The notes under the pieces were generated by a model. It made no database searches. It had not been told where the DNA came from and saw only the letters and a list, made by a program, of their open reading frames with translations. Positions 1-64,000 of a DNA stretch of 64,000 nucleotides are shown here, piece after piece. Source of the DNA: Alphaproteobacteria bacterium Ga0077535 (GTDB lineage: Bacteria > Pseudomonadota > Alphaproteobacteria > Caulobacterales > Aquidulcibacteraceae); the NCBI GenBank assembly GCA_001464425.1, contig LNEK01000032.1:1-64000 (forward strand), given 5' to 3'. Position 1 is the stretch's first letter. Each line of letters opens with the position of its first letter. Made by a program: the position numbers and the translations under genes.

Positions 1-211
1 CGATCAGCTTCTCGCGAGCCCTGGCAAGTGAGAGGCCGTCAGGGCCATATCGGCCGAGCGTCAGCGTCTCGCGCCGTCCGTTGAGTCGATAGTCGTACCG
101 AAACACGATCGCCCCGGACGGCTGGACCACGACATACATACCGTCACGGTCACTCACCTTGTACAATTTCTTCTGTGCTTTCAGCGCCTTAATCGCTGTG
201 TCCGTGAGCAT
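1..211 (-). CDS. Tyrosine recombinase/integrase, N-terminal part (runs off the window)
   Basis: Reading the minus strand from an ATG at 211 gives an open frame to the window edge, starting MLTDTAIKALKAQKKLYKVS and continuing through GMYVVVQPSGAIVFRYDYRL and LTLGRYGPDGLSLARARE. This matches the arm-DNA-binding N-terminal domain (DUF4102) of P4-type integrases: the LTD-x-AIKALK opening, G-L/M-Y-V-x-P-S-G, a basic NGRRETLTLG strand, and the final L-x-x-AR helix. The catalytic domain lies outside the window. The gene is 318 bp downstream of guaA in the same direction, the usual place for an island integrase next to its attachment site. The ORF track omits it because it has no stop inside the window. 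Family assignment is firm; whether it is active cannot be judged. Confidence 0.88.
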   Translation of the reverse strand, partial: MLTDTAIKALKAQKKLYKVSDRDGMYVVVQPSGAIVFRYDYRLNGRRETLTLGRYGPDGLSLARAREKLI

Positions 212-254
212 GGAGACCTCCAAATCTGTCCAAAAACAGCAGAGAGGCACCGAT

Positions 255-414
255 TATACCGTCAGCCCAAAACTGGGGTCACTGAAAGTGAATTTCATTC
301 GCTCTTTCAATGCCTTAAGGCCAAAAACTATACCGTCAGCAGCTCTCTTGGCCATGACGGTATAGCGAAATCTCTAACCGAACAAGTTCCCCCATACCGT
401 CCACTATACCGTCA
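255..414. repeat. TATACCGTCA repeat cluster, candidate integrase arm sites or operators
   Basis: Exact TATACCGTCA copies lie at 255-264, 329-338 and 405-414. An inverted copy, TGACGGTATA, is at 355-364, and a partial ATACCGTCC is at 394-402. Another near copy (ACATACCGTCA) lies inside the integrase frame near 136-146. The 329 and 355 copies form an inverted pair with a 16-bp spacer, and the three exact direct copies are 74 and 76 bp apart. The position, between an integrase start and a chromosomal attachment gene, suggests arm-type recombinase sites, excisionase sites or autoregulatory operators. The function is inferred. Confidence 0.6.
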
Positions 415-529
415 AACCGGAGCACTGTCCCTCGATAGATGGCGATAGACGATGACAGTTTTATCTTTGTTATTCAGATACTTATGCCGTACCCTGGCGT
501 ACAATCGGATACTGCCGGAGGGGCAAAAA

Positions 530-562
530 TCATTCCCATTCGATCGTCCCCGGCGGCTTCGA
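530..562 (-). other. Candidate island attachment site in the 3' end of guaA
   Basis: The last codons of guaA encode KPPGTIEWE followed by TGA. This end of guaA is a known integration target for genomic islands in several proteobacteria, and an integrase gene begins 318 bp beyond it. The left copy of the attachment repeat would lie outside the window, so neither the core nor its exact limits can be shown here. Confidence 0.5.
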
Positions 563-2128
563 CGTCACGTCGTACACCACCCGGTTCACACCGCGGACTT
601 CATTGATAATGCGCGTCGCAGCGCGGCCGAGAAAATCCATCGAGTACGGATAAAAGTCCGCCGTCATGCCGTCCGTGCTCGTCACCGCGCGCAGCGCACA
701 CACATATTCGTATGTGCGATGATCGCCCATGACGCCGACTGTCTGCACCGGCAGCAGCACCGCGAACGCCTGCCAAATCTTATCGTACAAACCGGCCTTG
801 CGGATCTCATCGAGATAAACCGCGTCCGCCTCGCGCAGAATATCGAGCTTCTCGCGCGTGATTTGGCCCGGCACGCGGATCGCGAGTCCCGGCCCCGGAA
901 ACGGATGGCGCCCGACGAACGTCTCCGGCAACCCAAGCTCACGCCCCAGCGCACGCACTTCATCCTTGAACAGATCGCGCAGCGGCTCGACCAGCGCCAT
1001 CTTCATGTTTTCCGGCAAGCCGCCGACATTGTGGTGCGACTTGATCTTCACCGACGGCCCGCCCGTCGCCGACTTCGACTCGATCACATCCGGATAGAGC
1101 GTGCCTTGCGCCAGAAAATCCGCGCCGCCGATCGAATCCGCTTTGGCGTCGAACACATCGATGAACAATTTCCCGATCGTGGTGCGCTTCAGCTCCGGAT
1201 CGCTGACGCCTTCGAGCGCATTCAAGAAAAGCTCGCTCTCCTCGGCATGGATCAGCGGAATATTGTAGTGATCGCGGAACAGCTTCACGACCTGCTCGGA
1301 CTCGCCCTTCCGCATCAGCCCGTGATCGACATAAACGCACGTCAGCTGATCGCCGATCGCTTCATGGATCAGCACCGCCGCCACACTTGAATCGACGCCG
1401 CCCGAAAGCCCGCAGATCACGCGCCCCTTGCCAACCTGCGCACGGATGCGCGCGATCGCTTCTTCCTTGAACGCCGCCATGCTCCAATCGCCGCGCATGC
1501 CGGCGATGCGATGGGTAAAGTTCTTCAACAGCTTCGCGCCATCGGGCGTGTGCACGACTTCCGGGTGAAACATCGTCGTGTAGAAGCGGCGCTTCTCATC
1601 GACGGCGATCGCGAACGGCGCGTTCTCGCTGGTGGCGATAACTTCAAAGCCCTCCGCCAATTTCGTCACGCGGTCGCCGTGGCTCATCCACACCGGATAG
1701 CGCCCGCCCACATCCCACACGCCTTCGAACAAAGGCGATGGCTTCTTCACCTCGACATCGGCGCGCCCGAACTCACGCGCGTGCCCGCCTTCGACAACGC
1801 CGCCAAGCTGCACAGTCATCGTTTGCTGGCCGTAGCAAATCGCCAGGATCGGCACGCCGAGCTTGAACGCTTCATCCGGCGCGCGGGGCGATGCGCCCTC
1901 CATGACGCTGGCCGGCCCGCCCGAGAAGATCACCGCCTTCGGCGCGAACGCCTTCAAGAACGCGCCGTCGACTTTGTTGAACGGGTGGATTTCGCAATAG
2001 ACGCCGTTCTCGCGCACGCGCCGGGCGATCAGCTGCGTAACCTGCGAGCCGAAATCGATGATCAGAACGCGTTCGTGGTGGGCGGCGGAGGCGGTGGGGG
2101 CGCTGGGCGCTTCGCTCGATTTGTCCAT
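530..2128 (-). CDS. guaA: GMP synthase (glutamine-hydrolysing)
   Basis: Converts XMP to GMP using ATP and glutamine-derived ammonia, the last step of guanine nucleotide synthesis in the cytoplasm. At 532 aa it is close to the usual length, with a slightly extended N-terminus (about 18 residues before [10 protein letters not shown]). The class I amidotransferase domain has the nucleophile Cys near residue 98 (AICYGQQ) and His188/Glu190 (FHPEVV). The ATP pyrophosphatase domain has the P-loop SGGVDSS at about 242-248. The C-terminal dimerisation domain ends in KPPGTIEWE and contains [11 protein letters not shown]. guaB, the preceding enzyme of the pathway, lies 5 kb away on the same strand but not in one operon. 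The 3' end is the probable insertion point of an island. Confidence 0.97.
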
Positions 2129-2268
2129 GGCCTGAAATGGAGTGCGTTGCCCGAGGCGTCAATTCTGCGCGCGTGCATAGCCACACGCCGCGCGCGCTGG
2201 GGTCAGAGGCGGCCATTTTTCTGCAGCCCAGCTCTTGCGAATAGCTCGCAACAACCTAGCTCCTATCC

Positions 2269-2484
2269 ATGCGCCTAGCTCTGAAAACCGGCTCCTACTC
2301 ATTGATGCACTTCCTGATTGCAATCGCGGTCACCTTCGCGATCACCCAGGACTGGCGCGCCGCCCTGGCCGTCGGCCTGATCGAACCTGCCGTCCAGACC
2401 GTCGCCTATTTCTTCCACGACCGCTTCTGGTCCCGGCTCGAAGCGCGGGAGGCGGCTTTGGCCCGCGCCAACGTCGACCGGTAG
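2269..2484 (+). CDS. DUF2061 small membrane protein
   Basis: A 71-aa protein with the layout of DUF2061 proteins: an N-terminal K-x-G-SY segment (KTGSYSLMHF), a first hydrophobic helix (HFLIAIAVTFAI), a second segment around AALAVGLIEPAVQTVAYFFH, then FHDRFW and a short charged tail. The family is predicted to be in the inner membrane and its function is unknown. It is divergent from guaA, with about 140 bp between the two starts, and stands alone as a transcription unit. The ATG at 2269 fits the conserved family start. Confidence 0.82.
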   Translation: MRLALKTGSYSLMHFLIAIAVTFAITQDWRAALAVGLIEPAVQTVAYFFHDRFWSRLEAREAALARANVDR

Positions 2485-2521
2485 CCAGCACCCGCTCCAG
2501 TTGCGCACTTATCCCCAGACG

Positions 2522-2536
2522 TTAAGGTTCATTAAC
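2522..2536 (+). promoter_or_regulatory. CtrA-like site (TTAA-N6-TTAAC)
   Basis: TTAAGGTTCATTAAC lies about 20 bp upstream of the ATG of the next gene. CtrA, the cell-cycle regulator of Caulobacterales and relatives, binds paired TTAA half sites, usually with a 7-bp spacer; here the spacer is 6. A single short match like this can occur by chance. Confidence 0.3.
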
Positions 2537-2556
2537 GAACTCGGGGGAGGCGTGGA

Positions 2557-3564
2557 ATGGATTGGGCTGAAGTCACTCAGTTGGCGGGAGACGCGTGCCA
2601 AAGCGCTATCGCTGTTTTTGACCAGTTGTCGAGTTTTTGCCGAGAATGCTGGTCACTCGTTGAACCGCGACTAGACGCGACGATGACCTTTCTCAGCAAT
2701 CCGTGGGCTCGGGCGATCGGCCTAGCGATCATCGTCTACCTCACGATCCTAGTAATCGCATCAGTCTACAGTGGCGACAAACAGAACAGCCAACTCGGTC
2801 CGATCGGCATCCGCCCACACTCTGCACAGCGCCTTGATAGATCAACTATCGTGCTACCCCGTACGCTGATGCCAATGAACATGGACGGTGTCCACGCGAC
2901 GGTGAAAGTCTACTACGGATACCTCGACGCCCGCGGAAAGCGTTGCAAGCAACTCGTACACGTTCACCGTGACGCACGGATCAGCGTCTCACCGACCAGA
3001 CTAAATCGAGTGGCCTCAACGATCTACGGTCAAGAGATCCCTGATGTCGCGACCGCCGATGTCTGCTTCCCGGCAGTGGAAATCGAAGCCACTCCCGAAG
3101 CAATGCCCGCGACACCGGATCGGGCGCAGGACTACGCCTCCCTTCATAAGATCATCGAAAACTGGAATGAAGATGACGACGCAATACTCATTTCACTTCA
3201 CGGTGACGAACATGAAGCGATGAAGGACAATCGAGAGCAATTTATAATTGACCAAGCAAATAAGGTGGCTGCGGCTCGCGCGGGAAACGCAGTCCAAAGG
3301 TGGTTCAACCGCGACATCCCCAAGCGTCGGCCAAACGTCGTTGGCAGCTATTTTGTAAAACTAGAATTCTCACACAATCCGTGGTTCGTCCTGACGCGAC
3401 ATCCAGATCGCGAACTAAAGATGACTGCGTGGCTAACTGTTCTCACAAGTGCGTTTGCCCTGATCATGGATGCATGGCCAAAGGCGCCGCTGACAGACCC
3501 TGCAGGCGGCGTGCCCTCGCATGAATCGTCCACTCGTCCGCCGCGAATTCCGGGCATGAGATAA
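2557..3564 (+). CDS. Hypothetical membrane-anchored protein, lower GC than neighbours
   Basis: I do not recognise this 335-aa protein. A GGGGGAGG ribosome-binding site precedes the ATG. Residues about 49-70 form one hydrophobic helix (WARAIGLAIIVYLTILVIAS), giving a short N-terminal side and a long soluble C-terminal part without an obvious catalytic motif. A segment near 195-235 is acidic (NEDDDAILISLHGDEHE). Base composition differs from its surroundings: in the row 3181-3240 I count 27 G/C of 60, while nearby genes are clearly richer. With the odd non-coding stretch that follows, this suggests horizontally acquired DNA. The coding call rests on length, the ribosome-binding site and the absence of a competing frame. 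Confidence 0.7.
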   Translation: MDWAEVTQLAGDACQSAIAVFDQLSSFCRECWSLVEPRLDATMTFLSNPWARAIGLAIIVYLTILVIASVYSGDKQNSQLGPIGIRPHSAQRLDRSTIVLPRTLMPMNMDGVHATVKVYYGYLDARGKRCKQLVHVHRDARISVSPTRLNRVASTIYGQEIPDVATADVCFPAVEIEATPEAMPATPDRAQDYASLHKIIENWNEDDDAILISLHGDEHEAMKDNREQFIIDQANKVAAARAGNAVQRWFNRDIPKRRPNVVGSYFVKLEFSHNPWFVLTRHPDRELKMTAWLTVLTSAFALIMDAWPKAPLTDPAGGVPSHESSTRPPRIPGMR

Positions 3565-3599
3565 CGAGTTTTGTCCTCTCCAATTTGTCTATCCTACAC

Positions 3600-3905
3600 C
3601 CCCAACACCGGGCTTATACTTCGTCATCCCTCGCACGGGAGGTTCATCTGGCTAGCCGAGCCGAGCGAGCGCGGGGGATGCGATTGAGCGTGAAGGTGCT
3701 GTCCGTAACGCGTCCGGCTACCCGGAAGCGGCGGCGTGAAACCAGAGGGGGCGCCCTCGACGTGAACGCTGCAACTCCGTCAGCAATGATGGCGACAGAG
3801 CACACCGAAGCCCGTGGAAAGAGCAGCGTAAGGCGCTAACTGCGGGAGCATACCGGGCTTAAGGCACAAGTCCGCACGCCGTCGGGGACCTATCCAGGAG
3901 AGTGA
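3600..3905 (+). ncRNA. Structured non-coding stretch, possibly a group II intron-like RNA fragment
   Basis: No convincing gene lies between 3565 and 4128. Several nested complementary segments suggest a folded RNA on the plus strand: AAGCCCG (3808-3814) with CGGGCTT (3854-3860), enclosing GCAG with CTGC (3823-3826 and 3840-3843), followed by AGTCC with a GGACCT-type partner near 3869-3891, and GAGGGGGCGCCCTC near 3746. The text (GTGAAGG, GTGGAAAGAGCAG, GGCACAAGTCCGCACGCCG) reminds me of the 5' domain of bacterial group II introns, but I see no maturase and no domain V hairpin. The identity is a guess. The limits are approximate. Confidence 0.25.
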
Positions 3906-3943
3906 AAAACCTCCCCGTGACGGCCCGGCGCATAACAATCGCA

Positions 3944-4027
3944 ACAGGGCGCGTGCGATGCGCGGCGTTGTTCGAGCGATCGAACGGCGCACAAGAAACT
4001 AAACTCGGCGCGTCCCACGCGCCCTGT
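3944..4027. repeat. Long inverted repeat with inner GNRA-type hairpin
   Basis: ACAGGGCGCGTG at 3944-3955 is the exact reverse complement of CACGCGCCCTGT at 4016-4027. Inside it GTTCGAGCGATCGAAC (3970-3985) forms a 6-bp stem with a GCGA loop. It lies downstream of the FAD monooxygenase gene and could act as part of its terminator or as a structured RNA element. Confidence 0.6.
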
Positions 4028-4031
4028 CTCC

Positions 4032-4053
4032 CACTCTCGCGTGAGCGAGAGTG
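4032..4053. repeat. Perfect 9-bp hairpin with GTGA loop
   Basis: CACTCTCGC, then GTGA, then GCGAGAGTG: a perfect stem-loop immediately after the longer inverted repeat. There is no T-run on either side, so it is not a standard intrinsic terminator. Confidence 0.6.
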
Positions 4054-4066
4054 TCCCGCCGACCAG

Positions 4067-4111
4067 TCCGCCGAAGCTTCAGCGTAGGCGGAAGCCTTGG
4101 CGAAGGCGGAC
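4067..4111. repeat. Tandem GAAGC..GGCGGA repeat unit
   Basis: Two imperfect 20-bp copies, GAAGCTTCAGCGTAGGCGGA (4073-4092) and GAAGCCTTGGCGAAGGCGGA (4091-4110), overlap by two bases and are preceded by TCCGCC, which can pair with GGCGGA. It resembles the short palindromic intergenic repeats scattered in many alphaproteobacterial genomes. No second locus is seen in this window. Confidence 0.5.
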
Positions 4112-4128
4112 CTCTTTTGCGTTTTCGC

Positions 4129-5337
4129 TTAAGCGGAACGGCGTTGCGAACGCGCGCCTATCGCATGGAGCGGCGCACCAATCTGCCCAGCAACAAGCGC
4201 CGCCAGAACTTGCGGCGCGGGCCACGTGCGCGAAAGCGGCGCCATGATCCAATCGCGCAGCGCTGCAAACGTCGCGCTATCGCTTTGATACACCGGCGTG
4301 AACATCCATGATGCAGCCTGATAGAGCCGAATATGCCAAAGCCGCATCCGCGCATATTCACCGAGCGCAACGTCGATATTGCTCTGCGATGCGAGCGCCT
4401 GCGTCAGCGCCAACGCATCCAGCAACGCCATATTCGCGCCCTGCCCGAGCTGCGGCGAAGTGCAATGCCAGCTATCGCCCACATGCACGCAATGGCGCGA
4501 AAGCGGCTCCCGCAAAGTGCGGTGGGCGTACGTTGCAAACACCAGATCGTCATGCGTTGCGATCTGCGCCAGCAGCGGCTCAGTCTGCGGCCACAGCGCG
4601 CGCACCTCGTCCTTCCAGGCTTCCAGCGGCGCAGCGCGCCACGCCGCACGCTCGGTGTGCTTCAAGCTCCAGAAGAACGCCCCTTGCTGACGCATCTCGC
4701 CCTTCAAGCGCCCAATCGGCATAAAGCCCGCCATCTTGCGCGCCGCAAAATAACGCTGCTCGAGCGCCGCATCATCGAAACCGTCGACCCAATCGAGGCT
4801 CGCCCACAGCGCGCCAAACGGCAGCGGCGCTTGCGGCGGCCGCGACAGCGGCGAGCGCGCACCCAACGCATCGATCACCAGATCAAAGCGCGCACTCTCC
4901 GCGCCATCGGCGAACACCAAGCGCCCGTCACGCGCGCCAACAACTTCGCGCCCGCTCTCGATCTCCGCCCTAGCGGCAAGCGCCGCATCATACAAAAGCT
5001 GAAACAGCGCCCCGCGATGCACGCCAAGTCCGCACGGCGCATCCTCGCCGGCAGCATCGTAGCGCACATCCAGCACCACGTTCTGGCGCGGCGTGTTCTT
5101 CCCGTGCAGGCGTTTTATCGGCGCGCCAAGCTCCCGCATCGCATCGCCAACGCCAAACGCGTCGAGCACAGCGAGGCCAACCGGCTGCAAGATAATCCCA
5201 GAGCCAATCGGCTTCGGCGCTTCCAGCCGATCGTAGATTACGACGCGCGCACCCGCCTGGCGCAGCAAAGTCGCGCTCGCAAGGCCCGCAACACCGCAGC
5301 CGGCGATGGCGATATCGAGCGACAAATCAGCCAACAT
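4129..5337 (-). CDS. FAD-dependent monooxygenase (UbiH / PHBH-like)
   Basis: A 402-aa flavoprotein of the aromatic-ring hydroxylase family. The N-terminal Rossmann motif is IAGCGVAGLASATLLRQAG (about residues 10-28), followed by an acidic end of the second strand (IYDR). The second FAD motif is HVGDSWHCTSPQLGQGANMA (near 288-307), where GD binds the ribityl chain, although the usual AHP is WHC here. A DG-like motif (DLVIDALGARS) lies near 150. The substrate is not predictable. It is convergent with the hairpin-rich stretch at its 3' end and close to a small plus-strand ORF at its 5' end. The family is clear; the specific reaction is unknown. Confidence 0.87.
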   Translation of the reverse strand: MLADLSLDIAIAGCGVAGLASATLLRQAGARVVIYDRLEAPKPIGSGIILQPVGLAVLDAFGVGDAMRELGAPIKRLHGKNTPRQNVVLDVRYDAAGEDAPCGLGVHRGALFQLLYDAALAARAEIESGREVVGARDGRLVFADGAESARFDLVIDALGARSPLSRPPQAPLPFGALWASLDWVDGFDDAALEQRYFAARKMAGFMPIGRLKGEMRQQGAFFWSLKHTERAAWRAAPLEAWKDEVRALWPQTEPLLAQIATHDDLVFATYAHRTLREPLSRHCVHVGDSWHCTSPQLGQGANMALLDALALTQALASQSNIDVALGEYARMRLWHIRLYQAASWMFTPVYQSDSATFAALRDWIMAPLSRTWPAPQVLAALVAGQIGAPLHAIGARSQRRSA

Positions 5338-5400
5338 GCTTAGCAGAAATTGGCGATGTTTCTGAACGAAACCCTAACCGCATGCTGGCACGCTTCAACG

Positions 5401-5685
5401 ATGGCAGCGATTTCCGGCATTGAGCCCGTCGCCGCGCATGGCTACGCGCAGCAACGAGAACCGCGTGACAACAAGGCCCCCGTCGAGTTCGGCGCGGCGG
5501 TGACGCACAAAGATATGGTGCGCGAGAAAGTCCGCGTCGATCCCGCGTCGCTGGTTGAGAAGGAGCGCGCCGCCAAGCGCGCCCGCGGTGATGATCCGCG
5601 TGACCAGCGCATGGCGCAAGATCGCGCAGATTACGACGCTGCTCAGGAGCAGCGCAAAGGCCGCTACCTCGATGTCGAAGCCTGA
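5401..5685 (+). CDS. Small charged hypothetical protein
   Basis: A plus-strand frame fills the 350-bp gap between two minus-strand genes. The ORF track starts it at a TTG (5350); I prefer the in-frame ATG at 5401, which begins MAAISGIEPV, but no strong ribosome-binding site is visible for either. The product (about 94 aa) is rich in Arg, Asp and Glu, with REKVRVDPASLVEKERAAKR and DQRMAQDRADYDAAQEQRK, probably helical and soluble. The composition looks like coding sequence rather than a shadow frame, and no competing gene lies opposite it. The function is unknown. Confidence 0.5.
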   Translation: MAAISGIEPVAAHGYAQQREPRDNKAPVEFGAAVTHKDMVREKVRVDPASLVEKERAAKRARGDDPRDQRMAQDRADYDAAQEQRKGRYLDVEA

Positions 5686-6966
5686 TCACGCCGCCCGCTG
5701 CAAAGCTGCAATGTAAAAGCCGTCGCAGCCGGTGATCAGCGGCGTCATTTGCAGGCCGATCGTGCGCTGGTGCGCCGGAAACTCCGCGCCGCTCAATCCT
5801 ACAGGCGCGAAATCGGCGTAAGCTGCGAGGAATGCCGTAACCGCATCCTCGTTCTCCTCCGGCAGCACCGAACACGTAACGTAGATGAGCCGCCCCCCCG
5901 GCTTCACCAGGGGCGCCGCTAGAGCCAAAGCCTCGCGCTGCTCGCCAATCCGCATCGCCAGCGCATTGGGCCGCAAGCGCCATTTGGAGTCAGGGTTACG
6001 CCGCCAAGTGCCCGAGCCCGTGCACGGCGCATCGACGAACACGATGTCCATCCGCCCGCGCAAATCTTCGAGCGCATCTTTGGAGCGCATCGGCGCACGG
6101 ATCTGGATGTTGCGCGCTCCGGCGCGATCGGCGCGCTCTTTCAGTGGCGCGAGCCGGCGTCCATCAACGTCGAACGCAAAGATCTGGCCCTTGTTCTGCA
6201 TCTGCGCCGCCAGCGCCAAGGTCTTGCCGCCGCCGCCCGCGCACACGTCTGCAATCTGCATCCCCGGCGCCGCGCCCGAGAGCTGCGCCGCAAGCTGGCT
6301 GCCCTCGTCCTGCACCTCGAACCAGCCTTTGAGAAAGCTCTGCTCAGTCGCCCACGGAAACGTCCGCCCTTGCGACCACGGAATGCGCACGCCGTTCGGC
6401 GCATATGGCGTCACCGGCGGCGGCTCGGTGAGCTTCGAGCTTTCGCCCAACGCCGCAATCAGCTTGTCTCGATCGGTCTTTAAGGTGTTGGCGCGCAGAT
6501 CCAGCGGCGCCGGCGCCGCAAGCGCTGCGCCCTCTTCAGCCCGCTTATCGCCAAACGCCCGCTCAAAACTCGCGTCCAGCCATTCGGGAAAATCACCGCG
6601 CACATGCGCCGGCGCACCATCCAGGGTCGCGCTCAAAAGTGCAGCACGCTCCGCCTCCGTCATCGCCGGCGGCGCATGCGGATCACCGGTGACACTCTGC
6701 TCGATCGCCTCAGCGCTCCAGCCAAACCCCCACCGCAGCGCGCCCCACACCCAAGCGCGCGGCGTATCCTCCCCCATCCGCCAAGCACTCGACTGCTTCC
6801 AGCGCATCGCCCCGAAAACCAGATCGCCAATCTGGGCACGATCTTTCGAGCCGGCGAAGCGATGCGTCAGCATCCACGCCTTCACCGCGTCCGCAGCGGG
6901 ACGTTTCTCGGTTTCGAGCGATGTCAGAATTTCAATTGCCGCCTGCTGGCGCGCGCCGTCACGCAT
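5686..6966 (-). CDS. RsmB/NOP-family 16S rRNA m5C methyltransferase
   Basis: A 426-aa SAM-dependent RNA cytosine-5 methyltransferase. The N-terminal part resembles the NusB-like helical domain of RsmB. The catalytic domain has the SAM motif ADVCAGGGGKTLALAA near 240, motif IV VDAPCTGSGTWRRNPDSKW near 310 with the PC cysteine, and motif VI YVTCSVLPEEN near 370 carrying the second cysteine. The WRRNPDSKWR segment is typical of RsmB/NOP proteins. It is the first gene downstream of the VOC gene on the minus strand, with a terminator between them. The exact target base is not predictable from sequence alone. Confidence 0.9.
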   Translation of the reverse strand: MRDGARQQAAIEILTSLETEKRPAADAVKAWMLTHRFAGSKDRAQIGDLVFGAMRWKQSSAWRMGEDTPRAWVWGALRWGFGWSAEAIEQSVTGDPHAPPAMTEAERAALLSATLDGAPAHVRGDFPEWLDASFERAFGDKRAEEGAALAAPAPLDLRANTLKTDRDKLIAALGESSKLTEPPPVTPYAPNGVRIPWSQGRTFPWATEQSFLKGWFEVQDEGSQLAAQLSGAAPGMQIADVCAGGGGKTLALAAQMQNKGQIFAFDVDGRRLAPLKERADRAGARNIQIRAPMRSKDALEDLRGRMDIVFVDAPCTGSGTWRRNPDSKWRLRPNALAMRIGEQREALALAAPLVKPGGRLIYVTCSVLPEENEDAVTAFLAAYADFAPVGLSGAEFPAHQRTIGLQMTPLITGCDGFYIAALQRAA

Positions 6967-6978
6967 GGGAGGGACCCC

Positions 6979-7005
6979 GAAAAAGGAAAAGCGGCGTTCA
7001 GCCGC
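6979..7005 (-). terminator. Intrinsic terminator overlapping the VOC stop codon
   Basis: On the minus strand GCGGC, loop TGAAC, GCCGC, then TTTTCCTTTTT. The TGA stop codon of the VOC gene lies in the loop, so the stem uses the last codons of the gene. Confidence 0.65.
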
Positions 7006-7378
7006 CTATGGATTGGCCAAATACGAGCAAATTGCCGTCCGGCGCAAGGACGCACACCTCGCGCTGACCATACGGCTTGTCCGCAGGGCCATGCACGTCG
7101 CCCGCAGGCATCGTATCAAGCACCGGCTTCAGCTCCCGGTAGAGCGCTTCGATATCTTCGACATCGATGTAGTACGAAAAGCGGCGGTTGCCGGCGGGCG
7201 CGCCGTCGTCGCCGTGATTTTGCATCAGCCGCACGCCAGCGGTTTCGCGTTGCACGTAGGCATAGTCGCCCATTCGAAAGTACGTGGCGAAGCCCAAGCC
7301 TTCGAAGAACTTAACCGCCGCGTTGATGTCAGGCACGTGGATGAAGGGCGTAATGCGGATGAAATTGCCCTTCTCCAT
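6998..7378 (-). CDS. VOC family protein (glyoxalase / bleomycin-resistance-like)
   Basis: A 126-aa single-domain protein with the paired beta-alpha-beta-beta-beta layout of the VOC superfamily: ITPFIHVPDINAAVKFFEGLGF at the N-terminus, a middle RRFSYYIDVEDIEALYREL, and the C-terminal YGQREVCVLAPDGNLLVFGQ. Candidate metal ligands are His14 and a Glu in the second half. The substrate is unknown. It lies four bases downstream of guaB on the same strand, so it is probably cotranscribed with guaB, and it ends in an intrinsic terminator. Confidence 0.85.
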   Translation of the reverse strand: MEKGNFIRITPFIHVPDINAAVKFFEGLGFATYFRMGDYAYVQRETAGVRLMQNHGDDGAPAGNRRFSYYIDVEDIEALYRELKPVLDTMPAGDVHGPADKPYGQREVCVLAPDGNLLVFGQSIGG

Positions 7379-7381
7379 CGT

Positions 7382-8878
<1,497 letters not shown>

Positions 8879-9595
8879 TCACGCGGGCGGTTTGCGGCCT
8901 TGCGCTACGACATAGACCTCCGAGCTTTCGGCCCGGCTTGCAGGCGGTTTGGCGTGGCGGACGGTGGCAAAGCCTTGTTTCAAGCGGGGCAGCAGGTCCG
9001 AATCCAGGCCGCCTTGAAACGCCTTGGTCACGAAAGCGCCGCCGGTCACGAGGTGGTCCAGCGCGAAATCCGCCGCGGCTTCGGCGAGCGCGCCTGTGCG
9101 GATTTGGTCGGTCTTGGCGTGGCCAGTGGTGTTAGCGGCCATGTCGGAGAGGACAATATCTGGCGGGCCGCCGAGCGCCTCGAGCAGCACGGCTGGCGTC
9201 TCAGGGTCAGTCAGATCAAGCTGGAAGAAGATCGCGCCTTCGAGAGGCTCGACCGGCAAGAGATCGACCCCAACCACTTTGCAGCCTCGCTGCACACACA
9301 CTTGCGCCCAGCCGCCGGGCGCCGCGCCGAGATCGATCACACGCATACCGCGCTTCAAAAGCCCAAACTCCTTGTCGAGCTCGGTCAGCTTGTAAGCGGC
9401 GCGAGCCCGATAGCCGTCAGCGCGCGCCTTGGCGACATACGGGTCATTCAGATGCCGCTTCATCCAATTGCGCGAGCTTTCGTCGAGCTTCTTGTTTTTG
9501 ACACGGGTGAACATCTGGCGTTCGCCACCGCCTGCGCCGCTTTTCGGCGGCTTGGCTGTCCAGCGGCGCTTCGGCGGTTCTTCGTTGTCAGTCAT
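8879..9595 (-). CDS. rlmE: 23S rRNA (uridine-2'-O)-methyltransferase RlmE
   Basis: A 238-aa FtsJ/RrmJ-family enzyme that methylates U2552 of 23S rRNA during late 50S assembly. It has the substrate-binding start SRNWMKRHLNDPYVAKAR, the first catalytic Lys in RARAAYKL, the SAM motif VIDLGAAPGGWAQV near 88-101, the Asp in VLSDMAAN, the Lys in FVTKAFQG, and a Glu near the end (RAESSEVYVVA), together the K-D-K-E set. The N-terminus is longer than in E. coli and basic. Its ATG overlaps the stop of the upstream phosphatase gene by four bases, so the two are cotranscribed. Confidence 0.94.
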   Translation of the reverse strand: MTDNEEPPKRRWTAKPPKSGAGGGERQMFTRVKNKKLDESSRNWMKRHLNDPYVAKARADGYRARAAYKLTELDKEFGLLKRGMRVIDLGAAPGGWAQVCVQRGCKVVGVDLLPVEPLEGAIFFQLDLTDPETPAVLLEALGGPPDIVLSDMAANTTGHAKTDQIRTGALAEAAADFALDHLVTGGAFVTKAFQGGLDSDLLPRLKQGFATVRHAKPPASRAESSEVYVVAQGRKPPA

Positions 9596-10638
9596 GGACG
9601 CGCTCCGTGAGCCGCCATCAACCGCATCAGCACGCCTTCGCGCAAACCGCGGTCGGCAACGCGCACACGCTTGGCCGGCCAGACGCGAAGAACTGCATCC
9701 AGAATCGCACCGCCGATGACGACGAGGTCGGCGCGATCATAGCCGATGCAGGCATTGGCGGCGCGTTGATCGCGCGTTTGCGAAAGCAGCTTGGCGATGG
9801 TGGCGCGGCAATCGGCAACGTCGAACCACATCCCATCCACGCGGGAGCGATTGTAGCGCGGCAGATCGAGGAAGACCCCGGCCAAGCTGGTGACCGTACC
9901 GGACGTACCAATGATATCGCCCTGCCCGTTGGCGAACGCCTGCTGCAAATGCTGCGCTTCACCGACGCGGGAAATCGTCTCGGCGAGGCGGGTGACGAGA
10001 CCTTCGTACCAATCTTGCTTGTTGCCGCTCTCCGGCTCTGGATCATCCTCAGCCAAAGTCACGACCCCAAGCGGGCACGTGCCCCAGGAGAGGATCGGTG
10101 GGTCGAGGTGAGCGCTCAGCACCGCGCTCGGCGAAACCCAGGACATCTCCGTCGAGCCGCCGCCGATATCGACGATCATCGCATGCTCGGTCTGCGGCTC
10201 AAGGAGACTGGCGCATCCGAGCACAGAAAGCCTCGCTTCATCCTCGGCGCTGATGACATCGAACTTAAGCCCGAGATCCTTCTCGATGCGATTGAGGAAG
10301 ACCTGGCCGTTGGACGCCGCGCGGCACGCTTGCGTCGCGACACAGCCAATTGCGATCGGCTCGCGCGCTTCGATCCGTTGTGCACAAGCGGCAAGCGCCT
10401 GGTAAGCGCGCGCCATTGCCCCTTCGCTCAGGCGGCCCGTGTGCGCGAGCCCCTCGCCCAAACGCACGATGCGCGAGAACCCGTCGACAACGCGCAGGCT
10501 GCCGTCAGCGTTCTGAGTCGCCATCAGCAGGCGACAATTGTTAGTGCCCAGATCGAGCGCAGCAAACACCGGTGCGCGCGATCGCGGGCCCTGACGCACG
10601 CCGCCTCGCGACGCTTGCGTCCGCCCATCACTGACCAT
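9592..10638 (-). CDS. Ppx/GppA family exopolyphosphatase / pppGpp phosphatase
   Basis: A member of the ASKHA fold family hydrolysing polyphosphate or pppGpp. The start of the domain is FAALDLGTNNCRLLMA, with SRIVRLGEGLA and MIVDIGGGSTEMSW as the second phosphate-binding motif. At about 348 aa it lacks the long C-terminal domain of E. coli Ppx and is of the short alphaproteobacterial type. The track begins at a TTG upstream; I use the ATG at 10638 (MVSDGRTQ) because it has a better start codon and needs no extra sequence. It is coupled to rlmE by a 4-bp overlap and divergent from hspQ. The precise substrate cannot be told from sequence. Confidence 0.88.
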   Translation of the reverse strand: MVSDGRTQASRGGVRQGPRSRAPVFAALDLGTNNCRLLMATQNADGSLRVVDGFSRIVRLGEGLAHTGRLSEGAMARAYQALAACAQRIEAREPIAIGCVATQACRAASNGQVFLNRIEKDLGLKFDVISAEDEARLSVLGCASLLEPQTEHAMIVDIGGGSTEMSWVSPSAVLSAHLDPPILSWGTCPLGVVTLAEDDPEPESGNKQDWYEGLVTRLAETISRVGEAQHLQQAFANGQGDIIGTSGTVTSLAGVFLDLPRYNRSRVDGMWFDVADCRATIAKLLSQTRDQRAANACIGYDRADLVVIGGAILDAVLRVWPAKRVRVADRGLREGVLMRLMAAHGARP

Positions 10639-10768
10639 GGTAACGTTCCGGCGGAGCGCTAACTCCGCAAAGTGCCTATTCGCCGCCAATGCTAGCGATT
10701 TCCGCAGCGTACAACAGACCCTAGTTTGCCCAGATTTCGCCTAGATCGCGGCATCCCCAGCTTTGCCG

Positions 10769-10786
10769 CCACACATATTCGTGTGG
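10769..10786. promoter_or_regulatory. Palindrome between ppx-like gene and hspQ
   Basis: CCACACATATTCGTGTGG: 6-bp perfect arms around a 6-bp centre, about 12 bp upstream of the candidate heat-shock promoter. It could be an operator shared by the divergent genes; no regulator is implied by the sequence. Confidence 0.35.
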
Positions 10787-10798
10787 TGGGCTCCAATC

Positions 10799-10830
10799 CT
10801 TGTGACGTGCGTTGCCCGTACTTACGTTAC
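10799..10830 (+). promoter_or_regulatory. Candidate RpoH (sigma-32) promoter of hspQ
   Basis: CTTG at 10799-10802, an 18-bp spacer, then CTTACGTTA at 10821. This fits the alphaproteobacterial heat-shock pattern CTTG-N17/18-CYTATNT with one mismatch, and it stands about 40 bp upstream of the hspQ ATG. Confidence 0.5.
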
Positions 10831-10867
10831 CTAAGCGAAGGATGAGGAGGTAACGAAGGAGGAGAAG

Positions 10868-11191
10868 ATGCAGGAAGCGAAATTCTCCATTGGCCAAGTG
10901 GTGCGCCACAAGCTTTTCCCGTTCCGGGGCGTCGTATTCGACGTCGATCCGGAATTCTCCAACACGGAAGAGTGGCTAGATGCGATCCCGGAGCCGGTAC
11001 GGCCGGACCGGAAACAGCCCTTTTATCACCTCTTCGCAGAGAACTCTGACAGCCATTACGTGGCTTACGTCTCCGAGCAGAACCTGATCGCCGACGAAAC
11101 CGGCGAGCCGGTTGAGCACCCCTCGATCGATCTCTTGTTCGATGAGACGGATGACGGCGAATACAAACTGCGGCCGGAAGTGCTGAACTAA
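10868..11191 (+). CDS. hspQ: Heat shock protein HspQ (hemimethylated-DNA-binding YccV family)
   Basis: A 107-aa protein matching HspQ across its length: AKFSIGQVVRHKLFPFRGVVFDVDPEFSNTEEW at the N-terminus, QPFYHLFAENSD in the middle, YVAYVSEQNLIAD, and a C-terminal HPSIDLLFDE. In enterobacteria HspQ is a heat-induced protein that modulates Lon protease specificity; the fold is a small beta barrel. A purine-rich leader (AGGAGG and AAGGAGGAG) precedes the ATG. It is monocistronic, with a candidate RpoH promoter upstream and a strong intrinsic terminator after the stop. Confidence 0.93.
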   Translation: MQEAKFSIGQVVRHKLFPFRGVVFDVDPEFSNTEEWLDAIPEPVRPDRKQPFYHLFAENSDSHYVAYVSEQNLIADETGEPVEHPSIDLLFDETDDGEYKLRPEVLN

Positions 11192-11215
11192 GCACTGCGG
11201 ACGGCGAAGATTGAG

Positions 11216-11249
11216 AACGGCGGTTGCAGTGATGCAGCCGCCGTTTTTT
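11216..11249 (+). terminator. Intrinsic terminator of hspQ
   Basis: AACGGCGGTTGCA, loop GTGA, TGCAGCCGCCGTT, then TTTT: a 13-bp stem with one wobble pair. The T-run touches the stop codon of the convergent astB gene. Confidence 0.85.
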
Positions 11250-12588
11250 ATGTCCGCTGAAACGGATAAAAGTCAGAACCCAGCGGCAGTATCCGCGTAA
11301 GCTCATCGAGCGCTGCTTGCGTCTCTCGGACCAGCGCGGGATCCGCCAAGTCGGGCTGTGCGATTTCTTCCCGGTAGTGCGTTTTGATCCAGGCTTCGAG
11401 CTTGGCGGCGAGTGCGTCGTCCAGGAAGAAGCCTTGCGCGGCGGCGGCGCGCTCGGCCGGCGTCATGACCACCCGCAAACGCAGACAAGCAGGCCCGCCG
11501 CCGTTGCGCATGCTTTCACGCACTTCGACATACTCAACCGCGCCGATCGCTGCATTGGGCTGCGCGATCATTTCTGCAACGACCGTCGCCGTCTTGTTGT
11601 TCTCGCGCACTTCGGTCGGCGCGATCAAAGTTAGGCTCGCTTGCCCCGGCACACGCAGCAACTGCGAATTGAACAGATACGACGTCACGGCGTCATCGAG
11701 ACCGACGCGCGCACGCGGGACTTCCACAAATACCGGCTCGAAGCCCTGCGCCTTAGCGCGCACCTCAGCATAAAGCGCAGCCTTATCGACAAAGGCATCT
11801 TCGTGATGGAACAGCACGTGCTCGTGCGCGACGGCGACGACGTCATTGTGAAATGCGCCCGCGTCGATGGCATCTGGGGCCTGTCGCGCGAACACTGTGG
11901 CGTTGGCGGATAGGCCATGGCGTCGCGCTATGGCTTGGCTGGCTTCGCGAGTCTGTCGCGCGGGAAAGCCGGTGCGCGCCTCACTCGCGCGCCGGCCGTA
12001 GACGAAAATCTCGACACCTGGCGCGCCGGCACCCCCGGCCATGCGCATATGATTGGCCGCCCCTTCGTCAGAGAGCGCATCGTGCGGCGTCAGCGCGGGA
12101 TGCACAGCAAAGCGCGCTTCATCTGGAAGCACGCGCCGCAATGTGCGTTCCGTCTGTTCTCCCTCCAACAAGCGATGCAGCATCGTCTGGAGGTTGGCGA
12201 CCGATGCGTGAAGGCGGCCGTCACCGCAATCGGCGCTTGGCGAAACAGTCGCCGCGTTCGCCGCCCACATAGCTGAAGAGGCAAGAGCAGCGCGCGCTAT
12301 GGTTGGCTCGCTTTTCCAAGCGTGCTCCCACACCTCTGCATCAGAGCCGCTGAAACCAAGCGACCGTAGCCAAGCAATATTCGGCCGCTCGTGCGGAGGC
12401 AAAACGCCCTGGCTCAGCCCCAGCGCGCGCAGACGCTGCATCTTGGCCAAGCCCTGAAGGGCAGCCTCGCGCGGGCGCGCCGTGGTGTTCGCGTTGCGCG
12501 CCGAGGCGAGGTTGCCTTCCGACAAGCCGGCATAATTGTGCGTGAGCCCCACGAGCCCGTCGAAATTGATCTCTTCGGCGCCGCTCAC
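11248..12588 (-). CDS. astB: N-succinylarginine dihydrolase
   Basis: Hydrolyses N2-succinylarginine to N2-succinylornithine, CO2 and ammonia, step two of the arginine succinyltransferase pathway. At 446 aa it matches the family, with NFDGLVGLTHNYAGLSEGNLAS at the N-terminus, ANAATVSPSADCGDGRLH near 115, FHNDVVAVAHEHVLFHHEDAF near 240-260 with the catalytic His, and GGGPACLRLRVV near 360 with the nucleophilic Cys. It is the last gene of a four-gene minus-strand operon and starts inside the end of astD (4-bp overlap). The pathway supplies nitrogen and carbon from arginine. Confidence 0.95.
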   Translation of the reverse strand: MSGAEEINFDGLVGLTHNYAGLSEGNLASARNANTTARPREAALQGLAKMQRLRALGLSQGVLPPHERPNIAWLRSLGFSGSDAEVWEHAWKSEPTIARAALASSAMWAANAATVSPSADCGDGRLHASVANLQTMLHRLLEGEQTERTLRRVLPDEARFAVHPALTPHDALSDEGAANHMRMAGGAGAPGVEIFVYGRRASEARTGFPARQTREASQAIARRHGLSANATVFARQAPDAIDAGAFHNDVVAVAHEHVLFHHEDAFVDKAALYAEVRAKAQGFEPVFVEVPRARVGLDDAVTSYLFNSQLLRVPGQASLTLIAPTEVRENNKTATVVAEMIAQPNAAIGAVEYVEVRESMRNGGGPACLRLRVVMTPAERAAAAQGFFLDDALAAKLEAWIKTHYREEIAQPDLADPALVRETQAALDELTRILPLGSDFYPFQRT

Positions 12589-14036
12589 GCCGGCAGCCCG
12601 GGCGCTGAAATGGCCACAGCCTTTTCGGAAAGCTGTGTCGCGACGGGGTAGGCCACATAGTCAGCGGCGTAATAAGCGCTCGGGCGCAACGAACCGGAAA
12701 GCCCGGGGCCGCCGAAGGGCATCGCACTGGACGCACCCGTCGTCGGCCTATTCCAGTTAAGCACACCGGCGCGCATTTCGTTTTTCACGCGCGTCCACAG
12801 CGCAGGATCGTCGCTGATCAAGCCGCCAGCTAGGCCAAAGCGGGTAGCGTTGGCGACATCAAGCGCATGGTCGAAATCGGTGACGCGATAGACTTGCAGC
12901 ACGGGGCCGAACAATTCTTCGTCTGGCGGCGTGAGGCCGGTCACGTCGATGATGGCAGGATGCACGAAAGCGCCATCGCGTTTCACAGGCACAATCGGCT
13001 TCGCGCCAAGCGCAACGAGCCCCTGCTCGAACTTGACGGCGCGCTCGGCGCTCGCGGCGTTGACCACTGGCCCCAGGAAGGGTTCCGGCGTCTGCGTCGC
13101 CGGCCCCACGCTGATGCGCGGTGCAAGCGCCGCCAGCGCCTCGATGATGGCGTCGCCTTCTGCGCCTTGCGGCAGGATCAGACGGCGCGCGCAAGAACAG
13201 CGCTGGCCGCTGGTGGCGAAGGCGGAGTGGGCGATCAAATTGGCGGCAGCCCCGGCATCAACCGGCGGCCAAACGATGAGGGGGTTGTTGCCGCCGAGTT
13301 CGAGCGCAAGCACTACGTCAGGACGACCGGCGAATTTCTTATGGATAAGCGCGCCCGTGTGCGCGGAGCCAGTGAACAGAACGCCGCTCAGTCCCTGAGC
13401 ATCAAGCAGCGCTCCACCAGTTTCGCGCGCGCCTTGCAGAAGATTGAGGACGCCCGCTGGGAGGCCCGCTTCTTCCCACGCTTCAACCATGAGCGCGCCG
13501 ACGCCGGGGCAAAGTTCGCTCGGCTTGAACAGCACGACATTGCCCGCGAGCAGCGCCGGCACGATGTGACCATTCGGCAGATGGCCCGGAAAGTTGAACG
13601 GGCCGAACACGGCGAGAACGCCGTGCGCACGGTGCGAGAGCGTCATCGCGCCGAAGGCGGCCTTCTCCTCGCGGGCGCCGGCGCGCTCGGCCTGGGCGCG
13701 GATCGAGATTTCGATCTTGCCGATCATGGCCTGCACTTCGCCTTTGGCATCCCACAGCGCTTTGCCCATTTCGCGGCTGATCGTCTCCGCGATCAATGCG
13801 GCGCGCTTTTCGATCGCCTTGGCGAAAGCGCGGACAACCTCAATGCGCTCTTCAACTGGACGGCGCGACCAAGCGGGGAATGCAAGCCGCGCCGCAGCCA
13901 TCGCTTCAGCGACATCATCGGCGGTGGCGCTGCGCCCCTTCCAGACGATGTCTCCTGTTGCGGGATCGTGTGACGCGAAGCTCTCCCCGTCGCCTTCGCG
14001 CCAAGCGCCGCCAATGTAGAGTTCAGTGCGCATCAT
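12585..14036 (-). CDS. astD: N-succinylglutamate 5-semialdehyde dehydrogenase
   Basis: A 483-aa aldehyde dehydrogenase oxidising succinylglutamate semialdehyde to succinylglutamate with NAD+. It has the cofactor region VFGPFNFPGHLPNGHIVPAL, the glycine motif near LFTGSAHTG, the catalytic Glu in LALELGGNNPLIV, and the nucleophile Cys in FATSGQRCSCARRL near 285. FPGHLPNGHI and NRPTTGASSAMPFGG are AstD-like details. It overlaps the stop of astA by 14 bp and the start of astB by 4 bp, so translation is coupled. Operon context supports AstD over other ALDH families. Confidence 0.94.
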   Translation of the reverse strand: MMRTELYIGGAWREGDGESFASHDPATGDIVWKGRSATADDVAEAMAAARLAFPAWSRRPVEERIEVVRAFAKAIEKRAALIAETISREMGKALWDAKGEVQAMIGKIEISIRAQAERAGAREEKAAFGAMTLSHRAHGVLAVFGPFNFPGHLPNGHIVPALLAGNVVLFKPSELCPGVGALMVEAWEEAGLPAGVLNLLQGARETGGALLDAQGLSGVLFTGSAHTGALIHKKFAGRPDVVLALELGGNNPLIVWPPVDAGAAANLIAHSAFATSGQRCSCARRLILPQGAEGDAIIEALAALAPRISVGPATQTPEPFLGPVVNAASAERAVKFEQGLVALGAKPIVPVKRDGAFVHPAIIDVTGLTPPDEELFGPVLQVYRVTDFDHALDVANATRFGLAGGLISDDPALWTRVKNEMRAGVLNWNRPTTGASSAMPFGGPGLSGSLRPSAYYAADYVAYPVATQLSEKAVAISAPGLPA

Positions 14037-15060
14037 CCACCCAGATCAGTGCTTCTTCGCCCGATTCAAGCTTTAACGCGGCCAGCGTCCGTGCATCGAC
14101 ACGAGCGACGCCGTCATTGACCGAGGCACGCGCCGGTGTGCAGCGGAAACCGCGAATGGCCGGCGTCGCGATCAGCGCGCGCTTGGCGCTCCGTATATCA
14201 GCCGTCGTTTCCACGCGCACACGTCGCGCTTCACGGCGCGTCCGGATGGCATCACGCGGTGCACTCATCAACGGGCCGCCGTCAAAAATATCGACTACAT
14301 TTGAGAAGCTGAAGCCTTCCCACTCAAGCAGTTTGCGCGCGCCTTCGCCGTGATCGTGGCATTGGCCAATCACGGCGCGCGCGGATTCCGGCAAGAGATC
14401 CACATAGACCGGGTGCTGGGGCATCAAATCGAGAATGAATTGGTTGTCGGTGGTGGCGCTGAGCTTGTCGGCTTCGCTGAAGTCCATACGGAAAAAGTGC
14501 CGGCCCACGGCTTCCCAGAACGGCGACACGCCATCCGATGAAACGACGCCCCTCAACTCAGAGACAACGCGGCTACGGAAGCGTTCTGGCTGCGCCGCCA
14601 TCAGCAAATAGCGGCACTGCGCCAGCGCGCGACCAACGCCATTGGCGCGGTGCTCCGGCCGTACGAACAGCGAGCCGACTTCGGAACAGCCGGTAAAATC
14701 ATTCACACCGATCAGCACGCCCATATCGAAGCGCCGGCCAACGGCAGCAGAAGATTGCGCCTCGGTGATGAGGCGAAAATTGAAGAAAGGCGGTGTCTCG
14801 CCAATCGTCGCCTTCACGCCGGCGCAGCCCGCGAGCGTGCCCGTTTCAATGTGCTCAAGCGCGATGAAATAGCGTTCGGCGCCGGGCGCGCTGATATCCG
14901 CGCCGAAGCTTTGCTCGGAAAGTTCGAGCTTCGCTTGAAACGCCGCGTCATCCAGCATCAAGCTGGTGAAGCCTGCGCCGGCGATTTCGCGCAGTTGCTT
15001 GAAACCTTCCAAGTCGGAAGGTCCAGCGACGCGCATCACGTAATCGGAGGCCACGCTCAT
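14023..15060 (-). CDS. astA: Arginine N-succinyltransferase
   Basis: Transfers succinyl from succinyl-CoA to arginine, the first step of the AST pathway. The track extends the frame to 15216, but the extension is non-homologous; the ATG at 15060 (MSVASDYVMRVAGPSDLEGF) overlaps the stop of the upstream hydrolase in ATGA. The 345-aa product has the GNAT-like start, GCAGVKATIGETPPFFNFR, EVGSLFVRPEHRANGVGRAL as the acyl-CoA binding region, SRVVSELRGVVSSDGVSPFWEAVGRHFFRMDF, and HPVYVDLLPESARAVIGQ, all characteristic of AstA. It is the second gene of the operon. Confidence 0.94.
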   Translation of the reverse strand: MSVASDYVMRVAGPSDLEGFKQLREIAGAGFTSLMLDDAAFQAKLELSEQSFGADISAPGAERYFIALEHIETGTLAGCAGVKATIGETPPFFNFRLITEAQSSAAVGRRFDMGVLIGVNDFTGCSEVGSLFVRPEHRANGVGRALAQCRYLLMAAQPERFRSRVVSELRGVVSSDGVSPFWEAVGRHFFRMDFSEADKLSATTDNQFILDLMPQHPVYVDLLPESARAVIGQCHDHGEGARKLLEWEGFSFSNVVDIFDGGPLMSAPRDAIRTRREARRVRVETTADIRSAKRALIATPAIRGFRCTPARASVNDGVARVDARTLAALKLESGEEALIWVDDAH

Positions 15061-16319
15061 GAGCGCAGGCTCCTTACGTCGAACAAGCCACGCTCTAGGC
15101 CGGACAGCATCAGGAACGAGAGCTTGGCGCGCTCGCTGAACGAGGACAGCAAGGCGAACTCCTGATCGCTGTGAAGCCCGCCGCCGCATGGGCCAAGCGT
15201 ATCGATGTTCGGGCACCCGGCGGCAGCGAGGTTGTTGCCTTCGCAGACACCGCCGGACGCCTGGAATCTGAGGTCGAGGCCGAGCGCCTCACCTGCTGTT
15301 CGCGTCCAGCCGACAATCGTTCGCTGCTGGTCGTTGAGCGGCTTCGGTGGGCGGGTGATGCCGCCGTGCAGATGTGCGCTGATACCGTCGCGCGCATTGG
15401 CCGCCTCGGCGATGCGACGCGCCTCAGCTTCGCCCCAGATCGCGCCCTCAGCGTCAGGGCTACGGATATTGAATCGCAGCACAGCGCGCTCCGGCACGAC
15501 GTTGACCGCGCTGCCGCCATCGATTGCACCGACATTAAAAGTGACGCCGTCGCGCTGGCCATTCAGCGCATTGAGCGCGAGCGCCGCTTCAGCGGCGGCC
15601 AGCACAGCGCTGCGGCCGTCGGCGAAGGCGCGGCCGACATGCGCGGCGCGGCCTTTGACTATGAGGCTGAAATTGCCGGATCCCTTGCGCGCGTCGACCA
15701 GCGCACCGTCCGCGAGCGCGGGTTCGTACGTCATGCCGACATGCGATTTAGCGCCGAGAGCAGCGAGCAACGGCGCGCTTGCCATCGAGCCGATCTCTTC
15801 GTCGGGGCTGAGCAGCACCTCGTAGCCGACGCGTTTATCGCCTGGCGTAGCTTCGAACGCTTGCAGCGCCGCGAGCATGACGGCGATACCGCCCTTCATA
15901 TCCGCCGTTCCCGGCCCGCGCAGCATCGCGCCATCGCGCCAGGGTTTTTGGAACGGGTGCGCGGCGGGAAACACGGTGTCGTAGTGGCCGGTCAGCGCCA
16001 CCTGGATCGGCGCGTCCGGGCGGACGCGGACACGGATCGAAGCGCCGTGTTCGATCTCAACAACCTCGCCGTCCGGGCGGACGCGCTCGGAGGGGCGGAG
16101 CTGCACTTCTTCGACCTGCCCCGGCAAGGCCGAGACGGCGTCCAGCAAGGGCGCTCGCATGAGCTTGAGGCCGTTAAGCTCGAACGACCCAGAATTGATC
16201 GACGACCAGGTTTCGGTCCGGGCGGCGAGCGCCTCGGCTTCTGCGTCCAGGCGTTCGAGGAATGGCTCAAGGCCGGCGCCCAAGGTGCGCGCCGGAGTTG
16301 CGGTTTGGTCGGCTGACAT
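15057..16319 (-). CDS. M20-family metallohydrolase, probable AstE substitute
   Basis: A 420-aa zinc peptidase/deacylase of the M20 family. Metal-binding motifs are GHYDTVFPA (His and Asp near 112-114) and GPGTADMKGG (Asp near 139), with DEEIG (the general base Glu) near 175. The C-terminus carries the last metal His in GGGLHSDQEF. It is the first gene of the ast operon and its stop overlaps the astA start. AstE (succinylglutamate desuccinylase) is not present in the window. Removing succinate from succinylglutamate is amide hydrolysis of the sort M20 enzymes perform, so I infer that it fills the AstE role. That is not shown by sequence alone. Confidence 0.85.
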   Translation of the reverse strand: MSADQTATPARTLGAGLEPFLERLDAEAEALAARTETWSSINSGSFELNGLKLMRAPLLDAVSALPGQVEEVQLRPSERVRPDGEVVEIEHGASIRVRVRPDAPIQVALTGHYDTVFPAAHPFQKPWRDGAMLRGPGTADMKGGIAVMLAALQAFEATPGDKRVGYEVLLSPDEEIGSMASAPLLAALGAKSHVGMTYEPALADGALVDARKGSGNFSLIVKGRAAHVGRAFADGRSAVLAAAEAALALNALNGQRDGVTFNVGAIDGGSAVNVVPERAVLRFNIRSPDAEGAIWGEAEARRIAEAANARDGISAHLHGGITRPPKPLNDQQRTIVGWTRTAGEALGLDLRFQASGGVCEGNNLAAAGCPNIDTLGPCGGGLHSDQEFALLSSFSERAKLSFLMLSGLERGLFDVRSLRS

Positions 16320-16368
16320 GGCGCGGAAACTGCCCGCGCGGCGGGCTTAAGTCCAGGCCGGCAAACGC

Positions 16369-16396
16369 AAAACGGGCCCGGCTTTGGCCGGGCCCG
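16369..16396 (-). terminator. Intrinsic terminator of the first OmpA-like gene
   Basis: On the minus strand CGGGCCCGGC, loop CAAA, GCCGGGCCCG, then TTTT. A perfect 10-bp stem 27 bp beyond the stop codon. Confidence 0.85.
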
Positions 16397-16422
16397 CTCG
16401 CTTGGTTCAGTTAAGCCGAGGC

Positions 16423-17397
16423 TTAGCGGAACGAGATCGTAACTGCCGTACGGCGGTTCAGCGGCTCACGCACGCCGTCGCGCGTTGCGCGGGCAAGATC
16501 GCTCTCACCGCGGGCTTGGGCCGAGATCGAACCAGCGCCGATGCCACGGGCGACGAGCGCATCGCGGACCACCGAAGCGCGACGCTCCGACAGGCCTTGG
16601 TTGTAGGTCGGCGAGCCCGACGTGTCGGTGTGGCCGACGACGACGACACCGCCGACGTTGCACTGACGCGCACGGTTCACAGCAGCGTCGATGGTTTCGA
16701 GCGCAGCTTGGTTCAGGTTCGAACGATCCCACTCGAAGTACACGACGAACTCAGACGTCGGGCACGCAGCGGCCTGCGGCGGCGGCGGCGGCGAAACCGG
16801 CGGCGGCGGAGGTGGCGGAGGTGGCGGCGGAGCAGCCGCGGCGCCGAAGGCGTAGCGGATACCGACGGTTACAGCTTGGTGTTCGTAGTCGACATCGAAG
16901 CCCGGGAAGCTGACTTCCGGCGCCGCGAAATAGCGATAACCCACGTCGAGCGTCGCGTTCTCGCTCATCGCATAACCGATGCCGGCGATGCCTTGATAAG
17001 CAAAGCCGTCATTGTCTTCGAAAGCGTTGGTCTCAAGTTGCGTGTAGCCCGCGCCGACGCCGATGTACGGTTGGAAGCGACCGCCACGGTTGAAGTCGTA
17101 GTAGAGATTGGCCATCGCGGACCAAGCTGTTGCTTCGTCCGGAAGCGGCGCAACATCGTTGTTGCGGCGATCAACCGCGCCCTCGAGGCGGAAGCCGTTC
17201 GAGAAGCCATAGCCGGCGCCCACAGACGCGACAAAATCATCTTCGAGCTCGTAGGTGTTGAAGCTGTCGTTAAGTTCCCCATCGATGCTCGTGCCGACGT
17301 CGAGACGTCCGTACCAGCCCTCAGTAGCATTCGCTACGCCAGCAGTACTCGCCATAAGAACGGCGAGGGCGAGCGTGCGTTTCAGTTTCGATTTCAT
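16423..17397 (-). CDS. OmpA-like outer membrane protein
   Basis: A 324-aa two-domain porin-like protein. The preferred ATG at 17397 gives MKSKLKRTLALAVLMAS, a clear signal peptide cut near ANA-TEGW. Residues about 22-190 are the 8-strand beta barrel (GWYGRLDVG, YDFNRGGRFQPYIGVGAGYT, ENATLDVGYRYF, EHQAVTVGIRYAF). A proline-rich linker (a run of PPPP) follows, then the OmpA peptidoglycan-binding domain with [24 protein letters not shown] and a C-terminal [11 protein letters not shown] ending in aromatic-Arg. It anchors the outer membrane to peptidoglycan. It is monocistronic and ends in a strong terminator. A damaged paralogue lies immediately upstream. Confidence 0.93.
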   Translation of the reverse strand: MKSKLKRTLALAVLMASTAGVANATEGWYGRLDVGTSIDGELNDSFNTYELEDDFVASVGAGYGFSNGFRLEGAVDRRNNDVAPLPDEATAWSAMANLYYDFNRGGRFQPYIGVGAGYTQLETNAFEDNDGFAYQGIAGIGYAMSENATLDVGYRYFAAPEVSFPGFDVDYEHQAVTVGIRYAFGAAAAPPPPPPPPPPPVSPPPPPQAAACPTSEFVVYFEWDRSNLNQAALETIDAAVNRARQCNVGGVVVVGHTDTSGSPTYNQGLSERRASVVRDALVARGIGAGSISAQARGESDLARATRDGVREPLNRRTAVTISFR

Positions 17398-17589
17398 TGG
17401 CCGTCCCCTTGAATGTGATTGGCCCCAAGATGTCCGTGTTTTCACGGCTGCATCGATGGTGTGTTTCTACGCCCCGATATCAAGCACGGCTAACCTATTT
17501 CCGAACGATTATTTGAAATCGACGTGGATTGTTGCTGCGCTGCTTCAAATTTTCCCCAATCAGGCTAATCGGCGCGCCAACCGCCAAAA

Positions 17590-17619
17590 CAAAAGGGCCC
17601 GGCTTTTGGCCGGGCCCTT
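17590..17619 (-). terminator. Intrinsic terminator of the second OmpA-like gene
   Basis: On the minus strand AAGGGCCCGGC, a 5-base loop, GCCGGGCCCTT, then TTTTG. It is an 11-bp stem very similar to the terminator of the first copy, which supports a tandem duplication. Confidence 0.85.
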
Positions 17620-17644
17620 CCACTTAGTCCAGTTAAGCCTAGGC

Positions 17645-18630
17645 TTAGCGGAACGAGATCGTAACTGCCGTACGGCGGTTCAGCGGCTCACGCACGCCGT
17701 CGCGCGTCGCACGGGCGAGATCGCTCTCACCGCGGGCTTGTGCCGAAATCGAGCCGGCGGCGATTCCACGAGCAACGAGCGCATCGCGGACCACCGAAGC
17801 GCGACGCTCCGACAGGCCTTGGTTGTAGGTGGGCGAACCCGACGTGTCGGTGTGGCCAACGACGACGACGCCGCTGACGTTGCACTGACGCGCACGGTTC
17901 ACAGCAGCGTCGATGGTTTCGAGCGCAGCTCAGACGTCGGGCAGGTCGCGACAGGCGGCGGCGGCGGCGGCGTTACCGGCGGAGCGACCGGCGGCGGAGC
18001 TACGTACGCAGGCGCCGGAGCGGCGAACTGGTAACGCAGACCGACGGTAAGAGCTTGGTGCTCGTAGTCGCCTTCGGTGACGAACGTGCCTTCGTCGAAT
18101 TCGGCGCCGTCAGCGACGAAATAACGATAGCCGATGTCGAGGTCGAGTTGTTCAGTCAGGCCAATGGCAACGCCAGCGAGCGCTTGATAAGCGATCACAG
18201 TGTCTTCGCCATCGATCGTGGTGCCGCCGTCAACCAGACCCGTGTTGAGTCGAGCCGCGCCGGCGCCGATGCCGATGTACGGCTCAAGAGCGCCGCCACG
18301 GTTGAAGTCATAGAACAAGTTGGCCATCGCGCTCCAGGCGTGGACGTCTGCGTCCACGGTCGGGAAGCCCGAGAATTCAACTTGGTTGAAGCGGTGACCA
18401 AGCTCGCCTTCGAGACGGAAACCGTTTTGGAAGGCGTAGCCGAGACCGAGATGCTCGGTCCAATCGTGTTCGAGAGTGCCTTCTGCAGCAGCCCCGTCCA
18501 GATCTTGAGTGCCGTCGAACGACCAGCCGATATCGGCGCGGCCATACCAGCCTTCAGTCGCGTTCGCGACGCCGGCGGTGCCCGCCATCAATGCCGCAAG
18601 CGCGACCGTTTTGGTGATGCGCGATTTCAT
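17645..18630 (-). pseudogene. Second OmpA-like gene, frameshifted by a 43-bp deletion
   Basis: The 5' part encodes a complete signal peptide and barrel (MKSRITKTVALAALMAGTAG, EGWYGRADIGWSFDG, GVAIGLTEQLDLDIGYRYF, EHQALTVGLRYQFA) and a Pro-rich linker, then breaks after CPTSE into LRSKPSTLL and stop. The OmpA domain continues in another frame ([19 protein letters not shown] to TISFR). Compared with the first copy, 43 bp are missing between CAGCT and CAGAC, removing the segment encoding FVVYFEWDRSNLNQ. The start is the ATG at 18630 with AGAGGGG upstream. Unless the deletion is an assembly error, the product is a barrel without its peptidoglycan anchor. Confidence 0.85.
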
Positions 18631-18718
18631 ATTCACCCCTCTAAAGTGATCCCCTACGCCGCCGATCGCCGCGACGCAGCGTTCGCGCCAAGCGCGCTGT
18701 ACGGCCTGGGCGAAGACA

Positions 18719-18746
18719 TAGCGGAGTGGAATAGTCCCCTCCGCTA
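18719..18746. repeat. Inverted repeat upstream of ompA2
   Basis: TAGCGGAG and CTCCGCTA separated by 12 bp, about 90 bp upstream of the ompA2 start. It could be an operator or a leader hairpin. Confidence 0.4.
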
Positions 18747-18946
18747 TCCAAACTGCCTTCCGGCAAAATGGTTCCTCGCAAAGCCCGTTAGGACAGGATA
18801 TTGGCGCCCCAAGGACACAGAGTCCATGCGAGCCAAGCCCCTAACGTGCCTTTTCCCATGAAGCGTTGACTTTTTGGCGCGGTGTCGTTGCGGAAGCGCG
18901 ACACGGGACCGAAACAAACCCATAGCCGGCGCCACATTCGCCAAAC

Positions 18947-18978
18947 GAAAAGGGCCGCGCCCCCTCCCGGCGCGGCCC
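18947..18978 (-). terminator. Orphan intrinsic terminator with no upstream gene
   Basis: On the minus strand GGGCCGCGCC, a 7-base loop, GGCGCGGCCC, then TTTTCG. No gene reads into it from the right: the next gene on that side is on the plus strand. It may end an unannotated small RNA transcribed leftwards from about 18980-19200. Confidence 0.6.
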
Positions 18979-19220
18979 CCGTCCCCTCTTCGCCCCTGCG
19001 TGCGACACTCTAGAGCCCGCGGCCCCCGAGGTTTCCCCCGCTACTGAAATCCGAGGAGGCCGGCACAATGCTGCCCCCAAACCGCCCAAGCCAGCGTTGA
19101 TGGCGCCAAATCGCGCCAATTCCCGGCGCATGTTGCTGAGCCGTCACACGCGCGCGTGATGGAACACGGGCACCGAACTCGGGTTGGCTAAATGCAGGTA
19201 ATCAACCGGAGAAAGTTCCC

Positions 19221-19598
19221 GTGGAAACACATGATCGAGACCCATACGCCGCTCCGCACGCGCCGAAATCACGCAGCGGCCCGATCCTTCGCTTTGCAAT
19301 CATTGGCGGCCTTCTGGTCGCTGGCGCTGTCGGCTTCATGAATTTGCCCCAGGGCGGCGAGAGCATGGTGCCTACTGAAGAAACGACGCTCGCGCAGAAC
19401 GACATGAACGCTGGCTATGTGGCGTCGCAAGCGAATGAATTTGTTGATCCGCCGGCAATTCCGGAGTCTGCCCCGGCAGCCGCGCCTCCGCCGCCTCAGC
19501 GGTCAGCGCCGTCTGAACCGGTTGTCGAAGAACTTCCCGCGCCGAGCACTACAACGGAGCCGACGGCTCCAGCAGCCGCGCCTCTGCCCCCGGGATAA
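19221..19598 (+). CDS. Hypothetical single-helix membrane protein with Pro/Ala-rich tail
   Basis: A 125-aa protein of unknown function. It starts at a GTG preceded by GGAGAAAG. The short N-terminal part is basic and soluble (DRDPYAAPHAPKSRSG), followed by one transmembrane helix (ILRFAIIGGLLVAGAVGFM, about 22-40), then a long low-complexity tail rich in Pro, Ala, Glu and Thr (APAAAPPPPQRSAPSEP). The tail is likely periplasmic and disordered. It is isolated between a gene-free stretch and tRNA-Lys. A role as an envelope anchor is possible but not supported by any motif. Confidence 0.65.
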   Translation: METHDRDPYAAPHAPKSRSGPILRFAIIGGLLVAGAVGFMNLPQGGESMVPTEETTLAQNDMNAGYVASQANEFVDPPAIPESAPAAAPPPPQRSAPSEPVVEELPAPSTTTEPTAPAAAPLPPG

Positions 19599-19611
19599 AC
19601 GAAGAGGGTTT

Positions 19612-19687
19612 TGGTGAGCCCGTCGGGATTCGAACCCGAGACCCTCTGATTAAAAGTCAGATGCTCTACCGACTGAGCTACGGGCTC
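19612..19687 (-). tRNA. tRNA-Lys (anticodon TTT), CCA encoded
   Basis: On the minus strand the acceptor stem GAGCCCG pairs with CGGGCTC, the D-arm is GCTC..GAGC, the anticodon stem TCTGA/TCAGA encloses the loop CTTTTAA with anticodon TTT, and the T-arm is TCGGG TTCGAAT CCCGA. The 73-nt body is followed by A and an encoded CCA. All four arms pair. Confidence 0.97.
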
Positions 19688-19750
19688 GCTCGCGCGTGCG
19701 AACGCGGCGTTTAGGCCGATGACGCTCCGCGCGCAACTCTCACATTCGGC

Positions 19751-21235
19751 TCAATTCGCCGCGGCAGCCAATGCCGCGGCGACGGCCGCGTTCCACCCGA
19801 CGCGAAGCGCGTGTCGTTGGCTGAGCACCATTTGCGGCTGCCAAGAGGATGGAACGGGGCCCGCGACGGCATCCAATGAGCGAATTTCACCCGCGCCATA
19901 CGCGGCCAATTTGCCCGCTCCGAGCGCCGTCATCTCCTGAAATTGTGGGCGGACGACCTCAACGTCGCAGATATCTGCCAAAAATTGCATCGCCCAGGAA
20001 TTGGCCGTCAGCCCACCGTCCACCAACAAAGATTCGATGCGCGGCGCGCCATCCGCACGCAGAGCACCGAGGAGATCCGCGGTCTGGTACGCCACCGCTT
20101 CTAGCCCGGCACGGACGATGTGTTCGAGCCTGGAATCTCGCGTCAGGCCCGTGATTGTGCCCCGCGCGTCCGCCTTCCATTGCGGCGCGCCGAGGCCGGC
20201 AAATGCGGGCACGAGGTAGACGCCGCCATTGTCGGCCAACGCGGCGGCGATCGCTTCAGATTCAGCGGACGTCTTGATCAGTTTCAAACCATCGCGCAGC
20301 CATTGCATCGTAGCACCAGCTGAGAAGATCGAGCCTTCCAGTGCGTAAGCCGACGCCCCCTTTGCCTCGTAGCCGATCGTCGCGAGCAATCGGTTTGACG
20401 AACGCGGCGGGGTCTCGCCCATATTCATGACCAGAAACGCGCCGGTGCCGAAGGTAGCTTTCGCCATGCCAGGCTTGAAGCAGCCGTGGCCGACAAGCGC
20501 GGCTTGCTGATCGCCAGCGGCGCCGTGAATCGGAATGGCGCCGCCAAAGTGCGCGCCGTCGACCTCACCGAAATGCGCATCGCAAGCCGCGACTTTTGGC
20601 AAGAGCGCGCGCGGCACTCGAAACAGCGCGCACATGTCGTCACTCCAGGCGCGCGTGTTGATGTCGAACAACAAAGTGCGGGCGGCATTGGTGACGTCAG
20701 AAACGTGCGAGCGGCCATTGGTGAGGCGCCATATGAGGAATGTCTCGATGGTGCCGAAGGCCAATTCGCCGTTCTCGGCTCGTGCACGCAAGCTTGGACC
20801 GCGGTCTAGAATCCAAGCGATTTTCGTGGCGGAGAAATAGGGATCAAGAAGCAGCCCGGTGGTCGCTTGGACGCGTGGCTCGTGGCCGGATTCACGCAAG
20901 TTTGCGCACAGATCGGCGGTGCGGCGATCCTGCCAGACGATGGCCTTGTGCACCGGCGCACCGGTGGCGCGATCCCAGACCACCGCCGTCTCGCGCTGGT
21001 TTGTGACGCCTATGGCTGCGATGTTCTCGGCGCCGCCGACTTGATCAATCGCATCGCGGCATACCTTCAGCGTCGCCGCCCAGATATCTTCCGCATCGTG
21101 CTCGACCCAGCCGGGTTCGGGGTAATGCTGCTGCAGTTCGATCTGGGCGGTGGCGCGTGGATTAAAGTCGAGGTCGAACGCGATGGCGCGGGTCGAGGTG
21201 GTGCCCTGGTCAATCGCGAGAATATATTTGGCCAT
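19751..21235 (-). CDS. glpK: Glycerol kinase
   Basis: Phosphorylates glycerol to sn-glycerol 3-phosphate with ATP. The start is the ATG at 21235 (MAKYILAIDQGTTSTRAIAF); the track adds three residues from a TTG. At 494 aa it is the family length. Features include the FGGY N-terminal phosphate loop DQGTTSTR, GVTNQRETAVVWDRATGAPV, HKAIVWQDRRTADLC, SDVTNAARTLLFDI, the C-terminal domain with VYLVPAFAGLGAPQW and SLLVDGGLTANSWAMQFLAD. No glpF, glpD or glpR is adjacent, so the gene is separated from the usual glp regulon. The last 20 residues are very Ala-rich. Confidence 0.94.
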   Translation of the reverse strand: MAKYILAIDQGTTSTRAIAFDLDFNPRATAQIELQQHYPEPGWVEHDAEDIWAATLKVCRDAIDQVGGAENIAAIGVTNQRETAVVWDRATGAPVHKAIVWQDRRTADLCANLRESGHEPRVQATTGLLLDPYFSATKIAWILDRGPSLRARAENGELAFGTIETFLIWRLTNGRSHVSDVTNAARTLLFDINTRAWSDDMCALFRVPRALLPKVAACDAHFGEVDGAHFGGAIPIHGAAGDQQAALVGHGCFKPGMAKATFGTGAFLVMNMGETPPRSSNRLLATIGYEAKGASAYALEGSIFSAGATMQWLRDGLKLIKTSAESEAIAAALADNGGVYLVPAFAGLGAPQWKADARGTITGLTRDSRLEHIVRAGLEAVAYQTADLLGALRADGAPRIESLLVDGGLTANSWAMQFLADICDVEVVRPQFQEMTALGAGKLAAYGAGEIRSLDAVAGPVPSSWQPQMVLSQRHALRVGWNAAVAAALAAAAN

Positions 21236-21265
21236 GGCGCACAAAACGGCGCGCCGGCGCTGAGG

Positions 21266-21574
21266 TCAACCGGCGGCGGCGAGCGCCGCACGCAAATCCG
21301 CGGACGCGGCCCGCACTCGCGTCATGGCGGCGGCGAGTTCGTCACCGGTCACGGCTCGCCCGGCAGCGGCCATGGCTTCGACATCGGCGCGCACAGCGGC
21401 GAGTTTTTCGGCGATGTCCTCGGCGCCAGCGCCCAGCACGCCGGTGAAGGCAAGCGCCCTGGCGGCAGTCTCCAGGATTTCGGCGATGCGGCCACGGTGT
21501 TCGAGCGGCACGAGCGGCAGCAACGCCGAAAGCGCCGCGAGCAGCAGCTGCACCTGCAGCATGAGTTTATGCAT
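21266..21574 (-). CDS. Small Ala/Leu-rich hypothetical protein (third gene of a possible phage remnant)
   Basis: A 102-aa protein starting MHKLMLQVQLLLAALSALLP with an AGGAG site at proper distance. The N-terminal 25 residues are hydrophobic, followed by two helices rich in Ala, Arg and Glu (RIAEILETAARALAF and AAAMTRVRAASADLRAAL), probably forming a coiled coil. I do not recognise the family. It lies 11 bp after a lipoprotein-like gene and at the end of a three-gene cluster whose first member looks like a holin, so a phage-derived origin is plausible but unproven. Confidence 0.55.
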   Translation of the reverse strand: MHKLMLQVQLLLAALSALLPLVPLEHRGRIAEILETAARALAFTGVLGAGAEDIAEKLAAVRADVEAMAAAGRAVTGDELAAAMTRVRAASADLRAALAAAG

Positions 21575-21585
21575 GAGCCAATCTC

Positions 21586-21978
21586 CTAGTGCTGAGCGGT
21601 GTCAATGAGGGATGCAAGCGCGGCGACTGGCGCTTCTGCCTCAGCGCGCGCTTGATCGAGACGGACGCGGGCGGCTTCAGCGTCACCGGCGTTGCGCGCG
21701 GTGTTGTAAGCGTCGAGCGCGGCGGCAAGCGCTTCAATGGTTGGCGTCGCGGTGCGCTCAGCTTGGCCGATCGCACGGCGCGCTTCGGCCGGTGTCGCCG
21801 GGTTGCGGACGATGTCAGCGGCCTCTTCCACCAACGACGCATAGGTTTGCAGCAATGCGTAAGCGTGCTGATCGGCGCTTCTGGCGGCAGCGAACGGGTT
21901 AGGAATTTCAAGGCTGGCGCACGCCGGCGTGGCGGCAAGTGCGATGGCGAGCGCAAGCGTGCGCAAGGTCTTGGTCAT
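21586..21978 (-). CDS. Small lipoprotein-like hypothetical protein
   Basis: A 130-aa protein with a signal sequence MTKTLRTLALAIALAATPACAS; the sequence ATPAC resembles a lipobox with the Cys at residue 20. The mature part is helical (DQHAYALLQTYASLVEEAADIV and AEARRAIGQAERTATPTIEAL). A GGAG site precedes the ATG. Its placement directly after a holin-like gene and before another small helical protein recalls spanin-type or accessory lysis proteins, but I see no motif to prove it. Confidence 0.6.
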   Translation of the reverse strand: MTKTLRTLALAIALAATPACASLEIPNPFAAARSADQHAYALLQTYASLVEEAADIVRNPATPAEARRAIGQAERTATPTIEALAAALDAYNTARNAGDAEAARVRLDQARAEAEAPVAALASLIDTAQH

Positions 21979-21989
21979 TTCAAAACTCC

Positions 21990-22205
21990 TCAGGCAACTG
22001 GCGCGCGAGCGCGGGTGCGGCCGATGGCGACGCCGATCAGACCGAGCGTGACGATGAGATCGATCAGAGCGCCGGCGACTTCTTGCGCGGCGCCTTCGGG
22101 AAGGACGACGCCGAGACGGTCGATCGCGGCGGCGACCGCGATGGCGGCGGCGCTGCGCAGGGTCAGCGACTGGATCGCGGGCTTTTCAGGGATTGGTGTG
22201 CTCAT
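21990..22205 (-). CDS. Putative holin-like small membrane protein
   Basis: A 71-aa protein with two hydrophobic segments: SLTLRSAAAIAVAAAIDRLGVV and AGALIDLIVTLGLIGVAIGRTRA. The pattern of a small two-segment protein ending in an IGR-x-RA sequence resembles phage holins that sit next to endolysins, although no endolysin is adjacent. GAGGAG precedes the ATG. It is the first of three tightly spaced minus-strand genes (11 bp and 11 bp gaps). Classification as a holin is an inference from layout. Confidence 0.5.
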   Translation of the reverse strand: MSTPIPEKPAIQSLTLRSAAAIAVAAAIDRLGVVLPEGAAQEVAGALIDLIVTLGLIGVAIGRTRARAPVA

Positions 22206-22343
22206 GGGCTCCTCGTTTGTGGCGAGAAGCCTATGGCGATGTGGGATCGGTCGGATTGGCGCGCGCGAGCTTAGACGCGGTGAGCGCGGAATAGCTTGCG
22301 GAGCAACGCGTAAGCGCTCCGCGGGATCCTCAAAATGCGGGGA

Positions 22344-23306
22344 TTAGCTGGCGCACAATCCGCGCTTCGCCTCGTCGTACTCGCGCTTGAGGCGCGCGAC
22401 GAGATCGACGGTACTGACGACTTCATGCACACCGCCAACGCCTTGGCCGGCGCCCCAGATATCCTTCCAGGCCTTCGCCTTGGAGCCTTCGCCGCCGCCA
22501 AAGCTCATCTTGGTTGGATCGCTTTGTGCGAGGTTGTCGGGATCAAGGCCGGCGTTGACGATCGAGCCTTTGAGGTAGTTGCCAAGCACGCCGGTGAAGA
22601 GGTTCGAATAGACGATGTCGCCCGCGGTCGAGTCGACAATCATCTGCTTGTAGGCCTGGGGCGCGTTTGCTTCTTTCGTCGCGATGAAGGCCGAGCCCAT
22701 GTAGGCTAGATCAGCGCCAAGGGCCTGCGCGGCCAAAATGCCTCGCCCGGTGGCGATCGCGCCCGACAGCAGAAGCGGGCCATCGAAGAACTGGCGAATC
22801 TCGCTGATCAGCGCGAACGGCGACAGCGAACCGGCGTGGCCGCCGGCCCCGGTGCAAACCGCGATCAAACCGTCGGCGCCCTTTTCGAGCGCTTTCTCGG
22901 CGAACTTGATGTTGATGATGTCGTGCAGAACGATGCCGCCATATGAATGGATTGCGTCGTTCACCTCCGGGCGCGCGCCGAGCGAAGTGATGACGATCGG
23001 CACTTTGTGCCGAACGCACGCTTCGACGTCCTGCTCCAGCCGCTCATTGGTTTTGTGGACGATCTGGTTGACGGCATACGGCGCCGCCGGCGCATTTGGG
23101 TTCGCCTCATCATAAGCGGCGAGTTCGTCCTTGATCCGATTCAGCCAGTCGTCCAGCAGCGGCTGCGGGCGCGCGTTAAGCGCCGGGAACGAACCGACGA
23201 TGCCGGCCTTGCACTGCTCGATCACCAATTCGGGATTGGCGATAATGAACTGGGGCGCGCCTACGGCTGGGAGGCGCAACTTGTCGAACAAGGACGGCAG
23301 GGCCAT
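22344..23306 (-). CDS. Nitronate monooxygenase family flavoprotein
   Basis: A 320-aa FMN-dependent TIM-barrel enzyme of the nitronate monooxygenase / 2-nitropropane dioxygenase family. The ATG at 23306 (MALPSLFDKLRLPAVGAPQF) has CCGGAGAA upstream; the track start is longer and has no homology-like sequence. Motifs: PLLLSGAIATGRGILAAQALGADLAYMGSAFIATKE (phosphate binding) and CTGAGGHAGSLSPFAL with the conserved GGHAG. In bacteria these enzymes oxidise nitroalkanes or act as enoyl reductases. It is divergent from the mutA gene, 77 bp apart. The substrate is uncertain. Confidence 0.87.
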   Translation of the reverse strand: MALPSLFDKLRLPAVGAPQFIIANPELVIEQCKAGIVGSFPALNARPQPLLDDWLNRIKDELAAYDEANPNAPAAPYAVNQIVHKTNERLEQDVEACVRHKVPIVITSLGARPEVNDAIHSYGGIVLHDIINIKFAEKALEKGADGLIAVCTGAGGHAGSLSPFALISEIRQFFDGPLLLSGAIATGRGILAAQALGADLAYMGSAFIATKEANAPQAYKQMIVDSTAGDIVYSNLFTGVLGNYLKGSIVNAGLDPDNLAQSDPTKMSFGGGEGSKAKAWKDIWGAGQGVGGVHEVVSTVDLVARLKREYDEAKRGLCAS

Positions 23307-23383
23307 GCTTTTCTCCGGTTGCCTCACGCCTACAGTGCGGCGAAAACCGCGTCGATCCTGACATGGCGTCAAGCGGAGCAAAA

Positions 23384-25570
23384 ATGTCTGAGACCGGCTT
23401 GCACTTGGGCGAAAACGCCGACGAGGCGGACTGGCGCGCCCTGGTCGAGCGCGGACTGAAGGGCGCGCCCTGGTCGCGGCTGGTTGGCGAGACGGTCGAT
23501 GGGATCAAGCTCGAGCCGCTCTATCGCGAGAGCGACGTCGCGACGGCGGAGGATCTCTCGGGGATGCCGGGCGCGGCGCCGTTCGTGCGCGGTGCCGCCG
23601 ACGCGGGCTGGACGATACGGCAGGCGTTCGAGCACCACGATCCGGCCGAAACCAATCGCGAGATTCTCGCCGATCTCGCGGGCGGCGTTGGCGGCATTGA
23701 ACTTGTGATCGATCCAGATGGCGCGCGCGGAGTCGCTATACGCGAAGCGCGCGATCTCGATCTGGCGTTGGCGGATGTGATCCTCGAGGCCGCGCCGGTT
23801 TCCCTTGATGCTGGCGAATATGGCGCGTGGGCGGCGGAGCTGCTGCGCGATAAGCTGAAGGGTGTTGCCGTCAAAGGCACGAACTTTGGGCTTGATCCCA
23901 TTGGCGCGATGGTGCGCTCCGGCAAGTTGTGCGCGGACGAGCAGGCGCAGGCGCTCGATTTCACAGCGCGCTACCGCGCCGACTATCCGGCAGCGCGCTT
24001 TGTTCGAGCCGACTCGCGCGCCGTGCATGAGGCGGGCGGAACGGAGGCGCAGGAGATCGCCACCGCGCTCGCGAGCGGCATTCATTATCTGCGTGCGCTG
24101 GAGGCAAGCGCACCCAACGTTGCAAATTCAGCGAGCACTCTCTCCTTCGCCGTCTCCACCGGTCCCGACATTCTTGTGGAAACGGCAAAGCTTCGCGCGC
24201 TACGGCTGTGTTGGGCGCGTGTGCTGGAAGCCAGCGGCGCTGGCCCCGAGCATCGCGCGGCGCATATCCATGCTTTCACGTCTCGCAGGATGATGGCGCG
24301 CCACGATGCGCAAACGAACATATTACGTGTCACAACGGCCGCCTTCGCCGCCAGCATAGGCGGCGCTGACGATATAACTGCTTATTCGTTCGTTGATGCG
24401 CTTGGACTTCCAACGCCTTTCTCGCGCCGGGTCGCGCGCAACACGCAGAACGTCCTGATGGAGGAATGCCGGCTCGGGCACGTAGCCGATCCTGCCGGCG
24501 GCGGATGGTTCGTCGAGAAGCTGACGCGAGAGCTTGCGGCAAAGGCTTGGGAGATCATGCAATGGATCGAGGCTCAAGGCGGCATCGTCGCGGCGCATCA
24601 GTCCGGCGATTTGGGAAAGCTAGTGCGCGATGCGCGCGCGGCGCGACAGAAGCGGATTGCAATGCGCCGCGAGACGATCACCGGCGTTACAGACTTTCCT
24701 TTGCTCGGCGCGCCGGCGCCTGCATTCGTCGCACGCATGCCGCAAAGCGCGAATACTGCGTCGGGCTTGGCGCTCACTCCGATCCGATGGGCGGCGCCGT
24801 TCGAAGCGCTGCGCGATCGCGCGGAGAAAGCCGGCGCACGGATATTCTTTGCCAACATGGCGAGCCTTGCCGAGTTCGGACCGCGCGCGCAGTTCGCGCG
24901 CAATTTCTTCGCCGCTGGCGGCATCGCCAGCATCGGCGAGGAAGATGCGCATGCGACGATGGAAAAGCTGGTGGATGCTTTCCGCGCATCGACGGCGCGC
25001 GTCGCCGTCATCGCCAGCACCGACGCATGCTACGCTGAACACGCAGAAAATTGCGCGCAGCGCCTCAAAGCGGCGGGCGCTGATTGGGTTGTGCTTGCCG
25101 GCAAGCCGGGCGAAAGCGAAGCCAAGCTGCGGGCGGCGGGCGTGGATCAGTTCGTGTATGTCGGCGTCAACGTGTTGGCTGAGCTGGAGACGCTGGCTCT
25201 CCACAGCGAACACATCTGCGCCACAGCGATACAAGCCGCGCAGCGTCTTGAGGACGCTACGGACCAATCCACAGACCCAGAAGCTCTCGAGGCGGCCGAG
25301 CAGCAGGCGCAATATCTGCGTGGGCGCCGCATGAGCTACCTCGGCATCTGGCAGGTCGGACTCTTCTCGATACAGCTCGTAGCGATCACGATCGCGTTTC
25401 GATTGTCTGGCGCGCTGCAAGTGATCGCCGTGGTAGTCGCGGTGTGCGCTCTGGCGGGGATATACGCAATCCGTCGCACATGGCGCCGCACAGCGGAGGG
25501 CGAAGCATTGGCGTGGGTCGAGCGTGCGATGACACGCTACGCGGGCTTGCGACCGGAGCGATCAAAGTGA
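23384..25570 (+). CDS. mutA: Methylmalonyl-CoA mutase small subunit fused to a two-helix membrane tail
   Basis: Residues about 1-605 resemble the small (MutA) subunit, which lacks the cobalamin-binding DxHxxG motif and pairs with MutB: GLKGAPWSRLVGETVDGIKLEPLY, PFVRGAADAGWTIRQAFEH, HAFTSRRMMARHDAQTNILRVTTAAFAASIGGAD, LPTPFSRRVARNTQNVLMEEC and DPAGGGWFVEKLT. After about residue 610 the frame continues into AAEQQAQYLRGRRMSYLGIW, then two hydrophobic helices (VGLFSIQLVAITIAFRL and VIAVVVAVCALAGIYAI) and a charged end. That tail is foreign to MutA and looks like a separate small membrane protein joined in frame. I prefer the ATG at 23384 (GGAG five bases upstream) over 23363. Catalysis is a (2R)-methylmalonyl-CoA/succinyl-CoA interconversion with MutB. 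Confidence 0.88.
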   Translation: MSETGLHLGENADEADWRALVERGLKGAPWSRLVGETVDGIKLEPLYRESDVATAEDLSGMPGAAPFVRGAADAGWTIRQAFEHHDPAETNREILADLAGGVGGIELVIDPDGARGVAIREARDLDLALADVILEAAPVSLDAGEYGAWAAELLRDKLKGVAVKGTNFGLDPIGAMVRSGKLCADEQAQALDFTARYRADYPAARFVRADSRAVHEAGGTEAQEIATALASGIHYLRALEASAPNVANSASTLSFAVSTGPDILVETAKLRALRLCWARVLEASGAGPEHRAAHIHAFTSRRMMARHDAQTNILRVTTAAFAASIGGADDITAYSFVDALGLPTPFSRRVARNTQNVLMEECRLGHVADPAGGGWFVEKLTRELAAKAWEIMQWIEAQGGIVAAHQSGDLGKLVRDARAARQKRIAMRRETITGVTDFPLLGAPAPAFVARMPQSANTASGLALTPIRWAAPFEALRDRAEKAGARIFFANMASLAEFGPRAQFARNFFAAGGIASIGEEDAHATMEKLVDAFRASTARVAVIASTDACYAEHAENCAQRLKAAGADWVVLAGKPGESEAKLRAAGVDQFVYVGVNVLAELETLALHSEHICATAIQAAQRLEDATDQSTDPEALEAAEQQAQYLRGRRMSYLGIWQVGLFSIQLVAITIAFRLSGALQVIAVVVAVCALAGIYAIRRTWRRTAEGEALAWVERAMTRYAGLRPERSK

Positions 25571-25610
25571 TGCGTTTTTCGCTTCTGCATGCAGCGCTGG
25601 GCGTTGGCGG

Positions 25611-25994
25611 ATGAGCCAACTCCTGCCCCACACGCCGATGCGGCCCGAAGTAACCGCCGCGATCGAGAAGCTGGAGCGTGCCGATACTTTCGACGCTGCG
25701 GCATTCGCCGTCGCTGACCGGCAGCGCCGCTCAAGCGGCATAACGTTCATTGCGGTGATGATGCCGCTATTCGGAGTTTCCCTCGCGCTGATCTGGGTCG
25801 TTGATCTCTTGCTCGCGGGGCTCGCGCTGCCGACATTTCTTTACGTGTTCGGCGCGTTCTTGCTTGCGGTGCTTACGCACAGCGCGTTGTTGCGCGACCG
25901 GATGAGAGATGACATGCGCCTCGGCGCCGCGATCGAGCGTTGGCAGGAGAAAAACGGCCGCATGCGCGAGACGCCGCTGGAGCGCAAGACGTGA
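25611..25994 (+). CDS. Hypothetical two-helix membrane protein
   Basis: A 127-aa protein of unknown function with an N-terminal soluble helix (PEVTAAIEKLERADTFDAAAFAVADRQRR), two transmembrane segments (FIAVMMPLFGVSLALIWVVDLLLAGL and LPTFLYVFGAFLLAVLTHSALL) and a charged C-terminal helix. Its layout (helix, two TM, charged helix) is like the membrane tail fused to MutA just upstream, and the two could be related. It starts 40 bp after mutA and its stop overlaps the GTG of the GH25 gene, so it is part of the same transcription unit. Confidence 0.65.
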   Translation: MSQLLPHTPMRPEVTAAIEKLERADTFDAAAFAVADRQRRSSGITFIAVMMPLFGVSLALIWVVDLLLAGLALPTFLYVFGAFLLAVLTHSALLRDRMRDDMRLGAAIERWQEKNGRMRETPLERKT

Positions 25995-26698
25995 TCCGCT
26001 GGGCCATTGCCTCAGCTTGCGCGCTGCTCGCGCTTGCGCTCGTCGCGATGGCCGGGGGGTGGTGGACGCCTTGGGCGGGGCGCTACACGCATGGCGTTGA
26101 TGTATCGTGGCACCAGGGCGCGATCGATTGGCGTACGCTCGCCACCGATGATGTGGCGTTCGCGTATATCAAAGCGACCGAAGGCGCCGATCATGTCGAT
26201 CCGCGCTTTGCGTTTAACTGGCGCGAAGCAGCGGCGGCGGGGCTTTATCGCGGCGCCTATCACTTCTTCACGCTCTGCCAGCCCGGCGCGCGGCAGGCGG
26301 CGAACTTCATTGCGGTTGTCCCGCGCGAAGCAGGCGCTCTGCCGGCGGCGGTCGATCTAGAACACATGGGGCCTTGCCAGCGCGGGCCGACGATGACGGA
26401 TGTCGTCGCAGAAGCGCGCATCTTCATGGATCGCGTGGAAGCGCATTACGGCGTGCGGCCGATCATCTACACAACGCGCGAGTTTCATGACGCGCATCTC
26501 GGCCAACTCCAAGGCGAACGCTTCTGGATCCGCTCGCTCGGCGTCGAGCCGCGCTTCCGCGAGAGTGACTGGATCATCTGGCAACACCACAATCGCGGCT
26601 ACAAACGCGGCGTCAGCGGCCCGATCGATCTCAACGCCTTTCGCGGCGATGCTGCCGCATTGGCGGCGTTTGCCTCAACTTCACGGCCCACAACATGA
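25991..26698 (+). CDS. Membrane-anchored GH25 lysozyme-like glycoside hydrolase
   Basis: Family 25 hydrolases cut the beta-1,4 bond of peptidoglycan. I start at the GTG at 25991, which overlaps the previous stop and follows a GGAG site, giving 235 aa. One N-terminal TM helix ([21 protein letters not shown]) anchors the periplasmic domain. Catalytic motifs are [14 protein letters not shown] with Asp near 37, [14 protein letters not shown] with Glu near 64, and AAVDLEHMG with Asp/Glu near 121-123, the DxE pair. GAYHFF and [12 protein letters not shown] are also conserved. Its stop overlaps the mutB start in ATGA, an unexpected place for a cell-wall enzyme, between the two mutase subunits. Confidence 0.88.
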
Positions 26699-28848
26699 CC
26701 TTACCTGATTTCTCCAAGCTCGGTCTTAAGAGCGATGTCGCAGTAGCGCCCCCGCCACACGGAGAGCCATGGCTCTCCCCCGAAGGCATCGCGATCAAAA
26801 CGGCTTACACCGCCGCCGATCGCGCCGGACTCGATTTCGTCGATAGCTTCCCTGGCATGGCGCCCTTTGGGCGTGGGCCGTACCCGACGATGTACGTCCA
26901 ACAACCTTGGACCATTCGCCAATACGCAGGCTTCTCGACGGCGGAGGATTCGAACGCCTTCTACCGCCGCAATCTCGCGCACGGGCAGAAGGGCCTATCT
27001 ATCGCCTTCGATCTTGCAACACACCGCGGCTACGATTCCGATCACCCGCGCGTCGTCGGCGATGTCGGCATGGCGGGCGTGGCGATCGACTCCATCCTCG
27101 ATATGCGCACGCTCTTCAACGGCATCCCGCTCGATCAGATGAGCGTGTCGATGACGATGAACGGCGCGGTGTTGCCAATCATGGCGCTCTATATCGTCGC
27201 CGGCGAAGAGCAAGGCGTGCCGCACGCTAAGCTTAGCGGCACGATCCAGAACGACATCCTCAAAGAATTCATGGTGCGGAATACGTTCATCTATCCGCCG
27301 AAGCCTTCGATGCGCATCGTCTCCGATATCTTCGCTTACACCGCGACGGAGATGCCGAAGTTCAACTCGATCTCGATCAGCGGTTATCACATGCAGGAAG
27401 CCGGCGCGACGGCGGATCTGGAGCTCGGCTACACGCTCGCAGACGGCGTCGAATATATCCGCGCTGGCGTCGCCGCTGGCCTCGACATCGACAAGTTTGC
27501 GCCGCGGCTATCCTTCTTCTGGGCCATCGGCATGAACCCGTTCATGGAGATCGCAAAACTCCGCGCCGCGCGTCTCCTCTGGTCGAAGCTGACGGCGGAA
27601 TTCAATCCAAAGGACGATAAATCACGCGCGCTGCGCACGCATTGCCAGACAAGCGGCTGGAGCCTCACCGCGCAGGACGTTTACAACAACGCCGTCCGCA
27701 CCTGCGTCGAGGCCATGGCCGCCGCATATGGCGGCACACAATCCTTGCATACGAATTCGCTCGACGAAGCGCTCGCGCTGCCCACCGATTTCTCCGCCCG
27801 CATCGCCCGCAACACGCAAATTCTTCTGCAGCAGGAAGCCGGCGTCAACCGCCCCGCCGATCCGTGGGGCGGCTCCTACTATGTCGAACGCCTCACCGCC
27901 GATCTCGCGGAGAAAGCGTGGGCGCACATCGAGGAAGTCGAAAAACTCGGCGGCATGTCAGAAGCCATCGACCAAGGCCTGCCGAAAGCCCGCATCGAAG
28001 AAGCGGCCGCGCGGACGCAAGCGCGCATCGACACCGGCCACCAAACCATCGTCGGCGTGAACAAGTTCAAGCTCACTGAGAAGGAAGACGTCCCCGTCCT
28101 CAAAGTCGACAACGCCAAGGTGCGCGCCATGCAACTCGAAAAGCTGACGCGCCTGAAGGCAGAGCGGAAGCAAGTCGAAGTGGATGCAGCACTCGAAGCG
28201 CTCGAAAACGGCGCGCGCGCCAAAGGCAACCTCCTCGAACTCGCCGTCAACGCCGCCCGCGGCAAAGCCACAGTCGGCGAAATGTCATCCGCGCTCGAAC
28301 GCGCCTTCAACCGCCACCAGCCGCCGATCCGGCTCGTCACCGGCGTGTTCGCGCGCGAAGCCGGCGACGATGCGCCACTCGAACGCGCACGCCAAAGCGT
28401 CGCCGCGTTCGAAGAAGCCGAAGGCAAACGCCCACGCATCCTCGTCGCGAAGATGGGCCAAGACGGGCACGATCGCGGGCAGAAGGTTGTCGCCAGCGCG
28501 TTTTCCGATCTGGGATTCGAAGTGGAGATCGGGCCGCTCTTCGCCACCCCCGAGGAAGTCGCCAAACAAGCCATCGCCAAAGGCGTGCACGTCGTCGGCG
28601 TCTCGTCGCTCGCGGCGGGGCATTTGACGCTGACGCCCGCGTTGCGCGCCGCCCTCGTCGAACGCGGTCGCGGCGACATCATGATCGTCATCGGCGGCGT
28701 CATCCCGCCGGAAGATGTCGCGACGCTCAAAGAAATGGGCGCGGCGGCGGTGTATCCGCCCGGCGGCGTGATTGCGGATATTGCACAGGATTTGTTGGGG
28801 GCGCTGAACGAGAAGCTCGGCTATGCGCAGCCGGCGCGGCGGGATTGA
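26695..28848 (+). CDS. scpA: Methylmalonyl-CoA mutase large subunit
   Basis: A 717-aa catalytic subunit converting methylmalonyl-CoA to succinyl-CoA with adenosylcobalamin, closing propionate catabolism into the TCA cycle. The N-terminal TIM barrel has [69 protein letters not shown] and [18 protein letters not shown]. The C-terminal Rossmann-like domain binds B12 through [11 protein letters not shown], with the lower-axial His near residue 592, and [10 protein letters not shown]. It overlaps the upstream lysozyme gene by four bases and is translationally coupled to it. Confidence 0.96.
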
Positions 28849-28851
28849 TAC

Positions 28852-29532
28852 GTGACCAACATCAATCGAGCCCTCCTCGCCCTCTCCGCCATCCTAGCCA
28901 TCGCCTACGGCGCGTTCGGCTCCTCGCTCTACGAAGGTGCACCGCCTTTCGTCGTCGGTACGATCTTCAAGGCGTCGAGCATCATCACCCTCGGCCTCAT
29001 CGCGCTCCTGGCGCGCTCGCGCCTGCTTGCCGCCGGCCTCCTCTTCGGCGCGCTTGGCGATGCCCTGCTAGCGTGGAGTCCGGACACGTTCCTCTACGGT
29101 GCGTTCGCGTTCCTTATCGGGCACCTCTTCTACATCACGCTGTGGCTGCGCTCGGGCATCGGCGTCGTCGCTGCGCTGAAAGAGCCGCCGCGCTTTATCG
29201 TCGCCATCGCGCTGATCGCGGCGTGCATCGTGATGACGTACCTGCTGGTGCCGCGCGACAGCGCGATGTTCGTGCCGCTTGCGGCCTATACCGGCGTGCT
29301 GACTTTGATGGCGCTGTGCTCGTTCACGCTGCCGACGACGCGCTGGCTAGTGATGGCCGGTGCGGTGCTCTTCTTCATCTCGGACGGCTTCGTCGCCTGG
29401 AACATGTTCCATCACGATCCCGATCCAACGCTCGCCTTCTGGCGCGGTTTCGCCGGATGGATGATTTACTGGGCCGGCCAAGCGGCAATCTGCTCCGGCG
29501 CATTGGGACTGCATCGCGCAACCAAGCCCTAA
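28852..29532 (+). CDS. YhhN-family lysoplasmalogenase-like membrane protein
   Basis: A 226-aa protein with about eight hydrophobic helices, matching the YhhN/TMEM86 family (lysoplasmalogenase): FKASSIITLGLIALLARSRLLAAGLLFGALGDALLAW near the front with the conserved G-D, and FFISDGFVAWNMFHHD near 172-187 with the family's SD pair. It starts at a GTG three bases after the mutB stop and so is probably cotranscribed with it. Mammalian members cleave the vinyl-ether bond of lysoplasmalogens; bacterial function is not established. Confidence 0.82.
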   Translation: MTNINRALLALSAILAIAYGAFGSSLYEGAPPFVVGTIFKASSIITLGLIALLARSRLLAAGLLFGALGDALLAWSPDTFLYGAFAFLIGHLFYITLWLRSGIGVVAALKEPPRFIVAIALIAACIVMTYLLVPRDSAMFVPLAAYTGVLTLMALCSFTLPTTRWLVMAGAVLFFISDGFVAWNMFHHDPDPTLAFWRGFAGWMIYWAGQAAICSGALGLHRATKP

Positions 29533-29598
29533 TGTTCTTCTTTTGTTCTTGACACCGAGAGCCGCGTGCCGCCAAATGCAGCCGCAGGGAGGCGCTTC

Positions 29599-29985
29599 AT
29601 GATTGGCTACGTCACCATCGGTGCTAACGACATAGCGCGCTCGTGCGCCTTCTTTGACGCCGCGTTCGAGCCCCTCGGCTATGCGCGCAGCTTCGAAGGC
29701 GGCGGCTGGGCCGGCTACGGTCCAAACGGCAGCGGCGATGACGGCGTGCAGATTTTGATAGCGACGCCCGAGAACGGCCAACCCGCAAACTTCGGCAACG
29801 GTTCGATGCTGGCGTTCAAGGCTCCGACTCGTGCGGCGGTAGACGCGTTCCACGCCGCCGCGCTCAGCGCTGGCGGCAAGGATGAAGGCGCGCCCGGCGT
29901 GCGCGGCGAAAGCGATCCGGCCTTCTACGGGGCTTATGTCCGCGATCCGGAAGGGAACAAGTTTTGCGCTTATTGCCGGGGATGA
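29599..29985 (+). CDS. VOC family protein (glyoxalase-like)
   Basis: A 128-aa single-domain VOC protein. The ATG at 29599 follows GGGAGG; the track frame begins 11 codons earlier. It has MIGYVTIGANDIARSCAFFDAAFEPLGY at the N-terminus, a central GNGSMLAFKAPTRAAVDAFHAAAL and the end FYGAYVRDPEGNKFCAYC, typical of glyoxalase-like proteins of unknown substrate. It lies 66 bp after the YhhN gene on the same strand. Confidence 0.85.
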   Translation: MIGYVTIGANDIARSCAFFDAAFEPLGYARSFEGGGWAGYGPNGSGDDGVQILIATPENGQPANFGNGSMLAFKAPTRAAVDAFHAAALSAGGKDEGAPGVRGESDPAFYGAYVRDPEGNKFCAYCRG

Positions 29986-30034
29986 CGTAACGCTGAGCTA
30001 TGCCCACCCCCGGTTCACGTGTAGCGACGCGGAT

Positions 30035-32242
30035 GTGACCGCAGCGACTCTCACCACCGCCCGCGAAACGCTTCAGCGCGTGTTCGGTCACAGCGACTTT
30101 CGCGGGTTGCAGAGCGAAGTCATCACCGAGGTGTTGGAAGGCCGCGACGTAATGGCGGTGCTGCCGACCGGCGGCGGCAAAAGCTTCTGCTACCAAATCC
30201 CCGCCATCCTGCGCCCCGGCGTCGGCCTCGTCGTCTCGCCGCTGATCGCGCTGATGCAAGATCAAGTAGCGGCGTTGCGCGCGGCCGGCGTGGCGGCGGC
30301 GCGGCTTGACTCAACGCTCGACCGCGAGGCGCGGCACCATTGGCTGTCGGCCGCACGCGAGGGACAGCTCGATCTACTTTACGTTTCGCCGGAAGGCTTG
30401 ATGGCGTCCGGCATGCTGGATTTCCTGCAGCAATGCCCGCTCGCGCTCATCGCCATCGACGAAGCGCACTGCGTGAGCCAATGGGGGCACGACTTCCGCC
30501 CCGACTATCGCGCGCTGGGCGCGTTAGCGGAACGGTTTCCAAACGTACCGCGCATGGCGGTAACGGCGACCGCGGACTTGAAGACGCAAGCCGACATCCG
30601 GACGCAGCTTAAACTCGAACATGCCAAGAGCTTCATCGACTCGTTCGATCGGCCAAATCTGGTGCTGGCGGCCGAACGCAAACCAGCGAAGGTGCAGGAT
30701 CGCATCCTCGACCTCGTGCGGGCTCGGCGCGGCAAGTCCGGCATCATCTATGCGGCGACGCGCGACAATGTTGAGAAGACAGCGGAGGGCCTGCAGCGGG
30801 CCGGCGTTCCCGCACTTGCCTATCATGCCGGCCTGGAGGCAGGCCTCCGCGCGGACCGGCAGCACAAATTTCAACAAGACGACGATGTCGTGATGGTAGC
30901 GACCATCGCCTTCGGCATGGGCGTCGATAAGCCCGACGTGCGTTACGTGATCCACGCCGACTCGCCGAAATCGATCGAGGCCTACTGGCAGGAAGTTGGG
31001 CGCGGCGGTCGCGACGGCGAAATGGCGGAAGGGTTTTGCATATACAGCGCTGCTGACCTTCGCCGCGCCGTAATGTTCGCCAATCAGGGCAATGCGAGCG
31101 AGCAGGTGCGCTCGGTGCAAATCAAGAAGGCGCGCCAGCTCTTTGCGTTCTTGGATGGCCTCACCTGTCGTCGCGCGGGCGTGCGACGCTATTTCGGCGA
31201 AGAGAACGCAGAACCTTGCGGCGCGTGCGATATCTGCACTGACCCGCCGATCTCGATTGACGCGACAGAACTCGCGGCCAAGGCGATTTCGGCCGTTATG
31301 CGTATGGACCAGCGCGTCGGGCGCGGTCGCGTTGTTGGCCACCTTATCGGCAAGACCGGCGATACGCTTGACGAACAATACGCGACGCGCACCACGTTCG
31401 GAATCGGCGCGGACCAGCACGAAAGCGTCTGGCGCGGCGTGATCGAACAATTGCTGTTCGACGGCGTGCTCAGCGAGGGCGATGATCAACGTCCTACACT
31501 GAGCATCGGCGACGAGGAAGCGGTTCGCGCGATCTTCCGCAAAGAGCGGCAGGTGCGCATGCGCGAAGCGGCGAAGCGGACGGGCAAAGAGGAGCGGCGC
31601 GCGACCCGCGGCGTTGAAAAAGCCGGCTTCAGCGGTGCGGATTCGCAACTCTTCGAGGCGCTACGCGTGTGGCGGCGAGAGACCGCACAAAACGCCAGCG
31701 TCCCGCCCTATGTCGTGTTCTCGGACGCTACGCTCGCGGGGATTGTGAAAGCCAAACCCGCTGACATGGCGGCGCTTGGGCGCGTGTCGGGCATCCGTCG
31801 TGATTGCGGGCTGCTGAGCCGCATTCAGTCTTGCTCTTCGAACACGCGCCGCGCGGCGGCCGGGCCTTCGCGTGCAAGATCAGCCGCTTGCTCCAGCCAT
31901 TCTTCTTCGTCGATACGCCCGCGCAAGCGCAGATACTGGTCGACCCAAGCGACGTGCTCAGGAGTCCACGCGGCGATCTGCTCGAAGTGGAAGACGCCGA
32001 GCGCATACAGCGTCGTTTGCTGCATTTGGCTAATGGACTCAATCAGCGTCAGGTCATCCGGCGCGCCGTTGCGTGGCGCGGCCAAAATTGGCGGTTTGGC
32101 GCGTCGCGTGGCTGGAAGCGCGGCGCGAATGGGTTCAGGCGACTTCTTCTCGGCGACGGCCTGCGCAATCGAGATCGGCGCGACGGTAAGGGCGACCGCG
32201 ATGGGACGTTGCTCGAGATGGCGCACCCGCGATTCCAGATAG
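30035..32242 (+). CDS. recQ: RecQ-family ATP-dependent DNA helicase with disrupted 3' end
   Basis: A 3'-5' DNA helicase of recombination and replication repair. I start at the in-frame GTG at 30035 (VTAATLTTARETLQRVFGH); the exact start is uncertain. Walker A is LPTGGGKSFCY, the DEAH box is AIDEAHCVSQWGHDFRPDYR, motif VI is QEVGRGGRDGE. The RQC zinc site is CRRAGVRRYFGEENAEPCGACDIC. The HRDC domain begins LFEALRVWRRETAQNASVPPYVVFSD and reaches GRVSGI near 31794. After that the frame leaves the family and runs about 440 bp antisense through the convergent gene. Another frame offers VVIAGC and a stop at 31817, so an out-of-frame deletion in HRDC is likely. Confidence 0.88.
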   Translation: MTAATLTTARETLQRVFGHSDFRGLQSEVITEVLEGRDVMAVLPTGGGKSFCYQIPAILRPGVGLVVSPLIALMQDQVAALRAAGVAAARLDSTLDREARHHWLSAAREGQLDLLYVSPEGLMASGMLDFLQQCPLALIAIDEAHCVSQWGHDFRPDYRALGALAERFPNVPRMAVTATADLKTQADIRTQLKLEHAKSFIDSFDRPNLVLAAERKPAKVQDRILDLVRARRGKSGIIYAATRDNVEKTAEGLQRAGVPALAYHAGLEAGLRADRQHKFQQDDDVVMVATIAFGMGVDKPDVRYVIHADSPKSIEAYWQEVGRGGRDGEMAEGFCIYSAADLRRAVMFANQGNASEQVRSVQIKKARQLFAFLDGLTCRRAGVRRYFGEENAEPCGACDICTDPPISIDATELAAKAISAVMRMDQRVGRGRVVGHLIGKTGDTLDEQYATRTTFGIGADQHESVWRGVIEQLLFDGVLSEGDDQRPTLSIGDEEAVRAIFRKERQVRMREAAKRTGKEERRATRGVEKAGFSGADSQLFEALRVWRRETAQNASVPPYVVFSDATLAGIVKAKPADMAALGRVSGIRRDCGLLSRIQSCSSNTRRAAAGPSRARSAACSSHSSSSIRPRKRRYWSTQATCSGVHAAICSKWKTPSAYSVVCCIWLMDSISVRSSGAPLRGAAKIGGLARRVAGSAARMGSGDFFSATACAIEIGATVRATAMGRCSRWRTRDSR

Positions 32243-33105
32243 CGCGCCCGCCACTTCCAACGATCCGGATCAGGCGCGGCCTCCTGCTCTGGCGCAGCCG
32301 AATGCGCGACTTGTTGAGGGCCTTGCGCGACTTGCGCCTGCAAGTGCGCGACGCGGCGCTCCAGATAGAGCAGCCGCCAGCGCAGAAGCACGTCAACGTC
32401 GGCATCGGCTGCAAACGGGGCCGCTTCTTCCATGGACGCAGACTCCGGCGCAGCGGCTGAAGAGAGAGCACGCAGTTCTTGCTCTAAGAACGCCGCGCGC
32501 GCTTGCGCCTCTCGCGCCTGCCACTCCGGTAACGGGGAAGACTCCTCCGTTGGAGCATCGGGGAATACGGCAATCGGCGCTTGTGCGTTACTTTCAAGAT
32601 AACGGACCCGCTGCTCAAAATAGCGAAGCCGCCATGCTTGCAGTGCAACCGCATCGTCGTCCACGACGGGCCGGATCTCAGCCTCAATTTCGCGAGCGCG
32701 TGTTTGCTCCAGAGACGCGCTCAACGTGCGCAGGCGCGCGAGTTCCTCGGTATTGGCGTCCACACCATCGAGTTGGCGGCGCAATTCGGCGGCTTCGGCG
32801 GAAGCGTCATTGGCGCGAGCCCTCGCCTGCTCCAACGAATGTTCGAGTTCAGCGATGCGGCTTTCGCGGATGCGGGTGAGGCTCGTTTCAGCCTCGGCGC
32901 GCGCCCGATCAGCGTCTGGATCCTGATTAGCGCTGCCCTCGCCTGCCGCGAGACGACCGAGATCTCGGACAAGGCGCTCGCGCTCGCGGCGCTGCGAAAG
33001 CCGGGCGGGCGCTGCGCGGTGCGCGGCGTACATCCATCCGGCGACGCCCATTGAAACTGCCGTTAGCAACAGCCAGACAGACAATTGTCCGATCAGATAA
33101 ACCAT
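31825..33105 (-). CDS. Membrane-anchored coiled-coil protein with degenerate HhH-like C-terminus
   Basis: A 426-aa protein. The N-terminal helix (LIGQLSVWLLLTAVSMGVAGWMY) anchors it. Residues about 35-145 are coiled coil. Three internal repeats follow a W-x-x-RY-(F/L)-E-x-RV-x-x-L pattern: WRLRYFEQRVRYLE, WRLLYLERRVAHLQ and WRARYLESRVRHLE, separated by Ala/Glu-rich linkers. The last 90 residues (DDLTLIESISQMQQTTLYAL, FHFEQIAAWTPEHVAWVDQY, LRLRGRIDEEEWLEQAADLA) match the helix-hairpin-helix domain often fused to alphaproteobacterial NuoE or L21, but the usual GIGP turn is replaced by ESISQM. It is the third gene of a three-gene envelope operon. Confidence 0.75.
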   Translation of the reverse strand: MVYLIGQLSVWLLLTAVSMGVAGWMYAAHRAAPARLSQRRERERLVRDLGRLAAGEGSANQDPDADRARAEAETSLTRIRESRIAELEHSLEQARARANDASAEAAELRRQLDGVDANTEELARLRTLSASLEQTRAREIEAEIRPVVDDDAVALQAWRLRYFEQRVRYLESNAQAPIAVFPDAPTEESSPLPEWQAREAQARAAFLEQELRALSSAAAPESASMEEAAPFAADADVDVLLRWRLLYLERRVAHLQAQVAQGPQQVAHSAAPEQEAAPDPDRWKWRARYLESRVRHLEQRPIAVALTVAPISIAQAVAEKKSPEPIRAALPATRRAKPPILAAPRNGAPDDLTLIESISQMQQTTLYALGVFHFEQIAAWTPEHVAWVDQYLRLRGRIDEEEWLEQAADLAREGPAAARRVFEEQD

Positions 33106-33114
33106 GATCGCGCC

Positions 33115-34239
33115 TCAGCTCGTGACATAGAACTCGATCCGACGGTTGATCGCTTGGCCAGCGGGCGTTGCGTTGCTGGCGCGGGGATTGTCTGGGCCGT
33201 AGCCGCGCGCGGTAAGCCGCGAACGCGACACGCCTTGCGCCGTCAGATAGCTTGCGACTGCATCCGCGCGCTGTCGCGACAACTGCATGTTGGGCTCGCG
33301 CCCGCCTTGGTTGTCGGTATGGCCAGCCACCTCGATGGAGAACCGGTCGCAGCGCAACGCGACGGACGCAAGGGCATCTAGCGTGCGGCGACTTGAAGGA
33401 TCGATAGCGGCGGAACCGGCTCGGAAGTTGACGACATTGCGTTCCATCAAGCGATCGAACGCGCGCTCGCACGTCTCCGCATCGCCACTGACCAGATTAA
33501 GCCCCTGTAGCTCCGGGTGCTCGACATCGAGCCCGTCCACAGTGACAGCAAGCCGCGCTCGGAACGGCGGCGGCGGGGACGCGAAGGCAGCGCGAACCGC
33601 GGCGACGCCTTCGGCGTCACCATCCCCGATCACGGCAACCTGAGTGTCTACAATGCGTGCTTCGCCGGATGCCAAGCGCGCGACAGAGCGGACCGCTTGC
33701 CGCGCCAACTCCCCGAATGCGAAAGACGGTGCGCCACCAGCGACCCGCATTTCGTCAACCGGATCGGCATTAGCAAAGGCGCCGCGTGCCGCCGCGATGA
33801 GTTCGCCGCGCACGTTCTCGCTGGGCACAGCTCCTGAGAGAATGACCCGCGCGCCGTCGCGGCGCACGCTCCAGGCATAAGGGCTCTCAATTTCACCGAC
33901 GCTAACGTTAGACACGTCAACCGCAATGACGCCGCCCTCCCAAGCGCCGCCGGGGCCAGCAGCCGTGAGCGCGGCGTGTTGAACAGTGGCGATATCGTCT
34001 TCGCTCTCGACGATGCCGTGCAGGATGGCGCGTTGGCCATCCATCTCAATATCGAGACCCGGGTTGCCACTGGCGGTGAGCGCGGCGCCAATGCGCTGCT
34101 CCAGCACTTGCGGCATCCGCCAGGCCGAGCCGTCGTGCGGCGCAGCCATGCCGAGCACCATGGCGATGAGCGCAAAGCCAGCGGCGATCACAGTGCCGAC
34201 CGGCACGCGGTCGGTGAGTTGAGGTTTAGACTCGCTCAT
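33115..34239 (-). CDS. BON and OmpA domain envelope protein
   Basis: A 374-aa protein with an uncleaved-looking N-terminal membrane helix (VGTVIAAGFALIAMVLGMAA, about 14-33), a BON-like domain (IGAALTASGNPGLDIEMDG, then HGIVESEDDIATVQHAAL, about 48-95), a second BON-like region near 125-160 (SVRRDGARVILSGAVPSEN), and a C-terminal OmpA domain (about 260-374) with VAGHTDNQGGREPNMQLSRQ and NRRIEFYVTS. The layout resembles mycobacterial ArfA (OmpATb). It likely links the membrane to peptidoglycan. Its ATG overlaps the stop of the small upstream gene and the next gene starts 9 bp after it. Confidence 0.87.
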   Translation of the reverse strand: MSESKPQLTDRVPVGTVIAAGFALIAMVLGMAAPHDGSAWRMPQVLEQRIGAALTASGNPGLDIEMDGQRAILHGIVESEDDIATVQHAALTAAGPGGAWEGGVIAVDVSNVSVGEIESPYAWSVRRDGARVILSGAVPSENVRGELIAAARGAFANADPVDEMRVAGGAPSFAFGELARQAVRSVARLASGEARIVDTQVAVIGDGDAEGVAAVRAAFASPPPPFRARLAVTVDGLDVEHPELQGLNLVSGDAETCERAFDRLMERNVVNFRAGSAAIDPSSRRTLDALASVALRCDRFSIEVAGHTDNQGGREPNMQLSRQRADAVASYLTAQGVSRSRLTARGYGPDNPRASNATPAGQAINRRIEFYVTS

Positions 34240-34418
34240 GAGCCGCGGGCGCGCCGGACTTGCGCGTCGGTCAGGTGGCGGCGCAATTCGTCGGTTTCGC
34301 GTTCGGCCTCGCGCACCCGCGCGGCAGCGACCATAGCGAAGATGCGCCAGCCGGCGGCGAAGCCAAACAGGCCCGCCGCGATGAACAAGATCACCTGGGA
34401 GAGTATGAGCCCGATCAT
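34236..34418 (-). CDS. Small single-helix membrane protein
   Basis: A 60-aa protein with one strong transmembrane helix (IGLILSQVILFIAAGLFGFAAGW) followed by a basic/acidic coiled-coil helix (RVREAERETDELRRHL). It is the first gene of the operon and overlaps the OmpA/BON gene by four bases. Small membrane partners of BON-OmpA proteins are known in mycobacteria (ArfB); that comparison is by layout only. Confidence 0.7.
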   Translation of the reverse strand: MIGLILSQVILFIAAGLFGFAAGWRIFAMVAAARVREAERETDELRRHLTDAQVRRARGS

Positions 34419-34537
34419 GATTTCTCGCGCCGCGTGCGCCCTGAAGGCCTTTCAGCCAAGCTTAACGCCCTTCTAATGCCAGACGAACTAGGCGAAAACT
34501 GGAAACACCCGGGCGGGCGAACGCCCTGAAAGAGACC

Positions 34538-35344
34538 ATGGCGCACCAGATCACCAGCGCGTCCAATCCGCTGATCAAGACGCTGAAGAGCTTGCACGCC
34601 AAGAAGGGCCGCGCCGAGAGCGGGCTTTTCTTGGCCGAAGGCGCGCGGCTGGCTGTCGAAGCGGCCGATCTCGGCGTGTGGCCAGAGATTTTGCTCTTCT
34701 CGCCCGCGGCGACAACGCGTGAACAGGTCCGCACCCTGATTGATGAGGCTGAGCGGCGGCGCGTGCGCACGATCGAGACGAGCGAGACCGTGCTAGCGCA
34801 GATCAGCAAGCGCGATAATCCGCAGACCGTGATCGGCGCGTACCGTCAGAAGCTTTCAACGCTAGATGATTTGGAAGGCGCGACGATCGTCGCGCTTGAG
34901 GGCGTGCGCGACCCCGGCAATCTCGGCACCATCCTGCGCACGGCAGATTCGACCGGCGCCGGCGGTGTCGTATTGATCGGCGAGAGCTGCGATCCGTTTT
35001 CCGTTGAAGCGGTGCGGGCAAGCATGGGGTCGCTGTTTGCGATGAAGCTCGCGCGCGCTTCATTCGATGAAGTTATGCACTACAAGACTACGCGTGGCGC
35101 CGAGATGTTCGGACTGTCGCTGAAAGGCGGCCCGCTCGATTCCGGCACGCCGGCGCCGGCGAAAGCGATCGTGCTGATGGGCAATGAGCAATCGGGCCTG
35201 CCCGACCATATGGAAGCCGCTTGCGATCATCTGGTGAAGCTGCCGATGCGCGGACGGGCCGACAGTTTAAATTTGGCGATCGCAACGGGCGTAATGCTCT
35301 ACGATCTTTGGCGGAGACGCGGATATGATGGCGCCCGCGCCTAA
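34538..35344 (+). CDS. TrmH/SpoU-family RNA 2'-O-methyltransferase
   Basis: A 268-aa SPOUT enzyme. The N-terminal domain (ITSASNPLIKTLKSLHAKKGRAESGLFLAEG) is the substrate-binding L30e-like fold of the SpoU subfamily. The C-terminal knot has motif 1 ALEGVRDPGNLGTILRTADSTGAGGV, motif 2 IVLMGNEQSGLPDHM and motif 3 LPMRGRADSLNLAIATGVMLYDLW, with the Arg and Asn in the expected positions. It methylates a ribose in rRNA or tRNA; the exact target is not predictable. Its end overlaps the next methyltransferase gene by 20 bp. Confidence 0.92.
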   Translation: MAHQITSASNPLIKTLKSLHAKKGRAESGLFLAEGARLAVEAADLGVWPEILLFSPAATTREQVRTLIDEAERRRVRTIETSETVLAQISKRDNPQTVIGAYRQKLSTLDDLEGATIVALEGVRDPGNLGTILRTADSTGAGGVVLIGESCDPFSVEAVRASMGSLFAMKLARASFDEVMHYKTTRGAEMFGLSLKGGPLDSGTPAPAKAIVLMGNEQSGLPDHMEAACDHLVKLPMRGRADSLNLAIATGVMLYDLWRRRGYDGARA

Positions 35345-36233
35345 GATTTTAGTGGCCGACGATTGGCGTGATTACCGGATATTGGATTCCGGCAATGGCG
35401 GCAAACTCGAACAGGTCGGGCCATATCGCTTTGTGCGGCCGGAGCCGCAGGCGCTGTGGGCGCCCGCGCTCGGCACAAACGAATGGGACAGTGCCGATGC
35501 GATCTTCACCGGCACATCTGGCGAAGACGATGAAGGCGGCCGCTGGCGATTCAATCGCGAACTACCGCAGAGTTGGACGCTGAAATGGGACGATCTTTCG
35601 TTCCTCTCGCGGCCGACCCCGTTTCGTCACCTCGCGTTCTTCCCTGAGCACTCGGTGCATTGGCGCTATGCACGCGAATGCTTGAAAGCGCATCGAGGCG
35701 CACAGCCGGAAGTGCTGAACCTCTTTGGCTATACCGGCCTCGCGTCTCTCGCCTGCGCCAAGGCCGGCGCGAAGGTGACGCACGTGGACGCCTCGAAGAA
35801 AGCGATCGGTTTCGCGCGCGACAATCAGCGCGAAGCGGACCTGGAGAACGCGCCGATCCGCTGGATCGCCGACGATGCTCTGACCTTCGTGAAGCGCGAA
35901 ATCCGCCGCGGGCGCCGTTACGACGGCATCATCCTCGATCCGCCTAAGTTCGGGCGCGGCCCTGACGGTGAGACGTGGCGGCTCGAAGAAAATTTGCCTG
36001 AGTTGCTGGACGCTTGCCAGACGCTGCTGCGCACGGACGCGAACGATCGCGCCAGTGCTAAAGGCTTCATGATCGCGACAGTTTACGCAGTGCGCCTCTC
36101 ATACTTGGCGCTCGCGCAAACGGCGCAACAGATGTTTGGCGGCGGAGAATGGCAGACCGGTGAAATGGCGCTGCCGCATGAAGGCCGCGAACTGCTGCTC
36201 CCAACAGCCATCTTTGCGCGCTGGCGTGGTTAG
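35325..36233 (+). CDS. RlmI-like class I SAM-dependent RNA methyltransferase
   Basis: A 302-aa Rossmann methyltransferase. SAM motif I is VLNLFGYTGLASLACAKAGAKVTHVDASKKAI near 128-159. The motif IV equivalent is IILDPPKFGRGPDGETWRLEENLPEL near 208-233, where DPPKF is typical of RlmI/RlmK-type and related rRNA enzymes. The N-terminus lacks a PUA domain, so it is shorter than RlmI. It starts inside the end of the TrmH gene and its stop overlaps the end of the convergent dnaE2 by four bases. The likely substrate is rRNA; the exact position is unknown. Confidence 0.85.
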   Translation: MMAPAPKILVADDWRDYRILDSGNGGKLEQVGPYRFVRPEPQALWAPALGTNEWDSADAIFTGTSGEDDEGGRWRFNRELPQSWTLKWDDLSFLSRPTPFRHLAFFPEHSVHWRYARECLKAHRGAQPEVLNLFGYTGLASLACAKAGAKVTHVDASKKAIGFARDNQREADLENAPIRWIADDALTFVKREIRRGRRYDGIILDPPKFGRGPDGETWRLEENLPELLDACQTLLRTDANDRASAKGFMIATVYAVRLSYLALAQTAQQMFGGGEWQTGEMALPHEGRELLLPTAIFARWRG

Positions 36234-39200
36234 TGAAAATTCCGCCCCTTCGGCATCACGTTTGCCGCCGCACTTAAATTGATGCGCACGTTGCGCGGGT
36301 GACGCTGCGGGTCACCGCGCCACGAGCCGCCGGGATCGCCAGATTTGGCTTCGTCGGTGGGCGAGGTTGCATCGAGCTGCGGGCCGGCTTCGGAAAGTTC
36401 AGCCAGCAGCGGATTCCAATCGTGCACGCGTTCGGCGATGACATGGATGACGCCGCCCTCTTTCTGCACCGGCCCATCGATCGCCACCAACCGCCCACCC
36501 AGCACTTCGCGGCGATATTGCTCGAACAATTTCGGCCAGACGACGATGTTGGCGATGCCGGTTTCATCCTCCAGCGTCATGAAGATAACGCCGGACGCCG
36601 TACCCGGCCGTTGGCGCACGAGCACTAACCCCGCAACGCGCACGCGTTCGCCATTGCGCGCTTCAGTCAATTGCTCCGCTTTGACGGTGCGCCGCGCGCT
36701 CAATTCTCCGCGCAGGAGTGCGGCAGGGTGGGTTTTTAGCGAGAGCCCGATCGTGCGATAATCCTCGACCACATGCTCGCCCAACGGCATCGGCGGCAAA
36801 TCGAAGTCCGGCTCTTTCGTCGGATCGTGGCTTTGCACGAAAAGCGGCAAATCCTCTTGACCGCCAACACGATTTAACCCGCGAACGGCCCAAAGCGCAT
36901 CGCGCCGATCCAAGCCAAGAGATCTGAATGCGTCTACATCCGCCAGCCGCTCAATGCTGGGCGCCGGCAAGCCGCTGCGGAGCCAGACATCGCGAATGGA
37001 ATCGTAACCAGCGCCGCGATGAGCGATGAGTTGAGCCATCTCCGCTTCCTTCAAACCTTGCGCCTGACGAAAACCTAGACGCATGGCGTGCGTAGACCGT
37101 ACGTCGTCTCGCATATCGATGTGGCGTTGATGTAAACGAAGCGACGCGGCGGGGCCCGGCTCCAGCGTATTGTCCCACGCCGAATTGTTGATATCGATTG
37201 GACGTATCTCTACGCCGTGATCGGCCGCATCGCGAACGATCTGGGCTGGCGCGTAAAATCCCATCGGCTGTGCGTTTAGCAGAGCGGCTGCGAAAACATC
37301 AGGATAATAGCATTTCAACCAAGACGACGCGTAGACGAGAATGGCAAAGCTCGCCGCGTGACTCTCCGGGAAGCCATACTCACCAAAACCTTCTATCTGC
37401 GCGAATGATGCTTCGGCGAAATCGCGTTCATACCCATTGCCGACCATCCCCTCGATAAACTTGGCTCTCAGTGTTCCAATCGTACCCACGCGTTTAAACG
37501 TGGCCATGGCGCGGCGGAGCTTGTCGGCCTCCGGCGGCGTGAAGCCAGCAGCGGTGATGGCGATCTGCATCGCCTGCTCTTGAAAGAGCGGCACGCCAAG
37601 GGTGCGCTTCAGCACGTCCCACAATTCTGGCTTCGGCGCTGTCGCCTTTTCCAAACCTTGGCGACGGCGCAAGTAAGGATGCACCATCCCACCTTGAATG
37701 GGCCCTGGCCGCACGATCGCCACTTCGATGACGAGATCGTAAAACTCCTTTGGTTTCAGCCGCGGCAGCATCGACATTTGCGCCCGGCTTTCGACCTGGA
37801 AGACACCGATTGAATCGGCGCGATGCAGCATCGAATAAACACGCGGGTCATTCGTTTCCGTCGAGTCGAGCCTCAAGACTTTATCGTCAGGATAGTGCTG
37901 TTTGCAGAGATCGAAGGCTTTGCGAATGCAGGTAAGCATGCCGAGGCCCAGGATATCGACTTTGAGGATTCCCAAATCCTCCAGATCATCCTTGTTCCAT
38001 TCGACGACTGTACGGTCCTCCATGGCGGCGTTCTGAACCGGCACGACATCGTGCAGCTTCTCGCGCGTGATGACAAAGCCGCCCACATGTTGCGAGAGAT
38101 GCCGCGGAAAGCCATTCAGCTCGTTGGCGAGCGTGACGCACTGCATCAACTTGACGTCGCTTACGTCCAAGCCCTGCTCTTTAAGGTCCTTGTCTTCAAC
38201 ACCACGCGACCACCAATGCAGCGTCTTGGCCAAACTCGCGATGCGATCCTCGGAATATCCGAACGTCTTCGCCACTTCGCGGATTGCGCTGCGACCGCGA
38301 TAACAGATTAAAGTGGCGGCTAGACCCGCGCGATCGCGTCCGTACTTTTGGTATACATACTGGATCACCTCTTCGCGCCGCTCGTGCTCGAAATCGACAT
38401 CGATGTCCGGCGGCTCGCCCCGCTCTTCGGAAACGAAACGATCGAACAGAAGCGTGTTGTTCGCTGGGTTTACCGAAGTGATGCCGAGGCAGTAGCAAAT
38501 TGTGGAGTTGGCGGCCGATCCTCTGCCTTGGCACAAAATTGGGTCGACCTTATTGCCGTCCTTGTCGAAGCCGGACCGCGCGAACTTCACAATGTCGGCG
38601 ACGGTCAGAAAATACGGCGCGTATTTTATGCGGCCAACGATATCGAGCTCGCGCTCCAAGGACGCTTTCACCTTCTCGGGAACGCCATCGGGGTAACGCT
38701 GCTGTGCGCCTTTCCAAGCCAAATGCTCAAGCGCTTGTTGGGGATCGGTGAAGCCCTCGGCTGTTTCTTCAGGATACTCGTAGCGCAGCTGATCCATCGA
38801 GAACGCGATACCGCGAAGAAAGCGCAAGCTCTCCGCCACCGCTTCCGGCGCATCTTTATAGAGACGCGCGATCTCTCCTGGCGGCTTCAGCTGCCGCTCG
38901 GCGTTTTTTGCGAGCAATGCAGAAGCTTCATCCAGTTTTTTCTTCTCGCGAATGCATGTGACCACATCAAGCAGCGGCCGGCGGTCGCCGTGGTGCATTA
39001 GCGGCTCGGTCGTTGCGAGCAAACGCGCGCCAGTTTGCACCGCCAATGTTTTGAGTTGCCGAATGCGGCGGCGATCTTCGCCGCTGAACTGAAATGGCGC
39101 CGCGAGCCAGACTTGGCCGGAGGCATCGCCGACATCACGGAGATAGCGCGCCATTGCATCAGGCTCATCGCCCAGAGCGAACTCCGGAATGAGAATTGTC

Positions 39201-39577
39201 TGCAGATCTTTCGCGTGCGCAAGATAGTCGGCGAAATCGAGCCAGCACTGACCTTTCGGCGCACGGCGATTGCCGATGGTAAGCAAGCGCGTGAGGTTAG
39301 CGTAACCAGCGCGATCCTTGGGATAAACGATCAAGTCCGGCGTGCCGTCGCGAAACACCAGCCGCGATCCGACTATGACGCGGACGTCGACGCCCTTCTC
39401 TTCTTTGACCGATTTCGCTTTCACATGCGCGCGCACCACGCCCGCCAGCGTATTGCGATCAGCAACGCCAATCCCGACAAGCCCAAGCTGAGCCGCCTGC
39501 TCCACCATCTCTTCCGGGTGCGAGCCGGAGCGGAGGAACGAGAAATTTGTGGTGACGCAAAGTTCGGCGAAGCTCAT
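36230..39577 (-). CDS. dnaE2: Error-prone DNA polymerase DnaE2
   Basis: A 1115-aa C-family polymerase of the ImuA-ImuB-DnaE2 mutasome that copies damaged templates. The N-terminal PHP domain begins CVTTNFSFLRSGSHPEEMVEQA, and the catalytic palm has PPDIDVDFEHERREEVIQYV. IGVFQVESRAQMSMLPRLKPKEFYDL is diagnostic of DnaE2 type. HhH and OB-fold regions follow (EAEMAQLIAHRGAGYDSIRDVW and VRVAGLVLVRQRPGTASGVIFMTLED). It ends in PKGRNFH. The gene overlaps the imuB stop by four bases and is the last of the operon. SOS induction is through the LexA box upstream of imuA. Confidence 0.96.
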   Translation of the reverse strand: MSFAELCVTTNFSFLRSGSHPEEMVEQAAQLGLVGIGVADRNTLAGVVRAHVKAKSVKEEKGVDVRVIVGSRLVFRDGTPDLIVYPKDRAGYANLTRLLTIGNRRAPKGQCWLDFADYLAHAKDLQTILIPEFALGDEPDAMARYLRDVGDASGQVWLAAPFQFSGEDRRRIRQLKTLAVQTGARLLATTEPLMHHGDRRPLLDVVTCIREKKKLDEASALLAKNAERQLKPPGEIARLYKDAPEAVAESLRFLRGIAFSMDQLRYEYPEETAEGFTDPQQALEHLAWKGAQQRYPDGVPEKVKASLERELDIVGRIKYAPYFLTVADIVKFARSGFDKDGNKVDPILCQGRGSAANSTICYCLGITSVNPANNTLLFDRFVSEERGEPPDIDVDFEHERREEVIQYVYQKYGRDRAGLAATLICYRGRSAIREVAKTFGYSEDRIASLAKTLHWWSRGVEDKDLKEQGLDVSDVKLMQCVTLANELNGFPRHLSQHVGGFVITREKLHDVVPVQNAAMEDRTVVEWNKDDLEDLGILKVDILGLGMLTCIRKAFDLCKQHYPDDKVLRLDSTETNDPRVYSMLHRADSIGVFQVESRAQMSMLPRLKPKEFYDLVIEVAIVRPGPIQGGMVHPYLRRRQGLEKATAPKPELWDVLKRTLGVPLFQEQAMQIAITAAGFTPPEADKLRRAMATFKRVGTIGTLRAKFIEGMVGNGYERDFAEASFAQIEGFGEYGFPESHAASFAILVYASSWLKCYYPDVFAAALLNAQPMGFYAPAQIVRDAADHGVEIRPIDINNSAWDNTLEPGPAASLRLHQRHIDMRDDVRSTHAMRLGFRQAQGLKEAEMAQLIAHRGAGYDSIRDVWLRSGLPAPSIERLADVDAFRSLGLDRRDALWAVRGLNRVGGQEDLPLFVQSHDPTKEPDFDLPPMPLGEHVVEDYRTIGLSLKTHPAALLRGELSARRTVKAEQLTEARNGERVRVAGLVLVRQRPGTASGVIFMTLEDETGIANIVVWPKLFEQYRREVLGGRLVAIDGPVQKEGGVIHVIAERVHDWNPLLAELSEAGPQLDATSPTDEAKSGDPGGSWRGDPQRHPRNVRINLSAAANVMPKGRNFH

Positions 39578-41118
39578 GCGAACAGCCCATGCACGAACCA
39601 GCGCGGCGGCTCGTCGCTCTCGCCGTAGAAGCCTTCGCGATAGAGCCAGTAGCGGCGCCCCTCCTTATCTTCGACGCGATAATAGTCGCGCGTCGGCAGA
39701 CCACCGAGCCAATCGCCGCTGATCCGCTCCGGCCCTTCCGCGCGCGTGACTTCGTGCAGCACGCGCCGCCAGCGGAAGCGGATCGGCGGACCATCCGGGA
39801 CGGTGGCCAGCGTTTCGATCGGTTGCGGACGCGCAAATAAAGTGAGCGGGCGGCGCATGACGCCGTCGCGCGGCGACGCTGCGGGCGTTGTCTTCTCAGC
39901 TGAGCTACTGAGAGCGGCGCTCCATGCGCCCGCCTTTTCCGGCGCATGCACTTCGCTGAACTTGGGCCTCAGCACGCGCTTTGGCCCAAGCCGCGCGCTT
40001 AACACATCGACAAGCGCAGCAATTTTCTCCGCGCCGGCATCGGCTTCCTCCACCGCCGCCAGTGTACGCGCGCCGCCTTCGATGCGCTCAAGCTGCACCA
40101 CATCGAGCCGCGCCGCTTCAATGCCAAACTCAGCGTCTAGATTTTCGGCCGCGTGGCCGAGCTTTTCGCGGAAGAGCCGCAGCAGCGGTTTCACTTCGCG
40201 TTCAGGACGGCTGACGCCGATCTCAATCACACGGTCACGCCCATCCACGCCGAACAGATGCAATGCCGCCCGCCGCGCGCCCGCGCCCCGCAGTTCGAGC
40301 TTCTCGATGACGTCAGAGCAGAGATGCTCCGTCGCGATCAGGATGGTCTCGACGCTGAAGAGCGGCTCCAGGAAACGCCGGAGCGCAAACACAGACGGCG
40401 TCGGACGGCGCGGGCTGAGGGCTTCGGGGGCCCGGCCAAGCGCTTGATTCAGCCGCAACATCGCGCGCTCACCGGCGCGAGCCGTGAAGGAAGAACGCGG
40501 CGCTGTCAGCAATGAGCCGATGGTTTTGAGCCCAAGCCTCCGCAACAGCGCTGCAGAGGCTTCTTCCAACCGCAGCGCTTCGATCGGGAGAGGCGCGAGC
40601 GTTTGCACTGCATCCGCCGAAGCTTGCGTCGCGCGGCTGTACCGCGCCAAAGCCCAAGCGGCGCCAGGCGTTGGCGCAAGCGCGGCGCGGGCGGCAAAGC
40701 CTTGTGCGGCGAGGCGGGTCACGATCTGATCGCGCAATGCTGCTTCGCCGCCGAACAAATGGGCGCAGCCGCTAATGTCCAGAAACAATCCGTCCGGTGA
40801 ATCGATCACGACAAGCGGCGTGAAGCGCTCGCACCAAGCGGCGATGTGATCGAGCGCGCGGGCATCCTCTTCCGGTTCGGCTTCGATGGCGGCAAGCCCT
40901 GGCTGCATTGCGCGCGCATCGGCAAGCGACATGGCAAGCTTCAACCCAAGCGAAGACGCACGCGCATCGACGCCCGTCAGCAGGAAAGCGCCGGCTTCCT
41001 TGGCGTAGATGGCGAGCGGGCGCTGCTCAGGCGCGCGCCCGGATCTGATCAGCCGGTCCGTATTCAGACGCGGCAGATAGATCGCGAGCCACGTCGCGTT
41101 GCTCGAAAGCACGGACAT
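39574..41118 (-). CDS. imuB: ImuB, inactive Y-family polymerase-like protein
   Basis: A 514-aa hub of the mutasome that links ImuA and DnaE2 to the beta clamp. I start at the ATG at 41118 (MSVLSSNATWLAIYLPRLNTDRL); the track start is 66 codons upstream inside imuA. The palm-like start AIYLPRLNTDRLIR lacks the acidic residues of active Y polymerases, and DGLFLDISGCAHLFGGEAAL is the altered palm. The finger/little-finger region is SRPEREVKPLLRLFREKLG, and the C-terminal DYYRVEDKEGRRYWLYREGFYGE is typical of ImuB. It overlaps imuA by 92 bp. Confidence 0.94.
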   Translation of the reverse strand: MSVLSSNATWLAIYLPRLNTDRLIRSGRAPEQRPLAIYAKEAGAFLLTGVDARASSLGLKLAMSLADARAMQPGLAAIEAEPEEDARALDHIAAWCERFTPLVVIDSPDGLFLDISGCAHLFGGEAALRDQIVTRLAAQGFAARAALAPTPGAAWALARYSRATQASADAVQTLAPLPIEALRLEEASAALLRRLGLKTIGSLLTAPRSSFTARAGERAMLRLNQALGRAPEALSPRRPTPSVFALRRFLEPLFSVETILIATEHLCSDVIEKLELRGAGARRAALHLFGVDGRDRVIEIGVSRPEREVKPLLRLFREKLGHAAENLDAEFGIEAARLDVVQLERIEGGARTLAAVEEADAGAEKIAALVDVLSARLGPKRVLRPKFSEVHAPEKAGAWSAALSSSAEKTTPAASPRDGVMRRPLTLFARPQPIETLATVPDGPPIRFRWRRVLHEVTRAEGPERISGDWLGGLPTRDYYRVEDKEGRRYWLYREGFYGESDEPPRWFVHGLFA

Positions 41119-41719
41119 GAGCGTTCCATTCAATGGTGAAGCGCGCGCCGGAAGGGCCGCCGCGGCTGCGCATGAGTTCGATGGCGTAAGCGGGGGCCCC
41201 GAGTTCGCGGGGTTCAGCGCGGCTTGGCGCCGCCGCAACGCGCCAGCGTGTCCACGCGGCGCTGGCTTCCGCGCGCGGGCGCACGAGCAGACATTTAGAG
41301 CCATTGCGCTCGGCAAAGAGTAAGAGCCGCCGCGTGGTTTTCAGATCGAGCGGCTTGCCGCGCCCGCTCAGCGCGCAAATGACAATTGCGCCGCGCGCCG
41401 AAAGCGCCTGCTCGGCCGCCCACAGGCAATCTTCGCGCTTGGCCGCGCGAACGACGATGAGCCGACCAGGATCGAGCCCGAGTTGCGCCAGCCCAGGCGG
41501 ATAAGGCGCGCCGTCTTCGGCGAACACCCCTTCTTCCCCGGCCCAGATCACCCCCGCTTGCCTTGCCCAAGAAGCGGCCAGATTGAGCGCAAAACCGATC
41601 GCCGCCGGCTCCGAACCGGGATCGGCCGGCCCCATTTCATGCAACGGGCCCCCGGCCATTTGGGCCAGAAAGCTGCTGAAGCCATTGAGCGGCTCGGAAA
41701 GGACTGGACGGGGACTCAT
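41027..41719 (-). CDS. imuA: ImuA, RecA-like mutasome protein
   Basis: A 230-aa RecA/SulA-related protein required with ImuB and DnaE2 for induced mutagenesis. It has the family pattern: GGPLHEMGPADPGSEPAAIGFAL at the front, GVIWAGEEGVFAEDGAPYPPGLAQLGLDPGRLIVV, CLWAAEQALSARGAIVICAL and LDLKTTRRLLLFAERNGSKCLLVRP. The ATG at 41719 lies directly against the LexA box, so the transcript probably has a very short leader. It is the first gene of the imuA-imuB-dnaE2 operon. Confidence 0.92.
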   Translation of the reverse strand: MSPRPVLSEPLNGFSSFLAQMAGGPLHEMGPADPGSEPAAIGFALNLAASWARQAGVIWAGEEGVFAEDGAPYPPGLAQLGLDPGRLIVVRAAKREDCLWAAEQALSARGAIVICALSGRGKPLDLKTTRRLLLFAERNGSKCLLVRPRAEASAAWTRWRVAAAPSRAEPRELGAPAYAIELMRSRGGPSGARFTIEWNAHVRAFEQRDVARDLSAASEYGPADQIRARA

Positions 41720-41734
41720 GTTCTCTATATGTTC
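41720..41734. promoter_or_regulatory. LexA operator (GTTC-N7-GTTC)
   Basis: GTTCTCTATATGTTC is an exact match to the alphaproteobacterial SOS box GTTC-N7-GTTC. It begins one base from the imuA start codon and lies 33 bp upstream of the divergent ogt-like ATG, so LexA could control both directions. Confidence 0.88.
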
Positions 41735-41767
41735 TATTCCTTAGAGTCGTTCCATTCAAGAGGCGAA

Positions 41768-42307
41768 ATGTACGCATACGCCCTGTTCGACACTGCCATC
41801 GGCCGCTGCGGCATCGCCTGGGGGCCGCGCGGGATCATTGGTGTGCAGCTCCCAGAGAAGAGCGAAAACGCGACGCGTACGCGACTGATGCGCCATTGCC
41901 CGAGCGCTGATGAGCTTGAGCCGCCAAAGCAGATCGCGCGCGGCATCGCCGATATCGCGGCGCTTTTGAGCGGCGAGCAAAAATCGCTGCGCACCATCAC
42001 ACTCGATATGAGCCGCACGCCGACGTTCAACGCCCGCGTTTATGAAACCACACGCGCGATCGCGCCGGGCATGACGCGCACCTATGGCGAAATCGCCCGC
42101 GCCATTGGCGATGCAAGCGCCGCGCGCGCCGTCGGCCAAGCGCTGAGCCGCAATCCGTTCGCGATCGTCGTCCCGTGCCACCGCGTCGTCGGCGCCGACT
42201 TTAAGCTCACCGGCTTCAGCGCCAGCGGCGGCATCGCGACGAACCGGATGCTGCAGATCGAAGGCTGGCGGGCGAAAGAGCCGATGCTGTTCGAGGAATT
42301 GGTCTAG
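41768..42307 (+). CDS. ogt: Methylated-DNA-[protein]-cysteine S-methyltransferase
   Basis: A 179-aa suicide repair protein that takes alkyl groups from O6-alkylguanine. The start is the ATG at 41768 (MYAYALFDTAIGRCGIAWGP), after AAGAGGCGAA; the track frame begins far upstream inside imuA. The DNA-binding HTH is TRTYGEIARAIGDASAARAVGQALSRNP. The acceptor Cys is in IVVPCHRVVG at about residue 137, and FKLTGFSASGGIATNRMLQIEG follows. It is shorter than Ada and has no N-terminal regulatory domain. It shares a LexA box with the divergent imuA operon. Confidence 0.92.
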   Translation: MYAYALFDTAIGRCGIAWGPRGIIGVQLPEKSENATRTRLMRHCPSADELEPPKQIARGIADIAALLSGEQKSLRTITLDMSRTPTFNARVYETTRAIAPGMTRTYGEIARAIGDASAARAVGQALSRNPFAIVVPCHRVVGADFKLTGFSASGGIATNRMLQIEGWRAKEPMLFEELV

Positions 42308-42362
42308 CGGGAACCAATCCGCAGCCCCCGCATTGCTCCGCCGCAATCACCCGAGGCGCCCA

Positions 42363-42752
42363 ATGACCGGCTTTGTCGACAACATCGAAACCCTGACCAC
42401 GCAGAATACCGACTTTCGCCGCGTCATCTACACGGGCGAGCACCTCCAACTGGTGCTGATGTCGCTCGAGCCCGGCCAAGACATCGGCTCGGAAGTCCAC
42501 GCCACGCACGACCAATTCTTCCGCATCGAAAGCGGCAAAGGCGAAGTCGTCATCGACGGCGAACGCAGTCAGGTGAAGGACGATGACGCCATCATCGTCC
42601 CGGCCGGCGCACAACATAACGTGATCAACACTGGCTCAGAGCCGCTGCGCCTTTACACACTCTACGGCCCGCCGGAGCATCAAGACGGCGTTGTAGCGCC
42701 GAATAAAGACAACGTCGAAGAAGAGCACTTCGATGGACGGACGACCGAATAA
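42363..42752 (+). CDS. Cupin domain protein
   Basis: A 129-aa single-domain cupin. The ATG at 42363 (MTGFVDNIETLTTQNTDFRR) follows GAGGCG. Cupin motif 1 is GSEVHATHDQFFRIESGKGEV with His ligands, and motif 2 is IVPAGAQHNVINTGSEPLRLYTLYGPPEH. It resembles the small mannose-6-phosphate-isomerase-like cupins. No substrate can be assigned. It lies 55 bp after ogt on the same strand, with its stop adjoining a convergent acyl-CoA dehydrogenase gene. Confidence 0.85.
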   Translation: MTGFVDNIETLTTQNTDFRRVIYTGEHLQLVLMSLEPGQDIGSEVHATHDQFFRIESGKGEVVIDGERSQVKDDDAIIVPAGAQHNVINTGSEPLRLYTLYGPPEHQDGVVAPNKDNVEEEHFDGRTTE

Positions 42753-43988
42753 TCACCGCCCGCTGGGCAAATCCTTGAACGCGACACCCTTATCGACGCG
42801 CACATCTTGCGGAAGCCCCAGCACCCGCTCGGCGATGATGTTCTTCAAAATCTCATCGGTGCCGCCGGCGATGCGCAGGCCCGGTGCGAACATGTAGCTT
42901 TGGTGGAAGGCGCCTTCGAGCGGGGCGAGGTCGGGATCGTTGATGATGCCGAAATGGTCCTGCGCTTCGATCGCGGTGTTGGCGATGTCCATCATCTGAT
43001 TGGCGTTGATGACTTTGCCGATCGAGCTTTCCGGGCCAGGCGTTTGGCCCTTCGAGAGCGCCGTCATGGTGCGGAATTTCGCGAGCTTGTAGCCCTCCGC
43101 GCGCACGATCCAATCGGCGAGCTTCTGCCGGAATGCTTCGTCCTTGATCAGCGCGCCTCCTCCGGTCGGCGAACTGATGCCGCGCGCGAAATCCAGAATT
43201 TCTTTGTAGTCGGGGCCGTAGGAGCCGCCGACAGCGAGGCGCTCGTTCATGAGTGTAACGAGCGCGACATTCCAGCCCATGCCCGGATCGCCCAAGCGGC
43301 TGGAATCCGGAATACGCACGTCAGTAAAATAGACTTCGCTGAACTCGCGCCCGCCTGAGGCTTGGTGGATTGGCCTTACCTCGACGCCCTTCTGCTTCAT
43401 ATCGACGATGAACATGGTGAGGCCTTTGTGCTTCTCCACGTCCGGATTCGTGCGCACCAGCAAGATGCCGTAATCCGAGAATTGCGCGCCTGTCGTCCAC
43501 ACTTTCTGACCGTTGACGATCCAATCGTCCCCATCACGTACGGCTTTGGTCTTCGATGCGGCGACATCGGAACCCGCGCCCGGCTCTGAGAAAAGTTGAC
43601 ACCAAATCTCTTCGCCGCGCAGCGCTTTGGCGACGTAGCGATCCTTGGTCTCTTCGTCAGAGAATGCGATCACGGTCGGCACGCACATGCCAAGACCAAT
43701 CGAGAACGGCGCGGCCGGAGCGTCGAACTTCGCTTCTTCCTGGTTGAAGATCACCGAGTAGATCGGCGGCAGGCCGCGTCCGCCCTGCTCTTTCGCCCAG
43801 GTGATGCCGGTGAAACCCGCCTCAGCCTTCTTGGCCTGATAGGCTTTCGCCGCTTTCAAATACTCAGCCGGCGACAGCTTGCGCTGTAGCCGTTCGCTCT
43901 CGGCGCTCTTCGGCTTCACATTCGCTTCAAGAAATGCGCGCGCTTCGGAGCGGAACTTGGCTTCTTCAGGCGTATCGTTGAAATCCAT
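42753..43988 (-). CDS. Acyl-CoA dehydrogenase family protein
   Basis: A 411-aa FAD enzyme. The ATG at 43988 (MDFNDTPEEAKFRSEARAFL) is preferred to the track's 44-codon extension, which lies inside the upstream gene. Conserved segments are WCQLFSEPGAGSDVAASKTKAVRDGDDWIVNGQKVWTTGAQ, GLTMFIVDMKQKGVEVRPIHQ, and GLRIAGGTDEILKNIIAERVLG. It is cotranscribed with a second acyl-CoA dehydrogenase 11 bp upstream, a pairing seen in heteromeric steroid or branched-chain acyl-CoA dehydrogenases of actinobacteria and proteobacteria. The substrate is unknown. Confidence 0.92.
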   Translation of the reverse strand: MDFNDTPEEAKFRSEARAFLEANVKPKSAESERLQRKLSPAEYLKAAKAYQAKKAEAGFTGITWAKEQGGRGLPPIYSVIFNQEEAKFDAPAAPFSIGLGMCVPTVIAFSDEETKDRYVAKALRGEEIWCQLFSEPGAGSDVAASKTKAVRDGDDWIVNGQKVWTTGAQFSDYGILLVRTNPDVEKHKGLTMFIVDMKQKGVEVRPIHQASGGREFSEVYFTDVRIPDSSRLGDPGMGWNVALVTLMNERLAVGGSYGPDYKEILDFARGISSPTGGGALIKDEAFRQKLADWIVRAEGYKLAKFRTMTALSKGQTPGPESSIGKVINANQMMDIANTAIEAQDHFGIINDPDLAPLEGAFHQSYMFAPGLRIAGGTDEILKNIIAERVLGLPQDVRVDKGVAFKDLPSGR

Positions 43989-43999
43989 TGTTCTGATCC

Positions 44000-45115
44000 T
44001 CAGGCCGCGTTGCGTTGTTCGAGGCGCTTCACGAGTTTTTCCTTCCACACCGCCGGCGCTCCGGCTTGCACGGCGAGCAGTTTGGCGCGGCGGTAGAAGA
44101 GGTGGCAGTCGACTTCCCAAGTGAAGCCCATGCCGCCATGCGTCTGGATGTTTTCCTTGGCGCAGAAATAGTACGCGTCGCTCGCGGCAGCGCGCGACGC
44201 GGCGGCGGCGAACGGCAACTCCGCAGCTTCAGTCGAAAGCGCCCACGCGCCGTAATAGGCGTTCGAGCGCGCGACCTCGATGTTCACGTACATGTCGGCG
44301 AGCTTATGCTTGATCGCTTGGAACGAGCCGATCTGGCGCGAGAAGGCGTAGCGCGATTTGGCGTAGTCGATCGACATTTCAAGGCACGCCTGGCTGCCGC
44401 CGATTTGCTCGAACGCGATCAGCACCGCGGCGCGGTCCAGAACCGCTTCGGCCAAGTCCCAACCTTGGCCAACAGCGCCGAGCCGCTCAGCTTTCGCATT
44501 CTTGAACTCGAGCTTTGCGTGGCCGCGCGTCGGATCGAGTGTCTTCAACGTCGTGCGCGTGACGCCCGATTGGTTGAGATCGACCAACACCAGCGAAACG
44601 CCAGCGCCTTCTTTGGCGACGACAACCGCATGGGTCGCGCAGTCACCGTCTGTCACGGGTATTTTCACGCCGCTAAGCGTCGAGCCGTCGAACTTCGCTT
44701 GAATGGTCGCCGCGGTTGGTGCGCCCGGCCCCTCGGATACAGCAAAGCAGCCAATCGTCTCGCCGCTCGCGACATTCGGGAGATGCGCGCCCTTCTGAGC
44801 ATCTGTGCCTGCAAGCATCAGAGCTTCAGCGAAAAAATATACCGTCGACGAAAACGGGATAGGCGCGACGGCGCGCCCAATCTCTTCGGCCAATACACAC
44901 AGTTCAAGCCGGCCAAGCCCCAAGCCGCCATGCTCCTCCGGGATCGCAACACCCAGCCAACCCATCTCGGCGACCGCGCGCCAGAGGTCTTTGTCATAGG
45001 ACTTCTCGGCATCGTCGAGAACGCTCCGCGTTACCTTGGAGCTGGCCTTCTCCGACAGGAATTTGCGCGCCTGATCCTTCAGGCTCTTCTGATCGTCGGA
45101 AAAATCGAAATTCAA
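44000..45115 (-). CDS. Acyl-CoA dehydrogenase family protein (partner subunit)
   Basis: A 371-aa FAD-family protein: FDFSDDQKSLKDQARKFLSEKA at the front, MGWLGVAIPEEHGGLGLGRLELCVLAEEIG, GCFAVSEGPGAPTAATIQAKFDG (the flavin-binding strand here has an atypical SEGPGAP), SRYAFSRQIGSFQAIKHKLADMYVNIEVARS, and IQTHGGMGFTWEVDCHLFYRRAK. It is the first gene of the pair. The shorter length and altered middle region suit a partner in a heteromeric alpha2beta2 enzyme. The substrate is unknown. Confidence 0.9.
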   Translation of the reverse strand: MNFDFSDDQKSLKDQARKFLSEKASSKVTRSVLDDAEKSYDKDLWRAVAEMGWLGVAIPEEHGGLGLGRLELCVLAEEIGRAVAPIPFSSTVYFFAEALMLAGTDAQKGAHLPNVASGETIGCFAVSEGPGAPTAATIQAKFDGSTLSGVKIPVTDGDCATHAVVVAKEGAGVSLVLVDLNQSGVTRTTLKTLDPTRGHAKLEFKNAKAERLGAVGQGWDLAEAVLDRAAVLIAFEQIGGSQACLEMSIDYAKSRYAFSRQIGSFQAIKHKLADMYVNIEVARSNAYYGAWALSTEAAELPFAAAASRAAASDAYYFCAKENIQTHGGMGFTWEVDCHLFYRRAKLLAVQAGAPAVWKEKLVKRLEQRNAA

Positions 45116-45257
45116 CGCGTCCTCCCGGGACTTATGGTTTGCGCCACCTTAACGCGCCCAGCGGATGGCGCGAAAGAGTGTCTTGGCGTCAACGCCTCTT
45201 CACGAAGGCTAAAGCGAGATGCGCTACTGTCCTCGGAGATATTGGGGTGAGTAATCC

Positions 45258-45827
45258 ATGGCGAAGGCCGTCTTCCATAAGGGTCAGCGCGTCTACGTGA
45301 AGCCAGTGGCGACGTGGGCGGTGATCGAGAACGTCCATCCGCAATGGGTCAAGGGCGTCGAAGAGCCGCTGCGCGTTACCTATGACACCGGCCTCGGCCG
45401 CGACTTCCAGGCCCACGAGCTGGCGGCGGAAGACAAAGAACCGCAAAAGCCGGACCTGATTGAGACCGAAAACTGGCGCATCCTGCGCGCCGTAAACCGC
45501 CTCTCCGCGGATGCGCGCGATCCGCGCCATCCCTACCCCGGCACGTTCCCGGTCGTAGTTACCGATGAGAAGGATTGGGGCGGCTGGCGTGTGCCGATGG
45601 CCGAGTACGACCGCGACCCTACCCGCGTGGAACATCAGTCCCGCATCATCGCCAACGCATTGCGGCTGATGCGCGTTTCCCGTGAACTCATCGAGTTCGC
45701 GCAGGACAATCCGCACGAAACGCCTGGCCAATTGCTTGATTTGGCGCGGCAAGCCGAAATGGTGCTGGCGGCGATCTATCACGAAAGCGCCCCGCCGCGC
45801 GTCGATGCCGTGGCAGCGGCTGAATAG
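45258..45827 (+). CDS. Hypothetical protein with SH3-like N-terminus
   Basis: A 189-aa protein I cannot assign. The first 60 residues (FHKGQRVYVKPVATWAVIENV, PLRVTYDTGLGRDFQAHEL) look like a small beta barrel of the KOW/SH3 kind. The middle part contains RDPRHPYPGTFPVVVTDEKDWGGW, and the rest is helical (VEHQSRIIANALRLMRVSRELIEFAQ and TPGQLLDLARQAEMVLAAIYHES). It has a clear TTGGGGTGAG leader and ATG. It stands between divergent acyl-CoA dehydrogenase genes and pepN, alone on the plus strand. Confidence 0.7.
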   Translation: MAKAVFHKGQRVYVKPVATWAVIENVHPQWVKGVEEPLRVTYDTGLGRDFQAHELAAEDKEPQKPDLIETENWRILRAVNRLSADARDPRHPYPGTFPVVVTDEKDWGGWRVPMAEYDRDPTRVEHQSRIIANALRLMRVSRELIEFAQDNPHETPGQLLDLARQAEMVLAAIYHESAPPRVDAVAAAE

Positions 45828-45884
45828 CTGCATTGATTTTGACCGCTTGGCGGCTCACATCAGGGCTCTAACCGGAGCCTCTGC

Positions 45885-48488
45885 ATGCGCGACGCTGAAG
45901 CCGTCACTGTCCGTCTCGTCGACTACACACCGCCGCCCTATCTGATCGACGAAATCGCGCTCGTCTTCTCGCTTAAGCCTGAGCAGACTTTGGTCGCCGC
46001 GAGTAGCCACGTGCGCCGTAGCGGCGACACGGCTGTCCCCCTTGAATTAAGCGGCGAGCGGCTGGAATTGCAGAGTGTTGCGATCGATGGCGAGCATCTC
46101 GATGCGTCGCGCTATCGCGTGGAGCCCGGCAAGCTCACCATTTTCGATCCGCCCGCGTCCTTCCGGCTCGACATCGTCACGCGGATCTCACCTGCCACGA
46201 ACACGCACCTTGATGGGCTCTATATGTCGGGCGGCCGCTTCTGCACCCAGTGCGAAGCGGAAGGCTTTCGCGCCATTACCTACTACCTCGACCGTCCCGA
46301 CGTGCTCGCGCGCTTCGCAGTGCGCATCGAGGCCGATAAGGCGCAATACCCAACGTTGCTCTCAAACGGCAATTTGACCGAGAGCGGCGACATGGAAGGC
46401 GGGCGTCACTTTGCGGTGTGGATCGATCCCCACCCGAAGCCCGCTTACCTGTTTGCGCTCTGCGCGGGTAAATACGAGTCGATCCACGACACGTTCACCA
46501 CAGTGAGCGGCCGCAACGTTGCGCTTGGTATTTACGTCGACCCGGGCGATTCCGAGCGCGCGCGCTATGCAATGGACGCCCTGAAGCGCTCGATGAAATG
46601 GGACGAGGAAGCCTTTAAGCGCGAGTATGATCTCGACGTCTTCAACATTGTCGCCGTACGCGATTTTAATTTCGGCGCGATGGAGAATAAGGGCCTCAAC
46701 ATCTTCAACTCGGCTCTCATCTTGGCCGATGCTGACACGGCGACCGACGCGGACTTCGAAGCAATCGAAGCGGTCGTCGGACACGAGTATTTCCACAACT
46801 GGACGGGCAACCGCATCACCTGCCGCGATTGGTTCCAGCTCTGTTTGAAGGAAGGGCTGACCGTTTACCGCGAGCAGGAATTCTCGGCCGACCAGCGCTC
46901 GCGCCCGGTACAGCGCATCAAGGACGTCAAGCGCCTGCGCGCGCGGCAATTCGGCGAGGACGCCGGCCCGCTTGCGCACCCTGTGCGCCCGTCGAGCTAC
47001 CAAAAGATCGACAATTTCTACACCGCGACCGTCTACGAAAAAGGCGGCGAAATCATTCGCATGCTGAAGCGGATTATCGGCGCCGAAGCGTTCGACCGCG
47101 GCATGCAGCTCTACTTCGAGCGCCGCGACGGCACCGCTTCAACGGTTGAAGATTTTATTGGCTGTTTCGAGGAAGCGTCCGGCCGCAAGCTAGATGATTT
47201 CATGCGCTGGTATGAACAAGCCGGCACGCCAGCGCTAAAAGTGCGCGGCGCCTACGATAAGCACGCGCGCACTTACACACTGACGCTTTCTCAGCGCACG
47301 CCGGCAACGCCAGGCCAAAGTGCGAAGCTGCCAGCGCCAATCCCGCTAGAGATCGGTTTTATCGCGCCCGACGGCGCCATTATCGCCTCGAAAGCAGAAG
47401 GCGGCGCGATGTCGGCGCTCAAACATGATGTGGTCATCACTGAGGCTGACACCGTCCTCCGCTTCAGCGATGTCGTAGAAGAGCCGATCCCGTCGGTGCT
47501 GCGCGGGTTCTCCGCCCCTGTCACGCTCGACGATGCTCTCACGATCGATCAGCGCTTGGCTCAAATGGCGCACGATCCCGACGCGTTTACGCGCTGGGAA
47601 GCGGGACAAACTATCGCCCGCGCTGTTCTTCTGGGCGAAGCGAAGGACGCAGCGCCCGCGCTGGCGAAAGCGCTCGGCCGCGAACTCGACCGTGCGCAGG
47701 AAGATCCTGCGTTTGCAGCGCTCGCACTGCGCGTGCCCGACTTGAACGAACTTCTATTGGCGGCGTACACGCCTGACCCCGAGCAACTCTACGGCGCCCG
47801 CGAAAGCCTGCGGAAGCTCGTCGCCGAAACTCTTCGCGATCGCCTCGAGCCAATCGCAAAGACGCCGGGCGAAACACCGTTCTCCCCCAGCGCCGACGCC
47901 GCTGGCCGCCGTGCGCTCAAGTCCGCCGCGCTCGACCTGCTTGCCGCGCTTGGCCCGGCGCAAACGGAGACCTTCGAAGCTGCATACGCCGGCGCGCGCA
48001 GCATGACCGAGAGCATCGCAGCCATCGAGGCGCTCGGCGCTAGCGGCAGTGAAGCTTTCGAGGGTGCGCTCGCCGATTTCTATCAACGCTGGCGCGCCAA
48101 CCCGTTGGTGATTGACAAGTGGTTTGCGGTGCAAGCCTCCGCCCCGCGCAACGATACGCTCGCCCGCGTCGAAAACCTGCGCGCGCATCCCGACTTCAAC
48201 GTGAAAAACCCAAATCGGGTGCGCTCACTGGCGGCCGCGTTCGCAATGCGCAACCCGCGCGCCTTCCACGCCGCCGACGGCGGCGGCTATCGCTTCCTCG
48301 CATCGCTGGCGGAACAGATCGATCCGCTCAACCCGGCGCTGGCAGCGCGGTTACTCACACCTTTTGAATCGTGGAAGCGATTCGATTCGGTGCGTCAAGC
48401 GCATGCCAAGGCAGCGTTGGAACACCTCGCCGCGTTAACCAATCTCTCCAAAAACACCAGAGAGATGGTGGAACGTACGCTCGCGTGA
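45885..48488 (+). CDS. pepN: Aminopeptidase N (M1 family)
   Basis: An 867-aa zinc aminopeptidase that removes N-terminal residues from cytosolic peptides. The substrate motif is GAMENKGLNIFN near 264-275. The zinc site is HEYFHNW at about 300-306, with the third ligand Glu in KEGLTVYREQEF near 323. Length and the NRITCRDWFQLCLKEG segment fit the bacterial PepN class with its four-domain C-terminal helical part. No signal peptide is visible. It is upstream of pleC on the same strand with about 130 bp between stop and start. Confidence 0.95.
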   Translation: MRDAEAVTVRLVDYTPPPYLIDEIALVFSLKPEQTLVAASSHVRRSGDTAVPLELSGERLELQSVAIDGEHLDASRYRVEPGKLTIFDPPASFRLDIVTRISPATNTHLDGLYMSGGRFCTQCEAEGFRAITYYLDRPDVLARFAVRIEADKAQYPTLLSNGNLTESGDMEGGRHFAVWIDPHPKPAYLFALCAGKYESIHDTFTTVSGRNVALGIYVDPGDSERARYAMDALKRSMKWDEEAFKREYDLDVFNIVAVRDFNFGAMENKGLNIFNSALILADADTATDADFEAIEAVVGHEYFHNWTGNRITCRDWFQLCLKEGLTVYREQEFSADQRSRPVQRIKDVKRLRARQFGEDAGPLAHPVRPSSYQKIDNFYTATVYEKGGEIIRMLKRIIGAEAFDRGMQLYFERRDGTASTVEDFIGCFEEASGRKLDDFMRWYEQAGTPALKVRGAYDKHARTYTLTLSQRTPATPGQSAKLPAPIPLEIGFIAPDGAIIASKAEGGAMSALKHDVVITEADTVLRFSDVVEEPIPSVLRGFSAPVTLDDALTIDQRLAQMAHDPDAFTRWEAGQTIARAVLLGEAKDAAPALAKALGRELDRAQEDPAFAALALRVPDLNELLLAAYTPDPEQLYGARESLRKLVAETLRDRLEPIAKTPGETPFSPSADAAGRRALKSAALDLLAALGPAQTETFEAAYAGARSMTESIAAIEALGASGSEAFEGALADFYQRWRANPLVIDKWFAVQASAPRNDTLARVENLRAHPDFNVKNPNRVRSLAAAFAMRNPRAFHAADGGGYRFLASLAEQIDPLNPALAARLLTPFESWKRFDSVRQAHAKAALEHLAALTNLSKNTREMVERTLA

Positions 48489-48622
48489 GTCTTTTCAGAG
48501 ACACTTGCGAACGTTGCTCGGAATAGAACCAGCGACCGGCTCGACAGAGTGTTTACTCGCTCGTTACGATTTACACCTTGTCAGGATTCCGAACGGCGAT
48601 TCGGGGCGGCCGGGGAAGTCTT

Positions 48623-51091
48623 GTGTCGAACACTGCAGCTCTTGACGAACCCGGCCTCGCCGGGCCCGCGTCGCAGGATAAAGCTGGCCGGCCCTTCATG
48701 GCGCTGGTGGCTCTGTTCGTCATCGCGTTCGCGGTTGCGACTGGCGCGCAGATTAAATCACACATCGATGACGCCGCTGAGACAACTATCGCGGCTCAAG
48801 CGTCAGCAGCTGGCCTGATCGCTGAACGCGTCAATGCCAACCTTGCGATCGCCGTCGGCGCTGGCGCTGGCGCATCCGAACTCGCACGCACCAACGGCGG
48901 GGACGCGAATGGGCTCGCTAACGCTGCGGCCCATGCTTCACCCGCAACCGCCGCTGCTATCGTCGGTCCGAGCGGCGCCATCGAAGCCATCACAAATACT
49001 GAGTTCGCCGGGCTCGCGACTGCCGCGTTCAACGCCGCTGGCGCCGAGCCGCTTTGGGCCGGCGCCCCGGACATGGGCGAACTCGCAACATCTCCAGTCA
49101 TCGTGCGCCGCATCGGCGACCGGCGCATCGTTACAATCATCGATCCCGCACGCCTGCTGCCGGAACTGCAGACCGACGCGCGGGTGCTTATCGCCACTCC
49201 GAACGGCAATATCTTCTACGCATCGCCGGCACTGCAGCAGGCAGGTATCCGCGCGCAACAACAAGTGCTTGCGGCCACACGCTCCAACACCGAAGGCGGA
49301 GCACTAATCCGCGACGGCCAAGGCGCGACCTGGGTCGCGGTTGAATCCACCGCGCAGATCGGCGGCTTCCGCGTCATGACCGCCGCGCCAGCGCCGGCCA
49401 CGATGTCTCTGCTGCTCGCGGCTTTGCTGCAGTACGCCCTGCTGGCCGCCACGCCGCTCGCAGCTATGGGGGTGCTTTACTTGCTGATGCGCCAAAATGC
49501 GCAACGCGCCCGCTTGGCAGAGGCGGAAGCTGTGCGCGTGGAAACACACTTCCGCATCGCAGCGGACGGCGCGAAGGTCGGCGTTCTGGAATGGCGCCCT
49601 GGCGCGGACGAAGTTCAGCTCTCCGAGCAAGCCGCACGCCTGCTCGGCGCGCCACGCGACACGATCAGCTTGCGTGAGCTGCTGGAAATCGTGGTCAGCG
49701 AGGATCGCTTTGGCGTCGATGAAGAATTCCGCCGCGCCCGCCAGTCCGGCCTCCTGGATGCGCGCTTCCGCGTAACGCGTGGCGGCGGCTTGGCCTGGAT
49801 CGAAGCGCGCGGCGCTGCGGTCGAGGACTCGAGCGGCCGCGCCGAAACCCGGCTTTTCGCCACCGTGATCGACGCAACCCAGCGCCACGAGGCAGAAGCA
49901 CGCGTAACGCGGCTCGAACGCCAGCTGCGCGCCGCGATTGAAAACTTCTCCGGCCCATTCGCGCTGTGGGACGCGCGCAAGCGTTTGCTGCTTTGGAACC
50001 AGAGCTTCGCCGACGCTTTCAAACTGGGGCCCGAAATCCTGCGCCAGCGCGCCTCGTATGAGGCGATCGCCGCAGCAGCCACGCCCGCGATCCGCCGTGA
50101 GAAGCACGACGCGACCAACCCAGATGTTCGCATCATTGAGCTCTCGACCGGCGACTGGCTGCACATTGTAGAGCGCCGCGCCGCCGACGGCGGCGTCATC
50201 ACGGTGGGCGTCGACATCACACCGCTTAAGCGCAAGGAAGAAGAACTCGCGCGTAACGAGCGTCGTCTCTCCGATGCGCTGAGCCGCGCCGAGAGTCAGG
50301 AATATCGGATCAAGGCGCTCGCGCGCGAAGCGCACGAAGAGCGCCAAAAAGCCGAAGAAGCCAGCCGCGCCAAGTCGACATTCCTGGCCAATATGAGCCA
50401 CGAGCTGCGTACGCCGCTCAACGCCGTGATCGGGTTCTCCGAGATCATGGCGAAGGAATTGTTCGGGCCGATCGGCAACCCTCAGTACAAGCAATACTCG
50501 ACCGACATTTTCGACAGCGGCAACCATCTGCTCGAGCTGATCAACGACATCCTCGACATGGCCAAGATCGAAGCTGGCAAGCTCACGCTGTCGCCGAAGC
50601 CGCTCGATCCGAGCGTCGCTATCGAGCAGGCAGTGCGTCTCACCAAACGCAAAGCTGAAGAAAAGGGCCTGTCCGTCGTCGTCGACGCAGAAGAGCTGCC
50701 GGAGATCGAAGCCGATCACCGCGCGATCAAGCAGATCCTGCTCAACCTGCTCTCGAACGCGGTGAAGTTCACCGATCAGGGCGCCATCATGGTGCACGCC
50801 CGCGCCAATCCGCAGGCACTGACGTTGCGCGTCGTCGATACCGGTTGCGGCATCCCGCCCGAACACCTGCCGCGTCTCGCACGCCCGTTCGAGCAAGTCG
50901 AAGAAGAGCTGACGCGCAACAATTCCGGCACCGGCCTCGGCCTTGCACTGACCAAGTCGCTCACCGAAATGCACGGCGGCAAACTCGCCATCCAAAGCGA
51001 AGTCGGCCGCGGCACAATCGTGACGGTTACGCTACCACGCCGCTTCGGCGGCCAGCGTGATGCCTCGCCAGAAGCGACTGCAGCGGAATAG
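48623..51091 (+). CDS. pleC: PleC-like hybrid-free sensor histidine kinase/phosphatase
   Basis: I start at the GTG at 48623 after GGGGAAG; the track uses a TTG 15 codons earlier. The 822-aa kinase has a TM helix (FMALVALFVIAFAVATGAQI), a periplasmic region of about 220 residues, a second TM segment (LLLAALLQYALLAATPLAAMGVLYLLM), PAS-like regions (DGAKVGVLEWRPGADEVQLSE; NFSGPFALWDARKRLLLWNQ), and HisKA with FLANMSHELRTPLNAVIGFS (His near 593). HATPase_c has NLLSNAVKFTDQG, DTGCGIPPEH and GTGLGLALTK. The combination and length match Caulobacter PleC, which acts on DivK/PleD at the new pole. DivJ and other PAS kinases share the catalytic core, so the name rests on architecture. Confidence 0.8.
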   Translation: MSNTAALDEPGLAGPASQDKAGRPFMALVALFVIAFAVATGAQIKSHIDDAAETTIAAQASAAGLIAERVNANLAIAVGAGAGASELARTNGGDANGLANAAAHASPATAAAIVGPSGAIEAITNTEFAGLATAAFNAAGAEPLWAGAPDMGELATSPVIVRRIGDRRIVTIIDPARLLPELQTDARVLIATPNGNIFYASPALQQAGIRAQQQVLAATRSNTEGGALIRDGQGATWVAVESTAQIGGFRVMTAAPAPATMSLLLAALLQYALLAATPLAAMGVLYLLMRQNAQRARLAEAEAVRVETHFRIAADGAKVGVLEWRPGADEVQLSEQAARLLGAPRDTISLRELLEIVVSEDRFGVDEEFRRARQSGLLDARFRVTRGGGLAWIEARGAAVEDSSGRAETRLFATVIDATQRHEAEARVTRLERQLRAAIENFSGPFALWDARKRLLLWNQSFADAFKLGPEILRQRASYEAIAAAATPAIRREKHDATNPDVRIIELSTGDWLHIVERRAADGGVITVGVDITPLKRKEEELARNERRLSDALSRAESQEYRIKALAREAHEERQKAEEASRAKSTFLANMSHELRTPLNAVIGFSEIMAKELFGPIGNPQYKQYSTDIFDSGNHLLELINDILDMAKIEAGKLTLSPKPLDPSVAIEQAVRLTKRKAEEKGLSVVVDAEELPEIEADHRAIKQILLNLLSNAVKFTDQGAIMVHARANPQALTLRVVDTGCGIPPEHLPRLARPFEQVEEELTRNNSGTGLGLALTKSLTEMHGGKLAIQSEVGRGTIVTVTLPRRFGGQRDASPEATAAE

Positions 51092-53953
51092 TCAGCGCCG
51101 CAGCGCTTGCGATCCGTCACCAAGCGGGCCGACGATCTGCGTAAACAACTCCCGCACCTGCCCTTGCACGCTGCGCACCTTCGCTTCCAGCGCTTCAAAG
51201 TCGGGCACGCCACCCAACGCCGCTAAACGCTCCAGCAGCGGCGCCGGCGCATCGTCGGGTTTGAACTCACCAGCAACACAGATACGCAGCAGATGTTGAA
51301 GCGCACTCCAAAGCGCCCAAGCCTCGGTCAACTTTGCACACGCCTGCGCATCGAGTTTCCCCGCAGAATGCAAATGCTTCAACGCCTCGCCTGTATTGGG
51401 CGAGAGAGCATCCGGCGCATCCGCGGCGTGCACCAGCTGTAGCGCCTGCGCGATGAACTCGATGTCCACCAAGCCGCCTGGCGCCAACTTCAAATCCCAA
51501 ATCGACTTCGCGGCGCGCTCGCGCTCCATGCGCCCGCGCATCTCCGCGACGTCCGCCAAAATCTTCGCTTGCTCTCGGGGCGCGGCCAGGGTTCGCATCG
51601 CGGTTTCCTGAACCCGCTTGCTCAACGAGACGTCCCCAGCCACAGGCCGCAACCGGGTCAAGGCCTGAAGCTCCCACGTCCAAGCCTCTTCGGCATAATA
51701 GCGTTCAAACGAGGACAGCCGCACGGCCACCGGCCCCTTCGAACCGGACGGGCGGAGCTTGGTGTCGATCTCGTAGAGCGCGCCCTCCTCGGTTGGCGCT
51801 GAGAGCGCGCTGATCAAACGCTGCGTCATACGCGTGTACAATTCGCCGGGCGCGGCCGCATCGGGGGGCGCGTCATAGACGAGCATAAGATCCAAATCAG
51901 AGCCTTCAGCGAGTTCGCGGCCGCCGAACTTGCCCAGCGCCAGCACGACAAATGCACCGGGTTGCGAGCCGTTGGTGCGCTCAACTTCCGCCAATGCGGC
52001 CTCCGCCATGGCGACGACGCATGCTTCGGCAAGCTCAGCGTGCGCCGCGCCAGCATCAGCGGCGGTCGCCTGACCTTCGAGCACTTGCACATCGATACGA
52101 AAGGCCTCTTCGCGTTGAAAGCGTCGCGCGGCGTTCAAACGCTGCTCGAAACTCGTCGCGATTGAGAGGCGCTCAGCCAATTCGGCCCGCTGTGCCCCTG
52201 GCGTGTCGCTAGACAGGGGCAGCGCAAAGCGCGGCTCGATGAGGGCGTCGAGCAAGGCCGGCCGCCGTGCGAGGTCGTCCGCCAGGCGCGGCGCGAGACT
52301 GAGTATTCGCGCCAGCAAATCCAAGAATGCCGGCCGCGCATCGAGCAGCGCAAGCAATTGGACGCCAGCCGAGAGGCCTGCAAAGAAAGACGAAAAGCGC
52401 ACAAACGCCTGGTCAGGGTCGCCGGCGCCTGCGAGCGCCCGCAGCAAGCGGGGTGTCAGCCGCGTCAGAATCTCACGCGCACGCTCGGACCGCATGGCGC
52501 GAATGCGGCCGTGATGCCAGCCGCGAATGGTTTGACTGACGAAAGCAGCCTGCGTGAAGCCAAGCGACGTGATCGTCGTGAGCGTCTCGGCGTGATCCTC
52601 CACCCCCGTGAAGATCAAGCTGCCCAACGGATCTGCCAAGCTCTGGCCGCGGCCAAAGAGCTGGTGGTCAATGTTCGAAACGATGCGCCGCCGCTCGATC
52701 AAGGCGGCATCAAACGCGTCCAAGCCCTCAAATCCAGACAGCGCTGCAAGCCGCGCACGCGTTTCGGGATCAGCGGGGACACGATGCGTGTGTGCATCCT
52801 CCAGCATCTGAATGCGGTGCTCTATCTCACGGAAGAACACGTAGGCTTCGCTTAGCGCATCTCGCGCATCGCCCGAGATCGCGCCCGCCTCTAACAAAGC
52901 GTCGAGCGCGCTGATCGTGCCCTGCGCCCGCAGCTTCCGATTTCGCCCTCCCAGGATCAATTGCTGCGTCTGGGCAAAGAGTTCGATATCGCGAATACCG
53001 CCGCGCCCGAGCTTCACATCAAAAACCGGATCGCCAAGCTCTGCGCTTTTGTGTGCGGAGAGAATTTGCCGCTTGATCGAGTGCACGTCCTCCACCGCTG
53101 CGAAGTCCAGATGCTTGCGCCAAATGAACGGCTCGAGCGACGCCAAAAACTCGCGCCCACAGACCACGTCGCCAGCAGCGGCGCGCGCTTTAATGAAAGC
53201 AGCACGCTCCCAATTCTGCCCGAGGTTTTGGTAATAGAGCTCAGCAGCGGCAAGCCCGACCGCCACGGGGGTTGACCCCGGATCAGGCCGCAAGCGCAAA
53301 TCCGTGCGGAAGACATAGCCATCCGCCGTCACCTCCTCCAGCATGCGCACAATTGGCGCAACGAGGCGTGCTGCAGCGACCCGCGGCTCTCGTGCTTTTG
53401 CTTCCGAGAGCAGCTGCGTTTCGAAGAACACAGAAAAATCGATATCGCTGGAATAATTGAGTTCACGCGCACCCATCTTGCCCATGGCGATGAGCGTCAC
53501 GCCGGGCACGGGGCCGCGCTCGCCGCCCAAGGCGCCGAGCTCAAAATCCCCGCGGCGGGCGCTCTCTTGCGCGCCGACAGCAAGTGCGGCGCGCAACGCA
53601 GCGTCGGCGAAATCTGTGATCGCTCCTGTGACTTGATGCAAAGGCCAAGTGCGGTTTAGATCCGCAAGCGCGACGCAAAGATGCAGCGCATCCTTCGCAC
53701 GCCGCAACGTCCGCATTGCCTCTTCGATCGGGGGCGGCTCATCTGCAATTGCGTTTGCGGTCGCCAAAGCTTCAGCGAGCAGACGATCCGCCCAGGCTGA
53801 ATCTGCATTGGCCAACAGATCCGGGCGGCGCTCCATCAAGCGCTTTAGGTACGGTGCGGATTCGAGAGCAGATGCGGCGGCGCGCGCCCAAGGTGTGTTG
53901 GCAAAAGCCGAGTGCGGCGCCCCAAGTGCGAGGGCTGGCGCAACGGCGCGCAT
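51092..53953 (-). CDS. glnE: Bifunctional glutamine synthetase adenylyltransferase/adenylyl-removing enzyme
   Basis: A 953-aa two-domain nucleotidyltransferase controlling GlnA activity by adenylylation. The N-terminal deadenylylase has LIAMGKMGARELNYSSDIDFSVFFE near 155-180; the C-terminal adenylylase has VLALGKFGGRELAEGSDLDLMLVYD near 665-690; both keep the G-(G/S)-x-x-D-x-D metal site. GTISALDALLEAGAISGDARDALSEAYVFFREIEHRIQM lies between. It is convergent with pleC, and its start overlaps the stop of the upstream histidine kinase, so it is coupled to the two-component pair. Confidence 0.95.
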   Translation of the reverse strand: MRAVAPALALGAPHSAFANTPWARAAASALESAPYLKRLMERRPDLLANADSAWADRLLAEALATANAIADEPPPIEEAMRTLRRAKDALHLCVALADLNRTWPLHQVTGAITDFADAALRAALAVGAQESARRGDFELGALGGERGPVPGVTLIAMGKMGARELNYSSDIDFSVFFETQLLSEAKAREPRVAAARLVAPIVRMLEEVTADGYVFRTDLRLRPDPGSTPVAVGLAAAELYYQNLGQNWERAAFIKARAAAGDVVCGREFLASLEPFIWRKHLDFAAVEDVHSIKRQILSAHKSAELGDPVFDVKLGRGGIRDIELFAQTQQLILGGRNRKLRAQGTISALDALLEAGAISGDARDALSEAYVFFREIEHRIQMLEDAHTHRVPADPETRARLAALSGFEGLDAFDAALIERRRIVSNIDHQLFGRGQSLADPLGSLIFTGVEDHAETLTTITSLGFTQAAFVSQTIRGWHHGRIRAMRSERAREILTRLTPRLLRALAGAGDPDQAFVRFSSFFAGLSAGVQLLALLDARPAFLDLLARILSLAPRLADDLARRPALLDALIEPRFALPLSSDTPGAQRAELAERLSIATSFEQRLNAARRFQREEAFRIDVQVLEGQATAADAGAAHAELAEACVVAMAEAALAEVERTNGSQPGAFVVLALGKFGGRELAEGSDLDLMLVYDAPPDAAAPGELYTRMTQRLISALSAPTEEGALYEIDTKLRPSGSKGPVAVRLSSFERYYAEEAWTWELQALTRLRPVAGDVSLSKRVQETAMRTLAAPREQAKILADVAEMRGRMERERAAKSIWDLKLAPGGLVDIEFIAQALQLVHAADAPDALSPNTGEALKHLHSAGKLDAQACAKLTEAWALWSALQHLLRICVAGEFKPDDAPAPLLERLAALGGVPDFEALEAKVRSVQGQVRELFTQIVGPLGDGSQALRR

Positions 53954-55344
53954 CAGGCGGCCGCCGGCAGAACGAGCGCAGCGCCGAGCCCCTTGCCCTC
54001 GCCATTATCCAACCCGTCACGCAAATGGAGCCCACCTCTGTGCAGACGCGCAACCGCCGCAACAAGACTCAAGCCCAATCCAGCGCCTGGCGAGGAGCGC
54101 GCGCTTTCAAGGCGGACGAAGCGTTCCTGCACCCGGTCACGATCCGCCGGCGCAATGCCGGGCCCGTCATCCGAAACTGCGATCTCGATGCGCCCGTCGC
54201 TGCGGCGCGCAGCCGTCAATGCAATATGTCCGCCTTCGGGCGTATATTTCAGCGCGTTCTCGACGAGGTTAGAGACCGCTTGCGTGAACAACCCCGTTTC
54301 CCCGTTCACGAAGAGGTCTGGTGCAATCTCGCCTCGAAGCGTTCGTCCCTGCTCTTCCGCGGCGGGCTCATAAAAATCCACCAACTCGCGCAATATATCG
54401 CTCGCGTCGATGCGTTCGAAGCGCCAGTTGGGATTCGATTCAACGCGCGCAAGCTTCAGCACAGCAGCGAACATATCGAGCAGACTGTCCGCTTCTTCCA
54501 GCGCCTTGCGAAGCGCCTCGCGATCATTCGCTGTATCGGCCGGCGCCTCCAATGCAGCTTCGAGTTTTTGCCGGAAGCGCGTCAGAGGCGAACGCAAATC
54601 GTGCGCAATCGCGTCACCGGCAGTACGCGAGACCTGCATTAACCGCTCTAAGCGATCGAGCATCGCGTTCATGGCCTCGGCAAGCGCGTCGAATTCATCA
54701 CCCTCGCCGCGCACCGGCGCCCGGCGCTTCAAATCGCCGGCCATGACATCACGCGCGGTGCTGGCAAGCGCTTCAGCTCGGCGCGAGGCCAACCATGACG
54801 CGATAAGGCCGCTCGCAATCGAGAGAAACACACCCAGAATGGCGACCGTCCAAAGTACCCGCGTGATACGGCCGGACATGACCTCGCTATCGCCAAGGTC
54901 GCGCGCGACCAGCAGGATCGGGCCATTGAGAAGCCGGCCCACCTTGCCCCGCGCGCGGCCACGCTGGGCCGCGCCTTCAGCATCTGTGGACTCAAAACCA
55001 AAATCGATGCGCTGAACGCTCTCGCCCGGCAAAGACGGCAATTGCTGAAAGTCGCCAGTGACGACGACGCCATTGCCCTCCGCCAACACGTAAAGCAGCG
55101 GACCCTGCCGCGCAGCGCGCTCAACAACTTCCTGGTTTAGCCGGCGGATGCCGCCTTCGGCATAGGCGCGCTCAAGCGCTGCATATTCCTGGTCCGCGAG
55201 GACGTCAGAATCCGCAACCAGTTGGCCGATAGTGGCGAAGTACACATAGACGAGAAGTGCAACGACGAACACGAGGACGACCCCGGCCTGCGCGAGGGCA
55301 AGCCGGAATGTCGTCGTGCGAAGGAGCGCGAGGCTTGGCCTCAT
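53953..55344 (-). CDS. Sensor histidine kinase
   Basis: A 463-aa membrane kinase. TM1 is AQAGVVLVFVVALLVYVYF (about 19-37), the periplasmic sensor spans about 40-160, TM2 is VLWTVAILGVFLSIASGLIAS, followed by HAMP (RRAEALASTARDVMAGDLKRR) and HisKA with AIAHDLRSPLTRFRQKLEAAL (His near 248). HATPase has NLVENALKYTPEGG, SDDGPGIAPADRDRV and GAGLGLSLVAAVARLH. It overlaps the response-regulator gene by four bases and shares a junction base with glnE. The same order (degP, regulator, kinase, glnE) occurs in rhizobia, as I recall. The signal is unknown. Confidence 0.92.
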   Translation of the reverse strand: MRPSLALLRTTTFRLALAQAGVVLVFVVALLVYVYFATIGQLVADSDVLADQEYAALERAYAEGGIRRLNQEVVERAARQGPLLYVLAEGNGVVVTGDFQQLPSLPGESVQRIDFGFESTDAEGAAQRGRARGKVGRLLNGPILLVARDLGDSEVMSGRITRVLWTVAILGVFLSIASGLIASWLASRRAEALASTARDVMAGDLKRRAPVRGEGDEFDALAEAMNAMLDRLERLMQVSRTAGDAIAHDLRSPLTRFRQKLEAALEAPADTANDREALRKALEEADSLLDMFAAVLKLARVESNPNWRFERIDASDILRELVDFYEPAAEEQGRTLRGEIAPDLFVNGETGLFTQAVSNLVENALKYTPEGGHIALTAARRSDGRIEIAVSDDGPGIAPADRDRVQERFVRLESARSSPGAGLGLSLVAAVARLHRGGLHLRDGLDNGEGKGLGAALVLPAAA

Positions 55345-56009
55345 GCCTCCAGTCGATAACCCGATCCTCTGACCGTGTGCAGCAGGGATTGCGCAAAATC
55401 ACGATCGATTTTCGAACGCAGCCGCGAAATGTGCACGTCGATCACGTTCGTTTGCGGATCGAAATGATAGTCCCAGACGTTTTCGAGCAGCATCTTGCGC
55501 GTCACCGTCTGACCGGAATTGCGCATGAGATACTCAAGCAGCCGGAATTCGCGCGGTTGTAGGTCCAGCTTCTTGCCGCCGCGCTTGACCGTGCGCGCAA
55601 GCAAATCCATCTCCAGATCGCCGACCTGCAAACGCGTTTGCACGTCGCGGTCGCGGCCATTCCAAAGCGCGCGGACGCGGGCCAACAACTCACGGGTGGA
55701 GAACGGCTTGCCGAGGTAGTCGTTCGCGCCGGCGTTAAGGCCTTCGACGCGATGATCTTCATCGTGCAGCGCTGAAAGGATCAGCACCGGTGTCGAAACA
55801 CCCTGTTCGCGCAGCTCGCGCACGACCGAAACGCCGAGCTTCTTTGGCAGCATGCGATCCAGCACGATGACGTCATAACCGCCAGTGGCGGCCATGGACT
55901 GGCCCAGCTCGCCGTCACCGGCAATCTCAACCTCGTGCTCATCGGCCGCCAGCGACGCGCGCAGGCTCTCCGCCATGTCGGCGTCGTCCTCCACCAGGAG
56001 CACCCTCAT
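55341..56009 (-). CDS. OmpR-family response regulator
   Basis: A 222-aa regulator. I use the ATG at 56009 (MRVLLVEDDADMAESLRASL) after GAGGAGAAACGCT. The receiver has Asp51 in YDVIVLDRMLPK, ED at 7-9 and the Lys in LGKPFSTREL. The winged-helix output domain has VKRGGKKLDLQPREFRLLEYLMR and NVIDVHISRLRSKID. It is coupled by a 4-bp overlap to its kinase and follows degP by 14 bp, so degP, the regulator, the kinase and glnE probably form one transcript. Confidence 0.93.
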   Translation of the reverse strand: MRVLLVEDDADMAESLRASLAADEHEVEIAGDGELGQSMAATGGYDVIVLDRMLPKKLGVSVVRELREQGVSTPVLILSALHDEDHRVEGLNAGANDYLGKPFSTRELLARVRALWNGRDRDVQTRLQVGDLEMDLLARTVKRGGKKLDLQPREFRLLEYLMRNSGQTVTRKMLLENVWDYHFDPQTNVIDVHISRLRSKIDRDFAQSLLHTVRGSGYRLEA

Positions 56010-56023
56010 AGCGTTTCTCCTCA

Positions 56024-57523
56024 TTATTCAACGTCCACCGCGACGAAGCCGCGGCCGGCGCGATTGCTGACCTGCAGCAGCAGCGGGCGATTGGCGCGGC
56101 GCGCCGCTTCTGTCGCGGTGCTGAGCTCTTGCACGGTGCGGATCGAGCGCTGATCCGCCTGCATGATGATGTCGCCAACACGAATGCCCTTCTCGGCCGC
56201 ATCCGAATTCGGCTCGATCGCCGTAATGATTAGGCCGCTCTCGTTGGCGGCGAGCCCCGCACGCGTGCGATCCTCCGCCGTCATCGGACGCACCGAAAGC
56301 CCGAGCGAGCTTTGTGCGACGCCCGCGCCGCTCTCGGCCGGCGGCTCAGCCGGCGTCTGGTTCGGCGTCGTTTGCGTGCTAGCAAGCGTTTGCTCGGACG
56401 GGCGTTCGGCAAGGCGCATGTTCAGCGTCCGGCGTTGACCGGCGCGCAGAACTTCGACGCGGCTGTTGTTGCCGATCGCAGTGTTGCCGACGCGCTGAGT
56501 GAGATCGCGGCTGTCTTCGATGCGTTCACCGTTGAACGTCAGGATCACATCGCCTTGTTGGATGCCCGCGCGCGCGGCCGGGCCATCCGGCACGACGCTG
56601 GCAACCAGTGCGCCGCGCGGCTCTTCGAGACCAAGACTGCGGGCGATATCTTCGTCCAACGGTTGGATCGAAACGCCAATCCAGCCGCGCGTGACACGTC
56701 CGCCGCTGATGAGCTGCTGCACGATCGAACGCGCGGTATTGGCCGGAATAGCAAAGCCGATACCGACATTGCCGCCGGTTGGCGAGAAGATGGCGCTGTT
56801 GACGCCAATAACGTTGCCGTTGAGGTCGAACGTTGGACCGCCAGAGTTGCCGCGATTGATCGGCGCGTCGATCTGCATGTAGTCGACATAAGCCGATGAG
56901 CCGGCGTCACGGCGGCCAATGGCGGACACAATGCCGGCTGTGGCCGTACCATCGAGCCCGAACGGGTTGCCGACAGCGACGACCCAATCGCCAACGCGAA
57001 CGTGGCGGGCGTCATCGAAACTAACGAACGGGAAGCGCCCGCCGCCGCGTACGCGCAATACCGCGATGTCGGTGGCTTCATCCGAGCCGATGAGATCAGC
57101 TTGAATGTCGCGCCCTTCGCTGGTGCGGATGGTGATTTCTTCGGCGCCTTCAACCACATGGTGGTTGGTGACGATGGTGCCGTTCTGATCGATGAAGAAG
57201 CCTGAGCCGAGGGATGTCGGGGCCGGGCCTTGACGGTCTGGACGACCGCGGAAGAATTCTTCGAACCCAGGCGGCAGACCTTCCAGCGGCTGCTGCACCG
57301 CGCCCGGACGCTGGCGCACCGAGATCGAGACGACCGCGGGTCGAACCCGCTCGATCAAATCGGCAAAGCTCATCGGCGCGCCGCTCGGCGGGGCGACGGA
57401 GGACGGATTGATCTCCTGCGCGTTAGTGATCGGCGCCGCGGCAAAGCCGGTGAACACCAATAAGGTGGCGCCAGCCGCAATAGCGGTGCGGCGGAGATAT
57501 TTCATAGTCGCTGCGTCAGTCAT
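56024..57523 (-). CDS. degP: DegP/HtrA-family periplasmic serine protease
   Basis: A 499-aa Do-family protease/chaperone. The ATG at 57523 follows GAGGG; an alternative ATG is at 57505. The signal peptide is RRTAIAAGATLLVFTGFAAA, cut near NAQ-E. Catalytic His121 (VTNHHVVEG), Asp152 (EATDIAVLRV) and Ser226 (INRGNSGGPTFD) form the triad. PDZ1 is GWIGVSIQPLDEDIARSLGLEEPRGALVASV and PDZ2 lies near 405-490. It acts on misfolded envelope proteins. It lies after the ccm operon with 190 bp between, and precedes the two-component genes. Confidence 0.94.
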   Translation of the reverse strand: MTDAATMKYLRRTAIAAGATLLVFTGFAAAPITNAQEINPSSVAPPSGAPMSFADLIERVRPAVVSISVRQRPGAVQQPLEGLPPGFEEFFRGRPDRQGPAPTSLGSGFFIDQNGTIVTNHHVVEGAEEITIRTSEGRDIQADLIGSDEATDIAVLRVRGGGRFPFVSFDDARHVRVGDWVVAVGNPFGLDGTATAGIVSAIGRRDAGSSAYVDYMQIDAPINRGNSGGPTFDLNGNVIGVNSAIFSPTGGNVGIGFAIPANTARSIVQQLISGGRVTRGWIGVSIQPLDEDIARSLGLEEPRGALVASVVPDGPAARAGIQQGDVILTFNGERIEDSRDLTQRVGNTAIGNNSRVEVLRAGQRRTLNMRLAERPSEQTLASTQTTPNQTPAEPPAESGAGVAQSSLGLSVRPMTAEDRTRAGLAANESGLIITAIEPNSDAAEKGIRVGDIIMQADQRSIRTVQELSTATEAARRANRPLLLQVSNRAGRGFVAVDVE

Positions 57524-57712
57524 GGAGACCCTCAGGTGAACCCTGTGATTGGAGGCATAGCCCCGAGCACTTGCAAGCCCTTTAGATAATCGGCTGTGAA
57601 GGCCGGTTAAGGGCCGTTTGGGGCGAAGTTGCGATCAAGTAGGGTGGCGCTCAGAGGCTTTTTTGCGGTCGCTATCCCCAGTTTCGACCAAACGACGCAG
57701 CCATACGACGGG

Positions 57713-58096
57713 TTAGCGCTCCCCCTCCTCGGGCACGAGGGGTTCCGTGGGGCGGCGGCGCCCCAGCACTGCGGCCAAGCCAATGGCCAACAACAAGAAA
57801 GGCGCGCCCCAAAGGGCCCAGGTCCGGGCATCCCAGGGCGGCCGGAAAAGGACGAAGTCGCCATAACGGGTGCGAAAATACGATCGGATTTCAGCGTCGC
57901 TGTCCCCCGCAGCAATCCGCTCGCGAACCAGCCGGCGCATATCCACAGCGATATCGGCAGTGGATTGGGCGATCGGCTCGTTCTCGCATTGCACGCACCG
58001 AATCTCAGAGTCGAGCGCGCGGGCTCGGGCCTCTTGGGCCGGATCGGCCAGGATCGCGGGCGCGAGTGCCGCGATCAAAATAGCGGCGATGCTCAC
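57713..58096 (-). CDS. ccmH: Cytochrome c maturation protein CcmH (CycL)
   Basis: A 127-aa thiol protein that reduces apocytochrome CXXCH before haem ligation. It has a signal peptide (MSIAAILIAALAPAILA), the RCVQC motif at 34-37 (usual form RCxxCQNQ; here RCVQCENEP), DMRRLVRERIAAGDSDAEI and DFVLFRPPWDARTW, then a C-terminal TM helix (ALWGAPFLLLAIGLAAVLG). It is the last gene of the ccmI-E-F-H order (cycHJKL of rhizobia). It overlaps ccmF by 4 bp. Confidence 0.94.
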   Translation of the reverse strand: MSIAAILIAALAPAILADPAQEARARALDSEIRCVQCENEPIAQSTADIAVDMRRLVRERIAAGDSDAEIRSYFRTRYGDFVLFRPPWDARTWALWGAPFLLLAIGLAAVLGRRRPTEPLVPEEGER

Positions 58097-60024
58097 GGGC
58101 TCACCTTCTTCCGCCGGCTCAGCGCGATAAGGCTGAGCACCCCGCCAAAAGCCATCATCAATGCGCCGAGAAAGATCAGATAGACCAGCGGGTTGTGATA
58201 GAGCCGAACCGACCAGGCGCCCGTCTCATCACGCGCCGCCTCCCCAAGCGCCACGTAGAGATCGCCGTCAATTCCAGAGAGAATACCAACCTCCGTTGTC
58301 GGCATCGGTGATGTGGTGAAATAGCGCCGCTCCGCTGAGAGTCGCTGCACCGCCGCGCCCCTCTCCACTCGGAATTCGGCGCGGGTCGCCGTGTAGTTCG
58401 GCCCCTCGGTTTGTCCGACACCTAGAAGCGTCAAACGCCGCTCAACGAAATCCACGCTCTCGCCCGGCGTGAGCAACACGATGCGCTCACTGCGAAAGGC
58501 AGTTTCGGCAATCGCGCCGATCGTCAGCACACCGGCGCCAAGGTGCGCGAGACTCATCGACCAAACCGCCAGCGGCAGCGCTGCAAGCTTTGCAAGCTTG
58601 CGCCCTTCACCCCGCTCAATGCGGGTCCACAAATAGATGAACCCGCCGGCGATGAGCCACACGCCCAGCGCCAGCCCAATCGCAGGCACAGCGCGCCAAC
58701 CAGACAAAGCAAGCGCTGTCACCAGCGTGACAAGCGCCAGCGCACCCGCAGGCGCGAGGCGCATCAGCGCAGTGCGCATGTCGCCAACGCGCCACGTCAA
58801 CATAGGGCCGAGCGGCAACAGCAGAAGCAACACGCCGAGCAAAGGCGCAACGGTTGCGTTGAAAAAAGGCGGGCCGACTGAAATCAGGCCGCCGCCCATA
58901 GCTTCCACGATCAGCGGGTAGAGCGTGCCAATCAGGACGACAGCTGCCGCAATAGCGAGCCCAAAATTATTCCAGACCAACATACTTTCACGGCTGACCG
59001 CTGCGAAACCGGAAGCCTGCGCCAATTTCGGCGCCCGCCAAGCGTAGAGCCCAAAGCCGACGCCGAGCGCGATGAACAGAAGCACCAACATCGCAATGCC
59101 GCGCTGCGGGTCGACTGCGAACGCGTGCACCGAGGTCAGCACGCCAGAGCGCACTAAGAACGTGCCGAGGATAGCGAGACCAAAGCCGATGATCGCGAGC
59201 AGCATCGTCCAACTCGCCAGCGAACCGCGCCGCTCTGTAACGATGGCTGAGTGCACCAGCGCCGCCGCGATCAGCCACGGCATGAAGCTCGCATTCTCGA
59301 CTGGATCCCAGAACCACCAGCCGCCCCAGCCGAGTTCGTAATAGGCCCAGTAGGAGCCGATCGCGATGCCCGCGGTGAGGAACATCCAGGCCGCAAGCGT
59401 CCATGGTCGCAGCGCACGCGCCCACGCCTGATCAGCTTTGCCTTCAATCAACGCTGCGATGGCGAGCGAGAACGGCACGCTCAACCCAACATAGCCGAGA
59501 TAAAGCAGCGGCGGATGGATGACGAGCGCAGGGTCCTGCAAAAGCGGATTCAGGCCCGACCCAATCATCGGCGCGGGATCGAGCCGCGCAAACGGCGGAG
59601 ACAAGAAGAGCGTGTAGATCAGCGCGCCGGCAGTGACCAAACCCTGGACGCCAACGCTGCGCGACCAAAGACCCTGGCTTTGACGCCCACGCGTTGAAGC
59701 AAGAACCGCCCCGAACAGCGCCGACACAGTGCACCACAGCAGCATCGAGCCTTCGTGGTTTCCCCAGGCCCCCGCTATTTTGTAGGCGAGCGGCTTATCA
59801 ATGTGTGAGTTGGCGGCCACAACGGCGACAGAGAAATCCGATCGCACGAACACGATGATCAGGCATATGAACCCAAAGATGCAAAGCGCAGCGGCCGCTT
59901 GAGCGATTGCAGCCGTCGCTTGCGCACGTGAATCGCGGCGTGAGGCCGTGAGCCCCATAACTCCCTGCGCAAGACTAAGCGCCAGCGCCAGCGCCGCGGC
60001 AAACGCGCCAATCTCTGCGATCAT
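58093..60024 (-). CDS. ccmF: Cytochrome c haem lyase subunit CcmF (CycK)
   Basis: A 643-aa polytopic inner-membrane protein transferring haem from CcmE to apocytochrome c. The ATG at 60024 (MIAEIGAFAAALALALSLAQ) overlaps ccmE. The WWD domain is GWGGWWFWDPVENASFMPWL near 235-255, and conserved His are in GAWGNHEGSMLLW and ALVHSAIVTERRG. About 14 TM helices are visible. The C-terminal periplasmic part contains TLLGVGQTEGPNYTATRAEF. It is the third gene of the cycHJKL-type operon. Confidence 0.95.
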   Translation of the reverse strand: MIAEIGAFAAALALALSLAQGVMGLTASRRDSRAQATAAIAQAAAALCIFGFICLIIVFVRSDFSVAVVAANSHIDKPLAYKIAGAWGNHEGSMLLWCTVSALFGAVLASTRGRQSQGLWSRSVGVQGLVTAGALIYTLFLSPPFARLDPAPMIGSGLNPLLQDPALVIHPPLLYLGYVGLSVPFSLAIAALIEGKADQAWARALRPWTLAAWMFLTAGIAIGSYWAYYELGWGGWWFWDPVENASFMPWLIAAALVHSAIVTERRGSLASWTMLLAIIGFGLAILGTFLVRSGVLTSVHAFAVDPQRGIAMLVLLFIALGVGFGLYAWRAPKLAQASGFAAVSRESMLVWNNFGLAIAAAVVLIGTLYPLIVEAMGGGLISVGPPFFNATVAPLLGVLLLLLPLGPMLTWRVGDMRTALMRLAPAGALALVTLVTALALSGWRAVPAIGLALGVWLIAGGFIYLWTRIERGEGRKLAKLAALPLAVWSMSLAHLGAGVLTIGAIAETAFRSERIVLLTPGESVDFVERRLTLLGVGQTEGPNYTATRAEFRVERGAAVQRLSAERRYFTTSPMPTTEVGILSGIDGDLYVALGEAARDETGAWSVRLYHNPLVYLIFLGALMMAFGGVLSLIALSRRKKVSP

Positions 60025-60461
60025 GGCGCGTCTTCGCCTTTCCATTCGCCGCGCTGCTTGATCGCTTCAGCGACCTCGCGCGGCATGTAATTCTCATCGT
60101 GCTTCGCCAGCACGCGATCAGCCTCAAATGCTGCGCCAGGCGCCCATGTGCCCTCGGCGACAACGCCTTGGCCCTCGCGGAAAAGGTCCGGCAAAATCCC
60201 CGCGTAGCGAACCTCGACCTGGGTCGCGCCATCCGTCACGGCAAAGCGCATTGCGCCATCTTCGTCGCGACGAAGCGTGCCGTCGACGACTAGGCCGCCG
60301 AGCCGGACGCGCTGACCGGATTGCGCTTTCTCAGCCAACTCGGAAGGCGCGACGAAATAGGTGATGGAATCGCGCAGGCCCACGAAGGTGAGCGTCGCCG
60401 CAAGCACCAGCACGGCGCCGGCTGCGGCGATCATCATCAAACGCTGGTCACGACGGCGCAT
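60021..60461 (-). CDS. ccmE: Haem chaperone CcmE (CycJ)
   Basis: A 146-aa periplasmic haem carrier. It has a short N-terminal basic segment (MRRRDQRLMM), an anchor helix (IAAAGAVLVLAATLTFVGL), the OB-fold beta barrel with RVRLGGLVVDGTL and AVTDGATQVEVRYAGILPDLFREGQGVV, and the haem-binding His121 in LAKHDENYMP. It is coupled to ccmF by a 4-bp overlap and follows ccmI by 3 bp. Confidence 0.95.
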   Translation of the reverse strand: MRRRDQRLMMIAAAGAVLVLAATLTFVGLRDSITYFVAPSELAEKAQSGQRVRLGGLVVDGTLRRDEDGAMRFAVTDGATQVEVRYAGILPDLFREGQGVVAEGTWAPGAAFEADRVLAKHDENYMPREVAEAIKQRGEWKGEDAP

Positions 60462-60464
60462 ATG

Positions 60465-61124
60465 TCAGCCTCCCGTGCTCATACGACGCGCCATCTCGAT
60501 GCGCGGATCTTCTGGCGACATCCGCGCCAGCGCCTCCCCCCAGAAGCGGCGCGCATCAGCTTCGCGGCCTTGCTCCATCGCCGCCACTGCTTGGTATATC
60601 CACGGGGCCGGATCATTCATCAGTGCGCCAGCCTGTTCAAACAAGCGCAGGGCCTCAGGCGTAATCGGTCCACCTTCGATAACCACCAGCGCTCTTCCAA
60701 GTCCCAGCATCGCCGCTGCAAGTTGGGGGTCGCGCTGCAATGCAGCGTCATAGGCCCGCGCGGCTTCCTGCGGACGTTCCATTTGCATCAGAGCGTTGCC
60801 GAGATAGAGGCGCGGCACCGGATCGGTCGGATGCTGGCGCGCCGCCTCGGTCCAGATCACGACCGTCTCTTCCACGGTGAACGTCGTCGGGTCGCGCGTA
60901 CGCAGGGCCTCGAAGCGCTCCGCGTAAGAAGCGCCGGGCAATTCCGGCCTGCCGATAAACAGATAGACACCCAGCCCGACCAGGATCACCGCAACGCAGG
61001 CCGCCAGGGCGGGGCGCGCGCCCGCTGCGCCGCCGCCGGCTCGGCGATACGCCCGCAGCACCCAGAACGCTGCCGCCGCAGCCAAAACGGCGCCGACCAT
61101 TAAGACAATGATGGATGTCCACAC
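60465..61124 (-). CDS. ccmI: Cytochrome c maturation protein CcmI (CycH), short form
   Basis: A 219-aa protein with two TM helices (TSIIVLMVGAVLAAAAAFWVL and ARPALAACVAVILVGLGVYLF) and a periplasmic TPR domain (PTDPVPRLYLGNALMQMERPQEAARAYDAAL; EALRLFEQAGALMNDPAPW) that presents apocytochrome to CcmF/H. It is shorter than E. coli CcmH C-terminal or rhizobial CycH (about 350 aa) and keeps only the helix pair and TPRs. It is the first gene of the operon. Confidence 0.88.
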   Translation of the reverse strand: MWTSIIVLMVGAVLAAAAAFWVLRAYRRAGGGAAGARPALAACVAVILVGLGVYLFIGRPELPGASYAERFEALRTRDPTTFTVEETVVIWTEAARQHPTDPVPRLYLGNALMQMERPQEAARAYDAALQRDPQLAAAMLGLGRALVVIEGGPITPEALRLFEQAGALMNDPAPWIYQAVAAMEQGREADARRFWGEALARMSPEDPRIEMARRMSTGG

Positions 61125-61180
61125 AGGGAGAGTGCCTAGCCTTGTTTGGGGCGGCGCGAAATCCGTTCGGACGCCGCAGG

Positions 61181-62629
61181 CTAGTCCGTAGCCGGCAACC
61201 GGAGGCGCGCTTTGAGCCCGCCCAATTCGCCGCGCTCAAAAAGCAGTTCCCCAGCGTAGAGGTCGACGGTCTCTTTCAGGATGGACAGCCCTAGGCCCTG
61301 GCCGGGCGCGGCTTCGTCCAGGCGCGCGCCGCGCGCCATGGCCTTTGCGATATCGGCCTCGGAAAGCCCCGGGCCGTCATCCTCCACCACGATCTCGAAC
61401 AAACCATTGCTCTCGAACGCCGGAAGCAGACGTACGATAACTTGGCTCTTGCCGTACTTGCAGGCGTTGTCGATGAGGTTCGCAGCCATTTCGAGCAAGT
61501 CTTCACGTTCACCTCGGAAGGTGACGTCGCCTTTGGCCTCAATCGAGATGTCGACAGCTTTTTGCGTGTCGTACTTTTGCTCCATCATGAAGATCAGATC
61601 TTCGAGGTTCTGAAGCACGAGCGTCCGGTAGGCGATCGTCTGCGCGCCAGCCTGCGCCTCGGCTCGCGCCGCGACACGTGCACGGCGCAGCTGACGCTCG
61701 ACGAACCCCTCCATCTCCTCGATGGACGCCTTCATCACCGCATCCGATTGCCCGTCATGTGCGGCATTCTTCAACACCGCGATGGGAGTCTTCAGCGCAT
61801 GCGCTAAATTGCCGACGTGGCGGCGCGCCCGCTCAACCACTTCGCGATTGTGATCGACCAGCGCATTCAGTTCCTCGGCGACCGGCTTGAGCTCGGCTGG
61901 ATATTGGCCAGTCAACCGCTCGGAATCACCGCGGCGAACATTGACGATGTCGCGCCTGAGTTCACTGAGCGGCTCTAGCCCAATGCGGATTTGCAGCAGC
62001 GTCACCAACGCCACCATGAGCGCGCAAAACGCCACGAACACCGCGAAAGCGAGCCCGACCAAATTGGCTGCCGGCGCCAGGATAGAGCGCGGCGTCACGC
62101 CAACGATGAAGAGGTAGCGCCCATCGAGCTCCGGGATCTCAACAACGCGCGCAATAATCCGCAGCGGCTCGTCTGCATCTGGGCCGGGAATGGTGAAAAA
62201 GTGCGGCTCGCTGAGCGCGCCCGGCGCTTGGATCTGAGCCAGCAATTTGGGATCGAGTTCGATGCCTGCGTCGAACAGCGAGGGGGAAATCACCTCAACA
62301 AGAACCGAACCATCGTCGGTCAGGCGCGCGATCTGGTAATAACGACCGCTGAGGGCCTGCAGATAGCGCGGGTCATAAGGCAAATCGCGCAATGCGATCT
62401 CCCCAGAGAGACCAGGTCCAGAATTGCCGATGAGATTATCCATCACCGTCCCGATTTCCGGATCGATGAGAATGCGCAGCATCTGGCGATTAAATTGCGC
62501 ATAGGCGATCACGCCGACAGCGACGAGGCCAATGACGCTCACAGTGGCGATCGTCGCAAGCCTTGCAGCGAGCGAACGGCGGATCAGCTCACGAAATCGA
62601 TTGAGAAAGCCCCCCGCCGCCTCAGTCAC
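61181..62629 (-). CDS. feuQ: PhoQ/FeuQ-like sensor histidine kinase
   Basis: A 482-aa membrane kinase with TM1 (LATIATVSVIGLVAVGVIAYA), a periplasmic sensor domain of about 140 residues, and TM2 (LVGLAFAVFVAFCALMVALVTLL). The H-box is atypical: HVGNLAHALKTPIAVLKNAA with His near 278, the form seen in PhoQ-type kinases. HATPase has NLIDNACKYGKSQV, VEDDGPGLSEADI and GQGLGLSILKETVDLY. It overlaps the regulator gene by 4 bp. The partner regulator, the neighbouring PepSY protein and adjacent ccm operon recall rhizobial feuQ; this identity is inferred from context and H-box. Confidence 0.8.
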   Translation of the reverse strand: MTEAAGGFLNRFRELIRRSLAARLATIATVSVIGLVAVGVIAYAQFNRQMLRILIDPEIGTVMDNLIGNSGPGLSGEIALRDLPYDPRYLQALSGRYYQIARLTDDGSVLVEVISPSLFDAGIELDPKLLAQIQAPGALSEPHFFTIPGPDADEPLRIIARVVEIPELDGRYLFIVGVTPRSILAPAANLVGLAFAVFVAFCALMVALVTLLQIRIGLEPLSELRRDIVNVRRGDSERLTGQYPAELKPVAEELNALVDHNREVVERARRHVGNLAHALKTPIAVLKNAAHDGQSDAVMKASIEEMEGFVERQLRRARVAARAEAQAGAQTIAYRTLVLQNLEDLIFMMEQKYDTQKAVDISIEAKGDVTFRGEREDLLEMAANLIDNACKYGKSQVIVRLLPAFESNGLFEIVVEDDGPGLSEADIAKAMARGARLDEAAPGQGLGLSILKETVDLYAGELLFERGELGGLKARLRLPATD

Positions 62630-63297
62630 TGCTGTTCCGCGGGATCGACCAGCCTGTAGCCCAGACCTTTTTCCGTGATGATCCGCTCAGAGCCGATCTT
62701 GCGGCGCAGGATGCCAACAAAGACTTCGATGGTGTTGGAGTCCCGCTCGTGATCTTGGCTGTAGATTTTCTCAGTCAGTTCAGTGCGCGACACGATGCGG
62801 CCCGCGTGGTGCATCAAATAATCGAGCACCTTGTATTGGTACGCCGTGAGCTTCACCGGCACGCCATTGACCGTGACTTGGCCCGTCGCCGCATTAAGCC
62901 GCAGGTCGCCAACCTCCAGTACCGAGGATTGGTGATCGGTTTGGCGGCGCACATTAGCGCGCACGCGCGCCAATAACTCGGCCATATGGAAAGGCTTGGT
63001 GACGTAGTCGTTGGCGCCGAGATCAAGGCCCTCGACCTTCTCGCTCCAGCGATCGCGGGCCGATAGGATAAGCACCGGCATTGAGCGGCCGTCCTTGCGC
63101 CAGGCCTTCAGGACTGAGAGCCCATCCACCTTCGGCAGGCCCAGATCAAGGATCGCCAAATCGTAGGGCTCGGTCTCACCGAGGAACTGGCCTTCTTCGC
63201 CGTTGTCGGCGGTATCAACCGTATAGCCCGCATCAGTGAGCGCCCCGGAGAGCTGCTCACGCAGGTTCTTATCGTCTTCGACTACCAAAACCCGCAT
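62626..63297 (-). CDS. feuP: FeuP/PhoP-like response regulator
   Basis: A 223-aa OmpR-type regulator: receiver with Asp51 (YDLAILDLGLPKVDG), Lys in VTKPFHMAEL, and winged helix with VNGVPVKLTAYQYKVLDYLMHHAG, SRTELTEKIYSQDHERDSNTIEVFVGILRRKIG and GLGYRLVD. The output domain is of PhoP/FeuP type (YSQDHERDSNTIEV). It is cotranscribed with the kinase. It lies 15 bp after a small secreted PepSY protein gene. Confidence 0.87.
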   Translation of the reverse strand: MRVLVVEDDKNLREQLSGALTDAGYTVDTADNGEEGQFLGETEPYDLAILDLGLPKVDGLSVLKAWRKDGRSMPVLILSARDRWSEKVEGLDLGANDYVTKPFHMAELLARVRANVRRQTDHQSSVLEVGDLRLNAATGQVTVNGVPVKLTAYQYKVLDYLMHHAGRIVSRTELTEKIYSQDHERDSNTIEVFVGILRRKIGSERIITEKGLGYRLVDPAEQQ

Positions 63298-63312
63298 GCG
63301 TGCACTTAGTCC

Positions 63313-63630
63313 CTATCGGGCCGCGTCCACGCGGAAATCGCGTACCTGGCCGTCCGGCATTCGCCAACGGATCAGATAAATCGGCCTGCCCCCGTCCTCA
63401 AGGCGCGCCGAGATCAGCTCGCCCCCGTAACGAGAGCGAAGTTCCTCAACGACATCGCGCAGGGGGCGAACGTCTTGCTGGCCGCCATTTCGATATTGGG
63501 TAGGCATCACCCAGCTGGGCTGAACCGCCACAGCCGCGTCAGCGCGCAACGGCAGCGCACTGGCCCCGGCGCCGGACACGGCGGAACCGGCAAGCAGCGC
63601 CGCGGAAAGAAGGAGAGACTTTGCCCACAT
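63313..63630 (-). CDS. PepSY-like small periplasmic protein
   Basis: The ATG at 63630 (MWAKSLLLSAALLAGSAVSG) starts a signal peptide; the track begins 23 codons earlier. The 105-aa product has one PepSY-like domain at the C-terminus (RDVVEELRSRYGGELISARL, then PIYLIRWRMPDGQVRDFRVD). PepSY domains are often periplasmic inhibitors or partners of sensors and proteases. It directly precedes the feuPQ-like pair, so it may be a periplasmic modulator of the kinase, like FeuN in Sinorhizobium by position. That role is inferred. Confidence 0.75.
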   Translation of the reverse strand: MWAKSLLLSAALLAGSAVSGAGASALPLRADAAVAVQPSWVMPTQYRNGGQQDVRPLRDVVEELRSRYGGELISARLEDGGRPIYLIRWRMPDGQVRDFRVDAAR

Positions 63631-63691
63631 CACGAGGAAGGGTTTACCGGCGCGCCACTGAACGCGCCCTGAATGTAACCGCTGCTTCTGC

Positions 63692-64000
63692 TTAACCACC
63701 CGGCCGAGGTGGCGTGTAGTCGCGTTTGGGCCATTTCTTGACGAATTTCTTCAGATCCTCGTCCGGAATCTCCGGGAGCACCACCTGCAGCCGGACGAAC
63801 TGATCGCCCTGGCCAGCCACGCCCTTGCCCTTCAAGCGCAACGTCTTACCGGTGTTGGAGCCGGCCGGGACCGTCAAAGTCACATTGCCGGTCGGCGTCG
63901 GGGCCTGAACCTTCCCGCCCTCGACCGCCTCGGTCAGCGAGATGTTCAAATCCATGTGTACGTCTTGACCTTCGCGTCGGAAGAACGCGTGCGGCTTGAC
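63692..64000 (-). CDS. DnaJ C-terminal domain protein (CbpA-type), 3' part
   Basis: The frame is open to the window edge and encodes KPHAFFRREGQDVHMDLNIS, then LTEAVEGGKVQAPTPTGNVT, the second beta-barrel region of DnaJ C-terminal domains. It ends in QVVLPEIPDEDLKKFVKKW and a Pro-rich tail. There are no Cys-rich zinc fingers in this part; the GKVQAPTPTGNVTLTVPAGSN segment is typical of DnaJ-like co-chaperones such as CbpA. The J domain would be outside the window. It is co-directional with the PepSY and feuPQ genes. Confidence 0.85.
   Translation of the reverse strand, partial: VKPHAFFRREGQDVHMDLNISLTEAVEGGKVQAPTPTGNVTLTVPAGSNTGKTLRLKGKGVAGQGDQFVRLQVVLPEIPDEDLKKFVKKWPKRDYTPPRPGG

Follow-up and report, generated by a model that had tools for sequence, protein, structure and literature searches.

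A conserved gene pair encoding an ArfA-type protein and a membrane-anchored HhH-domain protein: a candidate inner-membrane assembly in an alphaproteobacterial lineage

Introduction

Three consecutive genes on the minus strand of a contig from the alphaproteobacterium Ga0077535, here called A, B and C (Table 1), encode proteins that each possess a single N-terminal transmembrane (TM) segment, and this raises the question of whether their products belong to one complex and, if so, what that complex might hold together. The window, that is, the whole stretch of DNA analysed, comprises 64,000 nucleotides (contig LNEK01000032.1). A first-pass annotation had read the locus as a three-gene envelope operon, a reading that would fall if the three were not conserved together in relatives; we therefore consider their conservation before turning to the individual proteins.

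Table 1. Coordinates of the A-B-C genes and of their predicted features in the window
Feature	Position	Strand	Residues or length	Description
Gene A	34236-34418	minus	60 aa	single TM
A TM helix	about 34412-34347	minus		
Gene B	33115-34239	minus	374 aa	TM-BON-BON-OmpA
B TM helix	about 34203-34135	minus		
B BON1	34104-33955	minus		
B BON2-like	33870-33772	minus		
B OmpA peptidoglycan-binding domain	33426-33142	minus		
Gene C	31825-33105	minus	426 aa	TM, coiled coil, W-repeats, C-terminal HhH domain
C N-terminal TM helix	33034..33099	minus	3-24	
C long helix/coiled coil	32680..32919	minus	63-142	from AlphaFold model
C W-repeat 1	32596..32634	minus	158-170	WRLRYFEQRVRYL; W158, 7/7 key residues
C degenerate W-repeat	32485..32523	minus	195-207	WQAREAQARAAFL; W195, 4/7 key residues
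C W-repeat 2	32341..32379	minus	243-255	WRLLYLERRVAHL; W243, 6/7 key residues, R replaced by L
C W-repeat 3	32215..32253	minus	285-297	WRARYLESRVRHL; W285, 7/7 key residues
C C-terminal HhH domain	31861..32061	minus	349-415	net charge -9; GxGP hairpin replaced by SIS

Results and discussion

Conservation of the trio and of the B-C pair

The genes overlap or abut, as the first-pass annotation had stated: A and B share 4 nt, and B and C are separated by 9 nt. A SpoU-type methyltransferase gene lies divergently upstream and recQ convergently downstream, with a glyoxalase-like gene and SAM methyltransferase genes completing the surrounding set. A promoter and terminator scan of A-B-C yielded no signal above the background expected by chance. 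The neighbouring recQ, on the plus strand, appears to be short of about 41 nt towards the 3' end when compared with its relatives (window 31790-31825), which shifts its frame and extends its ORF antisense into gene C; this loss could be a true mutation or an assembly error.

Within the genus, C is present in 26 of 29 genomes, the three without it being 57, 65 and 83% complete. B precedes C in all 26 of these loci, as it does in the window. A lies ahead of B in 25 of them, the remaining locus stopping at a contig edge. The same order, with a small TM gene ahead of B and C, recurs in six further genera of the family, the small gene matching A by tblastn in three and being assigned by position and hydropathy in the other three; the SpoU and SAM methyltransferase genes are divergent upstream in five of the six, and in the sixth the contig ends first. 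The phylogenetic survey of relatives thus shows joint conservation of the three genes and supports the operon proposed earlier.

Beyond the trio, B and C adjoin the same SpoU/SAM genes in a Hyphomonas-type locus in which the small TM gene was not seen. More broadly, a B-like BON/OmpA gene often lies directly upstream of a C-like gene whose product combines a TM segment with this HhH domain, as seen across 80 named loci and others: examples are Hyphomonas, Devosia, Cohaesibacter, Nitratireductor, Phreatobacter and Campylobacterales/Campylobacterota metagenome-assembled genomes (MAGs). The HhH domain occurs in 54 of 60 genomes of the family sample, nearly always as a single copy, and in most of these genomes a comparison of coordinates places an OmpA-family match close by, usually no more than about 1 kb away; three family genomes break this pattern, and elsewhere three TM-HhH genes have no B neighbour. 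On these sequence comparisons, we regard the B-C pair as older than the A-B-C trio. Three contigs binned outside Proteobacteria, as Campylobacterales/Campylobacterota MAGs in which binning errors or contamination are possible, also contain a B-C-like pair, and this occurrence suggests either transfer or great age. Among open-licence papers we found no description of the pair.

Gene B encodes an ArfA-type protein

B matches the Pfam BON (4.5e-6) and OmpA (3.9e-23) families, and the order of an N-terminal TM segment (from hydropathy), a BON region and a C-terminal OmpA domain is that of Rv0899/ArfA. This protein (2l26) ranks third among the solved-structure matches of B, with E=6.5e-18 over residues 123-372, which span both the BON and the OmpA parts. 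Hence, the resemblance to arfABC, earlier held to be one of layout only, extends to sequence in the case of B; for A and C the comparison was one of layout. The D...R peptidoglycan signature of the OmpA domain (a GHTD...LSxxRA-type pattern) is found in 27/27 genus loci, and B can be classified as an ArfA/Rv0899-type protein with an intact, predicted peptidoglycan-binding signature. The signature is eroded in several Hyphomonas-type loci that keep the B-C adjacency, six of which have an OmpA domain without the usual peptidoglycan-binding residues next to C; wall binding is therefore not universal to the pair.

This retention of the pair where the signature is lost would suit a reading in which A, B and C are merely co-transcribed and act separately. 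We hold this to be rather improbable, as the adjacency survives changed surroundings across families and, partly, across phyla. It might also be argued that the locus is an ArfABC-like stress operon, with B acting as ArfA does in acid adaptation or ammonia release and A and C as the counterparts of ArfB and ArfC. The TM-BON-OmpA architecture common to B and Rv0899 favors this, as do the reviewed links of the ompATb operon to ammonia secretion in acid and of Rv0899-like proteins to nitrogen-metabolising bacteria (PMC3816664). However, the coiled coil, W-repeats and HhH domain of C are without counterpart in the descriptions of ArfB and ArfC consulted, the gene order differs in that a small TM gene comes first, and the mechanism of ArfA itself is disputed, all of which make such an equivalence unlikely.

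Topology and the origin of A

OmpA-type domains are usually periplasmic, and on this ground and by its charge distribution B should have its N-terminus inside and its C-terminal part in the periplasm. The TM segments of A and C start at residue 2-3 and are followed by Arg-rich sequence, including the tail of A, so that by the distribution of positive-inside charges both proteins should have cytoplasmic C-terminal tails. Thus, of the matching topology that had been claimed for the three proteins, the single N-terminal TM segment of each stands, but B would face the periplasm and A and C the cytoplasm. By profile comparison, A is similar to the N-terminal part of C (hhalign probability 91%, with a single-template E-value and the risk of over-reading that attends hydrophobic segments), which makes it plausible that A was derived from a duplicated fragment of C. 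A LapA-domain identity for A and C was dropped, since its E-values of 0.06-0.8 fail the cut-off.

The W-repeats of C are predicted to form a lineage-specific helical array

A Pfam search recovered no family for C. Scored against the pattern W-x-x-RY-x-E-x-RV-x-x-L, with seven key residues, C contains the three repeats earlier reported, at W158, W243 and W285, together with a degenerate fourth at W195 that had been overlooked. Not one of 20,000 shuffles of C reached three sites with at least 5/7 key residues, and a search of the 3.96-Mb genome with a nucleotide pattern of the core found exactly three sites, all within C, with zero matches for the control; by this exact pattern, no other protein of the genome carries the repeat. 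Across the genus, 78 full repeats were collected with a search pattern that fixes W and some positions and allows alternatives at others: W, R, E and R are invariant at positions 1, 2, 7 and 9, and position 5 is Y in 77 of the 78 and F once. The linkers between repeats vary, while the core WR..Y.E.R persists. In the loci examined, the repeats are confined to C proteins of this order.

Beyond the coiled coil, the AlphaFold model of C (mean pLDDT 75, pTM 0.28) has four discrete helices (150-175, 194-216, 235-260 and 280-299) with linkers of low confidence between them, and it ends in a confident C-terminal domain. Each W-repeat falls within one of these helices, the degenerate one within 194-216. 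A fold search with full-length C gave nothing with E<1, the matches being coiled-coil noise. The W-repeat is a clear and conserved candidate binding site.

One could envision a role for such a protein in a cell-division, growth-zone or polarity complex, with B on septal or new wall and the repeats of C recruiting a cytoskeletal protein. Peptidoglycan binding combined with a multivalent cytoplasmic scaffold is the layout that one would expect of such a complex, and the restriction of the W-repeats to this order would be in keeping with it. Nevertheless, division genes are absent from the recQ, glyoxalase-like, SpoU and SAM methyltransferase neighbourhood, and we consider this role, too, to be unlikely.

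The C-terminal domain is a widespread alphaproteobacterial HhH module

The C-terminal domain of C matches, over its whole length, the profile of the HhH domain fused to diverse alphaproteobacterial proteins (PRK12278/PRK12373/protein-O type). It recovers the C-terminal extensions of the NuoE, L21, S2 and PhaH NCBIfam models (3.4e-24 to 3.4e-11), protein-O of Dinoroseobacter shibae (8yy9; E=1.6e-28, or 2.4e-33 by domain profile) and, by profile, 9wqv (6.5e-33), with eL32, RadA, DNA polymerase IV and NusA at marginal E-values. The isolated domain is predicted at pLDDT 93.8 (85 homologues); its nearest folds are those of NusA acidic repeat 2 (AR2), all with E>1 and TM-scores of about 0.5-0.6 that do not establish homology. 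Rather than an orphan, the domain is, by these matches, a known, widespread and uncharacterised alphaproteobacterial module. The protein-O paper, whose map did not show the domain, described its function as obscure (PMC12079452). In nuo operons of the Rhodobacteraceae type (seven loci with a TM-HhH protein of the protein-O or '41 kd complex I subunit' type), the TM protein with this domain adjoins nuoE, and NuoE often carries the domain too. Some C-like proteins have two or more copies of it, one of these proteins reaching 1241 aa.

The GxGP hairpin is the usual backbone-contact turn of HhH domains. The first-pass annotation had recognized an HhH-type C-terminus lacking this turn, and both observations are borne out: membership of the HhH superfamily is confirmed, and GxGP is absent from 25/25 same-genus sequences that reach the domain, with SIS or GVS in its place. 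The turn is present in nearly all relatives outside the genus, and its loss is derived and genus-specific within an evident homologue. The source genome has one copy of the domain, that in C; we rejected single-copy status as the cause of the loss because related single-copy genera retain GIGP or GVGP.

DNA-binding HhH proteins combine a GxG hairpin with a non-acidic contact surface. The domain of C, with its altered turn and its net negative charge, departs from both features, which speaks against a nucleic-acid-binding domain that would tether the chromosome, or else ribosomes, at the envelope. RadA, DNA polymerase IV and ribosomal eL32 among its profile relatives, and its fusion to ribosomal L21 and S2 elsewhere, would be consistent with such a tether, which we nonetheless regard as very improbable.

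A proposed wall-to-cytoplasm assembly

We propose, at a level of confidence that leaves the matter evenly poised, that A, B and C constitute one inner-membrane assembly of a peptidoglycan-anchored B, a cytoplasmic docking arm C and an accessory A. B would be anchored by its TM helix, its two BON modules reaching towards the peptidoglycan that its OmpA domain is predicted to grip. C would likewise be held by one TM helix, with its coiled coil projecting into the cytoplasm and, past it, three to four short helices of the W-R-x-R-Y-L-E-x-R-V type, separated by flexible linkers, which may bind protein partners; the small acidic HhH domain at its end probably binds protein rather than DNA. B and C are predicted to be in physical contact, and A, resembling the TM segment of C, may have an accessory or regulatory role in the complex that is particular to this lineage. 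With B on the wall and C in the cytoplasm, the pair would connect the wall with a multivalent docking arm on the cytoplasmic side.

In support of a single assembly, we count the adjacency of B and C across relatives, the intact signature of B, the conserved W-core and the presence of the HhH domain on the membrane protein-O of the RC-LH1 complex (PMC12079452); that NusA AR2 was solved bound to the protein SuhB lends weak support to a protein-binding HhH domain. Against it, we count the eroded B signatures, the fold matches with E>1, the promoter and terminator scan at background level and the TM-HhH genes without B.

More generally, a domain whose function is recorded in print as obscure, and which is known from complex I, from a subunit of a photosystem and from proteins of the ribosome, recurs beside an ArfA-like protein predicted to bind peptidoglycan. 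This recurrence makes B a testable candidate partner for the domain and, conversely, C a conserved candidate cytoplasmic partner for ArfA-like proteins, with genomes such as this one, which have a single HhH copy, offering the simplest setting in which to test the link. As a long shot, the domain might be a general alphaproteobacterial docking tag, with the B-C pair as its original wall-anchored platform, to which proteins of complex I, the photosystem, the ribosome and storage granules became attached later by acquiring the domain; the present lineage would instead have evolved the W-repeat helices as new binding sites.

Comparison with known systems

The closest system on the side of B is ArfA/OmpATb (Rv0899, PDB 2L26), which shares the TM anchor, BON module and OmpA-type peptidoglycan-binding domain, and whose operon likewise encodes other membrane proteins. 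It differs in that B precedes a gene for a TM-coiled coil-HhH protein and has no known link to acid or ammonia here. Further, arfA is the first gene of the ArfABC operon, whereas B is the second of its trio, after the small TM gene; A and C were set against ArfB and ArfC by layout.

On the side of C, protein-O of the D. shibae RC-LH1 complex (PDB 8YY9) has a comparable membrane-anchored N-terminus, flexible linker and HhH C-terminus. In contrast to C, its membrane part is a helix-turn-helix and its gene lies between nuoE and nuoF; a BON-OmpA neighbour was not reported and its function is unknown (PMC12079452). NusA acidic repeat 2 (PDB 1WCN, 6IB8) offers a similar small HhH fold, though as a weak match with E>1. 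NuoE (NF009040/PRK12373), L21 (PRK12278), S2 (PRK12311) and the phasin PhaH (NF045508) present the same C-terminal domain as C on different host proteins.
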